Below, in pieces: positions 1 to 64,000 of a stretch of 64,000 nt of DNA (the first letter of the stretch is position 1; every line of letters starts with the position of its first letter). The notes beneath the pieces are model-generated. The model was not told where the DNA came from and did no database searches. It was given only the letters and a program-made list of their open reading frames with translations. Origin of the DNA: Pseudomonadota bacterium (GTDB lineage Bacteria; Desulfobacterota; Desulfobulbia; Desulfobulbales; Desulfocapsaceae). The position numbers and the translations under genes were made by a program. The stretch is from positions 62,001 to 126,000 of the forward strand of contig JAHJNL010000031.1 of assembly GCA_018820855.1 (NCBI GenBank). The letters run 5' to 3'.

Positions 1-95
1 GCAGTGGAAAAAAGGGCCAGTCTTCCGGCTTTAGCAGGAAGAAAGAAAACGGCAATTCCTACAATAAGTGGAATATAAAATACCAATTGGAGCAT
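1..95 (-). CDS. hyfF: HyfF-like membrane subunit of hydrogenase-4-type complex (5' end only)
   Basis: Only the first 31 codons are inside the window; the rest lies beyond the left edge. An ATG at 95-93 follows an AAGGA ribosome-binding site and starts four bases after the stop of the HyfE-like gene. The visible N-terminus (MLQLVFYIPLIVGIAVFFLP) is one hydrophobic helix, as expected for a NuoM/NuoN-type proton-channel subunit. The HyfF name rests on gene order (hyfB-hyfC-hyfE then hyfF, as in E. coli hyf) more than on this short sequence. Confidence 0.55.
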   Translation of the reverse strand, partial: MLQLVFYIPLIVGIAVFFLPAKAGRLALFST

Positions 96-99
96 AGTT

Positions 100-756
100 T
101 CAATCCTTTAGCTGTCCAAGGAGGGCAGTGTCAACATCATCAAAGGTATGGTTGATATCATTTAAGACAATACCCATAACCAATACTGCAACAAGAAGAT
201 CGAGGAGGACCGCGAACTCGACGACATATTGGGTATGAACCTCTTTGGCAAGGGCTGTGCCGATGAGATAGATACCATTTTCCATCATCAGGTAACCGAT
301 AACCTGTGTAATAGCTTTACGGCGCGCCATGAGCAGGATCAAACCAGCCCCCATGGTCGTGATGCCAGTTACCAGAAGCAGTTTGTGACTTGCCGGCAAG
401 CTGGCCAGGTTGAGATGATTGGTGATATATACGGAAAAAATAATCATGATCAACCCGGCAAACAGGGAGGCATGATAGCCGATAATAGGCTCAATTTCCC
501 TGCTGGCAACAACTTTGTTAACGGCTATGGACATCATGCCGGGGATGACGAGGCCCTTTACAAGAATCAGGAGGAGGAAAAACATGATCAGATTGAAAGT
601 TAACCCATGCGCTGTGTCCAGCACAAGAGGCACTGCGGAAACAATGATTCCCTGAAAGGCCATGAGCTTGACCAGGGCCATAAGGCGGTTGGATCGCAGG
701 GAGAGAAGAACCGACAGGAGAATCAGCGCCAAGAATATATTGGATATATGTATCAC
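100..756 (-). CDS. hyfE: HyfE-like membrane subunit (hydrogenase-4 component E family)
   Basis: A 218-residue, almost wholly hydrophobic protein with about six to seven membrane helices. Its size and composition fit HyfE, a fusion-like relative of the small NuoK antiporter subunit that helps form the membrane arm of group 4 hydrogenases and related complexes. The start is GTG at 756, and its GTGA overlaps the TGA stop of the HyfC-like gene, which implies translational coupling. The C-terminal tail (about 200-218) is short and polar. The hydrogenase large and small subunits are not in view, so a catalytically different Ehr-type complex is possible. Confidence 0.8.
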   Translation of the reverse strand: MIHISNIFLALILLSVLLSLRSNRLMALVKLMAFQGIIVSAVPLVLDTAHGLTFNLIMFFLLLILVKGLVIPGMMSIAVNKVVASREIEPIIGYHASLFAGLIMIIFSVYITNHLNLASLPASHKLLLVTGITTMGAGLILLMARRKAITQVIGYLMMENGIYLIGTALAKEVHTQYVVEFAVLLDLLVAVLVMGIVLNDINHTFDDVDTALLGQLKD

Positions 757-1688
757 TGGACAAACTCCATGGTAAGGATCGTTGCAAAAAAGACCAGGGC
801 AAAGGATGTCAGGATAAAGTTGGGGACCATATCCATCTTATACCGTGCCGTGATTGATTCGACTAAGCCGACTCCGGCATAAATCAGGGCCATGATGATG
901 TTAAAGACAAGGACATTGTATAGCGCAGATCCTGTGTGAAACGGGTAGAGGAGACAGGAAATAAAGGCTGAGTAAAACAGCATTTTACAGAAAGCACCCA
1001 TTTCAATAAGAGCAAGATCCGGGCCGCTGTGATCAAGGATCATGACCTCATGGATCATGGTCAACTCAAGATGGGTGGCCGGGTCATCAACCGGAACTCG
1101 AGAGTTTTCTGTCAGCAGAACAATGAACAGGGCAATCAGAACCAAAAAGATCAGAGCTGCGGACTGAGACCAGAGGTTGACAAATTGATCGCCTGAAAAA
1201 TATTCAGCAAAGCTCAAACTCCCGCTGAGTCGAAAGAAGAGGGCCAGGATGACAAAGATAGTGGCTTCAGCCAAGGCTGAAAAAAACACCTCACGCGCTG
1301 CTCCCATTCCTTCAAAGGGAGATGCTGTATCCAGTGCGGCAAGGACGGTAAAAAAACGTCCGAGGCCAAGCAGATAGAAGAGTACGACGACATCGCCATG
1401 GAATGAAAGAACAGGCGGAAGGCCGGCAAAGGGAAAGAAAAGCAACAGCATAAAGGCTGTGACAAAGGAGATTATCGGTCCCAGCTTGAAGATAAATGTC
1501 GTACTGGTCGAATAGACAGAACCCTTACGTAACAGTTTGATCAGCGTGTAGTACTTGATCAGCCATGGTGGACCCTGTTTGCCGCCGAAAAAGGCCTTTA
1601 CCTTTAAAATGACACCCATGAACAGGGGCGCCAGGGTAAAGGCGACCAGAAACGAAAGAAATGAAGTAAAAGAAAAAGTAAAATCCAT
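753..1688 (-). CDS. hyfC: HyfC-like membrane subunit (NuoH/complex I subunit 1 family)
   Basis: A 311-residue membrane protein of the NuoH/HycD/HyfC family, which anchors the hydrophilic hydrogenase arm to the membrane arm. Near the N-terminus it has the family region GGKQGPP followed by a helix starting with YYTLIKLL, which resembles the RxGPxxVG...D-K region of NuoH. The loop with ENSRVPVDDPATHLELTMIH (about residues 195-215) is the acidic quinone/interface loop typical of HyfC and HycD. ATG at 1688 follows GGAAGACAGG. The gene lies 9 bases after the HyfB-like gene and overlaps the next gene by 4 bases. Confidence 0.88.
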   Translation of the reverse strand: MDFTFSFTSFLSFLVAFTLAPLFMGVILKVKAFFGGKQGPPWLIKYYTLIKLLRKGSVYSTSTTFIFKLGPIISFVTAFMLLLFFPFAGLPPVLSFHGDVVVLFYLLGLGRFFTVLAALDTASPFEGMGAAREVFFSALAEATIFVILALFFRLSGSLSFAEYFSGDQFVNLWSQSAALIFLVLIALFIVLLTENSRVPVDDPATHLELTMIHEVMILDHSGPDLALIEMGAFCKMLFYSAFISCLLYPFHTGSALYNVLVFNIIMALIYAGVGLVESITARYKMDMVPNFILTSFALVFFATILTMEFVQ

Positions 1689-1697
1689 CCTGTCTTC

Positions 1698-3656
1698 CTA
1701 TAAAAAGATGAGCATAACCACAATGGCCAGCACAATGTAACCGATATAGAGCTGGATGTTGCCGTGTTGGATCCAGCGCAGCTTGCTAAGCAGATACAGA
1801 ACCGGGCGGACAACAAAAATATTCAGTCCGATTTCAGAGGTATCATGGGTGTGTGAGCTGTAGGTCGTCTTGCCAGGGAAAATTTTATTTATCCCCGAGT
1901 AATTTTTCTGTACTCGGATAAAGGGTCTGAAAAAGTCAACTATGCTGTCTGCATAAGATGTGCCGGTGTACTGCATCCGAACTGTCGGCTGGGTGAAGCC
2001 GCAGCCCCAGGTTCCGGATTTGGTGACTTCTTTGCCGATATAAAAAATCTTTCTGAGAACGGTGACAATAATAAAGAGGAGAATAAACAGAGCAGCCGTG
2101 CGGGAAATATTGGTCATGAGTGGCATAAACTCAGCGGTTGTATAGTCGGAAACCAGTGGAATTGCCTGGGTTACCAGGAAGGCTGCCTGGACAAAGTGAT
2201 AAGGCCAGACACCGATGATAAGGCAGGAAGCAGCCAGCACTGAGAGAGCTGTTCCCATGAGGATACCGGCTTCAGACGCCTTGGCTGCCTTGTCAGTACG
2301 TGGTTCACCGAGAAAAACGACACCGATGAATTTGGTAAAGGCCGCTCCTGCCAATGCGCCGATAACTGCCAGGGCAATAATGGCCAGGGCAGAGAGAACA
2401 AAAGATGCTCCATGGAGCGAAAGCCCATGGATTGCTCCGTAATAGATGAGAAATTCACTGATAAAACCGTTGAACGGCGGCAGTCCTGAGATGGAAATGG
2501 AACCGATGAGTAAGCTGCGGCCGGTAACGGGCATTGTTTTCATCAAGCCGCCAAGCTCATTGCTCGCGCCGGTTTTGGTTTGATGAAGAACAGAGCCTGC
2601 TCCCATGAAGAGCAGTGATTTGAAAATAGAGTGATTGAAGACATGAAGCAGGCCACCGGCAAAGCCGAAGGCTGCCATGGTCTTGTTGCCAGATGCCGCG
2701 CCCAGCATACCGACACCGAGACCGAGCAGGATGATACCGATATTCTCCACGCTGGAATAGGCAAGCATCTTTTTGATGTCCTGCTTGCCGATGGCATAGA
2801 CTACCCCGAGGATTCCGGAACTGATGCCGAGAACGATAACGATCTGGCCGAAAACGACAGAGGTTGGTTCCAGCAAGAGATAGAAGCGGACAATACCGTA
2901 AATACCCATCTTGATCATCACGCCGGACATGACAGCGGAAACATGACTTGGGGCAGCGGGGTGGGCATAGGGCAGCCAGATATGGAGCGGCATGATACCC
3001 GCCTTGGAGCCACAGCCGATGAGAATAAGAATGAAGGCAATAAGTTTGGCAGAATCGGGAATAGAGGCAAGTGCTTCAAAGCCGAAGGTGCCGGTATGCG
3101 AGTAAAGGAAACCGAAACCGGCAAAAATAAACAGGGCTCCGGCCTGGGTAAAAATAAAATAGATATATCCGGCACCCCTGGTGGCCTTTTTATGAACATC
3201 ATAAATAACCAGGAAAAATGATGAGACAGACATCAGCTCCCAGGCAAGGGCGAAGGAGATAAGGTTATTGGCACAGACCACAAGGGCCATTGAGATGATG
3301 AGGAGCGCATAAAAGAAATAGTTGATGGCGGTACCAGCTGCACGCTTTGCGTCATGCAGATATTGAAAGCTGTACAGAGCCCCTACTGCAGGTATGGCAA
3401 AAACAGGAACCAGGAAAAAGGCTGAAACGGCATCGATCTTAAGAGAGAATGTGAAAATATGCAGCCAGCTATGGTTGTAAATTACTGGCTCAGCATGCTG
3501 GAGAAGCCGTGCCGCTGCGTCATAGGCACCAAAACTGCAGCCAGCAATGATAGCCAGGACTGCTCCTGCTTTCATCAACGAATACAGTCTGAAGGTAGCA
3601 AGTGCCTGTGTTCCACCAACTCCAATGAGTAGTAAAGCGAGAAAAAATATATTCAT
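1698..3656 (-). CDS. hyfB: HyfB-like proton-translocating subunit (NuoL/NuoM family)
   Basis: A 652-residue polytopic protein of the Mrp/NuoL/NuoM antiporter family. Family residues are visible: a glutamate in LAWE (about E140), a lysine in GSKAGIMPLHIWLP (about K218), histidines in AHPAAPSH (about 232-238) and a lysine in the following helix (about K249). These form the proton channel in the family. The C-terminal region (about 540-652) has an extra loop with a GCGFTQPTVRMQYTG segment that is typical of HyfB/HycC. ATG at 3656 follows AGAGGACCT. It is the first visible gene of the operon, so the promoter probably lies in the 500 bp upstream. Confidence 0.87.
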   Translation of the reverse strand: MNIFFLALLLIGVGGTQALATFRLYSLMKAGAVLAIIAGCSFGAYDAAARLLQHAEPVIYNHSWLHIFTFSLKIDAVSAFFLVPVFAIPAVGALYSFQYLHDAKRAAGTAINYFFYALLIISMALVVCANNLISFALAWELMSVSSFFLVIYDVHKKATRGAGYIYFIFTQAGALFIFAGFGFLYSHTGTFGFEALASIPDSAKLIAFILILIGCGSKAGIMPLHIWLPYAHPAAPSHVSAVMSGVMIKMGIYGIVRFYLLLEPTSVVFGQIVIVLGISSGILGVVYAIGKQDIKKMLAYSSVENIGIILLGLGVGMLGAASGNKTMAAFGFAGGLLHVFNHSIFKSLLFMGAGSVLHQTKTGASNELGGLMKTMPVTGRSLLIGSISISGLPPFNGFISEFLIYYGAIHGLSLHGASFVLSALAIIALAVIGALAGAAFTKFIGVVFLGEPRTDKAAKASEAGILMGTALSVLAASCLIIGVWPYHFVQAAFLVTQAIPLVSDYTTAEFMPLMTNISRTAALFILLFIIVTVLRKIFYIGKEVTKSGTWGCGFTQPTVRMQYTGTSYADSIVDFFRPFIRVQKNYSGINKIFPGKTTYSSHTHDTSEIGLNIFVVRPVLYLLSKLRWIQHGNIQLYIGYIVLAIVVMLIFL

Positions 3657-4164
3657 AGGTCCTCTTGTGTCACTTCGAAAAAAAAGGGGGAGAGCTGGTT
3701 CTAGCGTTTATTTTTTTAGAGAAAACTCATTGCTGCGATTACGTGGAGTTCTCCAATGAGTCTGTAATTTGTCAAACCTGTAAGTGGGGGGCGTACCCAC
3801 AAAAATGACTTGTCAGAATAGACATTGCCGCTGTGGTCGAATACGGGAACATCTTAAGATAAAAGGCAGTTTCCGCAGCCGGCAACTTACAAAATCGGTG
3901 GATTATGATTTTCTATTCAGAAAAAGTCAACTACTTTTTTTCATTTTGTCACAGCAGGGAGTATTGCCTGTGCACCTGAACGTGGGCCATCGCAAATTAT
4001 ATGAAACGACTTCCCATGTTCAGGGATTGAAGCAGGTGGCTGGTCCGAGTTGGCAGGGTCAAATATTTTGTGTGAAATCATTTCATACCAATCGTTTTGG
4101 AATGGCAGATTTTTGCGGATTTTTTTCTTTTCTCTATCCGTAAGTTGAATTCACACAAAATATG
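3657..4164. other. Intergenic region with a 14-bp inverted repeat
   Basis: About 500 bp between two minus-strand genes. It should hold the promoter of the hyf-like operon near its low-coordinate end. A perfect 14-bp inverted repeat is present: ATATTTTGTGTGAA at 4063-4076 and TTCACACAAAATAT at 4150-4163, which directly abuts the stop codon of the carbonic-anhydrase-like gene. An open frame at 3784-4143 (plus) has no family features or convincing ribosome-binding site, so it is not called. Confidence 0.5.
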
Positions 4165-5346
4165 TTACCTTACTCTAATGTCAAAGTGCGGTGCTTTCAG
4201 CATACGCCTTATATTTTCCTTTAAATCCGCTTGGTCGGGGTTCTCCATACTTTGGGACATGAGTTTGGTAAACAGCTTTTCCTGTTCAATGGGATGGGTG
4301 TATTCGACGGGGGTGCCGTCCTTGAGCTGGACGTGAGCTGCCCAGGGGACAAAATAGTTGGTGGCAGGGAAACCCTCATATTCCGAGATATCGATATTCA
4401 GCCCGGCAATATAGAGAAGGCTTCGTCCTGTGTATTCGTCTCCACGCCGGATCGACTGAACCACCCGGGAAAATTCCAGTTGGACATTGGCCTTTGCGGC
4501 CCGCAGAGTTGGGTATTTGGCGCTGACAATATCAGGCATGAACTCGATCAGGCCTCTTTCCAGTGCAAGTGTATCATCAGTTTCATGAAATTTTTCCTTG
4601 AAATAGAAAAGATCAGCGGTCAACAGGTTGCCGATGCTTTCTCCCTCACCGGATTTCCATTCATAGCCCTGTTCGTCAAGGCGCTTTTTAAAGATAGGAG
4701 AAACTTCGTAGGTCTGGGTTGTGCTCGCTTGAGAGAACGGACGGATAATTCTCTGCTGGTCCTGTTCGACAATATTTGAGAGCTTAAGAACAAGTCCTTG
4801 TTCCACCGGGTGGGAGCCAAAGTCGATAAAGGTATTTTTTACCGTGATCAGGTAATGTCCTTCTTCGTCCCGACGAAGGAAGATGCGATCGCGGGCAAAA
4901 TGATAGCGCTCAAGATATGGTGTGATGACATGAGTCAGTTTTCCACAGGAAACACAAGTACTGTTACCGGAAACCTGCGGCCTGCGGTATTTCCCATATT
5001 CGCCGGTATCCGGATCATAGCCGACGTGACTGGCCTGGACAATCAGGAGGTCGTCTCCATGGTGGGAATGGGGGCCGTGTCGGTCAACAGCCAACATACC
5101 GCCGACCCGGCCATGATTAAAGGGAAATGTGCCGAAATGCTTGGTGAGCAGAATAATGGGCAGGCCTTGGTTTTCGTCGGAGCAGAAGGCCCGCGATGGC
5201 ATGATATACCCTTTACGAAAGCCGAGCTCATTTTTGCAGAAATTGTAGAGTCTGGGGACAAACTCCGGATAGGGTATGGCCAGGCCGTCAACTTTAAAGG
5301 GGGCGACCTCTCTAATGATATACGGTTCACGGTATAGATTGAGCAT
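4165..5346 (-). CDS. Putative LCIB/C-type beta-carbonic anhydrase-like protein
   Basis: A 393-residue soluble protein. The N-terminal half has a motif series resembling the LCIB/C branch of beta-carbonic anhydrases: C55-S-D57-E (compare CRDE), a GR-V-G segment at about 79-83, A-S-H107-V-G-Y, G-E-Y-G-K-Y-R-R at about 115-122, and C131-V-S-C134-G. Cys55, His107 and one of the later cysteines could be the zinc ligands, with Asp57 as the dyad residue. The arginine after the first cysteine is replaced by serine. The C-terminal half (about 190-393) is not recognised. It has its own upstream region beside the TPP riboswitch. The assignment rests on motif memory only and catalysis is not shown. Confidence 0.55.
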   Translation of the reverse strand: MLNLYREPYIIREVAPFKVDGLAIPYPEFVPRLYNFCKNELGFRKGYIMPSRAFCSDENQGLPIILLTKHFGTFPFNHGRVGGMLAVDRHGPHSHHGDDLLIVQASHVGYDPDTGEYGKYRRPQVSGNSTCVSCGKLTHVITPYLERYHFARDRIFLRRDEEGHYLITVKNTFIDFGSHPVEQGLVLKLSNIVEQDQQRIIRPFSQASTTQTYEVSPIFKKRLDEQGYEWKSGEGESIGNLLTADLFYFKEKFHETDDTLALERGLIEFMPDIVSAKYPTLRAAKANVQLEFSRVVQSIRRGDEYTGRSLLYIAGLNIDISEYEGFPATNYFVPWAAHVQLKDGTPVEYTHPIEQEKLFTKLMSQSMENPDQADLKENIRRMLKAPHFDIRVR

Positions 5347-5753
5347 TGGTACTCCTCCAGCAGAATGAAATTAATAAATTGGTTAATGTAAATAATGTAT
5401 ATAATCAATGTGTTCAGTCATGTTGTGAGGACGGTTGTGCAACTGTGTATATTGTAGATAATGTCTTATATTGTAACCAGTTGGCAATAATAACTGAATA
5501 CTCATTCATTATCAAGCCTTTTCGCTTGTCTTTATAGGCAGTGTGTTATGAATCGAATTCGTTAACGTTTAGGGCGTTTTTGCATCAAATCATAATGATG
5601 TTGCCGTTGTCAAGGCACATCGGAGCATCTTTCCCTGATTCATCTTTCAGGCATAATGCCGGCAGGTTCCTGGCAGGCTTCTGAGTTAGTGCTTTACTCT
5701 GGTAAAATTATTTTTTATAATTACATCCGATAGTTTGATTTTTGAACATCTTA
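5347..5753. other. AT-rich divergent intergenic region
   Basis: About 400 bp between the minus-strand carbonic-anhydrase-like gene and the plus-strand thiamine riboswitch. It is AT-rich, as expected for divergent promoters. No operator or gene was recognised. Confidence 0.4.
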
Positions 5754-5834
5754 GACTTGGGGGTGCCGGGAAAAATTCCGGCTGAGAGTAGACCCCTTGA
5801 ACCTGATACTTTTAATAAAGTCGTAGGGAAAGTC
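5754..5834 (+). promoter_or_regulatory. TPP riboswitch (THI element)
   Basis: All conserved blocks of the thiamine pyrophosphate aptamer are present in order: GACTT opening P1 at 5754, GGGGGTGCC, GGCTGAGA at 5780-5787, GACCCCTTGAACCTGAT, then GTAGGGAAAGTC closing P1 at 5834. It lies about 190 nt upstream of thiC, the most common target. Two small hairpins follow (GAATGG/CCATTC near 5838-5857 and GTGCC/GGCAC near 5859-5875) and may form the expression platform. No clear intrinsic terminator was seen, so control may act on translation or through Rho. Confidence 0.95.
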
Positions 5835-6008
5835 ATGATGAATGGAAGCGTTACCATTCTGTGCCATATTCGGCACACCTTTCCCTGCCAGTGTCAATAA
5901 CAATCCGGCTGATGAATGCGATGTCTGTTTTGTAAAAAGAGACGGTACTCCTGTGGGAGTGGTTCGTCATTCTTGCAGCCAGTATATTTGTGTTCGTCCA
6001 CTGGTTGA

Positions 6009-7856
<1,848 letters not shown>

Positions 7857-7932
7857 ACCATGACTCCATGGCGATGCAAAAAGAAATCAGTAGGTAGAGT
7901 AGGAGGTCAGTTATCTGTTACTGTTCCGGTGC

Positions 7933-7975
7933 TTGACATCATACTGGGGCAATGGTAAATTCGGTGGTCATACCA
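7933..7975 (+). promoter_or_regulatory. Promoter and FadR-type operator of the GntR regulator gene
   Basis: A -35 TTGACA (7933-7938), a 17-bp spacer and a -10 TAAATT (7956-7961) are followed at once by the palindrome TGGT-CAT-ACCA (7965-7975). The palindrome fits the T-N-G-T-N3-A-C-N-A operators of the FadR subfamily of GntR regulators and would overlap the transcription start, which suggests autorepression. A near-identical site occurs upstream of the lactate permease gene. Confidence 0.65.
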
Positions 7976-7997
7976 ATTCTAAAACTGGAGTAAAGGC

Positions 7998-8705
7998 ATG
8001 GCCACGTTATTTAAGCCGATTCGTCTCAAGAAGCTGTCTGAAGAAATTGTTGAACAGATCAAAACACTCATCACTGAGGGGGAACTGAAGCCGGGTGAAA
8101 AAATTCCTTCGGAACGCGAGCTGGCCTCACTTCTCGGCGTCAGCCGTCCTTCTGTGCGAGAAGCCATCATGGTGCTTGAGACCATGGGGCTGTTGGAGTC
8201 CCGGCAGGGCGGCGGCACCTATGTTCGTTCTCTCACCGACGGTACTATGGCACCCCTGGCCAGCATGCTTGAGGATAATCCACAGCTGCTGGGGGAATTG
8301 CTGGAGGTGCGCATGGGACTGGAGTGCTGGTCCGCATATCTGGCGGCAACCCGTGCCACGGACAAGGAGATCAAAAAAATAGGGGAGAGTGTTGAGGAGA
8401 TGGCCACTCAGGCATTGAGCGGCGGCTGGAGTTCGGACGTGGATTCCCGTTTTCACTATGCCATTACCACGGCAACCCATAACACCATGCAGCTCCATGT
8501 TCTGAACACAATCCATGGTCTCTTTCTCGCCACCATTGAGGTTGCCCTGACCAAGCTTTATAGTCAACCCCAGTATATTGAAGTTCTGCTGGGTCAGCAT
8601 CGGGCTATTTATCAAGCCATTGCCGGCAGGGATGGCGATGCTGCACGTCGCGCCATGGGTGCGCATCTCGAATGGGTGCAGGCGACCTTGCCCCGTCTCT
8701 CATAA
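7998..8705 (+). CDS. GntR-family regulator, FadR/LldR subfamily
   Basis: A 235-residue regulator. The N-terminal winged helix (about 10-75) has the family signature PGEKIPSERELASLLGVSRP followed by SVREAIMVLETMGLL. The C-terminal all-helical FCD domain (about 95-225) normally binds a small organic acid through metal-coordinating His/Asp residues. ATG at 7998 follows GGAG. It stands directly upstream of the lactate operon, and both its own promoter and that operon carry the same TGGT-N3-ACCA palindrome. A lactate-responsive regulator like LldR is the best inference; a related organic acid could be the ligand. Confidence 0.88.
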   Translation: MATLFKPIRLKKLSEEIVEQIKTLITEGELKPGEKIPSERELASLLGVSRPSVREAIMVLETMGLLESRQGGGTYVRSLTDGTMAPLASMLEDNPQLLGELLEVRMGLECWSAYLAATRATDKEIKKIGESVEEMATQALSGGWSSDVDSRFHYAITTATHNTMQLHVLNTIHGLFLATIEVALTKLYSQPQYIEVLLGQHRAIYQAIAGRDGDAARRAMGAHLEWVQATLPRLS

Positions 8706-9179
8706 AAATAAAGCAGGGTTGCAGTGTTCTGCCCCTGTCAGTCCGCATGTCTTTCGCAAATTCCTCTCTGTACCAGAGTCCCCATCTCTCTTAAGCTTTC
8801 CTGTGACAATTAGCCTGAGCTTCCCCTGCCATGGGCAGAATTGCCCGTAAGGGTTGTCTCGATTTGCCTGTTCATTTACCTTCTCCGCCGCCAGGTGAGA
8901 AAGTACGTTCCTTTTTTTTGATTCAAGCCGCTTGGTATAGTTTATGAAATGGTCTGGCCATTATTGATTATTACCAGAAGACCGTTGTAAATACAACCAA
9001 CACATCAAAAATATGCACGTTTTCCTGTCCTGCGATGCTTCGTAATCTTCATTTTACAATACCACTTGATGGAGCGCTAAAATTACTATAAATCCTATAG
9101 ATACAGGTAGATGAATGGTTTTTTCTGGTGCGGATTGATTGCATGAATAAAAATTAATCCCATTTCTTGTAAAAACTTC
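8706..9179. other. Intergenic region before the lactate operon promoter
   Basis: No gene was recognised. A few short palindromes occur (for example CTGCC-ATG-GGCAG near 8826), but there is no clear terminator with a T-tract after the regulator gene. Confidence 0.4.
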
Positions 9180-9234
9180 TTGACAATGGCTGCCGTGGTG
9201 ACACATAGTAGAAGTATGGACAGTGGTAATACCA
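9180..9234 (+). promoter_or_regulatory. Putative lactate operon promoter with FadR-type operator
   Basis: TTGACA at 9180-9185 is followed after 18 bp by CATAGT (9204-9209, 4 of 6 matches to TATAAT). The palindrome TGGT-AAT-ACCA lies at 9224-9234, just downstream of the expected start, and shares the core GTGGTNATACCA with the site upstream of the GntR gene. This would leave a leader of roughly 280 nt before the permease start. The leader contains a possible 34-codon upstream frame (9322-9426) without a good ribosome-binding site. Confidence 0.55.
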
Positions 9235-9494
9235 TTAGTCGATATTCCCTGTTTGTAGGTTTCGGGTTAGGAGGAACGACACTGTTGCTCTAGTCGTTTC
9301 CACGGGTGTGGCATCAAAAAAATGGAGGATCATAACCGGCAAAAATTAAATCCTGTTGTTCCTGTCGGAGCGCGGGGTGGAAAAGCATTGTGTGAAGAAA
9401 GGATATTCCGGCCGTATGCCCTGTGATATTAGATTTTTCAGGGATGAGGCCGAATGGGCTTCATTTTTCAAAAATCATCGGGGGAGGTAATATT

Positions 9495-11204
9495 ATGTCC
9501 TTGGAAATACTGGCATTAGTCGCAATGCTGCCGATTTTGGTAGCTCTTATTCTCATGGTCGGTCTGCGCTGGCCTGCAACCAAAGCCATGCCTCTGGCCT
9601 GGCTCACCGCTGCTATTGCTGCGGTTTTCGTCTGGGGCCTGCCCGTCAAGTATGTTGCTGCCCTGACTCTACAGGGATTTGTAACGGCCATCGGCATCCT
9701 GATCATAGTCTTTGGTGCCATCATCATTCTCTATACGCTGAAATATAGCGGTGGTATGGAGACTATCCAGCACGGTATGCAGAATATATCCCGTGACCGC
9801 AGGGTGCAGGCCATCATTATCGGCTATATGTTTGCCGCCTTTATCGAAGGTGCGGCAGGTTTCGGTACTCCGGCTGCCCTGGCTGCTCCGTTGCTGCTGT
9901 CCCTTGGCTTTCCTCCGTTGGCTGCAGCTGTGTTGTGTCTGGTTTTTAACTCTTTTCCAGTCACCTTCGGGGCGGTGGGAACACCCATCATCCTCGGCCT
10001 CAAGTTTCTCCATCCCCTCGTCAATCAGGCAGTTACCGATGTTCCGGGGTTAAACTATACAAACGTTGAACAGTTCAATCTCGTCATTGGCCAGTGGGCC
10101 ACTGTCCTGCATATCGGCATGGTCTTCATCCTGCCCATCTTCATGCTTGGTTTTATTACCCGCTTTTTCGGGGCCAACCGCAGCTGGAGAGAAGGTTTTC
10201 GCGCCTGGAAGTTCTGTGTTTTTGCCGCTGTGGCTTTTTCTGTGCCGTACCTGGGCTTTGCCTGGTTTGTCGGTCCCGAGTTTCCCTCTCTTATCGGCGG
10301 TCTGATAGGTCTTGGCGTTCTTGTCTATGGTGCCAAGAAGGGTTTCTGTGTACCTGATGATGTTTGGGACTTCGGGGACGAGAGTAAATGGGAACCGGAA
10401 TGGACCGGTGACATCTCTGCCTCCAACTCCTCTGAATTCAAATGTCATATGAGTCAGTTTCGTGCCTGGCTGCCATACATACTGATCGGTCTGATACTTG
10501 TCATCACCCGTATTCCCGAACTGGGTCTGAAGGGCATACTGGCCGCGCAGAATATCAGCTGGAACGGTATCCTCGGCTACGAGAATGTGGGTGCCTCCGT
10601 TAAGTATTTGTATCTGCCCGGAACCATACCATTTGCCCTGGTTGCCCTGCTGACCATCCTTTTGCATCGCATGAAGGGGGAAGCGGTGAAAAAGGCGTGG
10701 AGTGAATCGATAGCCAAGATGAAGAACCCGACCATTGCTCTGTTTTTTGCCGTGGGTCTTGTTTCCATCTTCCGTGGCTCAGGCGTAGTCGATGCCCTCC
10801 TCAATCCTCATGCCTATCCGTCAATGCCACTGGCCATGGCCAAGAGCGTTGCCGCAGTCAGTGGAAACGCCTGGCCCATGTTTGCCTCATTTGTGGGCGG
10901 TCTCGGTTCCTTTATAACCGGTTCCAACACCGTATCCGATCTCTTGTTTGCAGAATTTCAGTGGGGTGTTGCCGCTCAACTTGATCTGCCTCGCCAGATC
11001 ATCGTCGCTGCCCAGGTAGCCGGTGGTGCCATGGGTAACATGGTCTGTATCCACAATATCGTAGCGGTCTGCGCCGTGGTCGGTCTTTCCGGCATGGAAG
11101 GCACAATCCTCAAGAGAACTGTCTGGCCCTTCCTCCTGTACGGTACAGTCGTTGGTCTTGTGGCAAGCATGATGTGTTTTGTCTTTTTCCCGAACCTTTT
11201 CTAA
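9495..11204 (+). CDS. lctP: L-lactate permease family transporter
   Basis: A 569-residue polytopic inner-membrane protein of the LctP/LldP family, which imports lactate with protons. The family signature [17 protein letters not shown] is visible at about residues 115-131, and [13 protein letters not shown] and [10 protein letters not shown] occur in the C-terminal half. ATG at 9495 is preferred because GGGGAGGT precedes it; a longer in-frame start at 9423 would prepend a non-membrane tail without a ribosome-binding site. It is the first gene of the lactate-to-acetate operon and is followed by a strong hairpin before the dehydrogenase genes. Confidence 0.95.
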
Positions 11205-11208
11205 CGCT

Positions 11209-11249
11209 GGGAACTGGTGTGACCCGAGAAATCCGGTCGCACCAGTCCC
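11209..11249 (+). other. Intercistronic hairpin between permease and dehydrogenase genes
   Basis: GGGAACTGGTGTGACC (11209-11224) can pair with GGTCGCACCAGTCCC (11235-11249), with one wobble and one bulge and a 10-nt loop. There is no T-tract. Such a structure could attenuate or stabilise the downstream mRNA and set permease and enzyme levels apart. Confidence 0.55.
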
Positions 11250-11350
11250 TGCTCTTATCATGGGAGGAGTTGGAAACAGCCGCAGACACACAGAGTGCTG
11301 ATCTTTTCAGACAGTTAACGAAACGAAAGCTATTGTAAAGGAGTACCGTA

Positions 11351-12727
11351 ATGAATGATTCCATCATAAAAGAATTCGCCGCCATAGTTGGAGATGAAAA
11401 CGTCATGGCCAGCGAAACCGACCGCCATACCTATTCCTACGATGCGGCTGTCCTTGACTCGGCAATGCCGTCTCTGGTCGTCCGGCCGGATACCAGTGAA
11501 GCCTTGGGGAAGACCGTCAAGCTTTGCAACGACAACGGCCTGCCTCTGACCGTGCGCGGGGCGGGAACCAACCTTTCCGGCGGTACCATTCCCCATCCCG
11601 GTGGCGTGGTGGTGCTTACCAATGGCTTGAACCGCATTCTGGAGATCAATCAGGAAGACCTGTACGCAGTCGTAGAACCGGGTGTGATTACAGCGAAGTT
11701 TGCAGCGGCAGCGGCAGCTTGCGGCCTCTTTTATCCTCCGGATCCCGGCAGTCAGACAGTATCCACCCTGGGCGGAAATGTGGCTGAGAACGCCGGCGGT
11801 CTGCGCGGCCTCAAATACGGCGTAACCAAAGACTATGTTATGGGCGTCGATTTCTGGGACGTGAACGGCAATCTGATCAAAACCGGCTCACGTACCGTCA
11901 AGTGTGTCTCGGGGTACAATCTGGCAGGACTGATGGTCGGTTCTGAAGGAACCCTTGGCGTTTTCGATAAGCTCATTCTCAAGCTTATTCCGCCTCCCAA
12001 GGCGTCCAAGTCTATGATGGCCATTTTCAGCTCCATGAAAGCCGCCTCCGAGACGGTGTCTGCCATCATCGCCGCCAGAATTATCCCGGCCACTCTGGAA
12101 ATCATGGACAATTTTACCATCCGCACCGTGGAGAATTTTCGCCACGCCGGACTGCCCACCGAAGCGGCGGCCCTGCTCCTCATTGAAGTGGATGGTCATC
12201 CGGGCCAGGTGGCTGAAGAGGCTGCTCTTGTTGAACAAATATGTAGAGAGCATGGGGCAAGCGAGCTGAAAGTCGCCCGTGACGCAGCCGAACGTGACGT
12301 TATCTGGCAGGCCAGACGCGATGCCCTGCCGGCCCTGGCAAAACTCAAACCCACCTGTGTGCTTGAGGACGCCACTGTTCCGCGCTCTAAGATTCCGGCA
12401 ATGATCCAGGCTCTGGAGGACATCAGTCGGGAATTTAAACTGACCATCGGCACCTTCGGCCATGCCGGTGACGGCAACCTCCACCCGACTATCCTCACAG
12501 ACAGACGTGACGAACAGGAGTGGCAGCGTGTGGAAAAAGCCATTGACGAAATATTTAAACGTGCCCTCGAGCTTGGCGGCACACTGTCCGGCGAGCATGG
12601 TATCGGTCTGGCCAAAGCCAAATATCTGGTACTTGAGACCAACCGCGGCACACTGGATTATTGTCGCCGCATGAAATCCGTCCTGGATCCCAAAAATATT
12701 CTCAATCCCGGCAAAATCATCGGATAG
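11351..12727 (+). CDS. FAD-linked lactate/glycolate dehydrogenase subunit (GlcD/Dld-II type)
   Basis: A 458-residue FAD-binding PCMH-type oxidoreductase. The N-terminal FAD domain has VRGAGTNLSGGTIPHPGGVV (about 59-78) and TLGGNVAENAGG. The C-terminal domain has FGHAGDGNLHPTIL and GEHGIGLAKAKYL, which are typical of GlcD and D-lactate dehydrogenases. It probably oxidises D-lactate (or glycolate) at the membrane and passes electrons to the Fe-S partner encoded 9 bp downstream. ATG at 11351 follows AAGGAG. The permease, pta and ackA neighbours favour lactate over glycolate, but substrate and stereochemistry cannot be read from sequence. Confidence 0.9.
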   Translation: MNDSIIKEFAAIVGDENVMASETDRHTYSYDAAVLDSAMPSLVVRPDTSEALGKTVKLCNDNGLPLTVRGAGTNLSGGTIPHPGGVVVLTNGLNRILEINQEDLYAVVEPGVITAKFAAAAAACGLFYPPDPGSQTVSTLGGNVAENAGGLRGLKYGVTKDYVMGVDFWDVNGNLIKTGSRTVKCVSGYNLAGLMVGSEGTLGVFDKLILKLIPPPKASKSMMAIFSSMKAASETVSAIIAARIIPATLEIMDNFTIRTVENFRHAGLPTEAAALLLIEVDGHPGQVAEEAALVEQICREHGASELKVARDAAERDVIWQARRDALPALAKLKPTCVLEDATVPRSKIPAMIQALEDISREFKLTIGTFGHAGDGNLHPTILTDRRDEQEWQRVEKAIDEIFKRALELGGTLSGEHGIGLAKAKYLVLETNRGTLDYCRRMKSVLDPKNILNPGKIIG

Positions 12728-12736
12728 GAGGGCATC

Positions 12737-14029
12737 ATGGCTAATTTACAAAAACTCGCTCAGCTGTTCAAAGAGCTGGACGATCAGCTGGTGAGTTGCA
12801 TGCGCTGCGGTATGTGCCAGGCGGTATGTCCGGTGTTTGCCCAGACCGGGCGCGAGGCAGACGTTACCCGCGGCAAGCTTGCCCTGCTGGACGGACTGGC
12901 CCGTGAGATGCTGGCCGATGCGGCCGGCGTCAACGAAAAACTGAACAGGTGCCTGATGTGCGGCACCTGCCAGGCCAACTGTCCCAGCGGCGTCAAGATC
13001 ATGGATATCTTTCTCAAGGCCCGGGCCATCATGACCGGTTATTTTGGCCTGTCAAAGACCAAACAGGCCATTTTCCGCGGCATGCTGGCCAATCCTAGAC
13101 TTTTTAATGCCCTGACCGGCATGGGCGCAATTTTCCAGGGTCTGTTTACAAAAAAAGTGGACGATATGCTCGGTTCCTCCTGCGCCCGTTTCAATGCACC
13201 GCTGGTGGGTGATCGCCATTTCAATACCCTGGCTGCCACCCCTCTGCGCAAGATTGTGCCGGAGCTCGATACCCCGGCCGGGGCCAGCGGCATCCGAGTT
13301 GCCTTCTTTACCGGCTGTGTCATTGATAAAATCTTTCCCCATGTGGGCGAGGCTGCGCTGCAGGTCCTGGAGCAGAAGGGAGTTGGGGTCTTTCTTCCCT
13401 CAAATCAAGCTTGCTGCGGTATTCCGGCTCTGTCCAGCGGGGATGGGGAAACATTTGATAAACTGGTGGCCATGAATCTGCAACGGTTTACCACGGGCGA
13501 ATTCGATTACCTGCTCACTACCTGCGCCACCTGCACATCGACCATCAAGGAACTGTGGCCACGCATGTTCAAGGGCGATCCTGCTCACAGTATCGCTATC
13601 AAAGTGCTGGCCGACAAAACAATGGATATCAGCCAGTTTCTCGTAGATATCCTGGGGGTAAAAGAAGTACCGGTTGCAAATGGCAGAAAGGTCACCTATC
13701 ACGATCCCTGCCATCTGAAGAATTCGCTAGGTATCACTGCCCAGCCACGCACCATGATCAAGGCTGCGGGCTGCACCTTCAAGGAAATGCAGGAAGCCGG
13801 CAGCTGCTGCGGATGCGGCGGCAGCTTTAATGTTGCCCATTACGATCTGTCAAAAAAAATCGGCAGCCGTAAAGCTGAAAATATCATCGATTCCGGCACG
13901 GATACCCTGGCCACAAGCTGCCCGGCCTGCATGCTTCATATCACGGACATGCTCTCCCGAAAAAAAGCAGGTATCGAAGTCAAACACGTCATCGAGCTGT
14001 ATGCCGACTCTATGAAAAACCAGGGGTAA
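12737..14029 (+). CDS. Fe-S subunit of lactate/glycolate dehydrogenase (GlcF-like, CCG domains)
   Basis: A 430-residue electron-transfer subunit. Two ferredoxin-type motifs are seen, CMRCGMCQAVCPVF (about 17-30) and CLMCGTCQANCP (about 72-83). They are followed by two cysteine-rich CCG domains: GCVIDKIFP...ACCGIPALSSGD and DPCHLKNSLG...GSCCGCGGSF. The protein should take electrons from the FAD subunit and pass them to the quinone pool or another membrane carrier. ATG at 12737 follows TAGGAGGG. It sits between the FAD subunit (9 bp) and pta (21 bp) and is clearly in the same operon. Confidence 0.92.
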   Translation: MANLQKLAQLFKELDDQLVSCMRCGMCQAVCPVFAQTGREADVTRGKLALLDGLAREMLADAAGVNEKLNRCLMCGTCQANCPSGVKIMDIFLKARAIMTGYFGLSKTKQAIFRGMLANPRLFNALTGMGAIFQGLFTKKVDDMLGSSCARFNAPLVGDRHFNTLAATPLRKIVPELDTPAGASGIRVAFFTGCVIDKIFPHVGEAALQVLEQKGVGVFLPSNQACCGIPALSSGDGETFDKLVAMNLQRFTTGEFDYLLTTCATCTSTIKELWPRMFKGDPAHSIAIKVLADKTMDISQFLVDILGVKEVPVANGRKVTYHDPCHLKNSLGITAQPRTMIKAAGCTFKEMQEAGSCCGCGGSFNVAHYDLSKKIGSRKAENIIDSGTDTLATSCPACMLHITDMLSRKKAGIEVKHVIELYADSMKNQG

Positions 14030-14050
14030 CTGCACCGCGAGGGGAAGGGT

Positions 14051-16168
14051 ATGGCCAGGAATCTTTATGTAACGGCAACAGAGGAACTGAGCGGCAAGTC
14101 CGCGGTGGTGCTCGGGGTCATGCAGATGATCCTGCGCGAACTCAATAAGGTAGCGATTTTCAGGCCGATCATTAATGACCCGTTAAGTGGTGACAGGGAT
14201 CATGACATCGATCTGGTTCTCACTCATTTTCGGCTTGATGTCCCCTATGAGGAGACCTATGCCTATACCTTGACCGAGGCCCGGGAACTGATCAATTCAG
14301 GTCAGCAGGCCTTTCTCCATGAAAACATCCTGAACAAATATAAGCAGCTGGAAGCCAAGTATGATTTTGTCCTCTGTGAAGGCACAGACTTCAAAGGCAA
14401 GGATGGAGCCTTCGAGTATAATATCAACGCCGATATCGCGGCAAATCTCGGTGCGCCAGTGCTGGTGGTCTCATCCGGCCGGGAAAAGACGCCGGAAGAG
14501 GTGGCCAGCTCCACCCAGCTGAATATCGATACCCTGGAGGAAAAGGGGGTGGACCTGGTGGCCTGTGTGATCAACCGGGCGCCGGTTGGCTTCACCGAAG
14601 AGATGATCAGTCAACTGCAGAGCAAGGTGCACTGCAGACAGTCCATACATTTCTACAGTATTCCTGAGAACGAAACTCTGGGCAAGCCGACGGTTAACGA
14701 TGTCAAACGCTGGCTCAACGGTCAGGTCCTTTACGGACACAGTGGATTGAGTACAGTGGTGGACAACTATGTTATTGCAGCCATGCAGATCTGCAACTTT
14801 CTGCAGTATATCAAGGCCGGCAGCCTGATCATCACTCCCGGTGATCGTTCGGATATCATACTGGCCAGTCTCTCGTCCCGTCTGTCCAGTCTGTATCCGG
14901 ATATATCGGGTATTGTCCTCACCGGTGGTCTGCAGCTGGGCGAGAGCGAGCACCGGCTCATCGAGGGATGGACCGGGGTACCTGTGCCGGTGATCTCTGT
15001 TGAGGGCAATACCTATCAGACCATTCAGCTGTTGAACAAACTGTATGGCCGCATCGAAGTGGAAGACAGTCAGCGTATAGCCACTGCCCTGGGCGGATTT
15101 GCCAGGTTTGTCAATGTGCCTGAGCTGCGGCAGCGCGTCGTTACCCGGCGTTCATCCAAGGTCACACCCAAGATGTTTGAGTATTCCCTGGTAGAGAAAG
15201 CGGTCCGCAACCGGCAGCGCATCGTCCTCCCCGAAGGGGCAGGCCAGCGCATTCTCCGTGCCGCAGATATCCTGCTGCGCCGGGGTGTGGCGGAGATCAT
15301 TCTGCTCGGTCGTGAAGAGGATATCCGTACCAGGGCATCCACCTTCGGCCTCAATATCAAGGGGGCGGAGATTATCAATCCAGGCGAATCCATACACCTG
15401 GATGATTTTGTTGCAACCTATACCGAACTGCGCAGGCACAAGGGCATGCTTGAGGATACTGCCCGCGACCGTATGTCGGACCCCACCTATTTTGCCACCA
15501 TGATGGTCTACAAGGGACTGGCAGACGGTATGGTTTCCGGTTCGGCGACCACCACGGCCCAGACCATTCGTCCGGCCTTTGAGTTTATCAAGACCAAAGC
15601 CGGGTCATCACTTGTTTCCTCGGTCTTTCTCATGTGCCTCAAGGACAGCATCCTGGTCTTTGGTGACTGCGCCGTAAATACCAATCCAGATGCCCGAGGC
15701 CTGGCCGAAATTGCCATCAGTTCGGCGGAGACGGCCCGTATCTTCGGTATCGAACCGCGGGTGGCCATGCTCAGTTATTCCACCGGTACTTCCGGTAAGG
15801 GAGAAGACGTGGACAAGGTAGTCGAGGCCACGACCATTGCCAGGCAGCTCATTGCGGAACGTGGCCTGGACTTACCCATTGCCGGACCGCTGCAGTACGA
15901 TGCCGCCATTGATCCGGAGGTGGCCGCTACCAAGATGCCCGGTTCCGATGTGGCGGGCCATGCCACCGTGTTTATCTTTCCTGACCTCAATACCGGTAAT
16001 AATACGTATAAGGCCGTGCAGCGGGCCGCCAATGCCGTGGCCATAGGCCCGATTCTGCAAGGGTTGAGAAAGCCGGTCAATGACCTGTCCCGTGGCTGTA
16101 CCGTGCCTGATATCGTCAATACCGTGGCCATTACCGCCATTCAGGCCCAGGCGCAAAGAGGAGTATAA
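14051..16168 (+). CDS. pta: Phosphate acetyltransferase
   Basis: A 705-residue long-form Pta that converts acetyl-CoA and phosphate to acetyl phosphate. The order is a BioD-like P-loop-type N-terminal domain (about 1-200, starting YVTATEELSGKSAVVLG), a DRTGG domain (about 215-330) and the catalytic PTA domain (about 375-700) with DGMVSGSATTTAQTIRPAF and SYSTGTSGKGEDVDKV. ATG at 14051 follows GAGGGGAAGGG. The stop is one base before the ackA start. With ackA it makes ATP from the acetyl-CoA formed after lactate and pyruvate oxidation. Confidence 0.97.
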   Translation: MARNLYVTATEELSGKSAVVLGVMQMILRELNKVAIFRPIINDPLSGDRDHDIDLVLTHFRLDVPYEETYAYTLTEARELINSGQQAFLHENILNKYKQLEAKYDFVLCEGTDFKGKDGAFEYNINADIAANLGAPVLVVSSGREKTPEEVASSTQLNIDTLEEKGVDLVACVINRAPVGFTEEMISQLQSKVHCRQSIHFYSIPENETLGKPTVNDVKRWLNGQVLYGHSGLSTVVDNYVIAAMQICNFLQYIKAGSLIITPGDRSDIILASLSSRLSSLYPDISGIVLTGGLQLGESEHRLIEGWTGVPVPVISVEGNTYQTIQLLNKLYGRIEVEDSQRIATALGGFARFVNVPELRQRVVTRRSSKVTPKMFEYSLVEKAVRNRQRIVLPEGAGQRILRAADILLRRGVAEIILLGREEDIRTRASTFGLNIKGAEIINPGESIHLDDFVATYTELRRHKGMLEDTARDRMSDPTYFATMMVYKGLADGMVSGSATTTAQTIRPAFEFIKTKAGSSLVSSVFLMCLKDSILVFGDCAVNTNPDARGLAEIAISSAETARIFGIEPRVAMLSYSTGTSGKGEDVDKVVEATTIARQLIAERGLDLPIAGPLQYDAAIDPEVAATKMPGSDVAGHATVFIFPDLNTGNNTYKAVQRAANAVAIGPILQGLRKPVNDLSRGCTVPDIVNTVAITAIQAQAQRGV

Positions 16169-16169
16169 T

Positions 16170-17438
16170 ATGAAGATACTGGTCATCAATTCGGGGAGTT
16201 CCTCCATCAAATATCAACTGCTGGATATGGATACGGAACGTGTACTTTCTACGGGACTGGTGGAACGCATCGGTGAAGACTGCGGCGTTTTGATCAGCAA
16301 GGCCTATCCGGGCACTGAGGAGGAGAGGCTCACCAGGCTGGAAAGTAATATCCGCAATCACAGCAGCGGCATGAAAATGGTCATCAAGCTGCTCATTGAT
16401 CAAGAAAACGGCGTGCTCAAAGACACCTCGGAGATCGATGCAGTGGGTCACCGGGTGGTGCACGGAGGGGAGCGTTTTCAGCAGCCAGCCCTGATTACCG
16501 ACGAGGTCAGCAAGGCAATTGCGGCGAATGTCCCCCTGGCCCCATTGCACAATCCGGCAAACCTGGACGGCATCCGGGTGGCCACGGAACTTTTTCCAGG
16601 TGTGTTGCAGGTGGCCGTTTTTGACACCGCCTTTCACCAGACTATTCCACAGCACGCATTTTTGTATGCCTTACCTTACGAACTCTATGAAAAGGATCGT
16701 ATTCGCCGCTACGGTTTCCATGGTACCTCCCACAAGTTCGTGGCCGGAGAGTGTGCCAGGCTGCTGGCAAAACCGCTGGAAGAATGTAATTTGATCACCA
16801 TCCATCTCGGTAACGGCTGCTCCATGACGGCGGTAAAAAATGGCTGCAGCGTAGAAACCTCCTTGGGCATGACGCCGCTTGAAGGACTGGTCATGGGCAC
16901 ACGTTGCGGTGATGTTGATCCTGCCCTCCATGCCATCCTTCATCGTAATAAGAATATGGCTATCGAAGACATTGATTTCATGCTCAACAGACAATCAGGG
17001 CTCAAGGGAGTCTGCGGCATGAATGATATGCGCGACATTCACCTTGCCCGTGAGAAGGGCGACAGGAAGGCTCAGCTTGCTTTTGACATGTTTGTCTATC
17101 GTATCAAAAAGTATATCGGCTCCTATTTTGCTGTGCTGGGCCGGGTGGATGCCATTGTCTTTACCGCCGGTATCGGCGAGAATGATAACGAGGTGCGCGA
17201 GTCTGTTCTTTCCGGACTGGAAGGTTTTGGTATTGTCCTTGACAAGGCGGCGAACAGCAGGCATCCGGATGACTGGATGCGTATCAGTAATCCGGAGAGC
17301 AGGGTCGAGGTACTGGTGGTGCGCACAAATGAGGAACTTGAAATTGCCCGGCAGACCATTCACGTGCTCAGCCAGGTATCAGTTGTTACGGAAAAATCAC
17401 TTGGGGCTGCAATGCAGCGGTCCTGTGTGGCTTTATAA
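16170..17438 (+). CDS. ackA: Acetate kinase
   Basis: A 422-residue member of the ASKHA kinase fold, converting acetyl phosphate and ADP to acetate and ATP. Family motifs are visible: N-terminal VINSGSSSIKY, HRVVHGGE, FDTAFHQT, RYGFHGTSHKFV, and C-terminal FTAGIGEN. ATG at 16170 follows AAAGAGGAG and fits the conserved MKILVINSGSSS start; a longer in-frame start inside pta is not plausible. About 20 residues at the C-terminus (after QTIHVLSQ) extend beyond the usual end. It is coupled to pta by a one-base gap. Confidence 0.97.
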   Translation: MKILVINSGSSSIKYQLLDMDTERVLSTGLVERIGEDCGVLISKAYPGTEEERLTRLESNIRNHSSGMKMVIKLLIDQENGVLKDTSEIDAVGHRVVHGGERFQQPALITDEVSKAIAANVPLAPLHNPANLDGIRVATELFPGVLQVAVFDTAFHQTIPQHAFLYALPYELYEKDRIRRYGFHGTSHKFVAGECARLLAKPLEECNLITIHLGNGCSMTAVKNGCSVETSLGMTPLEGLVMGTRCGDVDPALHAILHRNKNMAIEDIDFMLNRQSGLKGVCGMNDMRDIHLAREKGDRKAQLAFDMFVYRIKKYIGSYFAVLGRVDAIVFTAGIGENDNEVRESVLSGLEGFGIVLDKAANSRHPDDWMRISNPESRVEVLVVRTNEELEIARQTIHVLSQVSVVTEKSLGAAMQRSCVAL

Positions 17439-17455
17439 AATACAGGGAGGATGGC

Positions 17456-18085
17456 ATGCAGACAAACCAGGAGATGTTGGGTACGTTCATCGACAAGGCG
17501 GGACTGGTGTCCGCAAAGGTATCCCGGGTCAAGACCCTGGAAGAGGCCTTTGTCTATACCGCTGCATTATGTGATACCAAGGAGATGTGTCCGCTGCTGG
17601 TTTCCGGCTGCGAGCTGAATCTCTCCGAGCCTTCCATGCAGCTGTGCAGGGAAAAAACCGGTAAGATTATTGCCGCACCGGGACTGGATAAGGAACAGTT
17701 CGCATCGCTCAGAGCCCTGTGTGAAGACAAGGGGATGGAACTGATCGAAGACGGTCTGCGCCGCCATCTTGGGGGGCTTGACATCGGATTTACGGTCTGT
17801 GATCTGGGTATTGCCGAAACCGGGACCCTTGTTTTGAACTCCTCCAGTGAAGAGGTGCGTCTGGCCACCATGGTCTGTGAAACCCATGTGGCGGTATTGC
17901 CTGAATCTAAACTGCGTGCCACATCATATGACGCCGAGCCGGAGATCCTGGAATTCATGAGCAGCATCCCCAATTATCTCTCTTTTATTACCGGTGCATC
18001 CCGTACTGCGGATATTGAGCGGGTTTTGGCCCTGGGGGTACACGGACCCCTGGAGCTCCACATTTTGCTATGGGAGGACAAATAA
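17456..18085 (+). CDS. lutC: LutC-type LUD-domain protein
   Basis: A 209-residue LUD (DUF162) protein related to LutC/YkgG of the L-lactate utilisation system LutABC. It shows the C-terminal family region GIAETGTLVLNSSSEE...RLATMVCETHVAVLP and the conserved ending GVHGPLELHILLWED. ATG at 17456 follows GGGAGG. It precedes the fused LutB-LutA gene by two bases, which supports one L-lactate dehydrogenase complex. The exact role of LutC within the complex is not settled in the family. Confidence 0.88.
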   Translation: MQTNQEMLGTFIDKAGLVSAKVSRVKTLEEAFVYTAALCDTKEMCPLLVSGCELNLSEPSMQLCREKTGKIIAAPGLDKEQFASLRALCEDKGMELIEDGLRRHLGGLDIGFTVCDLGIAETGTLVLNSSSEEVRLATMVCETHVAVLPESKLRATSYDAEPEILEFMSSIPNYLSFITGASRTADIERVLALGVHGPLELHILLWEDK

Positions 18086-18087
18086 TC

Positions 18088-20247
18088 ATGCAAGACGCCA
18101 CTACTCTAACAGAATATAAAAACCAGTGTCAGGAGGCCCTTGACGATGAATTTCTGCGCAAGGCCATGGATGCCTTTGCCAAGGCCTATCGTACCAACCG
18201 GGTCAACGCCTTTGCCGGAATAAATGAAAAGGCTCTGATCGCCGAGATTGCTGCGGCAAAGGATGGGGCCATCAGCCACCTGCCTGAGCTGTATGAAGAG
18301 TTCCGGGTCAAGGCCGAACTGGCCGGGGTGCATGTGCACCTGGCCAAGACTGCGGCTGAGGCCAACGAGATTATCTGCCAGATTGCCAAGGACAATGGCT
18401 GCAGAAAGATAGTCAAGTCCAAATCCATGACGGCTGAGGAGACTTTGCTCAATCACCGGCTGGAGGCCGATGGTCTGGAGGTCACAGAGACCGATCTGGG
18501 CGAATGGATTATCCAGTTGCGCCATGAAGGACCGTCCCATATGGTCATGCCTGCTATCCATCTCTCGCGTTATCAGGTGGCGGACCTGTTCACCGATGTG
18601 ACCAAAAAGCAGCAGGATTCGGATATCGAAAAGCTGGTCAAAGTGGCCCGTCGTGAGTTACGCGCCAAGTACATTGAGGCGGATATGGGGATTTCCGGTG
18701 CCAACTTTGCCGTGGTGGAGACCGGTGCTATCGGCCTTGTCACCAACGAGGGCAATGCCCGTCTGGTGACAACCCTGCCGCGGGTGCATGTCGCCTTGTG
18801 CGGTGTGGATAAGCTTACCCCGACTCTGCATGACGCCCTGCGTATCATCAAGGCCCTGCCGCGAAATGCCACGGGCCAGGCTATCACCTCCTACGTGACC
18901 TGGATTACCGGTGCCAACGCCTGTGCCACCGGACCGGAAGGAAAAAAGGAGTATCATATCGTCTTTCTGGACAATGGCCGTCTGGCCATGGCCCAGGATC
19001 CGGATTTCAGGCAGATACTGCGCTGTGTGCGCTGCGGAGCCTGCGCCAACGTCTGTCCGGTGTACCGGCTGGTAGGCGGTCACCGTATGGGACACATCTA
19101 TATCGGTGCCATCGGTCTGCTTCTGACCTATTTTTTCCACGGTCGCGACAAGGCCAAAAACCTGGTGCAAAACTGCATTAACTGCGGGGCCTGCAAGGAG
19201 GCCTGCGTTGCGGGCATCGATCTGCCCAGACTGATCAAGAAGGTTCATGCCCGAATTCAGGATGAGGACGGGCACGCTCTGCCCAGTGTGTTGCTCGGCA
19301 AGGTGATGAGTAATCGTAAGCTCTTCCATACCCTTCTGAAGACCGCGAAGTGGGGACAGAAACCCATCAAGGATGGCAGTACGGGTTACATTCGGCATCT
19401 GCCCATGATTTTTGGCAAAGAGCAGGATTTCCGTGCCCTGCCTGTTGTGGCTGACAAGGCCTTTCGCGACGAGTGGCCGGAGATCAGGCCGAATGTCGAC
19501 AATCCCAGCTATCGGGTTGCCTTGTTTTCAGGGTGTGTGCAGGATTTTGTTTATCCGGAGCAGATGAAGGCGGGAGTACGGGTGATGGATGGTCATGGAG
19601 TGGAGATGGAGTACCCCATGGGCCAGTCCTGTTGCGGTCTGCCTCTGGTGATGATGGGTGAAAGCGGGCCGGCCCGTGACGTGGCCGAGCAGAACGTCAA
19701 GGCCATCGACCCGGCAAAATTTGACTATATTATTACCCTGTGTGCCTCCTGTGCCTCACACCTCAAACACACCTATCCCAGGATGCTGGCGGATGATCCG
19801 CAGCTGGCCGGGATGGCAAGTGTTTTTGCTGAGAAAGTCATCGACTTCAGTTCCTTTGTCTACGATGTTCTCGGAGTGGACAAGAATGATTTCAGGGAAG
19901 AGGGCGGGCAGGGCAAAACCGCCTATCACTCCCCCTGTCATCTCTGCCGGGGCCTGGGAGTGACAGAGGCCCCGCGCCAGCTGCTCAGACAGTCAGGTCT
20001 GAATTATGCTCCGTCGGCCGAAGAAGATGTGTGCTGCGGCTTCGGCGGCACCTTTTCCATGAAATTTCCGCAGGAGTCGCGGGAGCTGCTGCACAAGAAG
20101 CTCGATAACGTCAAGGCCAGCGGAGCCGTTGAGTTGGTCACCGACTGCCCGGGCTGCGTCATGCAGTTGCGGGGCGGCACTGATGTGCGCAAGGATGGCT
20201 TACGGGTGCGGCACATAGCCGAGGCCCTGGCGGACCGGAAGAAGTAA
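18088..20247 (+). CDS. Fused LutB-LutA L-lactate oxidation protein (LUD, 2x4Fe-4S, CCG)
   Basis: A 719-residue protein joining what are two subunits in Bacillus. Residues about 60-295 form the LUD domain (ADMGISGANFAVVETGAIGL). Next come two ferredoxin motifs, CVRCGACANVCPVY (about 312) and CINCGACKEACV (about 363). The C-terminal half carries two CCG domains: GCVQDFVYP...SCCGLPLVMMGES and SPCHLCRGLG...CCGFGGTFSMKF. LutA supplies CCG domains and LutB the LUD plus ferredoxin part, so this is a B-A fusion. ATG at 18088 is chosen because GGGAGG precedes it; an earlier ATG at 18070 overlaps that site. Confidence 0.9.
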   Translation: MQDATTLTEYKNQCQEALDDEFLRKAMDAFAKAYRTNRVNAFAGINEKALIAEIAAAKDGAISHLPELYEEFRVKAELAGVHVHLAKTAAEANEIICQIAKDNGCRKIVKSKSMTAEETLLNHRLEADGLEVTETDLGEWIIQLRHEGPSHMVMPAIHLSRYQVADLFTDVTKKQQDSDIEKLVKVARRELRAKYIEADMGISGANFAVVETGAIGLVTNEGNARLVTTLPRVHVALCGVDKLTPTLHDALRIIKALPRNATGQAITSYVTWITGANACATGPEGKKEYHIVFLDNGRLAMAQDPDFRQILRCVRCGACANVCPVYRLVGGHRMGHIYIGAIGLLLTYFFHGRDKAKNLVQNCINCGACKEACVAGIDLPRLIKKVHARIQDEDGHALPSVLLGKVMSNRKLFHTLLKTAKWGQKPIKDGSTGYIRHLPMIFGKEQDFRALPVVADKAFRDEWPEIRPNVDNPSYRVALFSGCVQDFVYPEQMKAGVRVMDGHGVEMEYPMGQSCCGLPLVMMGESGPARDVAEQNVKAIDPAKFDYIITLCASCASHLKHTYPRMLADDPQLAGMASVFAEKVIDFSSFVYDVLGVDKNDFREEGGQGKTAYHSPCHLCRGLGVTEAPRQLLRQSGLNYAPSAEEDVCCGFGGTFSMKFPQESRELLHKKLDNVKASGAVELVTDCPGCVMQLRGGTDVRKDGLRVRHIAEALADRKK

Positions 20248-20289
20248 CAAAAACGGCAGTGGTGCTGGTAGAGCGTTGCCGTTGGCGTT

Positions 20290-20328
20290 TCAGCTCACCG
20301 ACAGGATTGATTCCTGTCGGTGAGCTGA
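20290..20328 (+). terminator. Long hairpin at the end of the lactate operon
   Basis: A perfect 16-bp stem, TCAGCTCACCGACAGG (20290-20305) with CCTGTCGGTGAGCTGA (20313-20328), and a 7-nt loop lie 43 bp after the last operon stop. No T-tract follows, so it may protect the 3' end or act with another factor rather than as a classical intrinsic terminator. Confidence 0.6.
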
Positions 20329-21008
20329 CAAATGTTCAATCCTCACTGTACCGAAACCGTTAACAAAGGCAGTGGATATCGGTTTTCGTTGTTCGTTTCA
20401 TGGCATTGCTTCTATGCATCATAATGTCATATCCTGATTGTATTCTGTTCTCCTCCAGTCGCTTTGCGGCGCTTTGGCCTAATTGTTTGATCCTCGAGAG
20501 GTCTGTTGTCCTGTGTGCCTGGCCTAACGGACTTATCCTGTCAGGACCGGAAAATAGTTGTGCCTGGAAATCAATCGTTAGAGCAGTCAGCTGCAGTCTC
20601 ATGATTGATATTCTTCTTTATTGCCGTTTGTGAAAACATTTCAGACGTTACCCAATTGTTACCGCTCAAGGTGTATTCTATATAATAAGATAGTGTCACA
20701 GCCTGTGACACATTGTGTGAGTTATTCTGGTAAGTTGAAAGAAATCTTGTGACGGCTGTTTCCAATAATGTAACATACCTGGCAAACGAATTGTTCGTAA
20801 GCACAAGGGGAGCAACTGTTCGAGGGCATGGTGTCTGCTTCTGACAGAAATAGCAGTATTCTCGATTCTGCCTGCGTTTTATTTAGAATTAAGTTTTGGA
20901 AGGAGAGGGGGTGATAGATGAAGTCGAGAAGGTGGAATGGAGGAGGCGCCTGACAAACACTTTGGGCTTTGTTGATGAATATGCTGCAATAAAAAAGGAG
21001 AGTGAAAG
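20329..21008. other. Intergenic region with promoter-like site and 19-bp palindrome
   Basis: About 680 bp with no convincing gene; small open frames on both strands lack ribosome-binding sites and family features. A TATAAT (20681-20686) has TTGTTA 19 bp upstream (20656-20661). Just downstream is GTGTCACAG-C-CTGTGACAC (20693-20711), a perfect palindrome that looks like an operator. The likely target is the exported-protein gene at 21009, with a leader of about 300 nt. Confidence 0.5.
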
Positions 21009-22058
21009 ATGCGAAAAAATACATTGATAACTTCCGCCTGTGCAATTGGCTTCACCGGTTTTCTACTCCTGTCGGCCACGTCATTCAATACAGCAGCTGA
21101 ACCGGGGGAAGAAGAGGAAGTGTCAAATAATCTTTCAGTTCCGGCCATTTTTGCCGAAGGCTATGGCCTGGGAGGTTTTCCGGCCGACAGCGATAAAGGC
21201 TCTGGTTTACCGGGCAGCAGTATTCCCGTTTGGGGAACAGCATATTGTGCTTCCGGTGACTCCAGGGAGTACTTTCTGCAGCTGGATGAAACCAGCAGTT
21301 GGCAAGCGGAGTGGAGTGCCGATGCCTTGGATAATTCGAATGCTCAACCGGTGTACGTGACAGTGGATTGGTCCGATGATATTATTGACAAGGTGTGGAA
21401 TAACAAGTCTGTCATCCCCATAGGTGTTGCTCTCGTTACGGACCTGTTGCCGGGGAGCATGCAGGGGTATGAGATGACGTCCTTTGCCGGTACTCCTCCG
21501 CTCTGTTATCCATTGCCTGAAGATACGGAGACTTCGATGTTAATCAGTTCGGAGGAAGAGAGTGACGAGGTTGACGAGATATGGGGAACAGATGGTTCTG
21601 TCTATGCATCTGACATGGCCAGTGTCTATAGCGTCTGTGCCCGACTGACCATTCAGAAAATAGATGGGCAGGGCGGTGAGCCGGTTGCAGAACCCCTATT
21701 CAGCAGTGCGGTCTACGAGGGCTTCGGTGTGCATGCCAGACCCACCTGGTATTCTGCAATGATTGATGGCTCGGGCAAGATTCTTTATTTGCACAACTGG
21801 AATTTGGCCTGGCAGCAAAAGGGTGGAGATGAGGACCGGACAGGATGGTACCGGTTGACTTTCAGCCTCGATCCAGTGGCGACATACACCACCTTCGAAG
21901 GTAAATGGAAACAAATTTTACGCACAGTCGATTGCAATACCTTCCTGCTGGCGACGCTCCATCCGTCAGATGAGGCAGGTGAGTACAAACCGGTCTATGT
22001 GTCTGCCAGCGAGATGTATGTGGATATTCAGATAATCGACCAGCAGATAGGAGAATAA
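21009..22058 (+). CDS. Exported protein of unknown function
   Basis: A 349-residue protein with a clear signal peptide (about 1-30: MRKN, a hydrophobic stretch, then cleavage near NTAA/EPG). The mature part is acidic (EEEE near 35, EDTETS and EEESDEVDE near 175-195) and rich in aromatic residues. Four cysteines in the mature protein could form disulfides. No family was recognised. ATG at 21009 follows AAAAAGGAGAG. It is a single gene between the lactate operon and the convergent def-fmt-larC-pgpA operon, with a palindrome in its upstream region. Confidence 0.8.
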   Translation: MRKNTLITSACAIGFTGFLLLSATSFNTAAEPGEEEEVSNNLSVPAIFAEGYGLGGFPADSDKGSGLPGSSIPVWGTAYCASGDSREYFLQLDETSSWQAEWSADALDNSNAQPVYVTVDWSDDIIDKVWNNKSVIPIGVALVTDLLPGSMQGYEMTSFAGTPPLCYPLPEDTETSMLISSEEESDEVDEIWGTDGSVYASDMASVYSVCARLTIQKIDGQGGEPVAEPLFSSAVYEGFGVHARPTWYSAMIDGSGKILYLHNWNLAWQQKGGDEDRTGWYRLTFSLDPVATYTTFEGKWKQILRTVDCNTFLLATLHPSDEAGEYKPVYVSASEMYVDIQIIDQQIGE

Positions 22059-22131
22059 AGGAAGGGGAGAGAGAGTGAATAAACGCGGCCTTGCTTCTGC
22101 AGGCCGAACAGTATTGATGGTATCAGGCAAT

Positions 22132-22182
22132 CTTACCCCTTGGCGATGATCGGTGATCCTCACCAAGGGTAAGTCTATATTT
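22132..22182. terminator. Convergent terminator between exported protein gene and pgpA
   Basis: CTTACCCCTTGG (22132-22143) pairs with CCAAGGGTAAG (22163-22173) with one bulged C, followed by a T-rich stretch (TCTATATTTTT). It lies between convergent genes and fits an intrinsic terminator for the plus-strand gene. A smaller perfect stem CGGCCT/AGGCCG lies at about 22086-22106. Confidence 0.6.
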
Positions 22183-22647
22183 TTATCCCGTGAAACGTGA
22201 ACCGAGCGCCCAGAGAATCTGGAGGCTGATGAGTGCATAAAGACCGGCCACGACGTCATCCATCATGATGCCGATGCCGCCGTGAATACGCTGGTCAAAC
22301 CAGGAGACGGGAAAGGGCTTGAGGATATCAAAAAACCGGAAGAGGAGAAACCCGAGCAGCCAGGCTGCCGGATGATTGGGGGCGGCGGTGAGGGTAATGA
22401 ACATGCCAAGGAATTCGTCGATGACAATGGGCCCGGCATCGGCCCGATCAAGTATTTTTTCCGCAGATCCGGCCAGGAAAAAGCCTGCCACAAAGACCAG
22501 ACCCATCATGCCAAGATAGGAAGGAAGGGGGAGGTTGCGGAAGAAGTACCAGGGGACAAGGGCAGCCAGCGAGCCCCAGGTGCCGGGGCATTTCGGGATT
22601 TTGCCGCTGTAGAAACCTGTGGCCAGAAAGATGATCAGACGGTCCAT
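22183..22647 (-). CDS. pgpA: Phosphatidylglycerophosphatase A
   Basis: A 154-residue membrane protein of the PgpA family, which dephosphorylates phosphatidylglycerophosphate to phosphatidylglycerol. Family motifs are GKIPKCPGTWGSLAAL near the N-terminus, VIDEFLGMFITL in the middle and DDVVAGLYALISL near the C-terminus. ATG at 22647 shares a TAATG stop-start overlap with larC upstream, so translation is probably coupled; AAGGAA lies upstream. An alternative in-frame start nine codons earlier lies inside larC. It is the last gene of def-fmt-larC-pgpA. Confidence 0.93.
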   Translation of the reverse strand: MDRLIIFLATGFYSGKIPKCPGTWGSLAALVPWYFFRNLPLPSYLGMMGLVFVAGFFLAGSAEKILDRADAGPIVIDEFLGMFITLTAAPNHPAAWLLGFLLFRFFDILKPFPVSWFDQRIHGGIGIMMDDVVAGLYALISLQILWALGSRFTG

Positions 22648-23831
22648 TATGTTTCCTTGTTCTTTTGCGAACATGAGACAGCCTGATACACCCGGGAGAG
22701 AGGAATTTTGTTTTTTTCAGCGACCTTTCTGCAGGCTTCGTATTCCGGATAGATGACGGTGCCTTTCGGTGTCTCCACCTTTTTTGCCGAAATCTCTCCC
22801 CAGGGGGTGGAGATCATGACGGCTTCCCGCGCCAGGGTCATCCGTTCTTCACGCCGGAAACGAAGGCCGATGGCCGTGGTTTCGGAGAGGATGGTCTGCT
22901 TCAGTTCCAGGGTGTGGGCAGGATCGGCAATGACCCGTAACAGCTGACCCGGGCGCCCTTTTTTCATGATCAGGGGGGAGAGGGAGACATCCAGGGCTCC
23001 CTGGCTGAAGAGGAGATCGCTGAGGTAAGGGAAACCTTCGCTGTTCCAGTCGTCAAGGTGGGTTTCAATAATTTCAACCTGTTGGCTCTCTTTTCCTGCA
23101 TTCTCCTGGCCGATAATCAGACGAAGGAGGTTGGGCTGGTCTCCGTTCAGGCTATGGTTGCCGGCACCGTAACCACAATTATGCACGGTCATGCAGGGCA
23201 TGGGGCCGAATTCGTCAGCCAGGCCTGTGACCAGGGCAGCTCCGGTGGGCGTGACCAGCTCACGCTCCTGTTCTACGCCGTATACCGGTATCCCTTTGAG
23301 TAATTCGCATACTGCAGGCGCAGGCAGAGGCAGATTGCCATGTGCACAGCGGACAAGGCCGTGGCCCATGGGCAGGGGGGAGCAGACAAGTCTGCTGATA
23401 TTCAGGTGGTGAAGACCGATGAGTGCACCCACGATGTCGACAATGGTGTCCACGGCTCCTACCTCATGGAAGTGGATCTTTTCCACAGCCGTGTTGTGAA
23501 CGTTGGCCTCTGCCTCGGCCAAACGGGTGAATATCTTTTTCGCTCTGTGGATGATTTTCGGGTCGAGCCTGCTTTTGTCAAGAAGTGTCAGGATGTTTCC
23601 CAGATGGCGAAACTGCTGGTTGGAAGGTGAACTGACAGTAACCTGTTTGCAGCCGATGCCGCTGCGGAGTCCATCGCTGACGGAGAGCTGGAAATCTACG
23701 CCATCAAGCTGCCCAAGTTCCTGCAGAAGAAGTTTCTGGTCAAGGCCTGCATGGAGAAGGGCACCCAGGAACATGTCGCCGCTGATGCCTGAAAAGCAGT
23801 CCAGGTAAGCAATCTTCTGAAAAGGCCCCAT
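22647..23831 (-). CDS. larC: LarC, nickel insertion protein for the NPN cofactor (DUF111)
   Basis: A 394-residue protein of the LarC family, which inserts nickel into the pincer cofactor of lactate racemase and related enzymes using CTP. Visible family regions are AYLDCFSGISGDMFLGALL at the start, KIHFHEVGAVDTIVDIVGA (about 115-133), LVTPTGAALV and ETHLDDWNSE. It is one continuous frame, whereas some organisms make LarC from two frames. ATG at 23831 fits the conserved MxxxAYLDCFSG start; a longer version would run into fmt. No larA, larB or larE gene is in the window, so its client enzyme is unknown. Confidence 0.92.
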   Translation of the reverse strand: MGPFQKIAYLDCFSGISGDMFLGALLHAGLDQKLLLQELGQLDGVDFQLSVSDGLRSGIGCKQVTVSSPSNQQFRHLGNILTLLDKSRLDPKIIHRAKKIFTRLAEAEANVHNTAVEKIHFHEVGAVDTIVDIVGALIGLHHLNISRLVCSPLPMGHGLVRCAHGNLPLPAPAVCELLKGIPVYGVEQERELVTPTGAALVTGLADEFGPMPCMTVHNCGYGAGNHSLNGDQPNLLRLIIGQENAGKESQQVEIIETHLDDWNSEGFPYLSDLLFSQGALDVSLSPLIMKKGRPGQLLRVIADPAHTLELKQTILSETTAIGLRFRREERMTLAREAVMISTPWGEISAKKVETPKGTVIYPEYEACRKVAEKNKIPLSRVYQAVSCSQKNKET

Positions 23832-23847
23832 GGGCTCTCTATAACTC

Positions 23848-24795
23848 TCAATTGCCAAAGACTTGTCCAGATTTGAGGGGCTGGCCGCAGAGATAGGCCT
23901 CCACACTCATTCGTTTTTTCCCTTCCGGCTGAATTTCCCGGATCAGGAGTCCTCCCGTGCCTGTCGCCAGTAAGAGTCCGTTGCGGTCAGCACTGATAAT
24001 GGTCCCGGATTTCTGGGTTGATTCGATCTCTTGTAATTCAGGGGAAAAGAAACGAAATCGCACTCCGTCAAGGAAACTGTAGGCGGTGGGCCAGGGGTCG
24101 AGACCGCGGATCAGGCAGTGGAGTTCTTCAGCAGGCTTGGTCCAGTCGATGCAGCCGTCCTCTTTTTTCAGGGGTGGGGCCTCGGTGGCCAGGTTGTGGT
24201 TCTGTTCAATGGGGGGCAGTTTGTCCTGTCGCAGAAGATCAAGGGCCTGCAGAAGGGCTTTCCCGCCGAGTTGGGAGAGTTTGGCAAAGAGGCTGCCTGC
24301 GGTCTCGTCACGTGCTACAGGGATGGCGGCCGGCAGGAGCATGGCCCCGGTGTCCATGCCTTCGTCCATCTGCATGATGGTGACACCCGCCTCCCGGTCA
24401 CCTTTGATAACAGCCCATTGAATGGGTGCGGCGCCACGGTGACGGGGCAGGAGTGAGCCGTGGATGTTGATGCAGCCCAAAGGGGGCAGGTCTAGAATGC
24501 TCGGTGGTAAAATTCGGCCATAAGCTGCGACCACGATAAGATCAGGCCGGTAAGAGCGCAGCTCATCTGCAAATTCCGCAGTTCGAACCTTGGTGGGCTG
24601 AAGCACGGGAATCCCGGCAGATTCGGCCAGGACCTTTACCGGGGGCTGGCATAGTTTTTTCCCCCTGCCTTTGGGGCGGTCCGGCTGGGTGACCACGGCC
24701 ACCACCTGATCCACTCCGTCGAGCAGGGCCTGGAGGGCAGGGACGGAAAAGTCCGGGGTACCCATGAAGATGATGCGGAATAATTTGTCTGCCAT
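23848..24795 (-). CDS. fmt: Methionyl-tRNA formyltransferase
   Basis: A 315-residue enzyme that formylates initiator Met-tRNA with 10-formyl-THF. The catalytic region INIHGSLLPRHRGAAPIQWA (N-H and the SLLPRHRG loop, about 106-125) and the later asparagine/aspartate region QMDEGMDTGAML (about 142-153) are visible. The C-terminal OB-like domain spans about 205-310. The start MADKLFRIIFMGTPDFSVPAL matches the family. It lies 4 bp after def, the usual partner, and 16 bp before larC. Confidence 0.97.
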   Translation of the reverse strand: MADKLFRIIFMGTPDFSVPALQALLDGVDQVVAVVTQPDRPKGRGKKLCQPPVKVLAESAGIPVLQPTKVRTAEFADELRSYRPDLIVVAAYGRILPPSILDLPPLGCINIHGSLLPRHRGAAPIQWAVIKGDREAGVTIMQMDEGMDTGAMLLPAAIPVARDETAGSLFAKLSQLGGKALLQALDLLRQDKLPPIEQNHNLATEAPPLKKEDGCIDWTKPAEELHCLIRGLDPWPTAYSFLDGVRFRFFSPELQEIESTQKSGTIISADRNGLLLATGTGGLLIREIQPEGKKRMSVEAYLCGQPLKSGQVFGN

Positions 24796-24799
24796 GGAA

Positions 24800-25312
24800 T
24801 CAGCTCTTTTTTGAGGCCAACATCTTTTTGATTTTTTTCTTATACAGCGCCCTCTTCAGGGGGCTGAGGTGGTCGATAAAGAGGATGCCGTTGAGGTGGT
24901 CTATCTCATGCTGGAGTACCACGGCAAATCGGTTTTCGGTGGTCAGTTCCTGCTTTTCGCCGGAGAGGTCCTGGTAGGTGACCGTGATTTTCAGGCTCCT
25001 CTTCACCGAAGCAGTGAGGTCGAGTACAGAGAGACAGCCTTCTTCGTCGATCTGAGTGCCTTCATGTTCAGTGATTTCCGGGTTGATCATCACCATGAAT
25101 TTATGTTCGTCTTCTTCCTTGGAGATATCTAAGACTATCAGTTGCACAGATTCGCCGATCTGAGGGGCTGCCAGACCAATTCCCGGCGCTTCGTACATGG
25201 TTTCAGCCATGTCGGAGATCAGCGGTTGCAGAGAATCATCAAATTCTGTTATTTTTTTTGCCTTCTGACGAAGGACCGGCTCAGGAAATTTGTAAATGGT
25301 ACGCAGGCTCAT
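24800..25312 (-). CDS. def: Peptide deformylase
   Basis: A 170-residue metalloenzyme that removes the formyl group from nascent proteins. All three motifs are present: GIGLAAPQIG (motif 1, about 44-53), EEGCLSV (motif 2, about 92-98) and LQHEIDHLNG (motif 3, about 132-141). The metal ligands are the motif 2 cysteine and both motif 3 histidines. ATG at 25312 (MSLRTIYKFPEPVLRQ) is preferred; a TTG two codons upstream is also possible. No strong ribosome-binding site precedes either. First gene of the def-fmt-larC-pgpA operon. Confidence 0.97.
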   Translation of the reverse strand: MSLRTIYKFPEPVLRQKAKKITEFDDSLQPLISDMAETMYEAPGIGLAAPQIGESVQLIVLDISKEEDEHKFMVMINPEITEHEGTQIDEEGCLSVLDLTASVKRSLKITVTYQDLSGEKQELTTENRFAVVLQHEIDHLNGILFIDHLSPLKRALYKKKIKKMLASKKS

Positions 25313-25661
25313 GGGCAATAACTGGGGCTATGGGTAATAGGAAATGGTCGCTCACTAATTTGAAGAAATGTACCACAGGCACATTCTTTCCGCTATTAAA
25401 GTTGAATCGCGAAAGAGCTTAGTGAACGTCTTCTTTTGCTTCGTTGTTTTTCCAAATAATATGCAGTAATGTTGACTCAGTCAATAGTTACCCTACATCA
25501 ACACCCTGCAGTGAGTTTGCTGCCTTAGCAGTATTTTTTCTCTGTTAAGGCAAAAAACTAAAAATAGCGAAATAATCCAGAGAGATAACATTTACCGGTA
25601 AGACAGTTATACTTCCTCAAGAGGGGGTACTGAAAAAAAAGTCCTTTAGGAGCAGGCAGGC
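25313..25661. other. Divergent intergenic region between def and plsY
   Basis: About 350 bp that must hold the divergent promoters of the def operon and plsY. No palindromic operator or small gene was recognised. Confidence 0.4.
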
Positions 25662-26273
25662 ATGACAATAACCTTTTTTGCAGCACTTTTGGTGAGTTAT
25701 CTGGTCGGGGCGATTCCCTTTGGCCTGCTTTTTAGCCGGAGAGCAGGAATGGATGTGCGCCGGGAAGGGAGCGGTAATATCGGGGCTACCAATGTTACCA
25801 GGGTATTGGGAAAAAAACTTGGCATCCTGACCCTGCTCTGCGATGTGGCCAAGGGTTTTATTCCTGTTTTTCTTGCTTCCATCATTCTCCCCCATGGAGA
25901 TAACCGGGAACTCTTTGTCGGTTTGTGCGGGCTGGCCACGGTGCTGGGCCATATGTTTCCCATTTATCTCAGTTTCAGAGGAGGTAAGGGGGTGGCCACG
26001 GCCCTGGGGGTCTTTCTCTATTTTTCGCCCTGGGCTATCTTCACAGTCTTGTTCGTCTTCGTGGCAGTGGTTGCCGTCACTGGGTTTGTTTCGGCTGGAT
26101 CGCTTGCTGCTGCAGGCCTGATTCCTCTCTGTATCTGGCTCCTGGATGGCAATACCTCTGTGCTCTTGCCCGCTTTTGTGATTGTTGTTCTGATCTGGAT
26201 CAAGCACAGTTCTAATATCGCCAGGATTTGCAGGGGAGAGGAGAAGAGCTGGAAAACCAAGAGTTCACAATGA
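25662..26273 (+). CDS. plsY: Acyl-phosphate:glycerol-3-phosphate acyltransferase PlsY
   Basis: A 203-residue inner-membrane protein with about five to six helices. It transfers an acyl group from acyl phosphate to glycerol-3-phosphate, the first step of phospholipid synthesis. The family loops are visible: YLVGAIPFGLL (about 13-23), GSGNIGATNVTR (motif 1, about 37-48), FPIYLSFRGGKGVATALG (motif 2, about 102-119) and IWIKHSSNIARI near the end. ATG at 25662 follows AGGAGC. Its TGA stop overlaps the ATG of the next gene. Confidence 0.96.
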   Translation: MTITFFAALLVSYLVGAIPFGLLFSRRAGMDVRREGSGNIGATNVTRVLGKKLGILTLLCDVAKGFIPVFLASIILPHGDNRELFVGLCGLATVLGHMFPIYLSFRGGKGVATALGVFLYFSPWAIFTVLFVFVAVVAVTGFVSAGSLAAAGLIPLCIWLLDGNTSVLLPAFVIVVLIWIKHSSNIARICRGEEKSWKTKSSQ

Positions 26274-26581
26274 CTAGGTCAGATTGGCAGGCCATCTTTG
26301 AGGCCAAAGAGCTGCTCGATTTGGGAGAGAGGGCCACTCTGGGGGAGATCAAGCGCAGTTACCGGAACAAATGCAAACAGTATCATCCGGATCTTGTGGG
26401 AAATGACAGGAAAAAAGGAGATATGATGCGCAAACTGACCAGGGCCTACGACGTACTTCTTCGCCATCATGATCAGTTCAGGATACCGCTGGTTCCCGCA
26501 GACGGTGACGTGTTGGAGCCGGAGGACTGGTGGATGGACCGGTTTGGCCAGGATCCCCTGTGGGGAAAGAAGAAAAGTTGA
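26270..26581 (+). CDS. Small J-domain protein
   Basis: A 103-residue protein with a single J domain (about 8-75). The HPD motif lies in QYHPDL and is preceded by a basic helix (KRSYRNKCK), as in DnaJ domains that stimulate Hsp70 ATPase. There is no Gly/Phe or zinc-finger region. The C-terminus (DWWMDRFGQDPLWGKKK) is short and tryptophan-rich. ATG at 26270 overlaps the plsY stop (ATGA), so it is translationally coupled; an earlier TTG inside plsY is less likely. The partner chaperone is unknown. Confidence 0.82.
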   Translation: MTRSDWQAIFEAKELLDLGERATLGEIKRSYRNKCKQYHPDLVGNDRKKGDMMRKLTRAYDVLLRHHDQFRIPLVPADGDVLEPEDWWMDRFGQDPLWGKKKS

Positions 26582-26623
26582 GACACACAGTGTTCGGCCT
26601 TCTGGTGAGATTGGCCGGAAGAA

Positions 26624-26776
26624 TTATTTCTTTTTATTGTATCCGTTTTCATACTGTTTGCTGACTTCGGCAAACAGGGCACAATATTCTCGAATCAATT
26701 GTCTGCGATCTGATGGTGTTAATTTGAAGTAGATCGGGCTTAACATGAGTACCCGTATGGCTTCCTGCTGGGTCAT
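26624..26776 (-). CDS. Small conserved-looking protein, 50 residues
   Basis: A compact frame of 50 codons starting with ATG at 26776 (MTQQEAIRVLMLSPIYFKLT) behind an excellent ribosome-binding site, GGAAGGAGGT. The protein is predicted to be helical and mildly basic, with one cysteine and a lysine-rich end (NGYNKKK). No domain was recognised. It is convergent with the J-domain gene; a short GC-rich stem (TTCGGCC/GGCCGGAA, about 26593-26622) lies between them and may stop transcription from either side. The strong start site is the main reason for the call. Confidence 0.6.
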   Translation of the reverse strand: MTQQEAIRVLMLSPIYFKLTPSDRRQLIREYCALFAEVSKQYENGYNKKK

Positions 26777-27082
26777 TGTCTCTACCTCCTTCCAAGGCTG
26801 GCTAATTTAGTGCCTGAGAAGTGATCTCCTTATAAGTGCTTGAGGGTTTGTTTTTCTATACTCTTCTTATCGACCTGTTTTTGATTTTAGTTTACCTGAA
26901 AAAAATCATTTTTCCTAATATATTTTTATAGTTGCTCAAAACAGAGATCCCTGTGCCAGAGAATATATGATGTGTAAAGTGCACTCTGCTTCTAAAATTG
27001 TTCTTGACAGATGCTTAGCGATGCTTTTGTTTAGCCATGCTAAGTATAATATAAATTATCTGGAGAGAGTGGTTAAGGAAGA
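26777..27082. other. Intergenic region upstream of the MarR/RND operon
   Basis: AT-rich divergent region. The plus-strand end holds the promoter and tandem palindromes described separately; nothing else was recognised. Confidence 0.4.
27015..27050 (+). promoter_or_regulatory. MarR-operon promoter with tandem TTAGC-N3-GCTAA palindromes
   Basis: A perfect TATAAT lies at 27045-27050. Directly upstream is the palindrome TTAGC-CAT-GCTAA (27031-27043). A diverged copy, TTAGC-GAT-GCTTT (27015-27027), starts 16 bp earlier. The two sites would cover the -35/-10 region, a typical arrangement for MarR autorepression. A TTGACA at 27004-27009 is too far from this -10 to pair with it. Confidence 0.55.
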
Positions 27083-27571
27083 ATGGTCAGTGAAAAAACA
27101 ATAGAGCAGGCTCGCTTCATTGCTGCGGCAGGACGAAAACTGAAAAGCAGGATGTTTGCCATCCAGTCCGGAGTGCGTGAGGGATGTGCCACGTGCAAAG
27201 GGGTAGAGCTCTCCATGGCTCAGGTGCATACCCTGATGACGATTCAAGGTTGCGGAGAGTGTACTATCTCCAATCTGGCGAATCTCCTCGGGGTCTCTGC
27301 TCCTTCGGCTTCATGTATGGTGGAGCGCTTGGTGGACAAGGGGCTCCTGCATCGGGAACGGAGCCGAAAGGACCGAAGAAAGGTGGTTGTTCGCCTCTCT
27401 GAACAGGCTGCCAGGCATATGCAGAAGATGGAAGAGGAAGTGTTGGCCACCTTTGTTGATTTGGTGGAAAAGGTGGGCCCTGAGACTGCAGAGAAATGGT
27501 GCGAGGTGTTCGCCCGGGTGGAACAGGTCATGGCAGCTGGAGAGCAAGGTAAGGTGAGAGATGATGAGTGA
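27083..27571 (+). CDS. MarR-family regulator with two CxxC motifs
   Basis: A 162-residue winged-helix regulator. The HTH region (about 60-105: ISNLANLLGVSAPSASCMVE) and the wing (RERSRKDRRKVVVRLSE) are MarR-type. Unusually, it carries C35-A-T-C38 and C57-G-E-C60 plus C78 in the recognition helix, which could bind a metal or sense redox state. ATG at 27083 follows AAGGA. It is the first gene of an operon with a complete RND pump, overlapping the membrane fusion gene by 11 bases, so it probably represses that pump through the palindromes at its promoter. Confidence 0.88.
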   Translation: MVSEKTIEQARFIAAAGRKLKSRMFAIQSGVREGCATCKGVELSMAQVHTLMTIQGCGECTISNLANLLGVSAPSASCMVERLVDKGLLHRERSRKDRRKVVVRLSEQAARHMQKMEEEVLATFVDLVEKVGPETAEKWCEVFARVEQVMAAGEQGKVRDDE

Positions 27572-28778
27572 GCAACAGGAAAAGTCTGTACGTGGAACTG
27601 TAATTATCAGGGTTGTTGCCTGCCTGTTGATTCTGGCGGTCAGCTTTGGCGGGTTTCGTTTTTTGAAAAATAGAAAAAAGGTACCTGCTCAGGCAGAACA
27701 GGTGGAACGTCCTCTCAAGGTGGAGGCTGTTTCTGCAGTATTTGTCGAGGTTCCGGTGGTAATCGAGGCTCATGGTGAACTGCGTTCCATACGCAGGGTG
27801 GATATCGCCGCCGAGGTGGCCGGGAGTGTGGTCGAGGTTCACCCCCGCCTTCAGACCGGAGAGGTGATTCCGGAAGGGGAGCTGCTCTTTGCCATCGATG
27901 ATCGGGATTACCGGAGCGAATATGAGAGCAATAAGGTACGCCTTGGCATCCTTAGCCGGGACAGGGAACTGACCCAAAAAGATCTGCAACGGATACAGAC
28001 TCTTTTTGAGAAGAATAAGGTGGGGACCAGGGCCGGGGTGGAAAAGGCAGAGCAGGCAGCCAACAATGCCGCCGATCGCCTGGCTCAGGTCAGGCAGGCA
28101 ATGACCCGTGCTGCCATTAACCTGGAACGTTGTCGGGTGACCGCCCCTTTTTCCTGCAGGATAACCAGTAAAAATATAGAAAAGGGGCAGTACGTGTCTC
28201 CTGGCAAGATCGTTCTCGGTCTTGCCGATGATTCCGTCCTGGAGCTGGAGGTGCCGGTGGATAGCCGTGATGCCTTGGAATGGCTGCAGTTTGCAGTTGC
28301 TGAGAATGGTGGCAAGGCAACTGAAGCCTGGTTCTCCAAGCTGCAGCCGGTGCAATGTAAGGTGAACTGGACAGAGGATCCAAAGAACCAGGCCGTGGCT
28401 ATCCTGGATCGGGTCAGTCTCTTTGATGAAAAGACCAGGACAGTAAAGGTAGTTCTGCGCATAGAGGGAAAACAGTTTGAAGATCGGCTTGAAGTGCTTC
28501 CCCTGGTTGCCGGGATGTTCTGCCGGGCCGAGATTCCCGGACGTTCATTACAGCAGGTAGTGGAATTGCCGCGTTGGGCTGTAAGTTTTAAGAATACCGT
28601 CTATGTGATACGGGAAGGGCGGTTGCAGACAGTTCCTGTGAAGGTGGCCAGGGTCCAGGCAAATAAGGCCTATATCAGTGAGGGACTGGCGGAAGGAGAC
28701 ATGGTGATCACCACCCGTCTGGCCAACCCCCTGGAGCGCAGTCTGGTTCAGATCAGTAACCAATCCCACGTGGAGTAA
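27561..28778 (+). CDS. RND efflux periplasmic adaptor (membrane fusion protein)
   Basis: A 405-residue HlyD/AcrA-type adaptor linking the RND pump to the outer-membrane channel. It has an N-terminal membrane anchor (about 12-33), a lipoyl-type half (about 70-105: DIAAEVAGSVVEVHPRLQTG), a coiled-coil hairpin (about 115-190), the second lipoyl half with APFSCRITSKNIEKGQYVSPG and beta-barrel domains. There is no lipobox. It starts at 27561 after AAGGTGAG, overlapping the MarR gene, and its stop overlaps the RND gene start. Confidence 0.92.
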   Translation: MMSEQQEKSVRGTVIIRVVACLLILAVSFGGFRFLKNRKKVPAQAEQVERPLKVEAVSAVFVEVPVVIEAHGELRSIRRVDIAAEVAGSVVEVHPRLQTGEVIPEGELLFAIDDRDYRSEYESNKVRLGILSRDRELTQKDLQRIQTLFEKNKVGTRAGVEKAEQAANNAADRLAQVRQAMTRAAINLERCRVTAPFSCRITSKNIEKGQYVSPGKIVLGLADDSVLELEVPVDSRDALEWLQFAVAENGGKATEAWFSKLQPVQCKVNWTEDPKNQAVAILDRVSLFDEKTRTVKVVLRIEGKQFEDRLEVLPLVAGMFCRAEIPGRSLQQVVELPRWAVSFKNTVYVIREGRLQTVPVKVARVQANKAYISEGLAEGDMVITTRLANPLERSLVQISNQSHVE

Positions 28779-31700
28779 TGATGAACAAGCTGCTTGCATC
28801 TTTTGCCCGGAATACGGTTTTTGCCAATATTCTTCTTTTTCTTATCTTTTTTGTCGGATTGCTGGCGACCAAGTCTATGGTTCGTGAGAGTTTTCCTGAG
28901 TTTTCCATCGATATGATCTCCATCACGGTTTCCTACCCCGGGGCCGACCCGGAAGAGGTGGAGGAGGGCGTCAATCAGAAGATTGAAGAGGCCCTGGAAT
29001 CTGTAGAGGGGATCAAGCAGTACACCACAAAATCGGCCGAGAATTCGGCCTCGGTCACCATCGAGGTAAAGGAAGGCTATGACGTCTCCGAGGTCCTGGA
29101 TAAGGTCCGCTCCCATGTCAATGCCATATCCACCCTGCCCATTGATGCGGAAAAGCCTATTATCCGTGAGATTGTGCGGAAACAGGTGGTCATGCTCCTC
29201 TCCCTTTCCGGGGATTTGACTGAGAAACAGCTGAAACAGTGGGGGGAGCAGATCAAGGATGAGGTGAAGCAGCTTCCGGAAATTTCCCAGGTGGAGGCCT
29301 ACGGTATCAGAGAGTATGAGATCGGTATCGAGATCTCGGAGGAGCGTTTGCGCAGATACGGACTGACCTTTGAGCAGGTGGCCTCTGCCGTGCGTAAATC
29401 CAGCCTTAACCTGGCCGGCGGCACCTTGCGGACCACTGGTGAGGAAATTCGAATACGGACGGTGGGCCGCAAGTACACCGGCGAAGAGTTGGCGCAGATT
29501 GTTGTTCTGGCCCGTCCCGGCGGCGAGATAATTACACTCGACCGGATTGCCGAGATCAGGGACGGTTTTACTGAGGACCCCATTTTTGCCTCCATCGATG
29601 ATAAGCCCGCCATGTTTGTGCAGGTTTCCAAGACCGAGGACGAGGATGCCATCCTGATTTCCGATGCCATTACCCGTTTTGTCGAGAATAAACAGGAGGT
29701 CCTTCCTCCAGGAGTCCATATCTCTGTCTTTTATGATACTACGGATTCCTTGCGGGCCAGAATTAACCTCCTGACCCGCAACGGTGTCATCGGACTCTGT
29801 CTGGTCTTCTTCCTGCTCTGGCTTTTTCTCGATCTGCGTCTTTCGTTCTGGGCAGGCATGGGCATTCCCATCTCCATTGCCGGTGCCATGTTTATCCTCT
29901 GGTCCGTAGGGGCCACCATTAACATGATCTCGCTCTTCGGCCTGATCATGGTTCTTGGTATTGTGGTTGATGATGCCATTGTGGTGGGTGAGGCCATTTA
30001 TGTTCACCGAAAGCGGGGTGAGCCTCCTCTGCAGGCAGCTATAAACGGGGTTTCAGAGGTGGCCATGCCGGTGCTTGCGGCTGTCACCACCACCATCGTC
30101 GCCTTCATTCCTCTCTCCTATGTGGGAGGGGTCATGGGCAAGTTTATTTCCATCCTGCCCATGGTGGTGGTCTCCTGCCTCCTGATTTCCCTGGTGGAGT
30201 CGCTTTTTCTGCTGCCGGCACATCTCAGTCATCTGCCGGATCTGAACAGTCATCGCAAGCAGTGGCTGCCTTTTGAGCTCCTGGGGAGATTTCAGAGGGG
30301 CGTGAGCACAGGCCTGGAGGATTTTATCGAAAGACGCTACGTCCCTTTTATTACCGTGGTCTTGAACTGGCGCTACATCTCGCTTTCGCTTGCCATTGCC
30401 GTACTTATACTCAGTGTGGGCCTGGTCAAGGGCGGGCTGGTCAAGTTCCAGGTCTTTCCCAAACTCGACGGCTTTGTTATTACCTCCACGGTGGAGTTTC
30501 CCGAGGGGACACCCCCTGAACTCACCGGCGAAGCCCTGAAACAGATCGAGGCCGCCTTTATCCGAGTGGCTGAGCGGACAGAGACCATAAGTGGAGAGCC
30601 ATTGATTCGCCAGCGTCTGATGCTGGTGGGGCAGGCCCTTTCCGGGACTATGGGTGCCAGTGGTCCGCACCTGGGTTCTATCCAGATAATCCTCCTGCCC
30701 TCGGAGGACCGAGGCGTTCATTCCAATGATCTGCTCATCGCCTGGGAAAAGGAGCTGGGTACCATCCCCGGGGTGAAAAGTTTGACCTTTGAGGGAATGC
30801 AGGCCGGGCCATCGGGTGCTGAAATAGAGGTCTGGATGCAGGGTCGGGATATGAATGAGCTGGTTACTGCCTCTGAGAGTCTGCAGAAGAGTCTGGCGGA
30901 GTTTCAGGGCGTGTATCAGATTCGTTCAGATTATAGCCAGGGCAAGAATGAACTGCAGCTCAGTCTCAAACCCGAGGCCACCACCCTCGGTCTTTCGGTG
31001 GATGATCTGGCCAGGCAGGTCAATGCCGGTTTTTTTGGTCGTGAGGCCTTCCGTTTGCAACGGGGCCGTGACGACATCCGGGTCAAGGTCCGTTATACGG
31101 CCGATGAGCGCAGCCGCATTTCCGATTTTGAAAAGATGCATATTCGCACTGCAGATGGGCAGGAGGTGCCGCTTCTCTCGGTTGCCAATATCAGCTTTGC
31201 TCCCGGTTATTCCACCATTTCGCGTACGGATGGTATGCGCCGTATCGTGGTCACTGCTGAGGTGGACAGTCATCAGGCCAATGCCGGCGAAATCTTTGAA
31301 GAATTGGCTCGGACCACCTTCCGTGAACTGAAACAGGAGCATAAGGATCTTTATCTCTCCATGCAGGGCTCCAAGAAAAATACCCGGGAATCCTTTGCTT
31401 CTCTGAAGATTGGTTTTCCCATTGCCATGGTCGGGATTTTTGTCATCATCGCCACCATGTTTCGTTCCTATATCCAGCCAGTTATCATTCTCTTTACCAT
31501 CCCCTTCGGTATTATCGGGGCCATCGTCGGCCATCTGCTTATGGGGTACAACCTGTCCATGATGTCGATCTTCGGTATGGTGGCTCTCTCAGGAGTGGTG
31601 ATCAATGATGCCATTGTCCTCATTGAACGGGTGAATAAGAACCTGGAAGGAGGGATGACACTTTTTGATGCCATCATCCAGGGTGGCGCGCGGCGTTTCC

Positions 31701-31972
31701 GCGCCATTTTTCTCACCTCCATCAGTACAGTCGGGGGATTGGCCCCCTTGATCATGGAGACTGATATGCAGGCCAAGTTTCTGATTCCCATGGCCCTGTC
31801 AGTGGCCGGTGGCGTGATCTTTGCCACCGGTCTGACCCTGGTGCTGATTCCCAGTTTGTTGGTGATCCTGAATGACCTGCGCAGGGTGGTGGTCAAGGGA
31901 GTACGTGGAGAATGGGTGTCGCGAGAAGCGGTTGAGCCTCGGACGAAGATGGCTGATGCAGAGAAACAATAA
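28778..31972 (+). CDS. RND-family efflux transporter permease
   Basis: A 1064-residue AcrB-type inner-membrane pump. There is one N-terminal helix (about 13-31), a large periplasmic porter domain, a first helix bundle, and then a second repeat of the same plan. In the fourth helix, GIVVDDAIVVGEAI carries the Asp-Asp pair of the proton relay (about 398-411); the second half has SGVVINDAIVLIERV. The substrate (drug, lipid or metal) cannot be told. It overlaps the adaptor gene by one base and lies 16 bp before the TolC-type gene, giving a complete tripartite system. Confidence 0.95.
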   Translation: MMNKLLASFARNTVFANILLFLIFFVGLLATKSMVRESFPEFSIDMISITVSYPGADPEEVEEGVNQKIEEALESVEGIKQYTTKSAENSASVTIEVKEGYDVSEVLDKVRSHVNAISTLPIDAEKPIIREIVRKQVVMLLSLSGDLTEKQLKQWGEQIKDEVKQLPEISQVEAYGIREYEIGIEISEERLRRYGLTFEQVASAVRKSSLNLAGGTLRTTGEEIRIRTVGRKYTGEELAQIVVLARPGGEIITLDRIAEIRDGFTEDPIFASIDDKPAMFVQVSKTEDEDAILISDAITRFVENKQEVLPPGVHISVFYDTTDSLRARINLLTRNGVIGLCLVFFLLWLFLDLRLSFWAGMGIPISIAGAMFILWSVGATINMISLFGLIMVLGIVVDDAIVVGEAIYVHRKRGEPPLQAAINGVSEVAMPVLAAVTTTIVAFIPLSYVGGVMGKFISILPMVVVSCLLISLVESLFLLPAHLSHLPDLNSHRKQWLPFELLGRFQRGVSTGLEDFIERRYVPFITVVLNWRYISLSLAIAVLILSVGLVKGGLVKFQVFPKLDGFVITSTVEFPEGTPPELTGEALKQIEAAFIRVAERTETISGEPLIRQRLMLVGQALSGTMGASGPHLGSIQIILLPSEDRGVHSNDLLIAWEKELGTIPGVKSLTFEGMQAGPSGAEIEVWMQGRDMNELVTASESLQKSLAEFQGVYQIRSDYSQGKNELQLSLKPEATTLGLSVDDLARQVNAGFFGREAFRLQRGRDDIRVKVRYTADERSRISDFEKMHIRTADGQEVPLLSVANISFAPGYSTISRTDGMRRIVVTAEVDSHQANAGEIFEELARTTFRELKQEHKDLYLSMQGSKKNTRESFASLKIGFPIAMVGIFVIIATMFRSYIQPVIILFTIPFGIIGAIVGHLLMGYNLSMMSIFGMVALSGVVINDAIVLIERVNKNLEGGMTLFDAIIQGGARRFRAIFLTSISTVGGLAPLIMETDMQAKFLIPMALSVAGGVIFATGLTLVLIPSLLVILNDLRRVVVKGVRGEWVSREAVEPRTKMADAEKQ

Positions 31973-31988
31973 GAAGAGGAAAGTAGAC

Positions 31989-33377
31989 GTGAGCGGGAAA
32001 GAAATTTTTCTTCTAGTAGTATTGATAGGTGTGATGTGCCGACCCTTTGTGGCTGCATCCGAAACTTTGGATGAACTGGCGGTTCTTGATCTGGAAACTG
32101 CCCAGCGCATTGCCCTTGCTGACAATCCGACACTTGCAGCAGCAGCAGAGCGGGTGGAACAGGCCCGGCAGCGGATTGATCAGGCCCGTGCCCTGTATTG
32201 GCCGAGCGTTGATGCCGGCGGCTCTGCTGCTGCAAACAGGTTGTCTGAACATGCTGCTGCGGCTCAATCTTTGCTTATGGGGGGAGCTGATGTGGCCCGG
32301 GACAACGAAAACTATCAGGTTTCTCTTGGCGCCTCCTGGCTCCTCTTTGATGGTTTTTCCCGAAAATTTTCCAACCTGATAGCCGACTATGGGCAGCAGG
32401 GGAGCGAGCAGGCGAGAAAAGACGGCATGCGGCTTCTCCTTCAATCTGTGGCTGAGAGTTACTACGGAGCCCAGCTTGCTCTGTATAACAAGGCCATTGC
32501 CGAGGCAGATTTTGAATTTAATTCCAAACAGCTCGATGAGGCCCGAACCAGTATGGAGGCTGGGGCAGGATCGCTTTCTGCGGTGCTTAACTTCCAGGTG
32601 CAGATGAACAACGCCCGTACCGAGATCCTGCTGGCCGAACGGGACTATGAACTGGCCCTCTACGGCCTGGCGGTCTTGTTGGGGAGAAAGAGTGGACAGA
32701 TGCCCGAGGGACTGGAACTGGCCAAGGTGGATATGGTGGAGAAAGAGCAGTTTTACGACCTGTCCACAGAACAGTTACTTACTGCTGCACTAAGCAATCG
32801 CCCTGATCTGTTAGGCCAGGGAATCAAGCTGCAGCAGGCAGAGTCTACTGTTGGGGCCAATCAGGCCGTCTTTTACCCTAAGGTCTCCTTGAACGGTTCT
32901 GTTGATGGTAAACGCACAGATGATGTGGATTTTGAGGGCGCTGATTTCGGCTCTGTCCTGTCTGTCAATCTTTCTTACAATCTCTTCCGAGGTGGGGGCG
33001 ATCAGGCCCGGATTGCGGAGGCCAGGGCCTCCAAACGTGAAGCGGCCAGGCTTCTGGAACAGCAGAGAAACAAAGTGTTGAGTGAAGTACGACAGGCCAT
33101 TACCAGACTGGAACAGGCCCGCCAGCAGCTCCTGCTGCAGCGCGCCTCAGTGCAACTCGTGGAGCAGACCCGGGACCTGGTCCAGGAAGGCTACCGGGTG
33201 GGGCAGGAATCCTTGGCCCGTTTGAACGAGGTGCAACGGGATCTGGTGCGGACCCAGTCCCGTCTGGCCTTGGCCCTGGTAGCCCTTTACACCAATCGAC
33301 AGGGTCTGACAACCGCCACCGGAGAGTCCCTGCTTCCCTATATGGGTGACCAGACAGCACAGAACCTGTCGCAATAA
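31989..33377 (+). CDS. TolC-family outer-membrane efflux protein
   Basis: A 462-residue outer-membrane channel protein. A GTG start at 31989 is preferred because AAGAGGAAAG precedes it and a clean signal peptide follows (VSGKEIFLLVVLIGVMCRPF, cleavage near VAA/SET). An ATG at 31956 inside the RND gene would add a basic tail. The two OEP repeats (about 35-225 and 250-440) have the expected helical, Ala/Gln-rich coiled-coil composition, and NLSYNLFRGG marks a beta segment. Last gene of the MarR-MFP-RND-TolC operon. Confidence 0.92.
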   Translation: MSGKEIFLLVVLIGVMCRPFVAASETLDELAVLDLETAQRIALADNPTLAAAAERVEQARQRIDQARALYWPSVDAGGSAAANRLSEHAAAAQSLLMGGADVARDNENYQVSLGASWLLFDGFSRKFSNLIADYGQQGSEQARKDGMRLLLQSVAESYYGAQLALYNKAIAEADFEFNSKQLDEARTSMEAGAGSLSAVLNFQVQMNNARTEILLAERDYELALYGLAVLLGRKSGQMPEGLELAKVDMVEKEQFYDLSTEQLLTAALSNRPDLLGQGIKLQQAESTVGANQAVFYPKVSLNGSVDGKRTDDVDFEGADFGSVLSVNLSYNLFRGGGDQARIAEARASKREAARLLEQQRNKVLSEVRQAITRLEQARQQLLLQRASVQLVEQTRDLVQEGYRVGQESLARLNEVQRDLVRTQSRLALALVALYTNRQGLTTATGESLLPYMGDQTAQNLSQ

Positions 33378-33387
33378 ACCACCTAAC

Positions 33388-33463
33388 CCTCTGTGCCAGC
33401 AGTCCACTCATAGACCTAAAGGTTACAGTTGCAGCAATGGCACAGTCTTTTGGCTTTTTCAAC
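33388..33463 (+). terminator. Possible terminator after the efflux operon
   Basis: CTGTGCCA near 33390 can pair with TGGCACAG near 33439, with a long internal region, followed by TCTTTTGGCTTTTTC. It lies between convergent genes. The stem is short relative to the loop, so support is weak. Confidence 0.3.
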
Positions 33464-33477
33464 CCGAAGCAGGTTGG

Positions 33478-35388
33478 TCATGTTTGAGATAATGCCTGCT
33501 TTACAGCCTGTCCCATCTGAGCCAGGCTGTAAGGTTTCTTGACAAACTGACTTGCTCCCAGAAGAATGGTCTTTTGGACTTCATCATTCTCCGCAAAACC
33601 ACTGGCAATAAGGGCTCGCTGCTTGGGATTTATCTTCAGGATCTCTTCATATGTTTGGCGCCCGTTGATACCGGCATCCATGATCATATCAAGGACAATC
33701 AGATCCACTTCTTTCATCTTGATATAGTTGACGGCCTCTTCTCCACTGCTTACTGTATCAGTCTTATAACCAAGACTATCCAGAAGAGTGCGGGCAATCT
33801 TCTGTTGCTTTTCCTGGTCATCCACAACCAGTATATTTTCTCCGCATCCCCTGTATTGTTCAATGAAGGGTGAATCTGCCTCTTCCTCGACAGCCTTGTC
33901 GGTTATAGGAAAATAAAGGTTGAAGGTTGTACCGCCACCATCACTTTGCACATCAATAAAGCCATCATGGTCATGAACCGTGTTCCAGACTATGGCCAAT
34001 CCCAGGCCTGTTCCACTTCTTCCCATTACTTTTTTTGAATAAAACGGCTCAAATATTTTCTTCAGGCTTTTCTCTTCAATACCAGGACCGTCATCCCTGA
34101 TACTGATGACAACATAGTCGCCTGCAGCTATAAGCTCATACCCAAGAAAAGGATGATCAAGGGAGATATTTTTTGTGCTGACTGCAACCATGCCCTTTCC
34201 GTTAATCGCTTCTGCTGCATTACCGATCAGATTCATCAGGATTTTATTAATGTGAACTGCAGAGCAATAGATATTTGAAACCCTGCACTCACAATCAAGC
34301 ATGATATCAATATCTTTCAGCTGGGAGTCAAGTCCTTTTTCCTTGGTGGTGGCCACATAATTTCGTACAAGAATGTTCGCATCCCATACACGCTTTTGAG
34401 CAGTAGCACCCCTTGTTACAGTTATCAGATCCGAAACAACCGATGCTGCCTCTTGGCCTGCCTCCTGTATGAGCGTAATAATTTTTCTGTGCTCATGATT
34501 CTCACCCATTTGCATTAACAATAACTCCGGCAGCGTCACTATACCGGAGAGAATATTATTCAAATCGTGGGCAACAGAACCGGCCATTAATCCAAGAGTT
34601 TCCATTTTATTGGTAATGGCTACCTGCTTCTGCAGTTCAATCTTTTCCTGCTCAGCCTTGACCCTTTCGGTGATATCCCGAATAGCACAGACACGTACCT
34701 TCTTTCCTCGGTATTCCATATGCCTGCTGCTGGTCAAGATGGGAAATTGTTCTCCATTCTTTTTGAGACCTATGGTCTCGTGGGAACCAAAGGTCTTGTT
34801 TTTTATTCGTAACCTCACCTCAGGTAGAGAGACTGCGGGAAGAATGTTATCCAGTATCTGCTCACCGAGAAGTTCATTCTCCTGATAGCCAAACATATCA
34901 AAAAACTGTTTGTTGGCATCGAGTAACTGGCCATTGTCATGAATTACAATTCCTTCCCAGGATGCCTCTGCCATGGTCTTGGACCGTTCCTCACTGACTC
35001 TCAGGGCCTGTTCCAGACGACTGTGCGTCAGTGCTTTGCCAATGGTCTTGAAAAGCAGATCATGATCTACCGGTTTTTTCAGGTAGTCATAAGCTCCTTT
35101 TTTCAAAGCCTCTATGGCTGTTGTCACCGTAGCATTTCCGGTCAACATAATTGTTGCTGCCCCCGAATTTTCACCCTTCAGATGGTCCATAATCTGATAG
35201 CCAAGCATGTCAGGTAACTCAACATCCAGAAGCAGAAGATCAAAGACATCCTTTGTCAAAAGCTCAACCGCTTCTTCTCCACTTTGGGCACTTGTCACCA
35301 GATAGCCGGACAGACTGAGAATTTCTGCTAAACTGTCACAAAAACGGGGTTCATCATCAACGAGAAGGATTCGTGTTGAAACGTTCAT
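33478..35388 (-). CDS. Hybrid histidine kinase, REC-PAS-HK-REC
   Basis: A 636-residue soluble signalling protein without membrane segments. The N-terminal receiver (about 5-120) has D11-D12 and phosphoacceptor D55. A PAS domain spans about 135-255. The kinase core has an H-box (VAHDLNNILSGI), N-box (NLIGNAAEAING), G1 (DDGPGIEE) and G2 (GRSGTGLGLAIV). The C-terminal receiver (about 515-632) has VVDD and the phosphosite in VLDMIMDAGINGR. It is the last gene of a three-gene signalling operon, so signals may pass from or to the two proteins upstream. Confidence 0.93.
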   Translation of the reverse strand: MNVSTRILLVDDEPRFCDSLAEILSLSGYLVTSAQSGEEAVELLTKDVFDLLLLDVELPDMLGYQIMDHLKGENSGAATIMLTGNATVTTAIEALKKGAYDYLKKPVDHDLLFKTIGKALTHSRLEQALRVSEERSKTMAEASWEGIVIHDNGQLLDANKQFFDMFGYQENELLGEQILDNILPAVSLPEVRLRIKNKTFGSHETIGLKKNGEQFPILTSSRHMEYRGKKVRVCAIRDITERVKAEQEKIELQKQVAITNKMETLGLMAGSVAHDLNNILSGIVTLPELLLMQMGENHEHRKIITLIQEAGQEAASVVSDLITVTRGATAQKRVWDANILVRNYVATTKEKGLDSQLKDIDIMLDCECRVSNIYCSAVHINKILMNLIGNAAEAINGKGMVAVSTKNISLDHPFLGYELIAAGDYVVISIRDDGPGIEEKSLKKIFEPFYSKKVMGRSGTGLGLAIVWNTVHDHDGFIDVQSDGGGTTFNLYFPITDKAVEEEADSPFIEQYRGCGENILVVDDQEKQQKIARTLLDSLGYKTDTVSSGEEAVNYIKMKEVDLIVLDMIMDAGINGRQTYEEILKINPKQRALIASGFAENDEVQKTILLGASQFVKKPYSLAQMGQAVKQALSQT

Positions 35389-35474
35389 TTTGATACCTGT
35401 TGGGACTGCGTAGAAAATAAATCCAAACTGATTCTTGTCGAAATTTTCAGTGGCCGGAGCTTTAGGCTGACATA

Positions 35475-37643
35475 TCAGCTGACAGGCCTCTGGCTGATCG
35501 GTAAGACGATGATGAATCGGGTACCATCTTTCTTATCACTTTTGCATGTCACGGACCCTTTCAATTCTATGACAAGGGTACGAACAATGGAAAGGCCAAG
35601 TCCTGAATGCCCTTTTCCTTTTGTGCTGGTAAAAGGTTCAAACAGTTGAGATAGAACGTTTTCCGGCAAGCCCGGTCCGTCATCGTGGACAGTGAGCTCA
35701 ACACTATCCGAAATCTCACCTGACCCGGAAACCCCAGAAGACGCTTCTCCTGCTCTTACGCTGGTTTCGATATATATATTTCCACCCTCTGTCATTGCTT
35801 CTGCGGCATTCTTCACCAGATTGATGACGATTTGTTTTATGGCTCCCGCATCCGTCATAATGGTTGGTAACTCTGGATCGGGTTTGAAATGAACCTGAAG
35901 CTGGGAAGAGTAAAAAACGGATTTGGCAAGGATGTTCAGTAAATTGGCAAGCAGACCATTTATATCCGTCAACTCAAAGCTGTGTTTGACCGGAGTGGAA
36001 AAATCATCCAGCTGCTGAATAATCGTCGCAATACGCTTAATCTCCTCATCCAGAATAGTTAACTCTTTTATGAGTGAATCCTTTTCCGGCAGTTTCATTT
36101 CAAGGATTTTTAAGTAATTTCTGATAATACCAAGGGGATTATTGACCTCATGTACAATTTTAGCAGCTGCCATGGAAGCTGCTGCCAGACGGGCAGCTTG
36201 TATTTTCTGCGCCTGCTTTTTCTTCACCTCATCCAAATAAAGAGAAATTGCAGCCTGGTTGGCTAGCAGTTGCAAAAGTCCGGACTCTGTGGGACTGGTC
36301 AAATCATTGCCGGGGATATCGGGCAGTCCGATAACTATCACGCCAACCGCTCTGTTTTTGGCATTCATTGGCACATAGAGCATTCCTTTACCGCCAACGG
36401 CCTCAAGTAATTGAGAATCTGCCAAGTTGTGCAGATGACAATCTGCAGACTGTCGGCTAGTGATCGATTCTTTTTCCAACATTGATTTGACGAGAAGACT
36501 CGTACCCTCTGCTGCAGAAAGGGAAAGATTCTGCAGCTGCTCACTATACCGGTTAACAGTTGACCCACAGCCATACAATTTTTGCTGTTCGAAATCGTGC
36601 AGAAAAAAGAAAATCGTTTTGACGTCAAAGAGGATATTGAGAGCCTGCTCTATGGCCTTAAAAATTGCATCTCTGCTTTCTGCCTGAATCAGATTTCCTA
36701 AAAATCCAGTGAGCAAAGAGTAATTTTTGACCTGACGCAGCAGGTCAAGATCATGTTCAGTTGACTCGGGTATTTTTTCATCAGCTTGTTCTGATGGTGG
36801 TTTCACTTGAATGCCAAGACCCTTGGCGACTTCTTTTATCTCCTCCTCGACACCATTTCTCACTTCATCAATCTGGTCTGTTCCCAGGTCAAGAAGCTCG
36901 GCGCCTGCGTCATAAACGGTCTCGTAATCTTCGCCCCTCACCTGACAACATTTTTCAGCAAGATAAATAATTTTGACCAGCGGGAAAGCACCTTTGATCT
37001 GCTGCAGGGAGCCATGATGGTAGAGAATCGCATCTGCGATAAAAGAGTTCAACTGCCACTGTCTCACCAGCCAAGCTCCAGCCTCGCAGTGAGTAATTCC
37101 AATCTGCTCTTCTTCAGCACTGCAGCAAACTATTCCGTCTGTGACCAGACTCTGAACCGTCGTGCATTCTTCGGCAAAATTCATCCACAGTAACAGCTTG
37201 CCAAGGTCGTGCAGCAGGCCGGCGAGGTACGCCTCTTCGATGTTCGCATAAGCTATTTGTCGGGCGATTCTTTTGGCATAGATGGCCGTGGTTAGCGAAT
37301 CCCACCAGAAACGGCTCATTGGAAACTGATCGTTTTTCTTAAGTTTGCTGAAGACCTGTTCTACCGAGGCCGTGATTGAGAGATTTTTAATCGTATCAGC
37401 GCCAAGATAGACAACAGCCTGATTAAGGTTTGAAAATGTACTGTTTATACCAAAGCTGGCTGAGTTGACTAACGTCAGAACCCTCGAACTTATTGATGGA
37501 TCTTTAATGATGATCTGAGAAAGCTCAGAGAGATGCATGTCCTCTTTGTCACAGGTTTTAATAAGCTTCAGCAGTACCTGTGGCAGCGACGGCAGATTCT
37601 TTGATCTTTGCAGGCGAGCGTATATTTTGTTTTTATTATCCAT
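35475..37643 (-). CDS. HDOD-GAF histidine kinase
   Basis: A 722-residue cytoplasmic sensor. The HDOD domain (about 15-215) starts with the typical LPSLPQVLLKLI and has SISSRVLTLVNSASFG, with LAGLLHDLGKLLLW at about 141-154. A GAF domain lies at about 320-460. The kinase core has an H-box with the phosphorylatable histidine in KIVHEVNNPLGII (about 500), N-box NLVKNAAEAM, G1 DDGPGLPE and G2 GHSGLGLSIV. There is no receiver. It lies 5 bp after the GGDEF gene and about 85 bp before the hybrid kinase. The combination resembles deltaproteobacterial sensors; the signal is unknown. Confidence 0.93.
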   Translation of the reverse strand: MDNKNKIYARLQRSKNLPSLPQVLLKLIKTCDKEDMHLSELSQIIIKDPSISSRVLTLVNSASFGINSTFSNLNQAVVYLGADTIKNLSITASVEQVFSKLKKNDQFPMSRFWWDSLTTAIYAKRIARQIAYANIEEAYLAGLLHDLGKLLLWMNFAEECTTVQSLVTDGIVCCSAEEEQIGITHCEAGAWLVRQWQLNSFIADAILYHHGSLQQIKGAFPLVKIIYLAEKCCQVRGEDYETVYDAGAELLDLGTDQIDEVRNGVEEEIKEVAKGLGIQVKPPSEQADEKIPESTEHDLDLLRQVKNYSLLTGFLGNLIQAESRDAIFKAIEQALNILFDVKTIFFFLHDFEQQKLYGCGSTVNRYSEQLQNLSLSAAEGTSLLVKSMLEKESITSRQSADCHLHNLADSQLLEAVGGKGMLYVPMNAKNRAVGVIVIGLPDIPGNDLTSPTESGLLQLLANQAAISLYLDEVKKKQAQKIQAARLAAASMAAAKIVHEVNNPLGIIRNYLKILEMKLPEKDSLIKELTILDEEIKRIATIIQQLDDFSTPVKHSFELTDINGLLANLLNILAKSVFYSSQLQVHFKPDPELPTIMTDAGAIKQIVINLVKNAAEAMTEGGNIYIETSVRAGEASSGVSGSGEISDSVELTVHDDGPGLPENVLSQLFEPFTSTKGKGHSGLGLSIVRTLVIELKGSVTCKSDKKDGTRFIIVLPISQRPVS

Positions 37644-37648
37644 ATGGG

Positions 37649-39130
37649 TTAATTCTTCAAAGCAGCTTTAAATCCACCTTTTATGTCGAGAGGAAGATTA
37701 TAACCTGACTGGCGTTCACTTTCTTCGCAGTACGCAAAACCATTTTTTCCATGATGCTTGACGTAGTACATGGCCAAATCCGCCTTTTGGATCAACTCCT
37801 CATCAGAATCACTGTCTCCCGGCGAAAGAGCAATACCAATACTGACTCCGATTGTAATTTCATGGTGTTCTGTCTGAAATGGAATCTCAAATTCTTTTAT
37901 AATTTTTTGAGCAATTTTCTTCGTATCCATGCGGCTGGTGATCAGGGGAATCAGAATAGTAAATTCGTCTCCACTGATTCTGGCCAGTGTATCACCTTCC
38001 CGCAGGCAGGATTTTAAGCGGGCACTGAATGTCTGCAGGAGCGTATCACCAAAAGCATGGCCAAAGGAGTCATTGATTTCCTTAAATCCATCTATATCCA
38101 AAAACATGACAGCCAGGGAGTGATTGTACCGCCTGACCTGGCAAAGGGCCAAGCGAAGACGTTCCTGAAACAAGCTACGATTGGGGAGATTGGTCAGTGC
38201 ATCATGATAGAGCTGGTGATGGAATTGCTTTTCCGTTGCTTTACGTTCTGAAATATCCCTTACAACTCCATAAGTACCGAGAAAGATCCTCTCCCGACTT
38301 TCTTTGCTGTCCCTATATACTCCGATGGCATTGAGTTCAACATCCACATATAACTGCTTGTCGGAGACATGGGATGATTCATTCTTTTTCTGCTGTAAAC
38401 GGAGTTCTACATTTTTTGCAGCACGTTGCCCGGTTCGCCTTTCACTGAAAACATAACGGGACTTCTCCAGATCTTCAGGGAGAATCAGCGTGCTGTAGTG
38501 TTTGCCCAACAGTTCTTCTCTGGAAAAGCCAAGGAGCTTTTCCAGCTGTTTGTTTAAAAATGAAAAATGGCCATCTTGGTTGAGTAGGTAAATGATATCA
38601 GGAGAGTTGTTGACCATATAGCGATGCAACAACTCTGAATTCAGCAGCTGGTCATGTTTATGATGATTATTCTTGGCCACTGCCTTTCGAGTCAGCATCT
38701 TGTTAATGGAGCAGAGTAACTCATCCGGGGAAAAGGGAGTTTTGAAAAAATCATTGGCCCCCTGACGCAGTGCCCACACAGCCTTATCAAAGACGGAATC
38801 ATTGCTGAGCATGATAAGCTTGCTCAGCCTCTGCCTGCTTTTTATCTGTTTCATTGCCTGGAGGCCGCCGATCTCTATCATTTTGAGATTAAGTATTATC
38901 ACTTCGAAATGATGCTGATTCAGCAAGGCAAGGGCCTGCTGCACCGTCAGGGCAATGTGTGACTCGTAGCCATGGACAACAAGAAGTTTCTGCAGGCTGT
39001 TATTAAAGCGGCGCTCATTGCCAGCGATCAATATTTTTGCCCCATTTAGCATCAGTCTTTCTTTTGCCAGATGCGTCGCTTTTTCTTGAGCAGCCCCCTC
39101 GGAACCTGATAGCAGTTGTTTCTTTTGCAT
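37649..39130 (-). CDS. Diguanylate cyclase with degenerate receiver and PAS domain
   Basis: A 493-residue protein with a receiver-like domain (about 31-150), PAS domain (about 165-300) and GGDEF domain (about 310-475). The receiver lacks the usual acidic pair (G37-N38 in ILIAGNERR) and has N81 where the phosphoacceptor aspartate should be (IILNLKM), so it probably cannot be phosphorylated in the normal way. The GGDEF signature reads SGDEF, with an RxxD inhibitory site (REGD) five residues upstream, so c-di-GMP synthesis with product inhibition is plausible. First gene of the signalling operon. The c-di-GMP riboswitch at about 47.6 kb is a possible output. Confidence 0.9.
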   Translation of the reverse strand: MQKKQLLSGSEGAAQEKATHLAKERLMLNGAKILIAGNERRFNNSLQKLLVVHGYESHIALTVQQALALLNQHHFEVIILNLKMIEIGGLQAMKQIKSRQRLSKLIMLSNDSVFDKAVWALRQGANDFFKTPFSPDELLCSINKMLTRKAVAKNNHHKHDQLLNSELLHRYMVNNSPDIIYLLNQDGHFSFLNKQLEKLLGFSREELLGKHYSTLILPEDLEKSRYVFSERRTGQRAAKNVELRLQQKKNESSHVSDKQLYVDVELNAIGVYRDSKESRERIFLGTYGVVRDISERKATEKQFHHQLYHDALTNLPNRSLFQERLRLALCQVRRYNHSLAVMFLDIDGFKEINDSFGHAFGDTLLQTFSARLKSCLREGDTLARISGDEFTILIPLITSRMDTKKIAQKIIKEFEIPFQTEHHEITIGVSIGIALSPGDSDSDEELIQKADLAMYYVKHHGKNGFAYCEESERQSGYNLPLDIKGGFKAALKN

Positions 39131-39923
39131 AGTAGAAAATAACTCCAGCCGTCATACAACAAAGGGAAAAATCAAACAGTGTTGCTGCTAAGAATGATTC
39201 AGCCGTATGGATGGCGGTAACGCAACAAGCAAAGATCTTTCAATGTTTTTCACTTATGGACCAAGGACAAAAGAGCAGTATCTTCACCCACTCCAGGAAA
39301 GTTTACTTAGTTGGAACGATATCTTTTGACGGACTGGTTTGTCAACCATTGAATGCGCCATCATGCCACCTAACTACTTAAAGGTACGACAGTTTGTTTG
39401 GTCGGTTCTGTCGAACGCAAACGGACAGATGAGGTGGAGTTTGAGAATACCGCTTTTGACTTCGCCTTTTTATGAAGTTTTCCTGCTGCATCCTCGTTAT
39501 CATGGCTGCTCAGGATATGAAGAGCTCGGTATCATCAGCGTTTGACGTCATGGTGGAGCAGGACGGGTTGCTTTTCTCCCTCTCTGTTGGCTGTCTGGCC
39601 ATAAAACTCTCTGCAACCGCCAATCACATGGAATGGTTAGCTCCGGAAAAATTCGATATTTGGCTGGAATAAAAAACAATCCAGTATCATGTGTGCCGTT
39701 GTCATTTTTCCGTGGAGTACCACGACGTAGTCATTGTTCCGCAGTTACTTAACACGCCAAAAAAACCTTTCTTCTTTTCGCCCTCTTTCCAGTGAAAATA
39801 ATTTTTCTGTACCTAACCATCTTATAATATTTAAAATTCATCGCATCCTCCCGCTCTCCTGAAAATTTTACTCTGTCCTCTGATGATACATTATCAACGA
39901 GATGAGTCAGAAGATCTAATCAA
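39131..39923. other. Gene-poor region with decayed coding sequence
   Basis: About 800 bp without an intact gene. It contains a fragment resembling a TolC-family protein (39383-39475) and possibly an inverted second fragment near 39580-39625. The remainder is AT-rich and should include the promoter of the minus-strand signalling operon close to 39131. Overlapping small frames at 39339-39672 have no ribosome-binding site. Confidence 0.4.
39383..39475 (+). pseudogene. Remnant of a TolC-family outer-membrane protein gene
   Basis: The frame from 39383 to the TGA at 39475 encodes TVCLVGSVERKRTDEVEFE followed by a few more residues. It matches KVSLNGSVDGKRTDDVDFE in the TolC-type protein of this window (about residues 296-314) at 12 of 19 positions, with three further Asp/Glu exchanges. 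Stops lie just upstream in the same frame, so only a scrap remains. On the minus strand near 39625-39580, GCGGTTGCAGAGAGTTTTAT resembles the AVAES(F/Y)YG segment of the same family after a one-base shift. This suggests an old, rearranged copy. Confidence 0.4.
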
Positions 39924-39974
39924 TACAATCTGTCCAACAAAGTAGATAGCATCTACTTTGTTGGACGGATTGTA
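39924..39974. repeat. 24-bp inverted repeat (very stable hairpin)
   Basis: Arms 39924-39947 and 39951-39974 pair over 24 bp, with a single T/G wobble and a three-base AGC loop. The core reads GTCCAACAAAGTAGAT and its complement. There is no T-tract on either side. It stands alone in the gap between the divergent signalling operon and the CheW-like gene. A mobile-element remnant, a processed small RNA or a structured leader are all possible. Confidence 0.75.
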
Positions 39975-40175
39975 AACAAGCTATGATTCACCCTCTGCCG
40001 CTATTTCCGTATAACGTACTACCATTTCGAAGAGTTAGTAATGGCATTCATTCTCCCCGGTGCGTGGCATACTAATTGCTTAAGGAAGACGGTATGCTTT
40101 TTTCAAAACTTCCGGCTATTCGTATAACCGGAGCGTGATTTTTCCGGCAGAACTTTAACAAAGAGGCATGTGGTC

Positions 40176-41696
40176 ATGGCAGAACAGCTTTTTGCTTCAT
40201 TTGTCCTGGATCGCAATCAAGGACTGGAGATAGCCATTGCGGCAGACAGTGTGACTGAAGCAACACCTGTTACTCAACATATCCAACCCCTTCCAGCCAG
40301 TGTTCCTTTTCTCGAAGGCCTCATGCATCTTCGTGATGCTGTTATTCCAGTCATTAATCTAAAAAAGCGATTGTGTCTCAAGACCTGTGAATATGACAAG
40401 GATGCCAAGATCGCAGTGGTCATGCTGGCAAACCAGCGATTCGGTCTCTTGTTTGACGATATCAGAGAGGTCCTGCGAATTGATGATTCCCAGCTTCTTC
40501 CGATACAACCCGCTCTGCAGTCGGAAGACTATATTATTTCTGACTTGATCACTCTGCAAAAAGAGCATCGCACCTTGGAGGTTCTTGACCTGAACCGCCT
40601 CTTCCCAAACGGCAACCTGCTCACCGACCAGACGGTCACCATCGAATCCAGAAGTGAACCTGCAAAAAGCCGGACCTATTCCAGATATGTAATCTTTTCT
40701 TCCAGCGGTCGGGAGTATGGAATTCCGGTTGAAAATGCACGGGAGCTCACTTTTCTCACTGACATTGATAGGATGTTCAAGACCGGTTCTCTGGAAGGAG
40801 CTCTGCAGCTGAGGGGGCACACCATTCCGGTCATGCGTGCAAGTGCACTCCTCAATGGTGGTGGTTCTGATGGAGAATACGGAGAATTACACCGTATCCT
40901 GATTATGTCTACAGATGCCCTTAATTTTGGCATGATCATTGATAAGATTTTGGAGATCCTCACCGTAGTCAATGAAGAGATCCTCACCATGCCCAAGAGG
41001 AAAGAGCAATCTGTGGTCGGTATTTATGAGCCGAGCTCCGGTCGTAACATTATGCTCCTGAATGTGGAAAACCTGGTGGCTTCGCAGATGAAACTGCTTC
41101 AATCCGTGTCCCGGATTACAACTGAAGGTACCAAGGAAAAAGAAACTGTGGTGGTTGAGTCCAGACACCTGATCACGGAAAACTGTTACCTGATCTTTTC
41201 CATAGGCTCAAATTTTGCCATTGAGCTCAAAGATGTTCAGGAGATCATTGAACAGGACAAACTTATGCCCGTTCCGGCAGTAAATGGTTTTGATTCCACC
41301 GTGCTCAATTTGCGTGGAAAGGTCATCCAGGTCATCAATCTGCGCCAATTCTACGGTTATCCGAAACAGGGAGATGAGGAAAACGAATCCAGACTGATTA
41401 TCTGTCGTGCCGGGAGCCAGGTTATTGCTCTGCAGGTGGATAGTATAGTCACCATATACAAACAGGAGCAGTTTTATGCGTCGCCTTCCTTGAATCCTCA
41501 ATTGCAGCAAAAAAGAGATACCCTGGATCGTCTCATTGAATTCATCAAAGAAGATACCGTCAAAACGCATGTCCTGGTTATAAATACCCATAACCTGATC
41601 AATAATCATCTGCGGCAGGAGCTATCGGCCGCTGATCAAACAGTTACTCATCAGGAAAGTTCAGAACTAAAAAACGACCTGACAATAGAAAATTGA
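40176..41696 (+). CDS. Triple CheW-domain chemotaxis coupling protein
   Basis: A 506-residue protein made of three consecutive CheW-like domains (about 5-150, 165-310 and 335-490). Each has the hydrophobic core and the 'LxGxxxLRGxxIPV(I/M)xL' type of segment: [33 protein letters not shown] and [15 protein letters not shown]. CheW domains couple chemoreceptors to CheA. There is no receiver, so it is not CheV. ATG at 40176 follows AAGAGG with good spacing; a GTG two codons earlier is too close. The chemoreceptor gene follows 16 bp downstream, so this is likely its dedicated scaffold. Confidence 0.92.
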
Positions 41697-41712
41697 AAAA
41701 GGAGGCAGTACT

Positions 41713-44700
41713 ATGACTGCAATGCAAGATAATCAAAAAAAAGTCGAACATTCTTATTTGTCCATGTTGTCAGATCCAAGCTACCTTGTTAATGACGACA
41801 TGGTTATCACCTGGGCTAACGAGGCCTTTATAAAGGGATTCAATCTCAATGCAAATCAGGTTATCGGAAAACTCACCTGCGAGGAAACCTGCCCTTCACA
41901 GCTGTGTGGCACTAAGAACTGTCCGGTGGCCAAGGCCAAGCGCCTGAAAAAGGGAGCAGAAGCAGAAGTGCTGCATATGAATAATGGTAAGGGGGCAAGC
42001 TGGTTCAAGTCCCAGGCGACACCTATGCCTGAAAATGGCAGTACCCTGGTGACCATAAACGACATCACCAAGTTCAAAGAACTTCAAGCCAAACTCCATC
42101 AGATGGAAACAGATCTGAACGTGATCCCCACTCCTATCATGGAAATTGATGATAAATTTACCATCACCTTTATGAATCCGGCCGGTGCTGCCGTGGTAGG
42201 AAAAACCCCGGACGAGGTTCTTGGCAAGAAGTGTTACGATCTCTTCAAGACACCACACTGCAAGACGGAAAAATGTGCCTGTGCCCGAGCGATGAAAACC
42301 GATTCGGTTGTCACAGAACAGACCATTGCCCGACCGGCAGACGGGGTCATTATCCCCATCAAATACACCGGTGCGCCCATTAAAGATGCCAAGGGGAACA
42401 TTACGGGGGCCTTGGAGTACATCCTTGATGTGACAGAAGAGGTACAGCAAAAGCAGGCTGCCGATGAGAAGATTAACAACCTCAATACCATCCCTACTCC
42501 CATCATGTCCATAGACACGGACTTCAATGTCACCTTTATGAATCCTGCCGGTGCTGCCGTGGTAGGAAAAACCCCGGACGAGGTTCTTGGCAAGAAGTGT
42601 TACGATCTCTTCAAGACACCACACTGCAAGACGGAAAAATGTGCCTGTGCCCGAGCGATGAAAACCGATTCGGTGGTCACAGAACAGACCATTGCCAGGC
42701 CGGCGGAAGGTGTAGTCGTTCCCATTAAATACACCGGTTCTCCCATTAAAGATGCCAAGGGCAATATCAAGGGTGCTCTGGAATACATCCTTGATGTCAC
42801 AGAAGAGGCGCAACAGAAGCAAGTGGCGGATGAAAAGATTAACAACCTCAACACCATCCCCACTCCCATCATGTCCATAGACACCAATTTCAGTATCACC
42901 TTCATGAATCCGGCTGGAGCTGCTGTGGTAGGGATGACCCCTGATGAAGTACTCGGCAGGAAGTGTTATGATCTCTTCAAGACACCGCACTGCAAGACGG
43001 AAAAATGTGCCTGTGCCCGAGCGATGAAAACCGATTCGGTGGTCACAGAACAGACCATTGCCAGGCCGGCGGAGGGAGTTGTTATCCCCATCAAGTATAC
43101 CGGCTCTCCCATCAAAGATGCAAAGGGCAATATTAAAGGTGCCCTGGAATACATTCTCGATATCACTGAGGAAGCGAAACAAAAACAGGACGCAGATGAG
43201 AAAATTAACAACCTTAATTCCATCCCCACTCCCATCATGTCCGTTGATACAGAGTTTAATGTTACCTTTATGAACCCTGCTGGTGCGAAGGTTGTGAACC
43301 TTACTCCGGATGAAGCCATAGGTAAAAAATGCTATGATCTCTTCAAAACTTCGCACTGCATGACTGAGAAATGTGCGGTGGGACGTGCCATGCGCGAAGA
43401 CAGAGTCATCAGCGAAGAGACCATAGCCCGCCCCCAGGACGGTATGATCGTCCCCATCAAATATACGGGAGCGCCCATCAAGGATGCCAAGGGCAATATC
43501 AAGGGTGCTTTGGAATTTATCCTTGATATCACAGCAGAGACCAAACAACGGCAAGAGGCCAATGAGAAAATCGAAAATCTCAATGCTATCCCCAACCCCA
43601 TTTATGCCGTGGACTTGAACCATACCATCACCTATATCAACCCGGCCGGAGCAGCCATGGCGGGAATGACTGTGGAAGAGGCCATGGGGAAAAGGTGTTC
43701 AACACTTTTTGGTACAGATCGCTGTAATACCTCTCAGTGTGGAATTCAGCGGGCCATTGGCGGTAATACGACTATCACCGAACAGACCATTGCCCATATC
43801 AATGGCAAAGATATCCCTGTCAAAATCACCAGCGTTTCCATCAAAGATGCCAAGGGCAATGTCAAAGGTGGACTGGAATATATGGTCGATGTGACCGCTG
43901 AGGCAAAGGTGGAAAACCTGATCAACACTGCTTCAGCAGAGGTTGAGTCTCTTGTTTTCGATTCTCTGGTAAAAATGGATGAAGCAACCGGTAATATGGA
44001 TGCCATGAGCCTGCTCATTGAAAAGGAGGTCACACTCCTGGATAACTCCTCCACCACAGTGGATAAAATGCTCGACTTTGCCAGAGAAATGGTCAACCTC
44101 ACAACCAAGTCAAGTGAAATGGCCATGGGTGTTGCCAAAGATGCCGAGCAAGGGAAAAAGGCCGGATCTGATGCAGAGAAAAAGATGGTAGCCATAAACG
44201 AATCCATGGAAGGATCCAATCAAATGGTGGCCAATCTGGTGAGTCAACTGGAAAAAATAGGTGGATTCGTCGATATCATTAAAGAGATCGCCTCTCAGAC
44301 CAACCTGCTTGCCTTTAATGCGGCAATTGAAGCAGCGCGTGCCGGTGACGCAGGTCGAGGCTTTGCCGTGGTTGCTGATGAGATCCGTAAACTGGCAGAA
44401 AATTCTTCCAGGTCTGCAGTGGACATTGCCAACATCGTGAAAAAGGTTGAACACGAATCAAAAGAGACCATCGTTGCCATGAAAGACGGCATGAAGATGC
44501 TGGGAGACGGTAGTGAGGTCATCGAAACTGCCCTGGAGGCCATGGAGAAAATCTCTACCGGCATTGTGACCATCTCCCACGCTGTCGATGAACTGGATAA
44601 GAAGGCGGATGTACTCAGTGACCACGGGCAGGATGTGAAAGAGCAGCTCGGCAGTGTGGTCAGCTCTTCTCAGGAAAACCAGAAATCCACCAAGGCAATT

Positions 44701-44787
44701 ATCTTCTCCATCGACAGTACCATCGAAGCACTGAAAAAACTTGAGTCTTCCAGTAAAGAACTGAACAAGGCTGTCAGTGAGATGTAA
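41713..44787 (+). CDS. Cytoplasmic chemoreceptor with six PAS modules, five in exact 122-residue repeats
   Basis: A 1024-residue methyl-accepting chemotaxis protein without membrane helices. After a divergent first PAS module (about 15-130), five modules repeat every 122 residues (the PAG motif falls at residues 157, 279, 401, 523 and 645). Each has a cysteine pattern C-x8-C-x4-C ([15 protein letters not shown]), with a further Cys two residues on in the first three; the first module has a related [15 protein letters not shown]. The C-terminal signalling domain (about 745-1024) has the hairpin tip [23 protein letters not shown] at 41713 follows AAGGAGG. The cysteines may hold a metal or redox centre. 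Confidence 0.94.
42121..43910 (+). repeat. Tandem 366-bp direct repeats inside the chemoreceptor gene
   Basis: Five in-frame units of 366 bp encode PAS modules 2 to 6. Units 1 and 2 share 128 identical bases (42181-42308 against 42547-42674), and unit 3 is also close, while units 4 and 5 are more diverged. This gradient points to recent duplication or gene conversion in the first three units. It is not a CRISPR array because the repeats are coding and contiguous. Confidence 0.92.
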
Positions 44788-44799
44788 GGGATAATAGTT

Positions 44800-44831
44800 C
44801 TGCGGCCGAATTGTTCTCAATTCGGCCGCAG
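44800..44831 (+). terminator. Hairpin between chemoreceptor and acetyltransferase genes
   Basis: A perfect 14-bp stem, CTGCGGCCGAATTG (44800-44813) with CAATTCGGCCGCAG (44818-44831), and a TTCT loop lie 12 bp after the chemoreceptor stop. There is no T-tract, so full termination is uncertain; it may only reduce read-through into the downstream gene pair. Confidence 0.6.
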
Positions 44832-44850
44832 CAATGACGAGTGGCAGATT

Positions 44851-45417
44851 ATGAGCTTCTTCAGCGACAAACTCTTTACCCGTAGATTGGCCCTGATTAA
44901 AATTAAGGAAAGTGACCTTCCGGTCATTGTGGACTGGAGTCAATCGGAAACAGCTTGTGGTGCATATCTGAGCCCTGAGAAGTATGATATGGAAAAGATG
45001 AGGGGGCAGATCCGGTCCGGTGTTTTTTGGAAGGACCTGGAAAAAATGTTTCTCGTTACCCTGAAACAGGATGGTCGACCGATCGGTACCATACACTACT
45101 GGCAACCCACAGGAGGGCAGAATAGAGTAACCATGGCTTTGAAAGTAGCTCTCCCGGAAGAAAGAGGAAAAGGATATGGAACTGAAATTCAAAAATTTCT
45201 CATCATGCATATTCTTGAGCGACATCCGGTGGAAGCCATCGAGATGTATACTGATATCAACAACAGAAGCCAACAGCGTTGCCTGCAAAAACTGGGCTTT
45301 GAACTCATCGAGTCCCTGATCTATGCTGACCAGCAGAAAGAAAGAATAGGCCATCTTTTTCGGCTGACTACCGAACGGTATTCCTCTCACCCCATTTATC
45401 AATTTCATTATGAGTAG
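44851..45417 (+). CDS. GNAT-family N-acetyltransferase
   Basis: A 188-residue GCN5-related acetyltransferase, RimJ/RimL-like. The acetyl-CoA loop is visible as ALPEERGKGYGTEIQKFL (about 106-123, R-x-x-G-x-G/A type), followed by the NNRSQQRCLQKLGF region near the C-terminus (about 139-152). ATG at 44851 has only a weak ribosome-binding site. Its stop lies 8 bases inside the following deacetylase-family gene, which resembles the pairing of acetyltransferase and deacetylase in acuA/acuC. The substrate is unknown; the chemotaxis proteins upstream are possible targets only by context. Confidence 0.85.
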   Translation: MSFFSDKLFTRRLALIKIKESDLPVIVDWSQSETACGAYLSPEKYDMEKMRGQIRSGVFWKDLEKMFLVTLKQDGRPIGTIHYWQPTGGQNRVTMALKVALPEERGKGYGTEIQKFLIMHILERHPVEAIEMYTDINNRSQQRCLQKLGFELIESLIYADQQKERIGHLFRLTTERYSSHPIYQFHYE

Positions 45418-46438
45418 TCAGCTGGGCCTGGTTTTTGATAACAGGTATCTTCACCATTCTATCCCCACTCCGTCGTCAGAAAATCCAGAACGAGTACGCA
45501 GTCTGTATAACCACCTGCAACAACAGAACAAGACCTCTCTCAGGCATATTGCCCCTCGAGAAGCGCTCAATAGTGAAATATGCATGGCTCATTCGCCGTT
45601 CTATGTGAAACAGTTGAGAGAGCACGTTGTAAAGGCTGACCCTTACTCATATGATCGCGACACCTATCTGATGGAAGACAGCCTTCCCACAGCCCGACTG
45701 GCTGCAGGCGGTTGTTTCAATCTCGCAGATACGATTATGGCAGGAGAGCTTGATTATGGGTTTGCCCTGGTTCGTCCACCAGGTCATCATGCCACAGGGG
45801 GGCGAGGTATGGGGTTCTGTATCTTTAACAATATTGCTCTGACGGCTGAATACCTGCGTCGACAGCACGGCCTTCGACGTATCCTGATCCTCGATTTTGA
45901 TGTTCACCATGCCAATGGTACCCAGGAAATATTTTACGATACCAATGAAGTCCTGGTCTGCTCCATCCACCAGAGTGGTATCTTTCCCTTCAGCGGCTTC
46001 CCAGAAGAATTGGGGAGCGAGGAAGGGCTGGGCTATACGGTCAATATTCCAGTTCATGCACAGTTTGGTGATTCTGAATACACCTATCTTCTCGGTCGCT
46101 TGCTGCAGGGCCTGGTGGAACAATATCTGCCCCAGTTTATCCTGGTCTCGGCGGGTTTTGATGGTCATATCGATGATACAATCAGTGGTACGCTCCTCAG
46201 TACCGAATGGTTTGGCCTGATCACCCATATTCTGCGGCGTCATGCCTCTGAGAGTAGCGAAAACCACCTGCTTTACATCATGGAAGGAGGCTACAACCCC
46301 ATTTCCCTCGAGGCTTCGGTACTCTCAACCATTGATGCCCTGACTCAGAAAGAATTTATCTGTCCCGGAATATTTCCCACCCCACGGGCGGATAAGATTC
46401 TGCACAGCCACCCACTCCACCGATACTGGACAATTTAG
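45410..46438 (+). CDS. Histone deacetylase-family (AcuC/HDAC-like) amidohydrolase
   Basis: A 342-residue zinc-dependent deacetylase-fold protein. Catalytic motifs are present: RPPGHHA (the His-His pair, about 123-129), ILDFDVHHANGTQ (zinc-binding Asp and His, about 163-175), SAGFDGH (zinc-binding Asp, about 246-252) and MEGGYN where most relatives have LEGGYD or similar. Substrates in the family include acetyl-lysine and acetylpolyamines. ATG at 45410 lies within the 3' end of the acetyltransferase gene (8-base overlap), so the two are translated together. Confidence 0.92.
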   Translation: MSSQLGLVFDNRYLHHSIPTPSSENPERVRSLYNHLQQQNKTSLRHIAPREALNSEICMAHSPFYVKQLREHVVKADPYSYDRDTYLMEDSLPTARLAAGGCFNLADTIMAGELDYGFALVRPPGHHATGGRGMGFCIFNNIALTAEYLRRQHGLRRILILDFDVHHANGTQEIFYDTNEVLVCSIHQSGIFPFSGFPEELGSEEGLGYTVNIPVHAQFGDSEYTYLLGRLLQGLVEQYLPQFILVSAGFDGHIDDTISGTLLSTEWFGLITHILRRHASESSENHLLYIMEGGYNPISLEASVLSTIDALTQKEFICPGIFPTPRADKILHSHPLHRYWTI

Positions 46439-46528
46439 CATCGTTATCGTGTAAACTCTCACTTGCTCGTTGTGAAAAAATGGAGCTGGAAAGAGTGTAC
46501 TGTACCGTTTTGGAACGGGTAATAATGC

Positions 46529-46565
46529 AGGCAACCTGTTCCTGTACTCCAAGAACAGGTTGCCT
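46529..46565. terminator. Convergent hairpin between HDAC-like and repeat-protein genes
   Basis: AGGCAACCTGTTC (46529-46541) and GAACAGGTTGCCT (46553-46565) form a perfect 13-bp stem with an 11-nt loop, about 90 bp after one stop codon and 18 bp from the other. It can act for both convergent genes. The T content after the stem is modest. Confidence 0.65.
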
Positions 46566-46582
46566 TGTATTGCCCTCTGTGC

Positions 46583-47336
46583 TCACGGTACAGACTTGCC
46601 GATCGTGGCCGGTATGAACATCGGCCATGGGAAGGATGAGCCGCTTAATTTATGGATGAAGATATCATCATTTCCTGCACTGGTCAGATTGAACGATTCT
46701 GTTCCCGGGTCGAAATCGACTGTGCCAAGAAAATAGCCGGTGGTATACACGTTCCCTGAATTATCTACGGTGATACCCTTTCCATATTCGTCTGACGTTC
46801 TCCCCATGGACCTGGCCCAGATAAAGTTACCGTTGCTGGAAAGTTTGCTGATAAATATATCGTTTACGCCTGCGCTGGTCAGGTCTGAGGTTCCTGTTCC
46901 CGGGTCGAAATCGACAGTTCCTTGGAAGAAGCCGCTGGTGTAGACGTTGCCGAAACTGTCTACGGATATGGCATATCCGTTTTCATTTGACGGGCCATGA
47001 AGGGACTTGGCCCAGACAAAGTTGCCGTTGCTGGAAAGTTTGCTGATAAAAATATCGTTTGTCGTTCCCGAACCGGCCAGGTTGACAACTCCTGTTCCCG
47101 GGTCAAAGTCGACAGTGCCGTTAAAGAAGCCTGTGGTGTAGACATTTCCAGAAGCGTCTATGGATACACTCTGTCCACGATCGCTTTCCTTCCCACCGAT
47201 GGCATTCGACCAGATAAAATCACCATCGCCGGCATGAACAGGTGTGACAGAGGGTAGGGTGGAGAGAGCAAGAAGAAATAATAGCAGTATGTTGAATGCC
47301 TCGAATGGAGTTGACTGGCTTGGGATACGTTTGCAT
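46583..47336 (-). pseudogene. Exported beta-propeller (SBBP) repeat protein with frameshifted start
   Basis: The frame ending at 46583 encodes a signal peptide (NILLLFLLALSTLPSVTPVH, cleavage near VHA/GDG) and three SBBP-type repeats of about 60 residues, each with a SVD-x-x-GNVYT(T/S)G(F/Y)F-x-GTVDFDPGT core and a DIFI-x-KLS end. This frame has no ATG, GTG or TTG before the third repeat. An ATG at 47336 with a perfect AGGAGGTGA site is in a different frame and runs out after 38 codons. One or two bases lost or gained near 47330 would join them, so this is a frameshifted gene or a sequence error. A c-di-GMP riboswitch lies upstream. Confidence 0.7.
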
Positions 47337-47582
47337 TAATTCACCTCCTGAAATTTAGAGCAGTTTTGGTGGAGCAAAACTGTCATTATTCTTAGCAAGG
47401 TCAACCTTTGCGGTGCAATTTTTAAGAACTTGCCACGGGCAATAGCAATTGCTGGTTGAGTCCCTTGCTCCCTGACGTTCTCTGTTCAGCGACAGACAAT
47501 AGAGAGTATTCACAAAAGAACTTCCCATATGCGGGAGCTACGTTAAGTTTTATATCCGGAACTGATGGCTATCGGTGGAGAT
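47337..47582. other. Leader between riboswitch and repeat-protein gene
   Basis: About 245 bp of untranslated leader (minus strand) between the riboswitch terminator and the AGGAGGTGA site at about 47340-47348. No other feature was recognised. Confidence 0.4.
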
Positions 47583-47620
47583 AAAAAAAGCCGGACTCCC
47601 TTTTTTCAAGGCAGCCCGGC
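47583..47620 (-). terminator. Intrinsic terminator of the c-di-GMP riboswitch
   Basis: On the minus strand GCCGGGCTGCC (47620-47610) pairs with GGGAGTCCGGC (47600-47590), allowing two mismatches, and is followed by seven T's (47589-47583). The 5' arm is also part of the aptamer's 3' end, so ligand binding and termination should be mutually exclusive, which fits an ON switch. Confidence 0.75.
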
Positions 47621-47685
47621 TATCTCATGAAAGACCCGTGGTTTTCCGTCCCTGTTTCACAACAGGTTTGGCTTTATCTTTGATC
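47608..47685 (-). promoter_or_regulatory. Cyclic di-GMP-I (GEMM-I) riboswitch
   Basis: Read on the minus strand, the aptamer shows AAAGCCAAACC, a hairpin closed by CCTGTT/AACAGG, then GGGACGGAAAACCACGGGTC and GATAGCCGGGCTGCC. These match the GEMM-I blocks (GGGACGCAAAGCCACGGG and AGCCGGGTTGCC) apart from two substitutions in the tetraloop-receptor stretch (GGAAAACC for GCAAAGCC). A terminator follows directly. It controls the exported repeat protein about 270 bp downstream, and the diguanylate cyclase at 37.6-39.1 kb is a possible ligand source. Confidence 0.85.
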
Positions 47686-47970
47686 TGTAAAGCTTATTCA
47701 TATGGTAAAAGGAGAAATGAAAACAATCAAGGGCTACGATGTGGCACAGGTGTGGTCTGCTAAGTAATGCAGGGTATTGCGCCGGTAATAATATTTTCTC
47801 AATTTTTTTCTGGGGAAATAGTACTGTTTTTCATAGAAGAGATAAAGGCAGAGGGCTATCGTTGCAATTAGGTAAGTATTAACTTGGAGTCAGGACTCGC
47901 ACTATGAAAATGCGACAATTCTGAATCTGACTCTCCATTTCCACAGTCTTGACAGACACCACACAAGCCG
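47686..47970. other. Intergenic region, possible promoter of the riboswitch transcript
   Basis: The minus-strand promoter for the riboswitch should lie close to 47700. On the plus strand a 16-codon frame (47717-47767, MKTIKGYDVAQVWSAK) follows AAAGGAG; it may be a remnant of a lost gene or chance. Nothing else was recognised. Confidence 0.35.
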
Positions 47971-48175
47971 ATGTTTACAGCCATTCAGCAAATCGCAGAA
48001 CCAAGGATTGAAGAGGCCCTGAAATCCGGACGTGGGCAGGAGCTCAGTCACTGGAAGAATAAGCCCCTGCCCCTGCATGACGAAAATGGCCAATGTGCCG
48101 CCCCACTTGCGGATGGCCTACAGAATCCTGCGTAACGCAGGCTATGTCCCTGAAGAAGTTGACTTTCTTGCTGAG
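47971..48175 (+). pseudogene. Broken DUF1992 (DnaJ-C28-like conserved domain) gene
   Basis: From ATG 47971 the frame encodes MFTAIQQIAEPRIEEALKSG and then KNKPLPLHDE, which matches the start of DUF1992 proteins. Near 48085 the reading must shift by one frame to continue as VPPHLRMAYRILRNAGYVPE and then EVDF, the most conserved part of that domain. The homology ends near 48170, and the frame then runs into the 3' end of the convergent cytochrome gene. So it has a frameshift and a lost C-terminus. The function of DUF1992 proteins is not established. Confidence 0.75.
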
Positions 48176-48199
48176 TATATAACTTTCTGTTTTTGTATA

Positions 48200-50488
48200 T
48201 TATTTTTTGTTATCTATGAATTGAAGCAGCTGTTGACCAATTGGGTTGTCCGGAGTTACGGTTATCATCTGTTTTGCAATGTCTCTGGCTTGAGATAATT
48301 TACCCTTTGCAAGATAGAACTGAGCGATTGCCTGTAAGTAGTTCATGTTGCCGGGATCAAGTGCAATGGTTCGTTTCAGGGCTCTTTCCGCCTCGTTGTC
48401 CTGATGAAGAAAGGCAAGGAGCTGGCCGAGATTATAATGTGCTCTGGCATTTTCCGGCATGTCGGCCGCCGCCTTGGCCAGATGTTTTGCCGCTTCTTCA
48501 TATTGTCTCTGTTCAGAGAGGAGAAGACCGAGGGAATAGTGGACATCGGCCAGGTCAGGGTTTACGGCCAGTGCTTTGCGTAACTGTTCTTCAGCAAGGT
48601 TGTTTTTTCCCTGTCTGTTATAGAGGATAGCGAGATTGGTCCGGGCTGTGTGAAAATCAGGATCAATGGCAACCGCTTTTGTGAAATGCTCCTCTGCGTT
48701 ATCCAGTTGTCCCTGGTAGCTGGCAAGTGTGCCAAGATTGAGTCTGGATGCAGCAAAATCGGCAGAATAAAGTGAAGTCTCCCTGAATTCCTCCAAGGTC
48801 CTGGTAAATGGAGCTTGCCATCGTTTATCAAGCTGCTCAGCAGGGATACGTGTCAGTGCTCTGGCTGCCTCTATCCGCACCCCTTTTATTGGATCGTCAA
48901 GGAGTGGTCCAACCATCTGTATTGTCTTTTCGGGAGAAAGGTGAGGCAAGTTTATGAGTGCAGTCCTCCTGATAATGGCCTCATCGCTCTCCAGGGCCTG
49001 TCGGAATGCAGCAATGACTTCATCGCCCTGGTACCTGCCCAGCAGGGAGATGGCTGTTGCCCGGACAAGGGTGGACGCCAGGTTGTCGGAGATAATACGG
49101 AGCAACTCCTCCCTGGCTTGTGGCTTGCCTGCGCGGGCAGCGCTGAAGGGACTTCCGTAGTGGTACTTTTTCTTGCTGCCGTACCATTTCCTGGTGTATT
49201 CGGCAGACCATTCATTCGTCTTGTCACCATGACACCGGTTGCAGGCATTAGGCGTGCCCAGTTCAATACTAAGATCCGGGCGTGGAATACGAATGGAGTG
49301 GTCTGGGCGGTAATCGTTACCCATATATATCCGGCCAGGCATGTGACACTGGATACACTGTGCACCGGTGCCTACTGCAAAAAGGACTTCTCCCTCAACG
49401 GTTCGGACAGGTTCTCCTTCCATGCCCTCATTTTTATGAAAATGGTGATCTTTAGTGTCATAAAGAGAGGCCTGGTGGCATTGCAGGCAGAGAGCATTTC
49501 CTTCCTGGTGCAGCTTGATTGTATGGACATTATGGCAGTCAGAACAGCGTACGTCGTTTGCGTACATTTTGGCTTGTAGAAAGGAACCGTATACATACAC
49601 TTCGTCAAGAATCTGGCCGTCAGCGTGATACAATCCCTCCTCCAGCAATCTTGGCATCTCGGTGTCAAGGAGGTCCTGCGGCAGATGAGCATAGTCTCCC
49701 AGCATTGAGCGTCTGGAATGGCATGGCGCACAGAGATCTACCTGCTGTTGGTTATTTATTGCAGACGTCTGTACCAGCAGAGCGTCGTTATCTGCTGGAC
49801 GTGCCATTTCCGGTAATTCGGCCCAGGCCAGATGTTTGGAGCCGGGTCCGTGACAGGCCTCGCAGCCCACACTGATTTCTGCCCATTTTGTTTCATAGGT
49901 GTCCGTGTCGGGTTTATAGCTTTTTTGCAGTTCGGTGGAATGACAGTCCGCACACATGGAGTTCCAATTCTGGCCCTGGTTGGTCCAGTAGATCCATTCT
50001 GCAGGGTCGAGATCAAGATCCGGATAGAGGTGGAACCATTTTTTCTTCACTGCGTCCCAGGCAATGGGCAGGCACTGTAATCGGCCTCCCGGGAAAGGGA
50101 TCAGGTACTGCTGTAAGGGATACCAGCCAAAGGTGTGGGTGATTTCAAATTCTGCCATCTCGCCTTTGGGTCCGCGTGTGTACACAAAAAAACGGTTATC
50201 CTTACGATAAAAACGGGATTCAATTCCGTGTTTTTCAAAAATCACGTCGTTGAAGTTGCCGAGTACCGTTTCTTCACTGGCAACAGTCATGGACTTGGCA
50301 TGATGTGATCCCTGCCACTCTTCATATGCCTTTTTATGACATTTGGCACAGGCCTCACTGCCGATAAATCCTGCTGCTTGAACTTCTTCCTGTGTGGCCT
50401 GTCTGTTCTTTTGCTTAAGCACGTATAGGGGGAGAGAAAGGACAATGATCAGTGTGGCAATCACGCCGGTAGTCTTCCAGTATTGCAT
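48200..50488 (-). CDS. Octaheme c-type cytochrome with HEAT and TPR C-terminus
   Basis: A 762-residue exported or membrane-anchored cytochrome (N-terminal helix about 7-24). Eight CxxCH motifs are seen in order: CAKCH, CADCH, CEACH, CAPCH, CSDCH, CLQCH, CIQCH and CNRCH, all within about residues 45-420. The order resembles cytochrome c-554/octaheme families. A HEAT-like stretch (about 450-560) and four to five TPRs (about 590-755, with AEEHFTKAVAIDPDFHTART-type units) follow. It lies 4 bp after the Rieske gene and takes the place of cytochrome c1 in this operon. It probably accepts electrons in the periplasm. Confidence 0.9.
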   Translation of the reverse strand: MQYWKTTGVIATLIIVLSLPLYVLKQKNRQATQEEVQAAGFIGSEACAKCHKKAYEEWQGSHHAKSMTVASEETVLGNFNDVIFEKHGIESRFYRKDNRFFVYTRGPKGEMAEFEITHTFGWYPLQQYLIPFPGGRLQCLPIAWDAVKKKWFHLYPDLDLDPAEWIYWTNQGQNWNSMCADCHSTELQKSYKPDTDTYETKWAEISVGCEACHGPGSKHLAWAELPEMARPADNDALLVQTSAINNQQQVDLCAPCHSRRSMLGDYAHLPQDLLDTEMPRLLEEGLYHADGQILDEVYVYGSFLQAKMYANDVRCSDCHNVHTIKLHQEGNALCLQCHQASLYDTKDHHFHKNEGMEGEPVRTVEGEVLFAVGTGAQCIQCHMPGRIYMGNDYRPDHSIRIPRPDLSIELGTPNACNRCHGDKTNEWSAEYTRKWYGSKKKYHYGSPFSAARAGKPQAREELLRIISDNLASTLVRATAISLLGRYQGDEVIAAFRQALESDEAIIRRTALINLPHLSPEKTIQMVGPLLDDPIKGVRIEAARALTRIPAEQLDKRWQAPFTRTLEEFRETSLYSADFAASRLNLGTLASYQGQLDNAEEHFTKAVAIDPDFHTARTNLAILYNRQGKNNLAEEQLRKALAVNPDLADVHYSLGLLLSEQRQYEEAAKHLAKAAADMPENARAHYNLGQLLAFLHQDNEAERALKRTIALDPGNMNYLQAIAQFYLAKGKLSQARDIAKQMITVTPDNPIGQQLLQFIDNKK

Positions 50489-50492
50489 TGGC

Positions 50493-51002
50493 TTACCTGC
50501 GCTCCTGCAGAAAGACCAGTTGCTCAGCAGTATAGGTGGATCGTTTTATGGGGCTGCTGATATCGATCATGACCATGTCCTGCTGAAAACTGATGGGAAA
50601 GAGATCCAGGGCCCTTGGCGCTTGGGCCTTGAGGACATTGCCGGTGATGTCAAAGATAGAAGCATGGCAGGGACATTCAAATTGCTTGCGCTCGGCGATC
50701 CACGGAACTGCACAGCCAAGGTGAGTGCACTTTCTGGAAATGGCCAGAAAGCCGCCATTGTCGAGGCGAGCAAGGTAGAGGTGCCCTTTGCCGATGAGCG
50801 TGACAGATCCTGGTGGAAAGTCAGTCGCCACTCCGGCCTGAAGGAGTTGTGGGGTGTGTTGCTCCACTTGTTTTCTGCCAGAGATAAAAAAGAAAGCCGC
50901 CCCTGCTAACATTTGCAGTAGTGCGGCAATTCCTAAGCCGATCCATATTCTGGAGAGAACGTTGCGGCGGGCAGGAGAGAAGGCTTTTTTTACCATGGCC
51001 AC
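50493..51002 (-). CDS. Rieske 2Fe-2S protein of a bc-type complex
   Basis: A 169-residue Rieske subunit. It has an N-terminal membrane anchor (about 18-42) and the cluster motifs C92-T-H94-L-G-C97 and C110-P-C112-H113-A-S. Both cysteines of each box and both histidine ligands are present, and the second box has Ala where Gly is usual (CPCHAS). In the complex it takes electrons from quinol. ATG at 51002 overlaps the end of the cytochrome b gene by 13 bases; a second ATG two codons later is possible. Confidence 0.93.
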   Translation of the reverse strand: MAMVKKAFSPARRNVLSRIWIGLGIAALLQMLAGAAFFFISGRKQVEQHTPQLLQAGVATDFPPGSVTLIGKGHLYLARLDNGGFLAISRKCTHLGCAVPWIAERKQFECPCHASIFDITGNVLKAQAPRALDLFPISFQQDMVMIDISSPIKRSTYTAEQLVFLQERR

Positions 51003-52033
51003 ACCAATTTCATACCCGCTCCCCGGAACCAGATGCCCGTGATTGTCAGGAGCAACAGGGAGCCGGTTCCTGCAATAAACAGTGTCTTGAGTAAGGCGCC
51101 GGGTTTGCCTGCCTTGCTCTTGCTAAAAGGGAGGAAAATAAGAAAAATTGCCATGGATAGAGGAAGTACACAGACTGCAAAGAGTGGATGCACATGGAGC
51201 AGGAGTTCCTGTGCTCCTACAAAATACCAGGGGGCTTTGACATTTGCCGGAGTCAGTTCAGGATTGGCCATGTCGCCCAACGGGGCATTAACAACCATGG
51301 AAAAAAGAAGAAGAACACAGGTCACCACTGCCGCAAAAGCCATCTCTCGAACCAACAGATCAGGGACAACCGTGACAGATTTTTGCTTAGCCGCATTGGC
51401 TGCCTGTTCGTTAGCGGGAAGGAGGATCCCCCCTGCTCTGCGTACAAACCAGAAATGATAGGCCATAAGCAGAAAAAGAGAAACCGGAACCAGGCTGGTA
51501 TGGATGAAATAAAATAACTGGAGTGTTGCCGTTCCAATTTCCTGGCCGCCTTGCATCATTTCCTGCAAAGAGATACCGATGAAGGGAATATAGCCAAGCA
51601 TGGAAGTCGCAATGGTGACAGCCCAGTAGGAAAGTTGATCCCAAGGCAACAGGTAACCGCTGAAATTGGCCATCAAGATGAGCACACCAAGGCTCAGGCC
51701 GACCAGCCAGTTGCGATGTCTGGGAGGATAGAAGGCCCCATGCAAAAATACACGCAGCAGATGGAGAAACACCACTACAACCAGAGCGTGACCGGTCCAG
51801 TGATGCATGTTGCGTACAAGCTGACCTAGGAAAACAGAATGTTGAATATGTTGAATCGATTCGTAGGCTTTCACTGGTAGGGGGGTATAGAAAAAGCCCA
51901 GCAGCAACCCGCTTATCAGTTGCTGTGTAACCATAAGGGCGGCCATACCGCCAAGGCCCCAGGTGAGGGTAAGGCGCAAAGCGCTTTCAGGTACACGCCG
52001 GGGGCGAAAGTGAAAGAGAAGATTTTTGCTCAA
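50990..52033 (-). CDS. Cytochrome b of a bc-type quinol oxidoreductase
   Basis: A 347-residue polytopic cytochrome b, about the length of b6 plus part of subunit IV. Heme-b ligands are H77 and H91 in helix B and H178 and H193 in helix D, with the same 14- and 15-residue spacings as b6. GYLLPWDQLSYWAV (about 126-139) matches the family. The Qo motif corresponding to PEWY reads APWYFVGAQELL. The gene precedes the Rieske and octaheme cytochrome genes; many bc operons place Rieske first. Quinol oxidation linked to multiheme electron transfer is the likely role. Confidence 0.93.
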   Translation of the reverse strand: MSKNLLFHFRPRRVPESALRLTLTWGLGGMAALMVTQQLISGLLLGFFYTPLPVKAYESIQHIQHSVFLGQLVRNMHHWTGHALVVVVFLHLLRVFLHGAFYPPRHRNWLVGLSLGVLILMANFSGYLLPWDQLSYWAVTIATSMLGYIPFIGISLQEMMQGGQEIGTATLQLFYFIHTSLVPVSLFLLMAYHFWFVRRAGGILLPANEQAANAAKQKSVTVVPDLLVREMAFAAVVTCVLLLFSMVVNAPLGDMANPELTPANVKAPWYFVGAQELLLHVHPLFAVCVLPLSMAIFLIFLPFSKSKAGKPGALLKTLFIAGTGSLLLLTITGIWFRGAGMKLVWPW

Positions 52034-52197
52034 TGGGAACTCACGTATGGTGTACGGAACAAGTTTTGATCTTACATAGTGCGCTTATTTGCTGCTAAAG
52101 GCTGAAAAAACGGCAAACAGAATATAACAGTGACCAGGTTATAATTACACAACATTCTGGATCTAACCAGAATAATTATAGATTGTACAATCTCCTT

Positions 52198-53229
52198 TTA
52201 CTTGTGGGGGTAGCCGTTCCTGTCAAACCTGAGGTCTGTAAAGGCGAAGGAATAGGAATGGTCTTCCCTGAAGTGGTACTGGTTTTTCTGGTTAAAGCCG
52301 ATTGCCTGCTGCATCGTTTTCAGATCTAAGCGCCATTTTCCTCCTTCTTCTGTAAAAAACCAGGGATGGCATTGTCGTTCTTGTACCGGATAACGGATCA
52401 CAGCCAGCCGCTCTTCGTGGTTATAGAAGATTTGAGACGGATAGGCACTGCAGCGTTGGATACCTTTTGCTGCGTTGCGCATTTGTACAGGGGTTACGGT
52501 CCATTCTCTGAGCATGGTTCTGGTTGCATCTGAAAAAATTTCCAGTTCCGGGTCTTTGTTGCCGGCGGCCATGGCTGCCTGATAAGCCAGAAGGGTTTCC
52601 CTGGGATCCTCGCCCGGGTGGATTTTTTCTGATGGCAAGATTGGTGAGGAGGGTGGGGTGGTTGTTGGCTTGCCGATCCCGGCCTCTGCAGTGGCTCCGC
52701 CTCCTGTGGACAGGGCAATGAGTGGGGGAGTTTGAAAGCCTTTGCCCAGAGATGCATCACGGGCGCGTTCATAGATCATTTCGCTGGCAGCTAACACCCC
52801 GTCTTGAATACGCTGTTCCTGAAAAAAGTAAACCATGTGTTGTTGCTGGATATATCCGCTGAAGGCATCCGTGTAGATTCCTTCGAGGTCGCCGGATATC
52901 TCCAGGCGAGTCAGGTCGCTGCCGCTGTCAATGAGGAGGAGGATTATTCTCCCCTGTCTGCTTAATGTTGTGGTGGCAAGTTCCTCCATGAGGCTGTTGG
53001 CGCGAAGGTTGAATGCTTCACGATCTGCGTTGCTATCTTCCAGAATGAGACGAAAATCAATGTCATGGTCCTGAAGGAGAGCCGTATGGTAGTGTTGAAG
53101 AGAGTTTTGTTCTTGCTGACTGAGGATTCCAGCTCTGTCTATCACTGTTTGCGTTCTCTTGCTGTCAGAATTGCTGCATCCCGTTAGAAAGAGGAGGAGA
53201 AGAAAAAGGGGCAAGAAAAGAATTTTCAT
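52198..53229 (-). CDS. TPM-domain lipoprotein
   Basis: A 343-residue protein with a lipoprotein signal (MKILFLPLF..., lipobox LTGC at about 15-18). The TPM domain (about 30-165) shows VIDRAGILSQQEQNSL, GRIILLLIDSGSDLTRLEIS and the FQEQRIQDGVLAA stretch typical of the family. A proline-rich linker (about 195-210) leads to a C-terminal domain that is not recognised. ATG at 53229 is chosen because it starts the signal peptide; AAGG lies upstream. TPM proteins are linked to photosystem repair or membrane quality control elsewhere, but no role is evident here. Confidence 0.8.
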   Translation of the reverse strand: MKILFLPLFLLLLFLTGCSNSDSKRTQTVIDRAGILSQQEQNSLQHYHTALLQDHDIDFRLILEDSNADREAFNLRANSLMEELATTTLSRQGRIILLLIDSGSDLTRLEISGDLEGIYTDAFSGYIQQQHMVYFFQEQRIQDGVLAASEMIYERARDASLGKGFQTPPLIALSTGGGATAEAGIGKPTTTPPSSPILPSEKIHPGEDPRETLLAYQAAMAAGNKDPELEIFSDATRTMLREWTVTPVQMRNAAKGIQRCSAYPSQIFYNHEERLAVIRYPVQERQCHPWFFTEEGGKWRLDLKTMQQAIGFNQKNQYHFREDHSYSFAFTDLRFDRNGYPHK

Positions 53230-53430
53230 AACGAGATGCCTTGAGAGATGGGTGTGCAATAAACAGAAGGTTCGAAGTCTTTGTTGACTCATTATTCTGG
53301 GGTTTGCATCGTTTGAGTCGAGTGTTTGCTGTTTCCTGAATTATTTTAAGGGAAAAGGAGAGCGATGTAAAGTGCAGTGGTGTGGAAAGGAGGAGTTTAC
53401 AAGGGGTGTTGAGGAAAGGGGCTAAAGCAG

Positions 53431-53466
53431 AAAAAGCCCGTCAGCGGAGGCGCTGACGGGCTTTTT
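53431..53466. terminator. Bidirectional intrinsic terminator after rubrerythrin gene
   Basis: AAAAAGCCCGTCAGCG (53431-53446) and CGCTGACGGGCTTTTT (53451-53466) form a perfect stem with a GAGG loop, with A/T tracts on both sides. It ends the rubrerythrin transcript (minus strand). Confidence 0.9.
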
Positions 53467-53487
53467 GAATGGTATACGACTGCTGTT

Positions 53488-54063
53488 TTACCAATTCTCA
53501 GCAAGCATTTCAAAATGGGCCTGAGCATGGTCACAGGCCGGACAGGCCTCGGGAGCATCCTTACCTGTATGGAGGTAACCGCAGTTGCGGCAGCGCCAGG
53601 TTGTCTTCTCATCACGCTTGAAGACACGCCCTGCCTCAATATTGGCTTTAAGCTCTACATAGCGTTTTTCATGCTGTTTTTCGGCCACGGCAATGGCCAT
53701 GAAAATAACGGCTATATTCGTAAATCCTTCCTCGCGTGCCGTTTTGGCAAAACCAGGATACATTACTGTATGCTCATAATTCTCACCGCCGGCAGCCTCA
53801 GTCAGGTTCTCAACTGTGGTGCCGATGACGCCTGCCGGAAAGGTAGCGGTAATCTCCACTTCGCCCCCTTCCAGCAGTTTGAAGAGGCGCTTGGCGTGCT
53901 CTTTTTCCTGCTCTGCTGTTTCTGTAAAAATATCGGATATTTGTACGTAGCCTTCCTTTTTGGCCATGGAGGCAAAATAGGTGTAACGATTACGGGCCTG
54001 GGACTCGCCGCAAAAGGCGGTGAGGATGTTTTTTTCGGTCTGGGTACCTTTGAGTGATGGCAT
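53488..54063 (-). CDS. Rubrerythrin
   Basis: A 191-residue non-heme iron protein that reduces hydrogen peroxide in anaerobes. The ferritin-like four-helix domain (about 1-145) has di-iron glutamate motifs such as ENxxxAxxxE-like segments ([29 protein letters not shown]). The C-terminal rubredoxin domain has C-R-N-C-G-Y and [11 protein letters not shown], giving the Fe(Cys)4 site. ATG at 54063 follows a weak AAAGGAT. It lies next to an ankyrin gene, catalase and a Fur/PerR-type regulator, suggesting a peroxide-response cluster. Confidence 0.95.
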
Positions 54064-54144
54064 AGTGTTATCCTTTTAGCTGTTGAAGTTAACTGTCTGA
54101 CGTATCATTGTTTGGGGATCATATTTTCAATTCTATTTCATGTT

Positions 54145-54660
54145 TTATTTTGAGAATAAAGATCCCAGTGATCGGAATGCCCCGGTAAATTTGGCAAGGC
54201 TCTGGGCCGAGATACCTAATAATGTTTGGGAATCAGGATCTGCGCCTTGCTCAAGAAGATGTTCCACCACCTCGCGGTGACCGAACATAGCGGCAAACAT
54301 GAGTGGTGTCTTGCCGCCACCGTTGTCGGCATTGATGTCTGCTCCGGCCTCAAGTAGGAGGGAAACCAATGCCATATTGCCCTTGAAGGCGACACCCCCT
54401 AAAGGGGTCTGGCCGTGATCATTACGGCGATCAACTTCCGCGCCGTGTTTGAGGAGCATGGAGGCTGTTTCTGCCTGGTCGTTATAGGCTGCCAGCATGA
54501 GCAGGGAGTTGCCCTTGGTGTCGCAGAGATTTATGGGCAGGCCAGCGATAAGCATTTTTTCAAGTTCAGCCGTATCGCCACACCTGGCCATATCCACAGC
54601 CATGAGTTGAAGCTCGGTATAGCGTTTTTCTTCCTCTTTGGTGAGGGCCTGAGTGTCCAT
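54145..54660 (-). CDS. Ankyrin-repeat protein
   Basis: A 171-residue protein with about four ankyrin repeats (about 30-155). Typical units are visible: GNSLLMLAAYNDQAETASML, GQTPLGGVAFKGNMALVSLL and GKTPLMFAAMFGHREVVEHL, the last followed by an EQGADPD turn. No signal peptide. In other bacteria such a gene (ankB-like) often accompanies catalase and may help its activity or periplasmic targeting; katA lies just upstream, so a link to it is likely but unproved. Confidence 0.9.
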   Translation of the reverse strand: MDTQALTKEEEKRYTELQLMAVDMARCGDTAELEKMLIAGLPINLCDTKGNSLLMLAAYNDQAETASMLLKHGAEVDRRNDHGQTPLGGVAFKGNMALVSLLLEAGADINADNGGGKTPLMFAAMFGHREVVEHLLEQGADPDSQTLLGISAQSLAKFTGAFRSLGSLFSK

Positions 54661-54699
54661 GGCGGTTGCTGTAATAGACCGGAATTATATTAGAAGATT

Positions 54700-54729
54700 G
54701 TGGCAAGTCCGCTAATACGGACTTGCCAC
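54700..54729 (-). terminator. Hairpin between catalase and ankyrin genes
   Basis: GTGGCAAGTCCG (54700-54711) and CGGACTTGCCAC (54718-54729) form a perfect 12-bp stem with a CTAATA loop, 30 bp after the catalase stop. There is no T-tract on the minus strand, so it may stabilise the catalase mRNA or only reduce read-through. Confidence 0.6.
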
Positions 54730-54758
54730 GGTGAATTTTTAACGGAACCTCTTAAGCA

Positions 54759-56204
54759 TTATCCCTTCCAGTCAACGCCAAGGGCAGCGGCAACACCGGC
54801 AGCATAGGCAGGGTCGGCTTTATGGAAGTGTCCGAGCTGGCGCTGGACGATATCAACGGGCACACCCTCCATGGCCGCGGCCAGGTTATTGAAGAGCTGA
54901 TTCTTCTGGTCATCACTCATCAGACGAAAGAGATTGCCGGGCTGGGTGTAGTCATCGTTGCCTTCGCGATGGTTGTATCGGTCGGCATCGCCGGAGATCT
55001 TCAAGGGTGGTTCACGGAAGCTCTCATCTTGAGCCGGACCGTTAAAGCTGTTGGGCTCGTAATAGGCATCTGGACCTCCAGGGGCGTCGAGACGCATGGA
55101 GCCGTCCATATGGTAGGTGTTGACGGGAGCTAAGGGCTTATTGATGGGAAGCATCTCATAATGGGTCCCCACCCGGTAGCGATGGGCGTCGGCATAGGAA
55201 AATATCCGGGCCTGGAGCATTTTGTCCGGCGACCAACTGATTCCCGGTACGATATTGGAGGGGCTGAATGAAGCCTGCTCCACTTCGGCAAAATAATTTT
55301 CAGGATTGCGGTTGAGCTCAAGCACGCCGACATCCATACAGGGATAATCCTTGTGGGGCCAGACCTTGGTGAGATCAAAGGGGTTGAGGTGGTAATTTTC
55401 CGCTTCCATTTCCGGCATGATCTGGACCTGGACAGTCCATTTGGGGAAGTCGCCACGCTCAATGGACTCGAAGAGATCACGTTGGTTGCTCTCGCGGTCC
55501 TTGGCGATGATAGCCTCTCCTTCACTATTGGTCAGGCACTTGATACCCTGCTGGGTCTTAAAGTGGAATTTGACCCAGAAGCGCTCACCTGCATCATTGA
55601 TGAAGCTGTAGGTGTGGGAACCGTAGCCGTTGATATGGCGAAAGCTCTTGGGCAGGCCGCGGTCGGAAAAGAGGGTGGTGACCTGATGCAGACTTTCTGG
55701 CGACAGTGACCAGAAATCCCACATAGCAGTGTTGCTGCGCAGGTTTGATTTTGGATGGCGTTTCTGGGTGTGGATAAAGTCGGGAAATTTGAGAGGGTCC
55801 CGAATGAAAAAGACGGGGGTGTTGTTGCCCACCAGGTCAAAGTTACCCTGTTCGGTGTAGAACTTCAGGGCAAAACCGCGCACGTCACGTTCGGCATCGG
55901 CAGCGCCGCGTTCTCCTGCTACTGTGGAAAAGCGCAGAAAGACGGGAGTCTCCTTGCCTACTTCGGAAAAGAGTTTGGCCTTGGTATACTTGCGAAGGTC
56001 ATGGGTGATGCGGAGGGTGCCGTGGGCGCCGGAACCCTTGGCATGGACGACTCGTTCCGGGACGCGCTCTCGATTCTGGTGGGCCAGTTTTTCGAGAAGC
56101 TGATAGTCCTGCATAAGGACAGGACCGCGGGCACCGGCGGTAAGAGAATTCTGGTTGTCAGCGATTGGGTTGCCGCCTGTTGTGGTCATTGTCTTGGAAC
56201 TCAT
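54759..56204 (-). CDS. katA: Monofunctional heme catalase
   Basis: A 481-residue clade-type heme catalase, H2O2 to water and oxygen. The distal histidine is in [11 protein letters not shown] (about 54), the distal asparagine in [15 protein letters not shown] (about 124), and the proximal heme tyrosine in [15 protein letters not shown] (about 334). There is no signal peptide. The protein starts [20 protein letters not shown], as in KatA. ATG at 56204 follows GGAGGTT. A palindrome TAAGAA-ACA-TTCTTA (56326-56340) lies in the promoter region about 120 bp upstream. Confidence 0.97.
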
Positions 56205-56325
56205 TACAACCTCCTTTGTTTAGGTGAGTAGCGATTTGTTCATCTTTTACTGATCTTGACTGGGCCTGCTATGAATACAGGCCAGTGTTTGTTGGAAACT
56301 CTATTGTTTGGTAATGTATATGTAT

Positions 56326-56340
56326 TAAGAAACATTCTTA
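56326..56340 (-). promoter_or_regulatory. Palindromic site upstream of catalase gene
   Basis: TAAGAA-ACA-TTCTTA is a perfect 6-3-6 inverted repeat between katA and the Fur/PerR-type gene. It resembles AT-rich PerR-family operators in general shape but not exactly, so it is only a candidate operator. Confidence 0.4.
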
Positions 56341-56371
56341 CAAAAAAGTCAAAAAAAATGACTTCTATTTT

Positions 56372-56824
56372 CTAGTTCTTAGGAGAACAATCATTACAAA
56401 TCCCTTCAAGGATTGCATTTCTTTTTGCTACTTTTCCCCATGCATTAAGCGCTGCAGGTACCGGAACCTCATCGAAGGAGTTCCATGTGAAATCTGTAAT
56501 AGCCCCGCATTTGCTACAGACAGCATGGTGATGTCTGGCCATTGTTGCCTCAAAGCGGGCCTGACTTTCAACAGTCTGTACCCGAGTGATCAGGCCATGT
56601 TTTTCCAGGGTGGAGAGTGTCCTATACACCGTATCAAGGGAAATGGTGGGCAGCCTTTCTATAATTCGCTTGTAAAGCATCTCGGCAGAAGGATGATCCT
56701 CTGCCTGGAGCAGCTCCCGGTAGACCTCAAGGCGTTGGTGGGTCACTTTGAGATCAGCAGTGCGGCAGGCTTTTTCAAATTCTGTCATCATCTGTGACAG
56801 TTCATGTTGAGCTGAATTTTTCAT
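56372..56824 (-). CDS. Fur/PerR-family regulator
   Basis: A 150-residue metalloregulator. The winged-helix domain (about 15-90) has TISLDTVYRTLSTLEKHGLI as the recognition region. The structural zinc site is CSKCG (about 103-107) and CNDC near the C-terminus; MARHHHAVC contributes regulatory-site histidines. Fur senses Fe(II) and PerR senses peroxide through Fe; family-distinguishing residues were not resolved here. Position just upstream of catalase favours PerR. A 19-bp Fur-like box lies 16 bp upstream of the start, so autoregulation is likely. Confidence 0.88.
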   Translation of the reverse strand: MKNSAQHELSQMMTEFEKACRTADLKVTHQRLEVYRELLQAEDHPSAEMLYKRIIERLPTISLDTVYRTLSTLEKHGLITRVQTVESQARFEATMARHHHAVCSKCGAITDFTWNSFDEVPVPAALNAWGKVAKRNAILEGICNDCSPKN

Positions 56825-56839
56825 AGTCTTTTAGTTGGT

Positions 56840-56858
56840 GATAATGATTATCGTTAAT
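56840..56858 (-). promoter_or_regulatory. Fur-type box upstream of the Fur/PerR-family gene
   Basis: GATAATGATTATCGTTAAT matches 15 of 19 positions of the Fur consensus. It lies 16 bp upstream of the regulator start codon and would cover the core promoter. PerR boxes are related in shape, so the identity of the binding protein is not settled. Confidence 0.6.
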
Positions 56859-57264
56859 ACACTATGAAGTTTTGTGACGGATGTCAATTGTATTTTTCTT
56901 TTGTTGTCGAATATTCAGTTATCCCTTTGGTGCTTGGCAGGGTCGTGACTTGACTATGTGTTCATAATGAAGAAGAAGCATGCCCCTACTTCCTTATTGA
57001 GTGAAGGGTTTTTATTGTGTAATAGATAGATAAAGGGTAGTTGGAAAAATCAGTTTTTTCAATCATAACCCAGGAGCGCAAGAGAGCATTGTTCGCGTAT
57101 CAAGTTGATATTGTGATTATAACTCATTTGGAATAATGTGGCGTTCTCTGAATGGTCAGGTAAACGTGGACTTCGAGCCGTTCCCTTGGAAGGAAGAGCA
57201 AGTTTTATGGTAGCCATAGCATATGGATTGATAGCAACCAGCATTTTTTTGACTAACAGGTGGT
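56859..57264. other. Intergenic region
   Basis: About 400 bp between the minus-strand regulator and the plus-strand SGNH gene. It should hold divergent promoters. A minus-strand open frame at 57059-57244 has no recognisable features and no ribosome-binding site, so it is not called. Confidence 0.4.
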
Positions 57265-57930
57265 ATGCATAGGAAAATATTTGCCATAGGCGACAGTCAT
57301 TCCAGACGCTGTTTCGAAAATAATGACTGGATTGCAGACTCCCGGGTCCTGGTTGGCTATAATAAACTGGACGGAAAGACTGCGTATAACCTGGAGCGGC
57401 ATGAGAAAAAGCTGTTGCAGATTCTGGAGCCGCTACGGGAAAAGGAACTGATCTTCTGCTTTGGTGAAGTCGATATCCGTATTCACATCAAGTATAAGCA
57501 TCAGCAGTCAGGTATACCAGTGGAGCAACTCATCGATAAGACTGCTGCTCGCTATACCTCTTACGTGAGCAGGTTGCGACAGCATGGGTACAGGATACAC
57601 GTTTTTAACGTGGTTCCCACGGGAGACTACCAGGGACCGGAGGCCAGGAAATGGGAAAAGGGACTTTCCTATCCCTTTACTGCCAGCTATGAGGAACGCA
57701 CCGACTATACCCTGAAGCTGAATCAGTGCTACCGCAGCTACTGCCGTGAGCTGCAGATTCCTTTTATCGATATCTACCAGTACCTGGTGGACGAGCGCGG
57801 ACAGCGGAGAGCGGAGTTGGTTTTTGACTTTGCCCACCTCAATAGTCAGTGTGCTGATCTGACCCTGCAACACCATACCTTTTCTTCCATTAGTCCTGTA
57901 CATAAAAATGGGGAGACAGTGCATGTTTGA
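57265..57930 (+). CDS. SGNH/GDSL-type hydrolase-like protein
   Basis: A 221-residue protein. Block I is IFAIGDSHSRRC (catalytic Ser in GDSH, about 9-12), a block-III-like GEVDIR lies at about 68-73, and block V is DFAHLN (about 192-197). It is short for the family and has no signal peptide, so it is probably cytoplasmic. SGNH enzymes cleave or transfer acyl groups on sugars or lipids; the substrate is unknown. ATG at 57265 has little Shine-Dalgarno sequence (CAGGTGGT). The stop overlaps the aminotransferase start, so it is the first gene of a three-gene unit. Confidence 0.75.
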   Translation: MHRKIFAIGDSHSRRCFENNDWIADSRVLVGYNKLDGKTAYNLERHEKKLLQILEPLREKELIFCFGEVDIRIHIKYKHQQSGIPVEQLIDKTAARYTSYVSRLRQHGYRIHVFNVVPTGDYQGPEARKWEKGLSYPFTASYEERTDYTLKLNQCYRSYCRELQIPFIDIYQYLVDERGQRRAELVFDFAHLNSQCADLTLQHHTFSSISPVHKNGETVHV

Positions 57931-59086
57931 TAAGAGTGAGAGCAGCTTTCCGGCGAAAAAGAACAGCCTGTTTCTTGCCCATTGCGCCATTTCTCCCCTG
58001 CAACGGCGAGCAAAAGAGGCGGCGCAAGGATTTCTTGAGGCTATGGCCGCAGGGGGGCTCAGCGGCTTGCCACCCTATTTTGACCTGTTGCCGCAGTTTC
58101 ATCACAAATGTGGGGAACTGCTGCATACGGACGCGGAAAATATCTCTTTTGTCCATAATACGGCTGAGGCCATGTGCCTTCTGGCCAACGGCTATCCCTT
58201 TCAGCCGGGAGATGAGATTGTCAGCTATATTCATGAGTTTCCAAGCAACCACTATCCCTGGCGTTTGCAGGAAAAAAGAGGTGTGAAACTGGTATTGCTG
58301 GGAGATAGCGATCCCCTGGGTACTTTAGGCGATGTTGCTGCACCGCGCGGCTGGTCCATGGAAGAACTGGAGAGCAGGGTCACCCCCCGGACGCGGGTAA
58401 TTGCCCTCAGCCATGTCCAGTTTACCAGCGGTTATGCGGCAGATCTCAGGGAGCTGGGGGCGTTCTGCAGGGAGCGCGATATCGACCTGATTATCGACGG
58501 GGCGCAGAGTCTGGGCTGTCTGCCTCTGTATCCAGAGGAATATCATGTAGCTGCTGTGGCGGCATCGGGATGGAAATGGCTGATGGGGCCATTTGGCTCG
58601 GGTGTCCTCTACACCAGCCCGGCTCTCAGGGGAAAAGTTGAACTGACCATGGTCGGCCCCTACTGTATGCAGCAGGGGCTGGACTATCTTGATCATCTGT
58701 GGAACCCGCATGCTGATGGCCGGAAATTTGAGTACTCCACCCTGGCCTGGGAGCATGTGGCAGCACTGAATGGCGTTCTGGAATCCGTATTTCTTCGCTA
58801 TTCCATGGAGAATATTCGAGCTGAGGTTTTTCGCCTTCAGGATCTGTTTCTGACCCATCTGGATCAGGATCTTTTTCGGGTCCTGCTCTATCCGGACGAA
58901 CACCGGTCCGGAATTCTCACCCTGCTGTCGCGGGGCAATAACGATGAGTTGGTGGAAAGAGTCGGGAAACTGGGGTTGGTGTTGACCGCCCGATCAGAAT
59001 ATATACGAATTGCCCCGCATTTTTATCTCAGTGATGATGAAATGAAAGGGGCGGCAGAACTTTTAAACAGGGAGGCAGGAGGCTGA
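57923..59086 (+). CDS. Class V aminotransferase-like PLP enzyme
   Basis: A 387-residue PLP-dependent enzyme of the cysteine desulfurase / isopenicillin-N epimerase / kynureninase group. Phosphate and ring contacts are visible: HNTAEAM (about 66-72), IIDGAQSLG (Asp stacking with the PLP nitrogen, about 193) and SGWKWLMGPFGSGV (Schiff-base Lys, about 219). There is no obvious desulfurase cysteine loop. ATG at 57923 follows GGGGAGA and overlaps the SGNH gene (ATGTTTGA), so the two are coupled. Substrate not recognised; an amino-sugar or amino-acid derivative is possible. Confidence 0.82.
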   Translation: MFDKSESSFPAKKNSLFLAHCAISPLQRRAKEAAQGFLEAMAAGGLSGLPPYFDLLPQFHHKCGELLHTDAENISFVHNTAEAMCLLANGYPFQPGDEIVSYIHEFPSNHYPWRLQEKRGVKLVLLGDSDPLGTLGDVAAPRGWSMEELESRVTPRTRVIALSHVQFTSGYAADLRELGAFCRERDIDLIIDGAQSLGCLPLYPEEYHVAAVAASGWKWLMGPFGSGVLYTSPALRGKVELTMVGPYCMQQGLDYLDHLWNPHADGRKFEYSTLAWEHVAALNGVLESVFLRYSMENIRAEVFRLQDLFLTHLDQDLFRVLLYPDEHRSGILTLLSRGNNDELVERVGKLGLVLTARSEYIRIAPHFYLSDDEMKGAAELLNREAGG

Positions 59087-59841
59087 TGAGAAAAACTGCA
59101 TTTATTACCGGAGCAACCTCGGGGTTCGGCAGGGCATGTGCAGAACTCTTTGCAGGAAAGGGTTGGAATCTGGTGCTCTGCGGGCGGCGTGCAGAGCGAT
59201 TGCGGGAGTTACAGGAGACTCTTACGGATGTCGAGGTTCACACCGTTGTCTGCGATGTCCGGGACAGGGTCCAGGTGCAGGCAATGGTAGACGAGCTGCC
59301 TGGGTCTCATGCTGTCATTGATCTGCTGGTCAACAACGCGGGACTGGCCCTGGGCATGAAGCCGGCTCAGGAGGCTGACCTGGAAGATTGGGAGATCATG
59401 GTAGATACCAATATCAAGGGATTGATGTACATGACTCGGGCTTTGTTGCCTGCCATGGTTGCCCGCGGTCAGGGGCACGTCATTAATATGGGTTCGGTTG
59501 CCGGTTCCTGGCCCTATCCGGGCGGTAATGCCTACGGGGGCACCAAGGCCTTTGTTGAGCAGTTTTCCAATAATCTGCGTGCAGATCTGCATGGTACCGG
59601 AGTGCGGGTCTCTAACATTGAACCGGGACTGGCTGAGTCCGAGTTTTCAGTGGTCCGTTTTCAGGGAGACAGGAAAAAGGCCGACGCCGTGTATGAGGGT
59701 ACTGAACCGCTTACTCCCAAGGATATTGCCGAGATTGTCTATTGGATCGCTGATCGTCCGTCCCATGTCAATATCAACCGAGTGGAGGTCATGCCTGTCT
59801 GCCAGACCTGGAGCCCCTTTGCCATTCACCGGAAAGAATGA
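59086..59841 (+). CDS. Short-chain dehydrogenase (YdfG-like)
   Basis: A 251-residue NAD(P)-dependent SDR. The nucleotide motif is TGATSGFG (about 9-16), followed by NNAGLAL, an active-site Ser in MGSVAGS and the YGGTK catalytic Tyr-Lys (about 149-153). The C-terminal NRVEVMPVCQTWSPFAIHRK is typical of YdfG-type enzymes, which act on 3-hydroxy acids such as serine or 3-hydroxypropionate. It starts one base into the stop of the aminotransferase gene. Together they suggest a small-molecule pathway that removes or adds an amino group and reduces or oxidises a hydroxyl. Confidence 0.9.
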   Translation: MRKTAFITGATSGFGRACAELFAGKGWNLVLCGRRAERLRELQETLTDVEVHTVVCDVRDRVQVQAMVDELPGSHAVIDLLVNNAGLALGMKPAQEADLEDWEIMVDTNIKGLMYMTRALLPAMVARGQGHVINMGSVAGSWPYPGGNAYGGTKAFVEQFSNNLRADLHGTGVRVSNIEPGLAESEFSVVRFQGDRKKADAVYEGTEPLTPKDIAEIVYWIADRPSHVNINRVEVMPVCQTWSPFAIHRKE

Positions 59842-59981
59842 AGACAGTGTTAACGCAGAGTCGGTATGAGAAAGGACAGTCAGGAAAGAATTGCAGAAAA
59901 CTTTGCTAATTGCTAGACTGAACTTGGTTGATCACTGACTGTTTTGCAATAGATTACAATGTAATATGAAGGAGGTGGAAA

Positions 59982-60824
59982 ATGGGTAGGAAGTGTCTGA
60001 TAGCTGTCATGCTGGTATTCCTGATGCCGCTGGGAGCGTTTGCCGGGAATAAGAGTCCCTGGGAGATGGAGCTGCCGTTTAAAAGTGCAACCATTCATTA
60101 TACAATCAGGGGCATAGAAAACGGGAGTGAGGTCAAGTATATCCGTGACTATGGCCGTGAGGTTGCCACCTATCATACCACCAAAACATCTATGATGGGA
60201 ATGACCATGGTAACTGAAACTGTGGATATTGATACTCCGGACTGGCAGTACCACTTTGATCTGAGTCAGAGGACAGGCACCAAGAGTGTCAATCCTCAGA
60301 AATACATGATTGAGGAGTACAATAAGCTTTCAAAGGCTGAACGGAAGCAGCTTGAGGAAAATGCAGAAAAGATGGGAAAATCCGTTACTGATGGGTTTGG
60401 CGGTACCATCCAGCAAAATGCGGAAAAGATCCTGGGCTACAGCTGTGACCGTGCCGAGATGATGGGTACTGTGGTTTATAATATTCACGCCACCGATATT
60501 CCTCTTCGCCTTGAGAGTAACATGATGGGTATGAGCATGAAGATTGAGGCGACCTCGGTGGATGAAGGAAAGGTGGACGGCAAGTTTTTCCTTCTTCCTC
60601 AGGGGATTGCGCCGCAATTTGATCCACAGTCCGATGCCATGGCCCGCCAAATAGCCCGGCAGACCATTACCATGCTGAAAGATCCGGAAAGCGCCAAGAA
60701 TAAGGGCGGAGTGCCAATGATGCAGAGGCCTGGACAGCAGCAGTTGAGCCCGGAAGAACAGGAGCAGATGGAACAGGCCATGGAGATGCTGAAGGGAATG
60801 TTCGGTAATCCAAATCAACAGTAA
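59982..60824 (+). CDS. Exported protein of unknown function
   Basis: A 280-residue protein with a clear signal peptide (about 1-22, cleavage near AFA/GNK). The mature N-terminal part (about 25-100) is beta-rich (FKSATIHYTIRGIENGSEVKY), and methionine-rich segments occur (TSMMGMTMV, SNMMGMSMK), which could bind copper or hydrophobic ligands. A KAERKQLEENAEKMGKS helix and a Gln/Pro-rich tail follow (about 240-280). It may belong to the DUF4412 type of proteins, but this is uncertain. ATG at 59982 follows GAAGGAGGTGG, and a strong terminator follows. Confidence 0.75.
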   Translation: MGRKCLIAVMLVFLMPLGAFAGNKSPWEMELPFKSATIHYTIRGIENGSEVKYIRDYGREVATYHTTKTSMMGMTMVTETVDIDTPDWQYHFDLSQRTGTKSVNPQKYMIEEYNKLSKAERKQLEENAEKMGKSVTDGFGGTIQQNAEKILGYSCDRAEMMGTVVYNIHATDIPLRLESNMMGMSMKIEATSVDEGKVDGKFFLLPQGIAPQFDPQSDAMARQIARQTITMLKDPESAKNKGGVPMMQRPGQQQLSPEEQEQMEQAMEMLKGMFGNPNQQ

Positions 60825-60838
60825 CTCTTTTAATTCTT

Positions 60839-60883
60839 AAAAAAGGCCTGGTCTTGGGAGTTTCCCGTGCCAGGCCTTTTTTT
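60839..60883 (+). terminator. Intrinsic terminator
   Basis: AAAAAAGGCCTGG (60839-60851) pairs with CCAGGCC (60870-60876) followed by seven T's. An inner stem GGGA/TCCC extends the hairpin. The A/T tracts on both sides make it bidirectional, serving the exported-protein gene and the convergent lipoprotein gene. Confidence 0.92.
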
Positions 60884-60920
60884 GTGTAAAATAGATGAGA
60901 GAATCTGTGTTGCTTGTGAT

Positions 60921-61388
60921 TTAAAAAGAGTTGCCGCTCCCTGCAAATGGCCGTCGATAGCTCTGGGGGGACATCGGTGTGTAGATAATGACTTTGCCGT
61001 TTTCTTCTTTGATCGTGGTCCAGTCTGCCCATTTTCTTGCATACCAGAGACCAAGCTCTTTTCCTTCGCCAGAATAGATAACGTAGCCGTCGTACTGGTT
61101 ACGTACCCCTCGAATATCAGGATCGATTATCCGCATCCAGTCGCAGAGTTGTTTCTGGTCGAGGGCAATTGCTTTCCACAGTCCCTTTTCAAAGGTGTAT
61201 TCTTTTTTAACTGCGAGAATGACATCGGGCTGTGCTTCGGGACCGTTATAATAATAGTCGTATTCCGGAAGAACGGTACAGGATTCAAAGCTTGAGGTGA
61301 TTTCTTTATTCAGTCTCAGGTTTCCTGTTTTTCCGATCTGGCAGGAGGAAAGAAGGAGGATGGAAGCAAGGAGAAGAAGTGTTTTCAT
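60921..61388 (-). CDS. Small lipoprotein of unknown function
   Basis: A 155-residue protein with a lipoprotein signal (MKTLLLLASILLLSSCQIG; lipobox LSSC). The mature part is aromatic and acidic (EYDYYYNG, GLWYARKWADW) and contains two more cysteines. ATG at 61388 is chosen because it opens the signal peptide; a longer start at 61445 would add a non-hydrophobic tail. No domain was recognised. It is divergent from the DUF4136 lipoprotein gene and convergent with the exported-protein gene. Confidence 0.75.
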   Translation of the reverse strand: MKTLLLLASILLLSSCQIGKTGNLRLNKEITSSFESCTVLPEYDYYYNGPEAQPDVILAVKKEYTFEKGLWKAIALDQKQLCDWMRIIDPDIRGVRNQYDGYVIYSGEGKELGLWYARKWADWTTIKEENGKVIIYTPMSPQSYRRPFAGSGNSF

Positions 61389-61600
61389 AGGTTCACCATA
61401 AGGAGAAGAAATAATAGAAAATGAAGGGCCTTCTTGACACACCACTTTCTAACAGTTATCATTTTTTGTCTCAAAGTCAATTTTGTTAGTCTGCTAATCT
61501 TAAAAGGTTTTTGTTGTGTAATCTCTTGATGGGCAAACGTCTCTTATGCTGTCATGAGTAGCCAGGTAACTGCCATCAATTTCAGTCAGAGGAGGCTTCT

Positions 61601-62173
61601 ATGAACCGTTCTGTTCTCTTTGCACTTGTTGCTGCTTTCTTGTTCTTCAGCTTCGGTTGTTCGACTCTCAGCGTGAACACAGACTATAATTCGGCATATG
61701 ATTTTTCAATATTGAAGAGCTATGCCTGGCTTGATAACGGTCAGGTGCCCAGTAGTGATGCCAGGGTGAACAATGCATTGATTATAGAACGAGTGCGTAG
61801 TGCAGTGGACCAGACCCTTGCTGCCAAGGGATATGTGAAAACGGATAGCGCTTCTGCTGACTTCATGGTGAGCTGGCTTGGCGCCATTGATAAGAAATTG
61901 CAGGTGGATACCATTGACCATTTTTACAGTCCTTACGGGTATGGTTCTCTCTATCGTGATCCGTTCTTGGCTGGTTCTATGCCTACAACCAGAATTCACG
62001 AGTATGAGGTCGGAACCCTGATTGTCGATATCCTGGATCCGGTGCAGCATAAATTGATCTGGCGGGGAACCGGTGCAGATCGTCTCAAGGGAAATAAAAA
62101 TCCGCACGAGGTTACCAAAAGGATTAATAAGGCAGTGGCGGCGATTATGAAAGATTTCCCTCCTGCGCAATAA
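61601..62173 (+). CDS. DUF4136-like lipoprotein
   Basis: A 190-residue lipoprotein with signal peptide and lipobox (FSFGC-S, about 17-21). The mature region has the DUF4136 pattern: VNTDYNSAYDFSILKSYAWL near the N-terminus, ADFMVSW in the middle and GTLIVDILDPVQHKLIWRG in the C-terminal half, ending in NKAVAAIMKDFPP. The family occurs in outer-membrane-associated lipoproteins of unknown role. ATG at 61601 follows GAGGAGG. Confidence 0.85.
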   Translation: MNRSVLFALVAAFLFFSFGCSTLSVNTDYNSAYDFSILKSYAWLDNGQVPSSDARVNNALIIERVRSAVDQTLAAKGYVKTDSASADFMVSWLGAIDKKLQVDTIDHFYSPYGYGSLYRDPFLAGSMPTTRIHEYEVGTLIVDILDPVQHKLIWRGTGADRLKGNKNPHEVTKRINKAVAAIMKDFPPAQ

Positions 62174-62244
62174 TTCGGGAATTTGTAAAGAGGCAGACTG
62201 GAGTTCTGGTTATATAAATATCTTTCCGGGTTGGTGTCTACTCC

Positions 62245-64000
62245 ATGCAGTTTTCACAGCAGACAGGAGAAGAGGTCCTTGCAAGCCTGAATTCTCGTGG
62301 TGTAGGTTTAACCAGTGAAGAGGTTCGTCAACGTCTCCTGGAAAATGGCCACAATGTTCTGGAGACAGGTAAGGCTGTCAATCCAGTCTTGCTCTTTCTG
62401 AATCAGTTCAAAAGTTTCATCATCTATATCCTGCTCTTTGCGGTTGTTTTTTCTCTTATAATTGGAGAATACGTAGATTCCATTCTTATCCTGGCCATTC
62501 TCCTGGCCAACGCCTTGATCGGTTTTTTTCAGGAACTCAACGCCTATCGTTCCCTGGAGGCCCTGAAAAAGATAACAGCTCTCCATGCCACTGTTCTCCG
62601 TGCCGGGGAGAGGGTGGTTGTCCATGCGGCAGATCTGGTTCCTGGTGATATCCTGGTGCTGGAGGCCGGAGACAAGGTTCCGGCAGATGCACGTCTGCTG
62701 GAATCGGTACGATTGAAGGTGGAAGAATCTGCCCTGACAGGAGAGAGTGTCCCTGTAGAAAAAAATAATCGAGCGATTCCTGACAGGGTACAGATCGGGG
62801 ATCAACAGAATATGCTGTTTTCTTCTACCTCGGTGGTGGCCGGCAACGGGCGGGCAGTGGTGGTCGCCACAGGAATGGAGACGGAGATTGGTCGAATAAC
62901 CACTCTTATCACAAATGTCGGTGAGGAGATGACTCCCCTGCAGCGGCGATTGCATAGATTTGGCAAAAGACTGGGGATAGTTATTCTGGGCATCTGTTTT
63001 GCCATGTTCTGTCTCCTGAGCCTGCAGTCCCATTTCAGAGGGACTCTCAGTGCAAATACCTTTATCTCTTTTCTCTTCATTGCCATCGCTATGGCTGTGG
63101 CAGCGGTGCCCACGGCTTTGCCAGCGGTGGTTACCATTGCCCTCAGTGTCGGAGTCAAACGTCTGTTGAAAAAGAAGGCTCTGGTCCGCAGGCTCTCTTC
63201 TGTGGAGACTCTTGGCAGCTGTGATGTGATCTGCACGGATAAGACCGGGACACTCACTGAGAATCAGATGACTGTCCGTTATGGCTGGACCCTGGCAGGC
63301 GAAGTGGAGTTGCACGGGACCGGCTATGAACCGGCAGGCGAGGTGACGGGAGAACCAGTGGATCTGTTATTTCGAGCCGGGATCTTGTGCAACAATGCAA
63401 GCCTGCGTGAGAATGGTGGCAACTGGGAGTTGATCGGTGATCCGACGGAAGGTGCTTTATTGACAAGTGCAGGCAAGCTCGGCCTTGCCGGAGATGGCGA
63501 GCGCATTGATGAAATCCCTTTTGATTCCGAACGGAAGATGATGAGTGTGCTCATCCGTGATGCGGAAGAGGGGTTGGTAGTTTTCAGTAAAGGGGCACCT
63601 GGTAATATCCTGGAACGGTGTGATCGTTATTATAGAGAGGGAGAAATTCTCCCCCTGGATCAGGATGTACGGGCCGAGATTGAGGCTCGTAATGACCTCT
63701 ATGCAAGACAGGCCATGCGGGTTCTGGCCTTTGCCTGGAAGGTGGTGGAGGGAAAAGAGCAGTTTGATGAAGATGGTCTGGTTTTCCTTGGCTTTCAGGC
63801 TATGATAGATCCTCCCAGAAAGGATGTGTTACAGGCTATCAAAACGACGTCTGAGGCAGGTATACGGGTTATCATGGTGACTGGCGATTATCAGGCCACT
63901 GCTAAGGCCATCGGTAAAGAGATCGGTATAGAAGGTGAGGTCTGTTCGGGCCAGGAACTTGACGTCATGGATGAGGCAGCCCTTATCGCAGCTTTGACAG
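62245..64000 (+). CDS. P-type cation-transporting ATPase (5' part)
   Basis: The frame from ATG 62245 stays open to the right edge (585 codons), so the C-terminal half is missing. It has the N-terminal cation-ATPase domain (about 3-60), TGES in the actuator (T165-S168), the phosphorylated aspartate D332 in DKTGTLTEN, an ATP-binding KGAP (about 449) and the MVTGDYQATA segment near the edge. The helix-4 motif reads PTALP (289-293) where Ca2+-ATPases have PEGLP, so the glutamate ligand is replaced by Thr290. Type IIA (SERCA/PMR1-like) by plan; the ion is uncertain. The ribosome-binding site is weak. Confidence 0.88.
   Translation, partial: MQFSQQTGEEVLASLNSRGVGLTSEEVRQRLLENGHNVLETGKAVNPVLLFLNQFKSFIIYILLFAVVFSLIIGEYVDSILILAILLANALIGFFQELNAYRSLEALKKITALHATVLRAGERVVVHAADLVPGDILVLEAGDKVPADARLLESVRLKVEESALTGESVPVEKNNRAIPDRVQIGDQQNMLFSSTSVVAGNGRAVVVATGMETEIGRITTLITNVGEEMTPLQRRLHRFGKRLGIVILGICFAMFCLLSLQSHFRGTLSANTFISFLFIAIAMAVAAVPTALPAVVTIALSVGVKRLLKKKALVRRLSSVETLGSCDVICTDKTGTLTENQMTVRYGWTLAGEVELHGTGYEPAGEVTGEPVDLLFRAGILCNNASLRENGGNWELIGDPTEGALLTSAGKLGLAGDGERIDEIPFDSERKMMSVLIRDAEEGLVVFSKGAPGNILERCDRYYREGEILPLDQDVRAEIEARNDLYARQAMRVLAFAWKVVEGKEQFDEDGLVFLGFQAMIDPPRKDVLQAIKTTSEAGIRVIMVTGDYQATAKAIGKEIGIEGEVCSGQELDVMDEAALIAALT

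Follow-up and report, generated by a model that had tools for sequence, protein, structure and literature searches.

What does a soluble chemoreceptor read with a string of PAS modules that each carry the same three cysteines, and with which proteins does it share this task? The receptor is encoded at 41713..44787 (+ strand) of the window, the stretch of 64,000 nucleotides that was analysed here. Its 1024 residues comprise six PAS modules followed by an MCP signalling domain (PF00015; 44116..44649, + strand, residues 802-979), with no membrane segment indicated. In a Pfam scan, PF00015 scored 126.5 bits against a cut-off of 34.6, and hydropathy in 19-residue windows reached a maximum of only 1.09, in agreement with the original prediction of a cytoplasmic chemoreceptor. 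The same scan matched PAS_4 (5e-95) and PAS_9 in six stretches each. The five PAS modules first proposed do recur with an exact period of 122 residues (anchors at residues 135, 257, 379, 501 and 623, 0-based), and the gene contains a 366-bp tandem array that is picked up by TRF, but the total number of modules is six. The repeats had also been called exact, which holds for their period but not for their sequences, as modules 1-4 share 71-93% protein and 67-86% DNA identity. The ungapped identity of module 5 (29-31%) is too low a figure because this module is one residue shorter. An open reading frame on the opposite strand (41896-43623, 575 aa) was put down to the repeats of the coding strand, of which it would be a shadow, since the protein on the + strand has domain matches and orthologues.

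All six modules lie on the + strand and contain the motif C-x8-C-x4-C, as had been foreseen for modules 1-5. These are module 1 (42118..42483; motif at 42232-42276, C174/183/188), module 2 (42484..42849; 42598-42642, C296/305/310), module 3 (42850..43215; 42964-43008, C418/427/432), module 4 (43216..43581; 43330-43374, C540/549/554) and the C-terminal module 5 (43582..43944; 43696-43740, C662/671/676). The fourth cysteine announced for the first three repeats was found two residues past the motif (C190, C312 and C434), and module 4 lacks it. The divergent N-terminal module 0 (41752..42117) had been credited with a related set of cysteines. It does have cysteines, but this wording understated the likeness, as their spacing is identical (C56, C65 and C70 at 41878-41922), with an extra C60.

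Conserved neighbours, on which the original prediction was silent, lie outside 41713-44787. The receptor is the second of four genes on the + strand, of which the first encodes a protein of three CheW domains (CheW3; 40170..41696, PF01584 in three stretches), the third a GNAT-family acetyltransferase (44851..45417; PF13302 3e-15, PF00583 8e-10) and the fourth an HDAC-family (zinc amidohydrolase) deacetylase (45410..46438; PF00850 2.5e-88, 296.7 bits), with an overlap of 8 bp between the third and fourth genes. We counted these neighbours at 29 loci (L002 and L058-L085, several of which are two halves of one fragmented genome) as same-strand tblastn matches within the locus at E <= 1e-10. CheW3 was found upstream of the receptor on the same strand at 20 of the 20 loci with room for it, GNAT downstream at 23 of 23, and HDAC at 22 of 22. 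The unit is kept across several families, and its cultured carriers include Desulfofustis glycolicus DSM 9705 and Desulfobacter vibrioformis DSM 8776 (loci L064 and L066). The paralogue in the same genome (L002) also has these neighbours, and within this genome a protein of about 520 aa with three CheW domains occurs only in the two array units. Five relatives with one or two modules (L086-L090) were left out of these counts, and no match to CheW3, GNAT or HDAC was found beside them. The neighbours are also present in a metagenome-assembled genome named Halochromatium (L068), on one contig and as divergent copies (CheW3 is 27% identical). No other comparable match was found among 274 genomes of its class, and a binning error could account for its place among the Gammaproteobacteria. 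A scan for promoters and terminators gave results at chance level.

GNAT and the array also co-occur tightly beyond these loci. Array modules were found in 33 of 144 relatives, and GNAT in 32 of these 33 versus none of the 111 others, in a comparison that was read by eye and assumes that unlisted genomes were the same draw in both searches. For a sample of 345 genomes of the phylum the prediction was fixed beforehand, with the line for array genomes set at an E-value of 1e-45 before GNAT was searched for. GNAT was found in all five array genomes and nowhere else. The two genomes next below the line, G964 (2.4e-43, two modules in one protein) and G936 (4.6e-40, at least three in one protein), both lacked GNAT.

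From its profile match and its active-site motifs, the fourth gene product is predicted to be a classical zinc deacetylase (HDAC family), with PPGHH (HH) and D-x-D-x-HH in 24 of 24 sequences, SAG[FY]D in 23 of 24 (one gap) and EGGY in 22 of 24 (two gaps). It matches many PDB chains of the HDAC family, and the best single-domain match is 8szt ('Histone deacetylase domain-containing protein', 190.7 bits). HDAC6 heads the list only by summing two domains (149.5 + 172.2 bits), scores are about 175 bits for bacterial amidohydrolases and about 150 for the polyamine deacetylase HDAC10, and no subclass can be assigned from these PDB scores. The NCBIfam search gave no match for HDAC and, for GNAT, only weak matches far below the cut-off, none of them to a model named AcuA; no PDB chain matched GNAT at E <= 0.01. 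As GNAT has no PDB or NCBIfam assignment and the HDAC subclass cannot be assigned, the substrate of the pair could be a small molecule. It is a real possibility, though on the doubtful side, that the pair has a metabolite or some other enzyme as its target (a polyamine, an amino sugar or, as in acuABC, acetyl-CoA synthetase) and that only co-expression links it to the receptor. Besides the ranking of 8szt and a GNAT substrate that cannot be read from the sequence, a published precedent speaks for such a target: a GNAT/HDAC pair regulates AcsA, according to an excerpt of PMC8556138. Against it, every genome in which GNAT was found also has array modules, a restriction that a general metabolic enzyme would not need, and the HDAC has Ile (ddtisg) at the position of the Leu in HDAC6 domain 2 (gdplgg). 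In the polyamine-type HDAC10, this position is a Glu. We prefer the reading in which the two enzymes would work against each other on lysines of the receptor complex, one adding acetyl groups and the other removing them.

A second question is whether the number of modules matters. The original prediction suggested that a signal could be counted or averaged over the modules. Arrays of relatives contain from four modules (L056, a complete array) to eight, which disfavours a fixed module count; sizes and positional counts come from 24 chosen loci, with L056 outside that set. The nearest relative of an internal module lies inside the same protein in 32 of 79 cases, whereas first (24/24) and last (23/24) modules are closest to modules at their own position in other proteins. 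By this comparison, the middle modules are partly homogenised. In the window, a stretch of module 1 that covers its cysteine motif (42178..42327, + strand) is near-identical to module 2 (42544-42693), with 97-100% DNA identity in 30-nt bins versus 67-100% in the other bins. The longest identical run is 128 nt (permutation p about 0.0005 for this one of 28 pairs tested, which is as low as 2000 shuffles can give), and the stretch is probably a gene-conversion tract. All this would fit a neutral history, possible but doubtful, in which modules are gained and made alike by unequal crossing-over and gene conversion, without functional consequence, and fewer modules would do. However, the array loci examined include no complete array with fewer than four modules. 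Codon differences among modules 1-3 are also mostly synonymous (26-41 versus 9-15 that change the residue), which suggests that the extra modules are kept under protein-sequence selection.

The cysteines are conserved among orthologues, and the original prediction stands on this point: of 225 distinct full-length modules (at least 105 aa) taken from orthologues and close relatives, 223 have the motif, 17 of the initial 242 having been left out as too short. In one of the two exceptions (L054), the motif falls on unread bases. The other, the N-terminal module of L068, is a real loss, and the motif is thus not needed by every module. In a wider set of 90 loci and 137 distinct modules, array modules included, the 125 modules above 50 bits comprise 112 with the exact motif, 11 with a spacing variant and two with neither, although the profile, itself made from motif-bearing modules, partly accounts for the large share of exact motifs at high scores. 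The fourth cysteine, which forms a C-x-C pair, depends on position (76/79 internal, 8/24 penultimate, 7/24 last and 0/24 first modules). As it is not universal, a classical four-cysteine cluster is not general. A different four-cysteine form, like that of C56/C60/C65/C70, is found in 32 of 34 N-terminal-type modules selected by the pattern GTK-x-C. Within the conserved C-x-T-x-x-C of internal-type modules, the Thr is kept in 180 of 184.

The motif is not special to the array receptor, an option that we ruled out by finding exact and variant motifs elsewhere in the same genome. Here, a sigma-54 regulator, a GGDEF protein (diguanylate cyclase) and kinases also carry three-cysteine PAS domains. 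Methanolobus has close relatives. The exact motif is present in four of the 134 non-array PAS domains of the genome, compared with a mean of 0.045 and a maximum of 2 in 1000 shuffles. Two further cysteines are found in 17 of the 22 non-array PAS domains that have the first cysteine (C1), versus 7 of the 112 that lack it (Fisher p 5e-12, a guide only, as the domains compared are related to each other). The domains for this test were found with TIGR00229, which avoids the bias of a motif-bearing profile and which missed both N-terminal array modules. As C1 predicts two more cysteines, the set behaves as a unit despite changing loop lengths, and metal or redox binding by it is plausible.

The AlphaFold2 model of module 3 is a confident PAS fold (mean pLDDT 95.5) that matches 5iu1_A (VIA-align Z 14.2, rmsd 2.4, 105 aligned) as well as other PAS chains. 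Following the PAS convention for helix names, C1 opens the E-alpha turn, C2 lies in the E-F loop and C3 directly precedes F-alpha, positions from which the three cysteines could cluster in space. The full-length model, built with 12 sequences, was poor (pLDDT 55, pTM 0.24) and lends no structural support to any arrangement of the modules in the receptor. The best profile matches among solved chains are of the LOV type, and C1 aligns with the cysteine of their GrNCrflq stretch, which we take to be the light-adduct cysteine. The LOV motif is G-x-N-C-R-F-L-Q, and at the aligned place the module reads GKKCYDLF. A LOV photoreceptor was therefore rejected.

The cysteines might also work without a cofactor, forming disulphides or persulphides as in the cytoplasmic PAS of ArcB and reading the thiol or polysulphide redox state. 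We regard this as unlikely. It is favoured by the relatives, whose names are mostly those of sulphate reducers and sulphur-cycle bacteria, and by the extra C-x-C cysteine of most internal modules, which would add a redox partner. ArcB provides the precedent of two PAS cysteines, according to an excerpt of PMC4601167; RdmS of Methanosarcina was set aside as another, as the claim of a redox-dependent autokinase has been withdrawn according to an excerpt of PMC11784639. On the other hand, three fixed cysteines, the conserved C-x-T-x-x-C and their presence as a set look more like a group of ligands than like a pair. Improbable, finally, is a zinc site in which the three cysteines and a His directly before C2 brace the structure or sense zinc or oxidants as in CZB-type chemoreceptors or the WalK PAS, as although this His is kept in 161 of 184 internal-type modules and zinc in a cytoplasmic PAS is published for WalK (PMC6624279, from an excerpt), it is missing from the first and last modules of the window protein and from many distant relatives with all three cysteines, and no CZB domain was matched in the receptor (Pfam scan, E <= 0.01).

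We favour, tentatively and at somewhat less than even odds, a redox or Fe-S-type array of cysteine-PAS modules with a CheW adaptor of its own for signalling and a dedicated cycle of acetylation and deacetylation for adjustment. The four genes (40170-46438) would be co-transcribed as one chemosensory unit. In each module, the three cysteines at the E-alpha/F-alpha edge would act together as one site and would most likely bind a cofactor through their thiolates and leave it an open ligand position. This cofactor, probably an Fe-S cluster, could report the internal redox state, oxygen or NO, or reduced sulphur. A change at one or more modules would travel down the PAS string to the MCP hairpin and from there, through the triple-CheW adaptor, to CheA; the presence of CheW3 upstream at every locus with room is suggestive of such signalling through CheA/CheW. 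Chemoreceptor adaptation is known as methylation. Here, an adjustment that depends on acetyl-CoA would be a second one, beside methylation. That the receptor's own lysine acetyltransferase and deacetylase set the gain of a multi-site cysteine-cofactor sensor, as a new form of adaptation that complements or replaces CheR/CheB methylation, is a bolder proposal and rather unlikely. In an excerpt of a review (PMC8556138), the link between acetylation and chemotaxis is CheY.

If this proposal is true, an acetyl-CoA-driven cycle of writer and eraser is dedicated to this chemoreceptor. The unit offers a concrete system for testing acetylation as control at the receptor level. Three-cysteine PAS domains are a sizeable class of sensors in the sampled bacteria and archaea. 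Our literature search, which covered few subscription papers and is weak evidence of absence, found no name for them and no description of the C-x8-C-x4-C PAS motif or of an operon of chemoreceptor, GNAT and HDAC. As a single module is small and confidently modelled, its cofactor could help to annotate the kinases, cyclases and regulators that carry the motif.

Among known systems, soluble PAS-containing MCPs share with this receptor the PAS input, the MCP signalling domain and the lack of an indicated membrane segment, whereas the unit described here has six near-repeat modules with a fixed three-cysteine motif, its own triple CheW, and GNAT and HDAC. CZB is a domain of cytoplasmic chemoreceptors such as TlpD, with a proposed role in metal or oxidant sensing. 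These are likewise soluble receptors for which such sensing is proposed, but they differ by the CZB domain itself. LOV domains share the position of C1 but neither the surrounding motif nor the two further cysteines. In the acuABC operon of Bacillus, as described in an excerpt of PMC8556138, an acetyltransferase and a zinc deacetylase stand together as they do here, but here no acsA is among the four genes and the pair is joined to a chemoreceptor and CheW. ArcB and NreB of Staphylococcus, both taken from an excerpt of PMC4601167, resemble our receptor in having cysteines in a cytoplasmic PAS. ArcB is a quinone-linked sensor kinase with two redox cysteines. NreB is a [4Fe-4S] sensor with four cysteines in a kinase, whereas the array modules have three near-universal cysteines, a fourth that depends on position, a putative cofactor and an MCP output.

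The cytoplasmic chemoreceptor encoded at 41713-44787 (+ strand) is 1024 residues long; Pfam assigns six stretches of it to PAS and detects a single MCP signalling domain. The original prediction held that there are five PAS modules; the anchors of modules 1-5 are indeed spaced exactly 122 residues apart, but a sixth PAS domain, module 0, precedes them. The C-x8-C-x4-C motif proposed for each module is present in all six, and modules 1-3 each carry a fourth cysteine, as predicted. The description of a merely related cysteine set in the divergent first module was an understatement, as its spacing is exactly C-x8-C-x4-C (C56/C65/C70, with an extra C60). Residue identity among modules 1-4 is 71-93%, and module 5 is more distant from these and one residue shorter. 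The highest hydropathy of any 19-residue stretch is 1.09, and therefore no membrane segment is indicated, in agreement with the predicted cytoplasmic location.

An AlphaFold2 model of module 3, built with 81 aligned modules (pLDDT 95.5), falls among PAS/LOV structures in Foldseek and VIA-align comparisons. The first cysteine of the motif (C1, model residue 41) opens a short helix (E-alpha by convention), the second (C2, residue 50) lies in the loop after this helix and the third (C3, residue 55) directly ahead of the next helix. C1 aligns to the cysteine of the LOV GrNCrflq stretch, but the array modules do not retain this motif, which argues against a LOV photoreceptor.

A scan of named genomes yielded 33 loci with relatives. 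By record title, most belong to Desulfocapsa, Desulfocapsaceae, Desulfobulbaceae and other sulphate-reducer groups, including Desulfofustis glycolicus, Desulfobacter vibrioformis and Desulfopila aestuarii. One is from a Halochromatium MAG (L068), which contains the full unit described below and has an N-terminal module (6010-6348 of that locus) without the three-cysteine motif. Single- or two-module relatives were found in two Methanolobus genomes and three deltaproteobacterial MAGs. The cysteines are kept among orthologues, contrary to the refuting outcome named in the original prediction: 242 distinct modules were collected from the array loci and near relatives, and the motif is present in 223 of the 225 that are full length. 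Across 24 chosen loci, arrays contain six (13 loci), seven (6), five (3) or eight modules (2); a further locus, L056, contains a complete four-module array.

Terminal modules are closest to modules at the equivalent position in other proteins (first modules 24/24, last modules 23/24), whereas the nearest relative of internal modules (n=79) is in the same protein for 32 and is an internal module of another protein for 44. This means that the array expands and is partly homogenised in its middle, with both ends preserved. Modules 1 and 2 have a 128-nt run of identical DNA in common (overall DNA identity 86%) and modules 2 and 3 one of 86 nt; the permutation p of about 0.0005 for each is the lowest possible value and is uncorrected for the 28 pairs tested. 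Near-identical DNA that spans the cysteine motif, resembling a conversion tract, links 42178-42327 in module 1 to 42544-42693 in module 2. Codon differences among modules 1-3 are mostly synonymous (26-41 versus 9-15 residue-changing). A full-length paralogue of the receptor (83% identity) with the same neighbours lies on another contig of this genome; its modules 2 and 3 share 95% identity with each other, but only 74-81% with modules 1-3 of the window receptor. Two similar three-cysteine PAS modules also occur in other proteins (loci L260, L261, L262, L263, L270 and L272), and repetition of this domain may have arisen more than once.

The motif itself extends beyond the array. This genome has 144 PAS matches (TIGR00229), and the exact motif is found in 14, namely ten array modules and four domains of other proteins. 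Among the 134 non-array matches, 22 have a cysteine at the C1 site; at least two further cysteines lie within 22 residues in 17 of these 22, compared to 7 of the 112 without C1 (Fisher p 5e-12). The motif family C-x8..10-C-x2..4-C occurs in 11 of the 134, against a shuffle mean of 0.47 (maximum 3). The three cysteines are treated as one site mainly because they are present as a set despite changing loop length. Ten proteins with exact or variant motifs carried histidine-kinase domains (6), GGDEF (1), a sigma-54 domain (1), HAMP and PAS (1) or PAS only (1, judged on a partial stretch). The spacing variants C-x8-C-x3-C and C-x10-C-x2-C occur in PAS domains of this genome at loci L173, L147, L125, L179, L174 and L167, whose proteins include kinases and a sigma-54 regulator. 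Profile matches to the module, which are not motif counts, were found in 202/345 genomes of the home phylum and 5/274 of a gammaproteobacterial sample (both E <= 1e-15), and in 86/246 of an archaeal phylum sample (E <= 1e-12). Among 125 modules above 50 bits in the loci examined, a count biased by a profile that was itself built from motif-bearing modules, 112 had the exact motif, 11 a variant and 2 neither. The array thus belongs to a wider class of three-cysteine PAS domains, though the finding as first given holds.

The receptor gene is part of a four-gene unit on the + strand. A protein with three CheW domains (CheW3; 40170-41696) ends 16 bp ahead of it, and a GNAT acetyltransferase (44851-45417) and an HDAC-family enzyme (45410-46438), whose genes overlap by 8 bp, lie downstream. 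The window also contains an adjoining signalling cluster at 33478-39130 (- strand; two histidine-kinase-family matches and a receiver-PAS-GGDEF protein) and, at 48200-50488 (- strand), a 762-residue protein that, judged by eye, has many C-x-x-C-H motifs and a repeat-like C-terminal part, probably a multihaem cytochrome. The entire unit is duplicated in this genome (L002; contig C101, 1-6069) with 71-83% identity per protein. Neighbours were counted at 29 loci (L002, L058-L085): CheW3 is present in 20/20 loci that extend 700 bp or more upstream, the GNAT in 23/23 with at least 800 bp downstream and the HDAC in 22/22 with at least 1300 bp downstream. None of the three was found at the single- or two-module relatives (L086-L090). 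The 14 CheW matches in this genome comprise six in two triple-CheW proteins, two stand-alone CheW proteins and six in a pair of longer ORFs (669 and 973 residues; three match rows each), which are presumably CheA.

Array modules were found at E < 1e-60 in 33 of 144 relatives, the next best match being about 1e-34. The GNAT is present in 32 of these 33, the exception being G049, whose array runs near a contig end, and in 0/111 relatives without array modules. As read off the match lists, 31 of 33 GNAT places share a contig with array modules (exceptions in genomes G080 and G057). One GNAT orthologue (G038:C305:1349-1903) has an internal TAA, which either marks it as a pseudogene or reflects misassembly of a fragmented genome. 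Of the 345 genomes in the phylum sample, only G000 (this genome), G117, G803, G829 and G974 had the GNAT, exactly as predicted beforehand. As the first two were already known, there are three new hits, all from one genus, and most of the weight of this result lies in the 340 negatives. The GNAT was not found in G964, with two matching modules in one protein, or G936, with at least three; both have weaker E-values than the array genomes.

The acetyl-CoA motif of GNATs, [QR]xxGx[GA], is present in the GNAT of 23/23 loci; NCBIfam and PDB searches gave no informative closer relative. The HDAC active-site motifs HH, D-x-D-x-HH, SAG[FY]D and EGGY are present across orthologues, and the deacetylase is likely an active HDAC-family enzyme. 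Of the five HDAC-family matches in this genome, two lie in the two array units. By whole-sequence score, two-domain HDAC6 ranks first among PDB chains; for single domains, 8szt scores highest (190.7 bits), with HDAC6 and bacterial amidohydrolases next (about 175 bits) and HDAC10 after them (about 150). These scores point to no single subclass, and the substrate could be a small molecule.

The anatomy, conservation and linkage of the unit are shown, and this conserved chemoreceptor/acetylation unit is a more interesting result than the cysteine motif itself. The three cysteines of each module may form one thiolate site, whose cofactor is most likely of the Fe-S type, as three cysteines are fixed while a fourth ligand, where present, varies. 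Most carriers named among the relatives are anaerobes. Signalling from MCP via CheW to CheA is established for the chemoreceptor family, and here the signal would run from the MCP domain via CheW3 to CheA. As the GNAT is found only with the array, the GNAT/HDAC pair may have the receptor complex as its target. It is rather unlikely, if conceivable, that the unit represents a new form of chemoreceptor control. One paper notes nine PAS domains in one cluster whose cysteine motif is a putative Fe-S binding site, with NreB cited (PMC10468136). Related literature includes PMC13104023, PMC9918477, PMC4601167 and PMC11784639, and related titles are PMC6624279, PMC6949291, PMC13001251, PMC10579534 and PMC3964821. 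The nearest precedents for such an action of the GNAT/HDAC pair are the acetylation of CheY and the AcuA/AcuC pair (PMC8556138).
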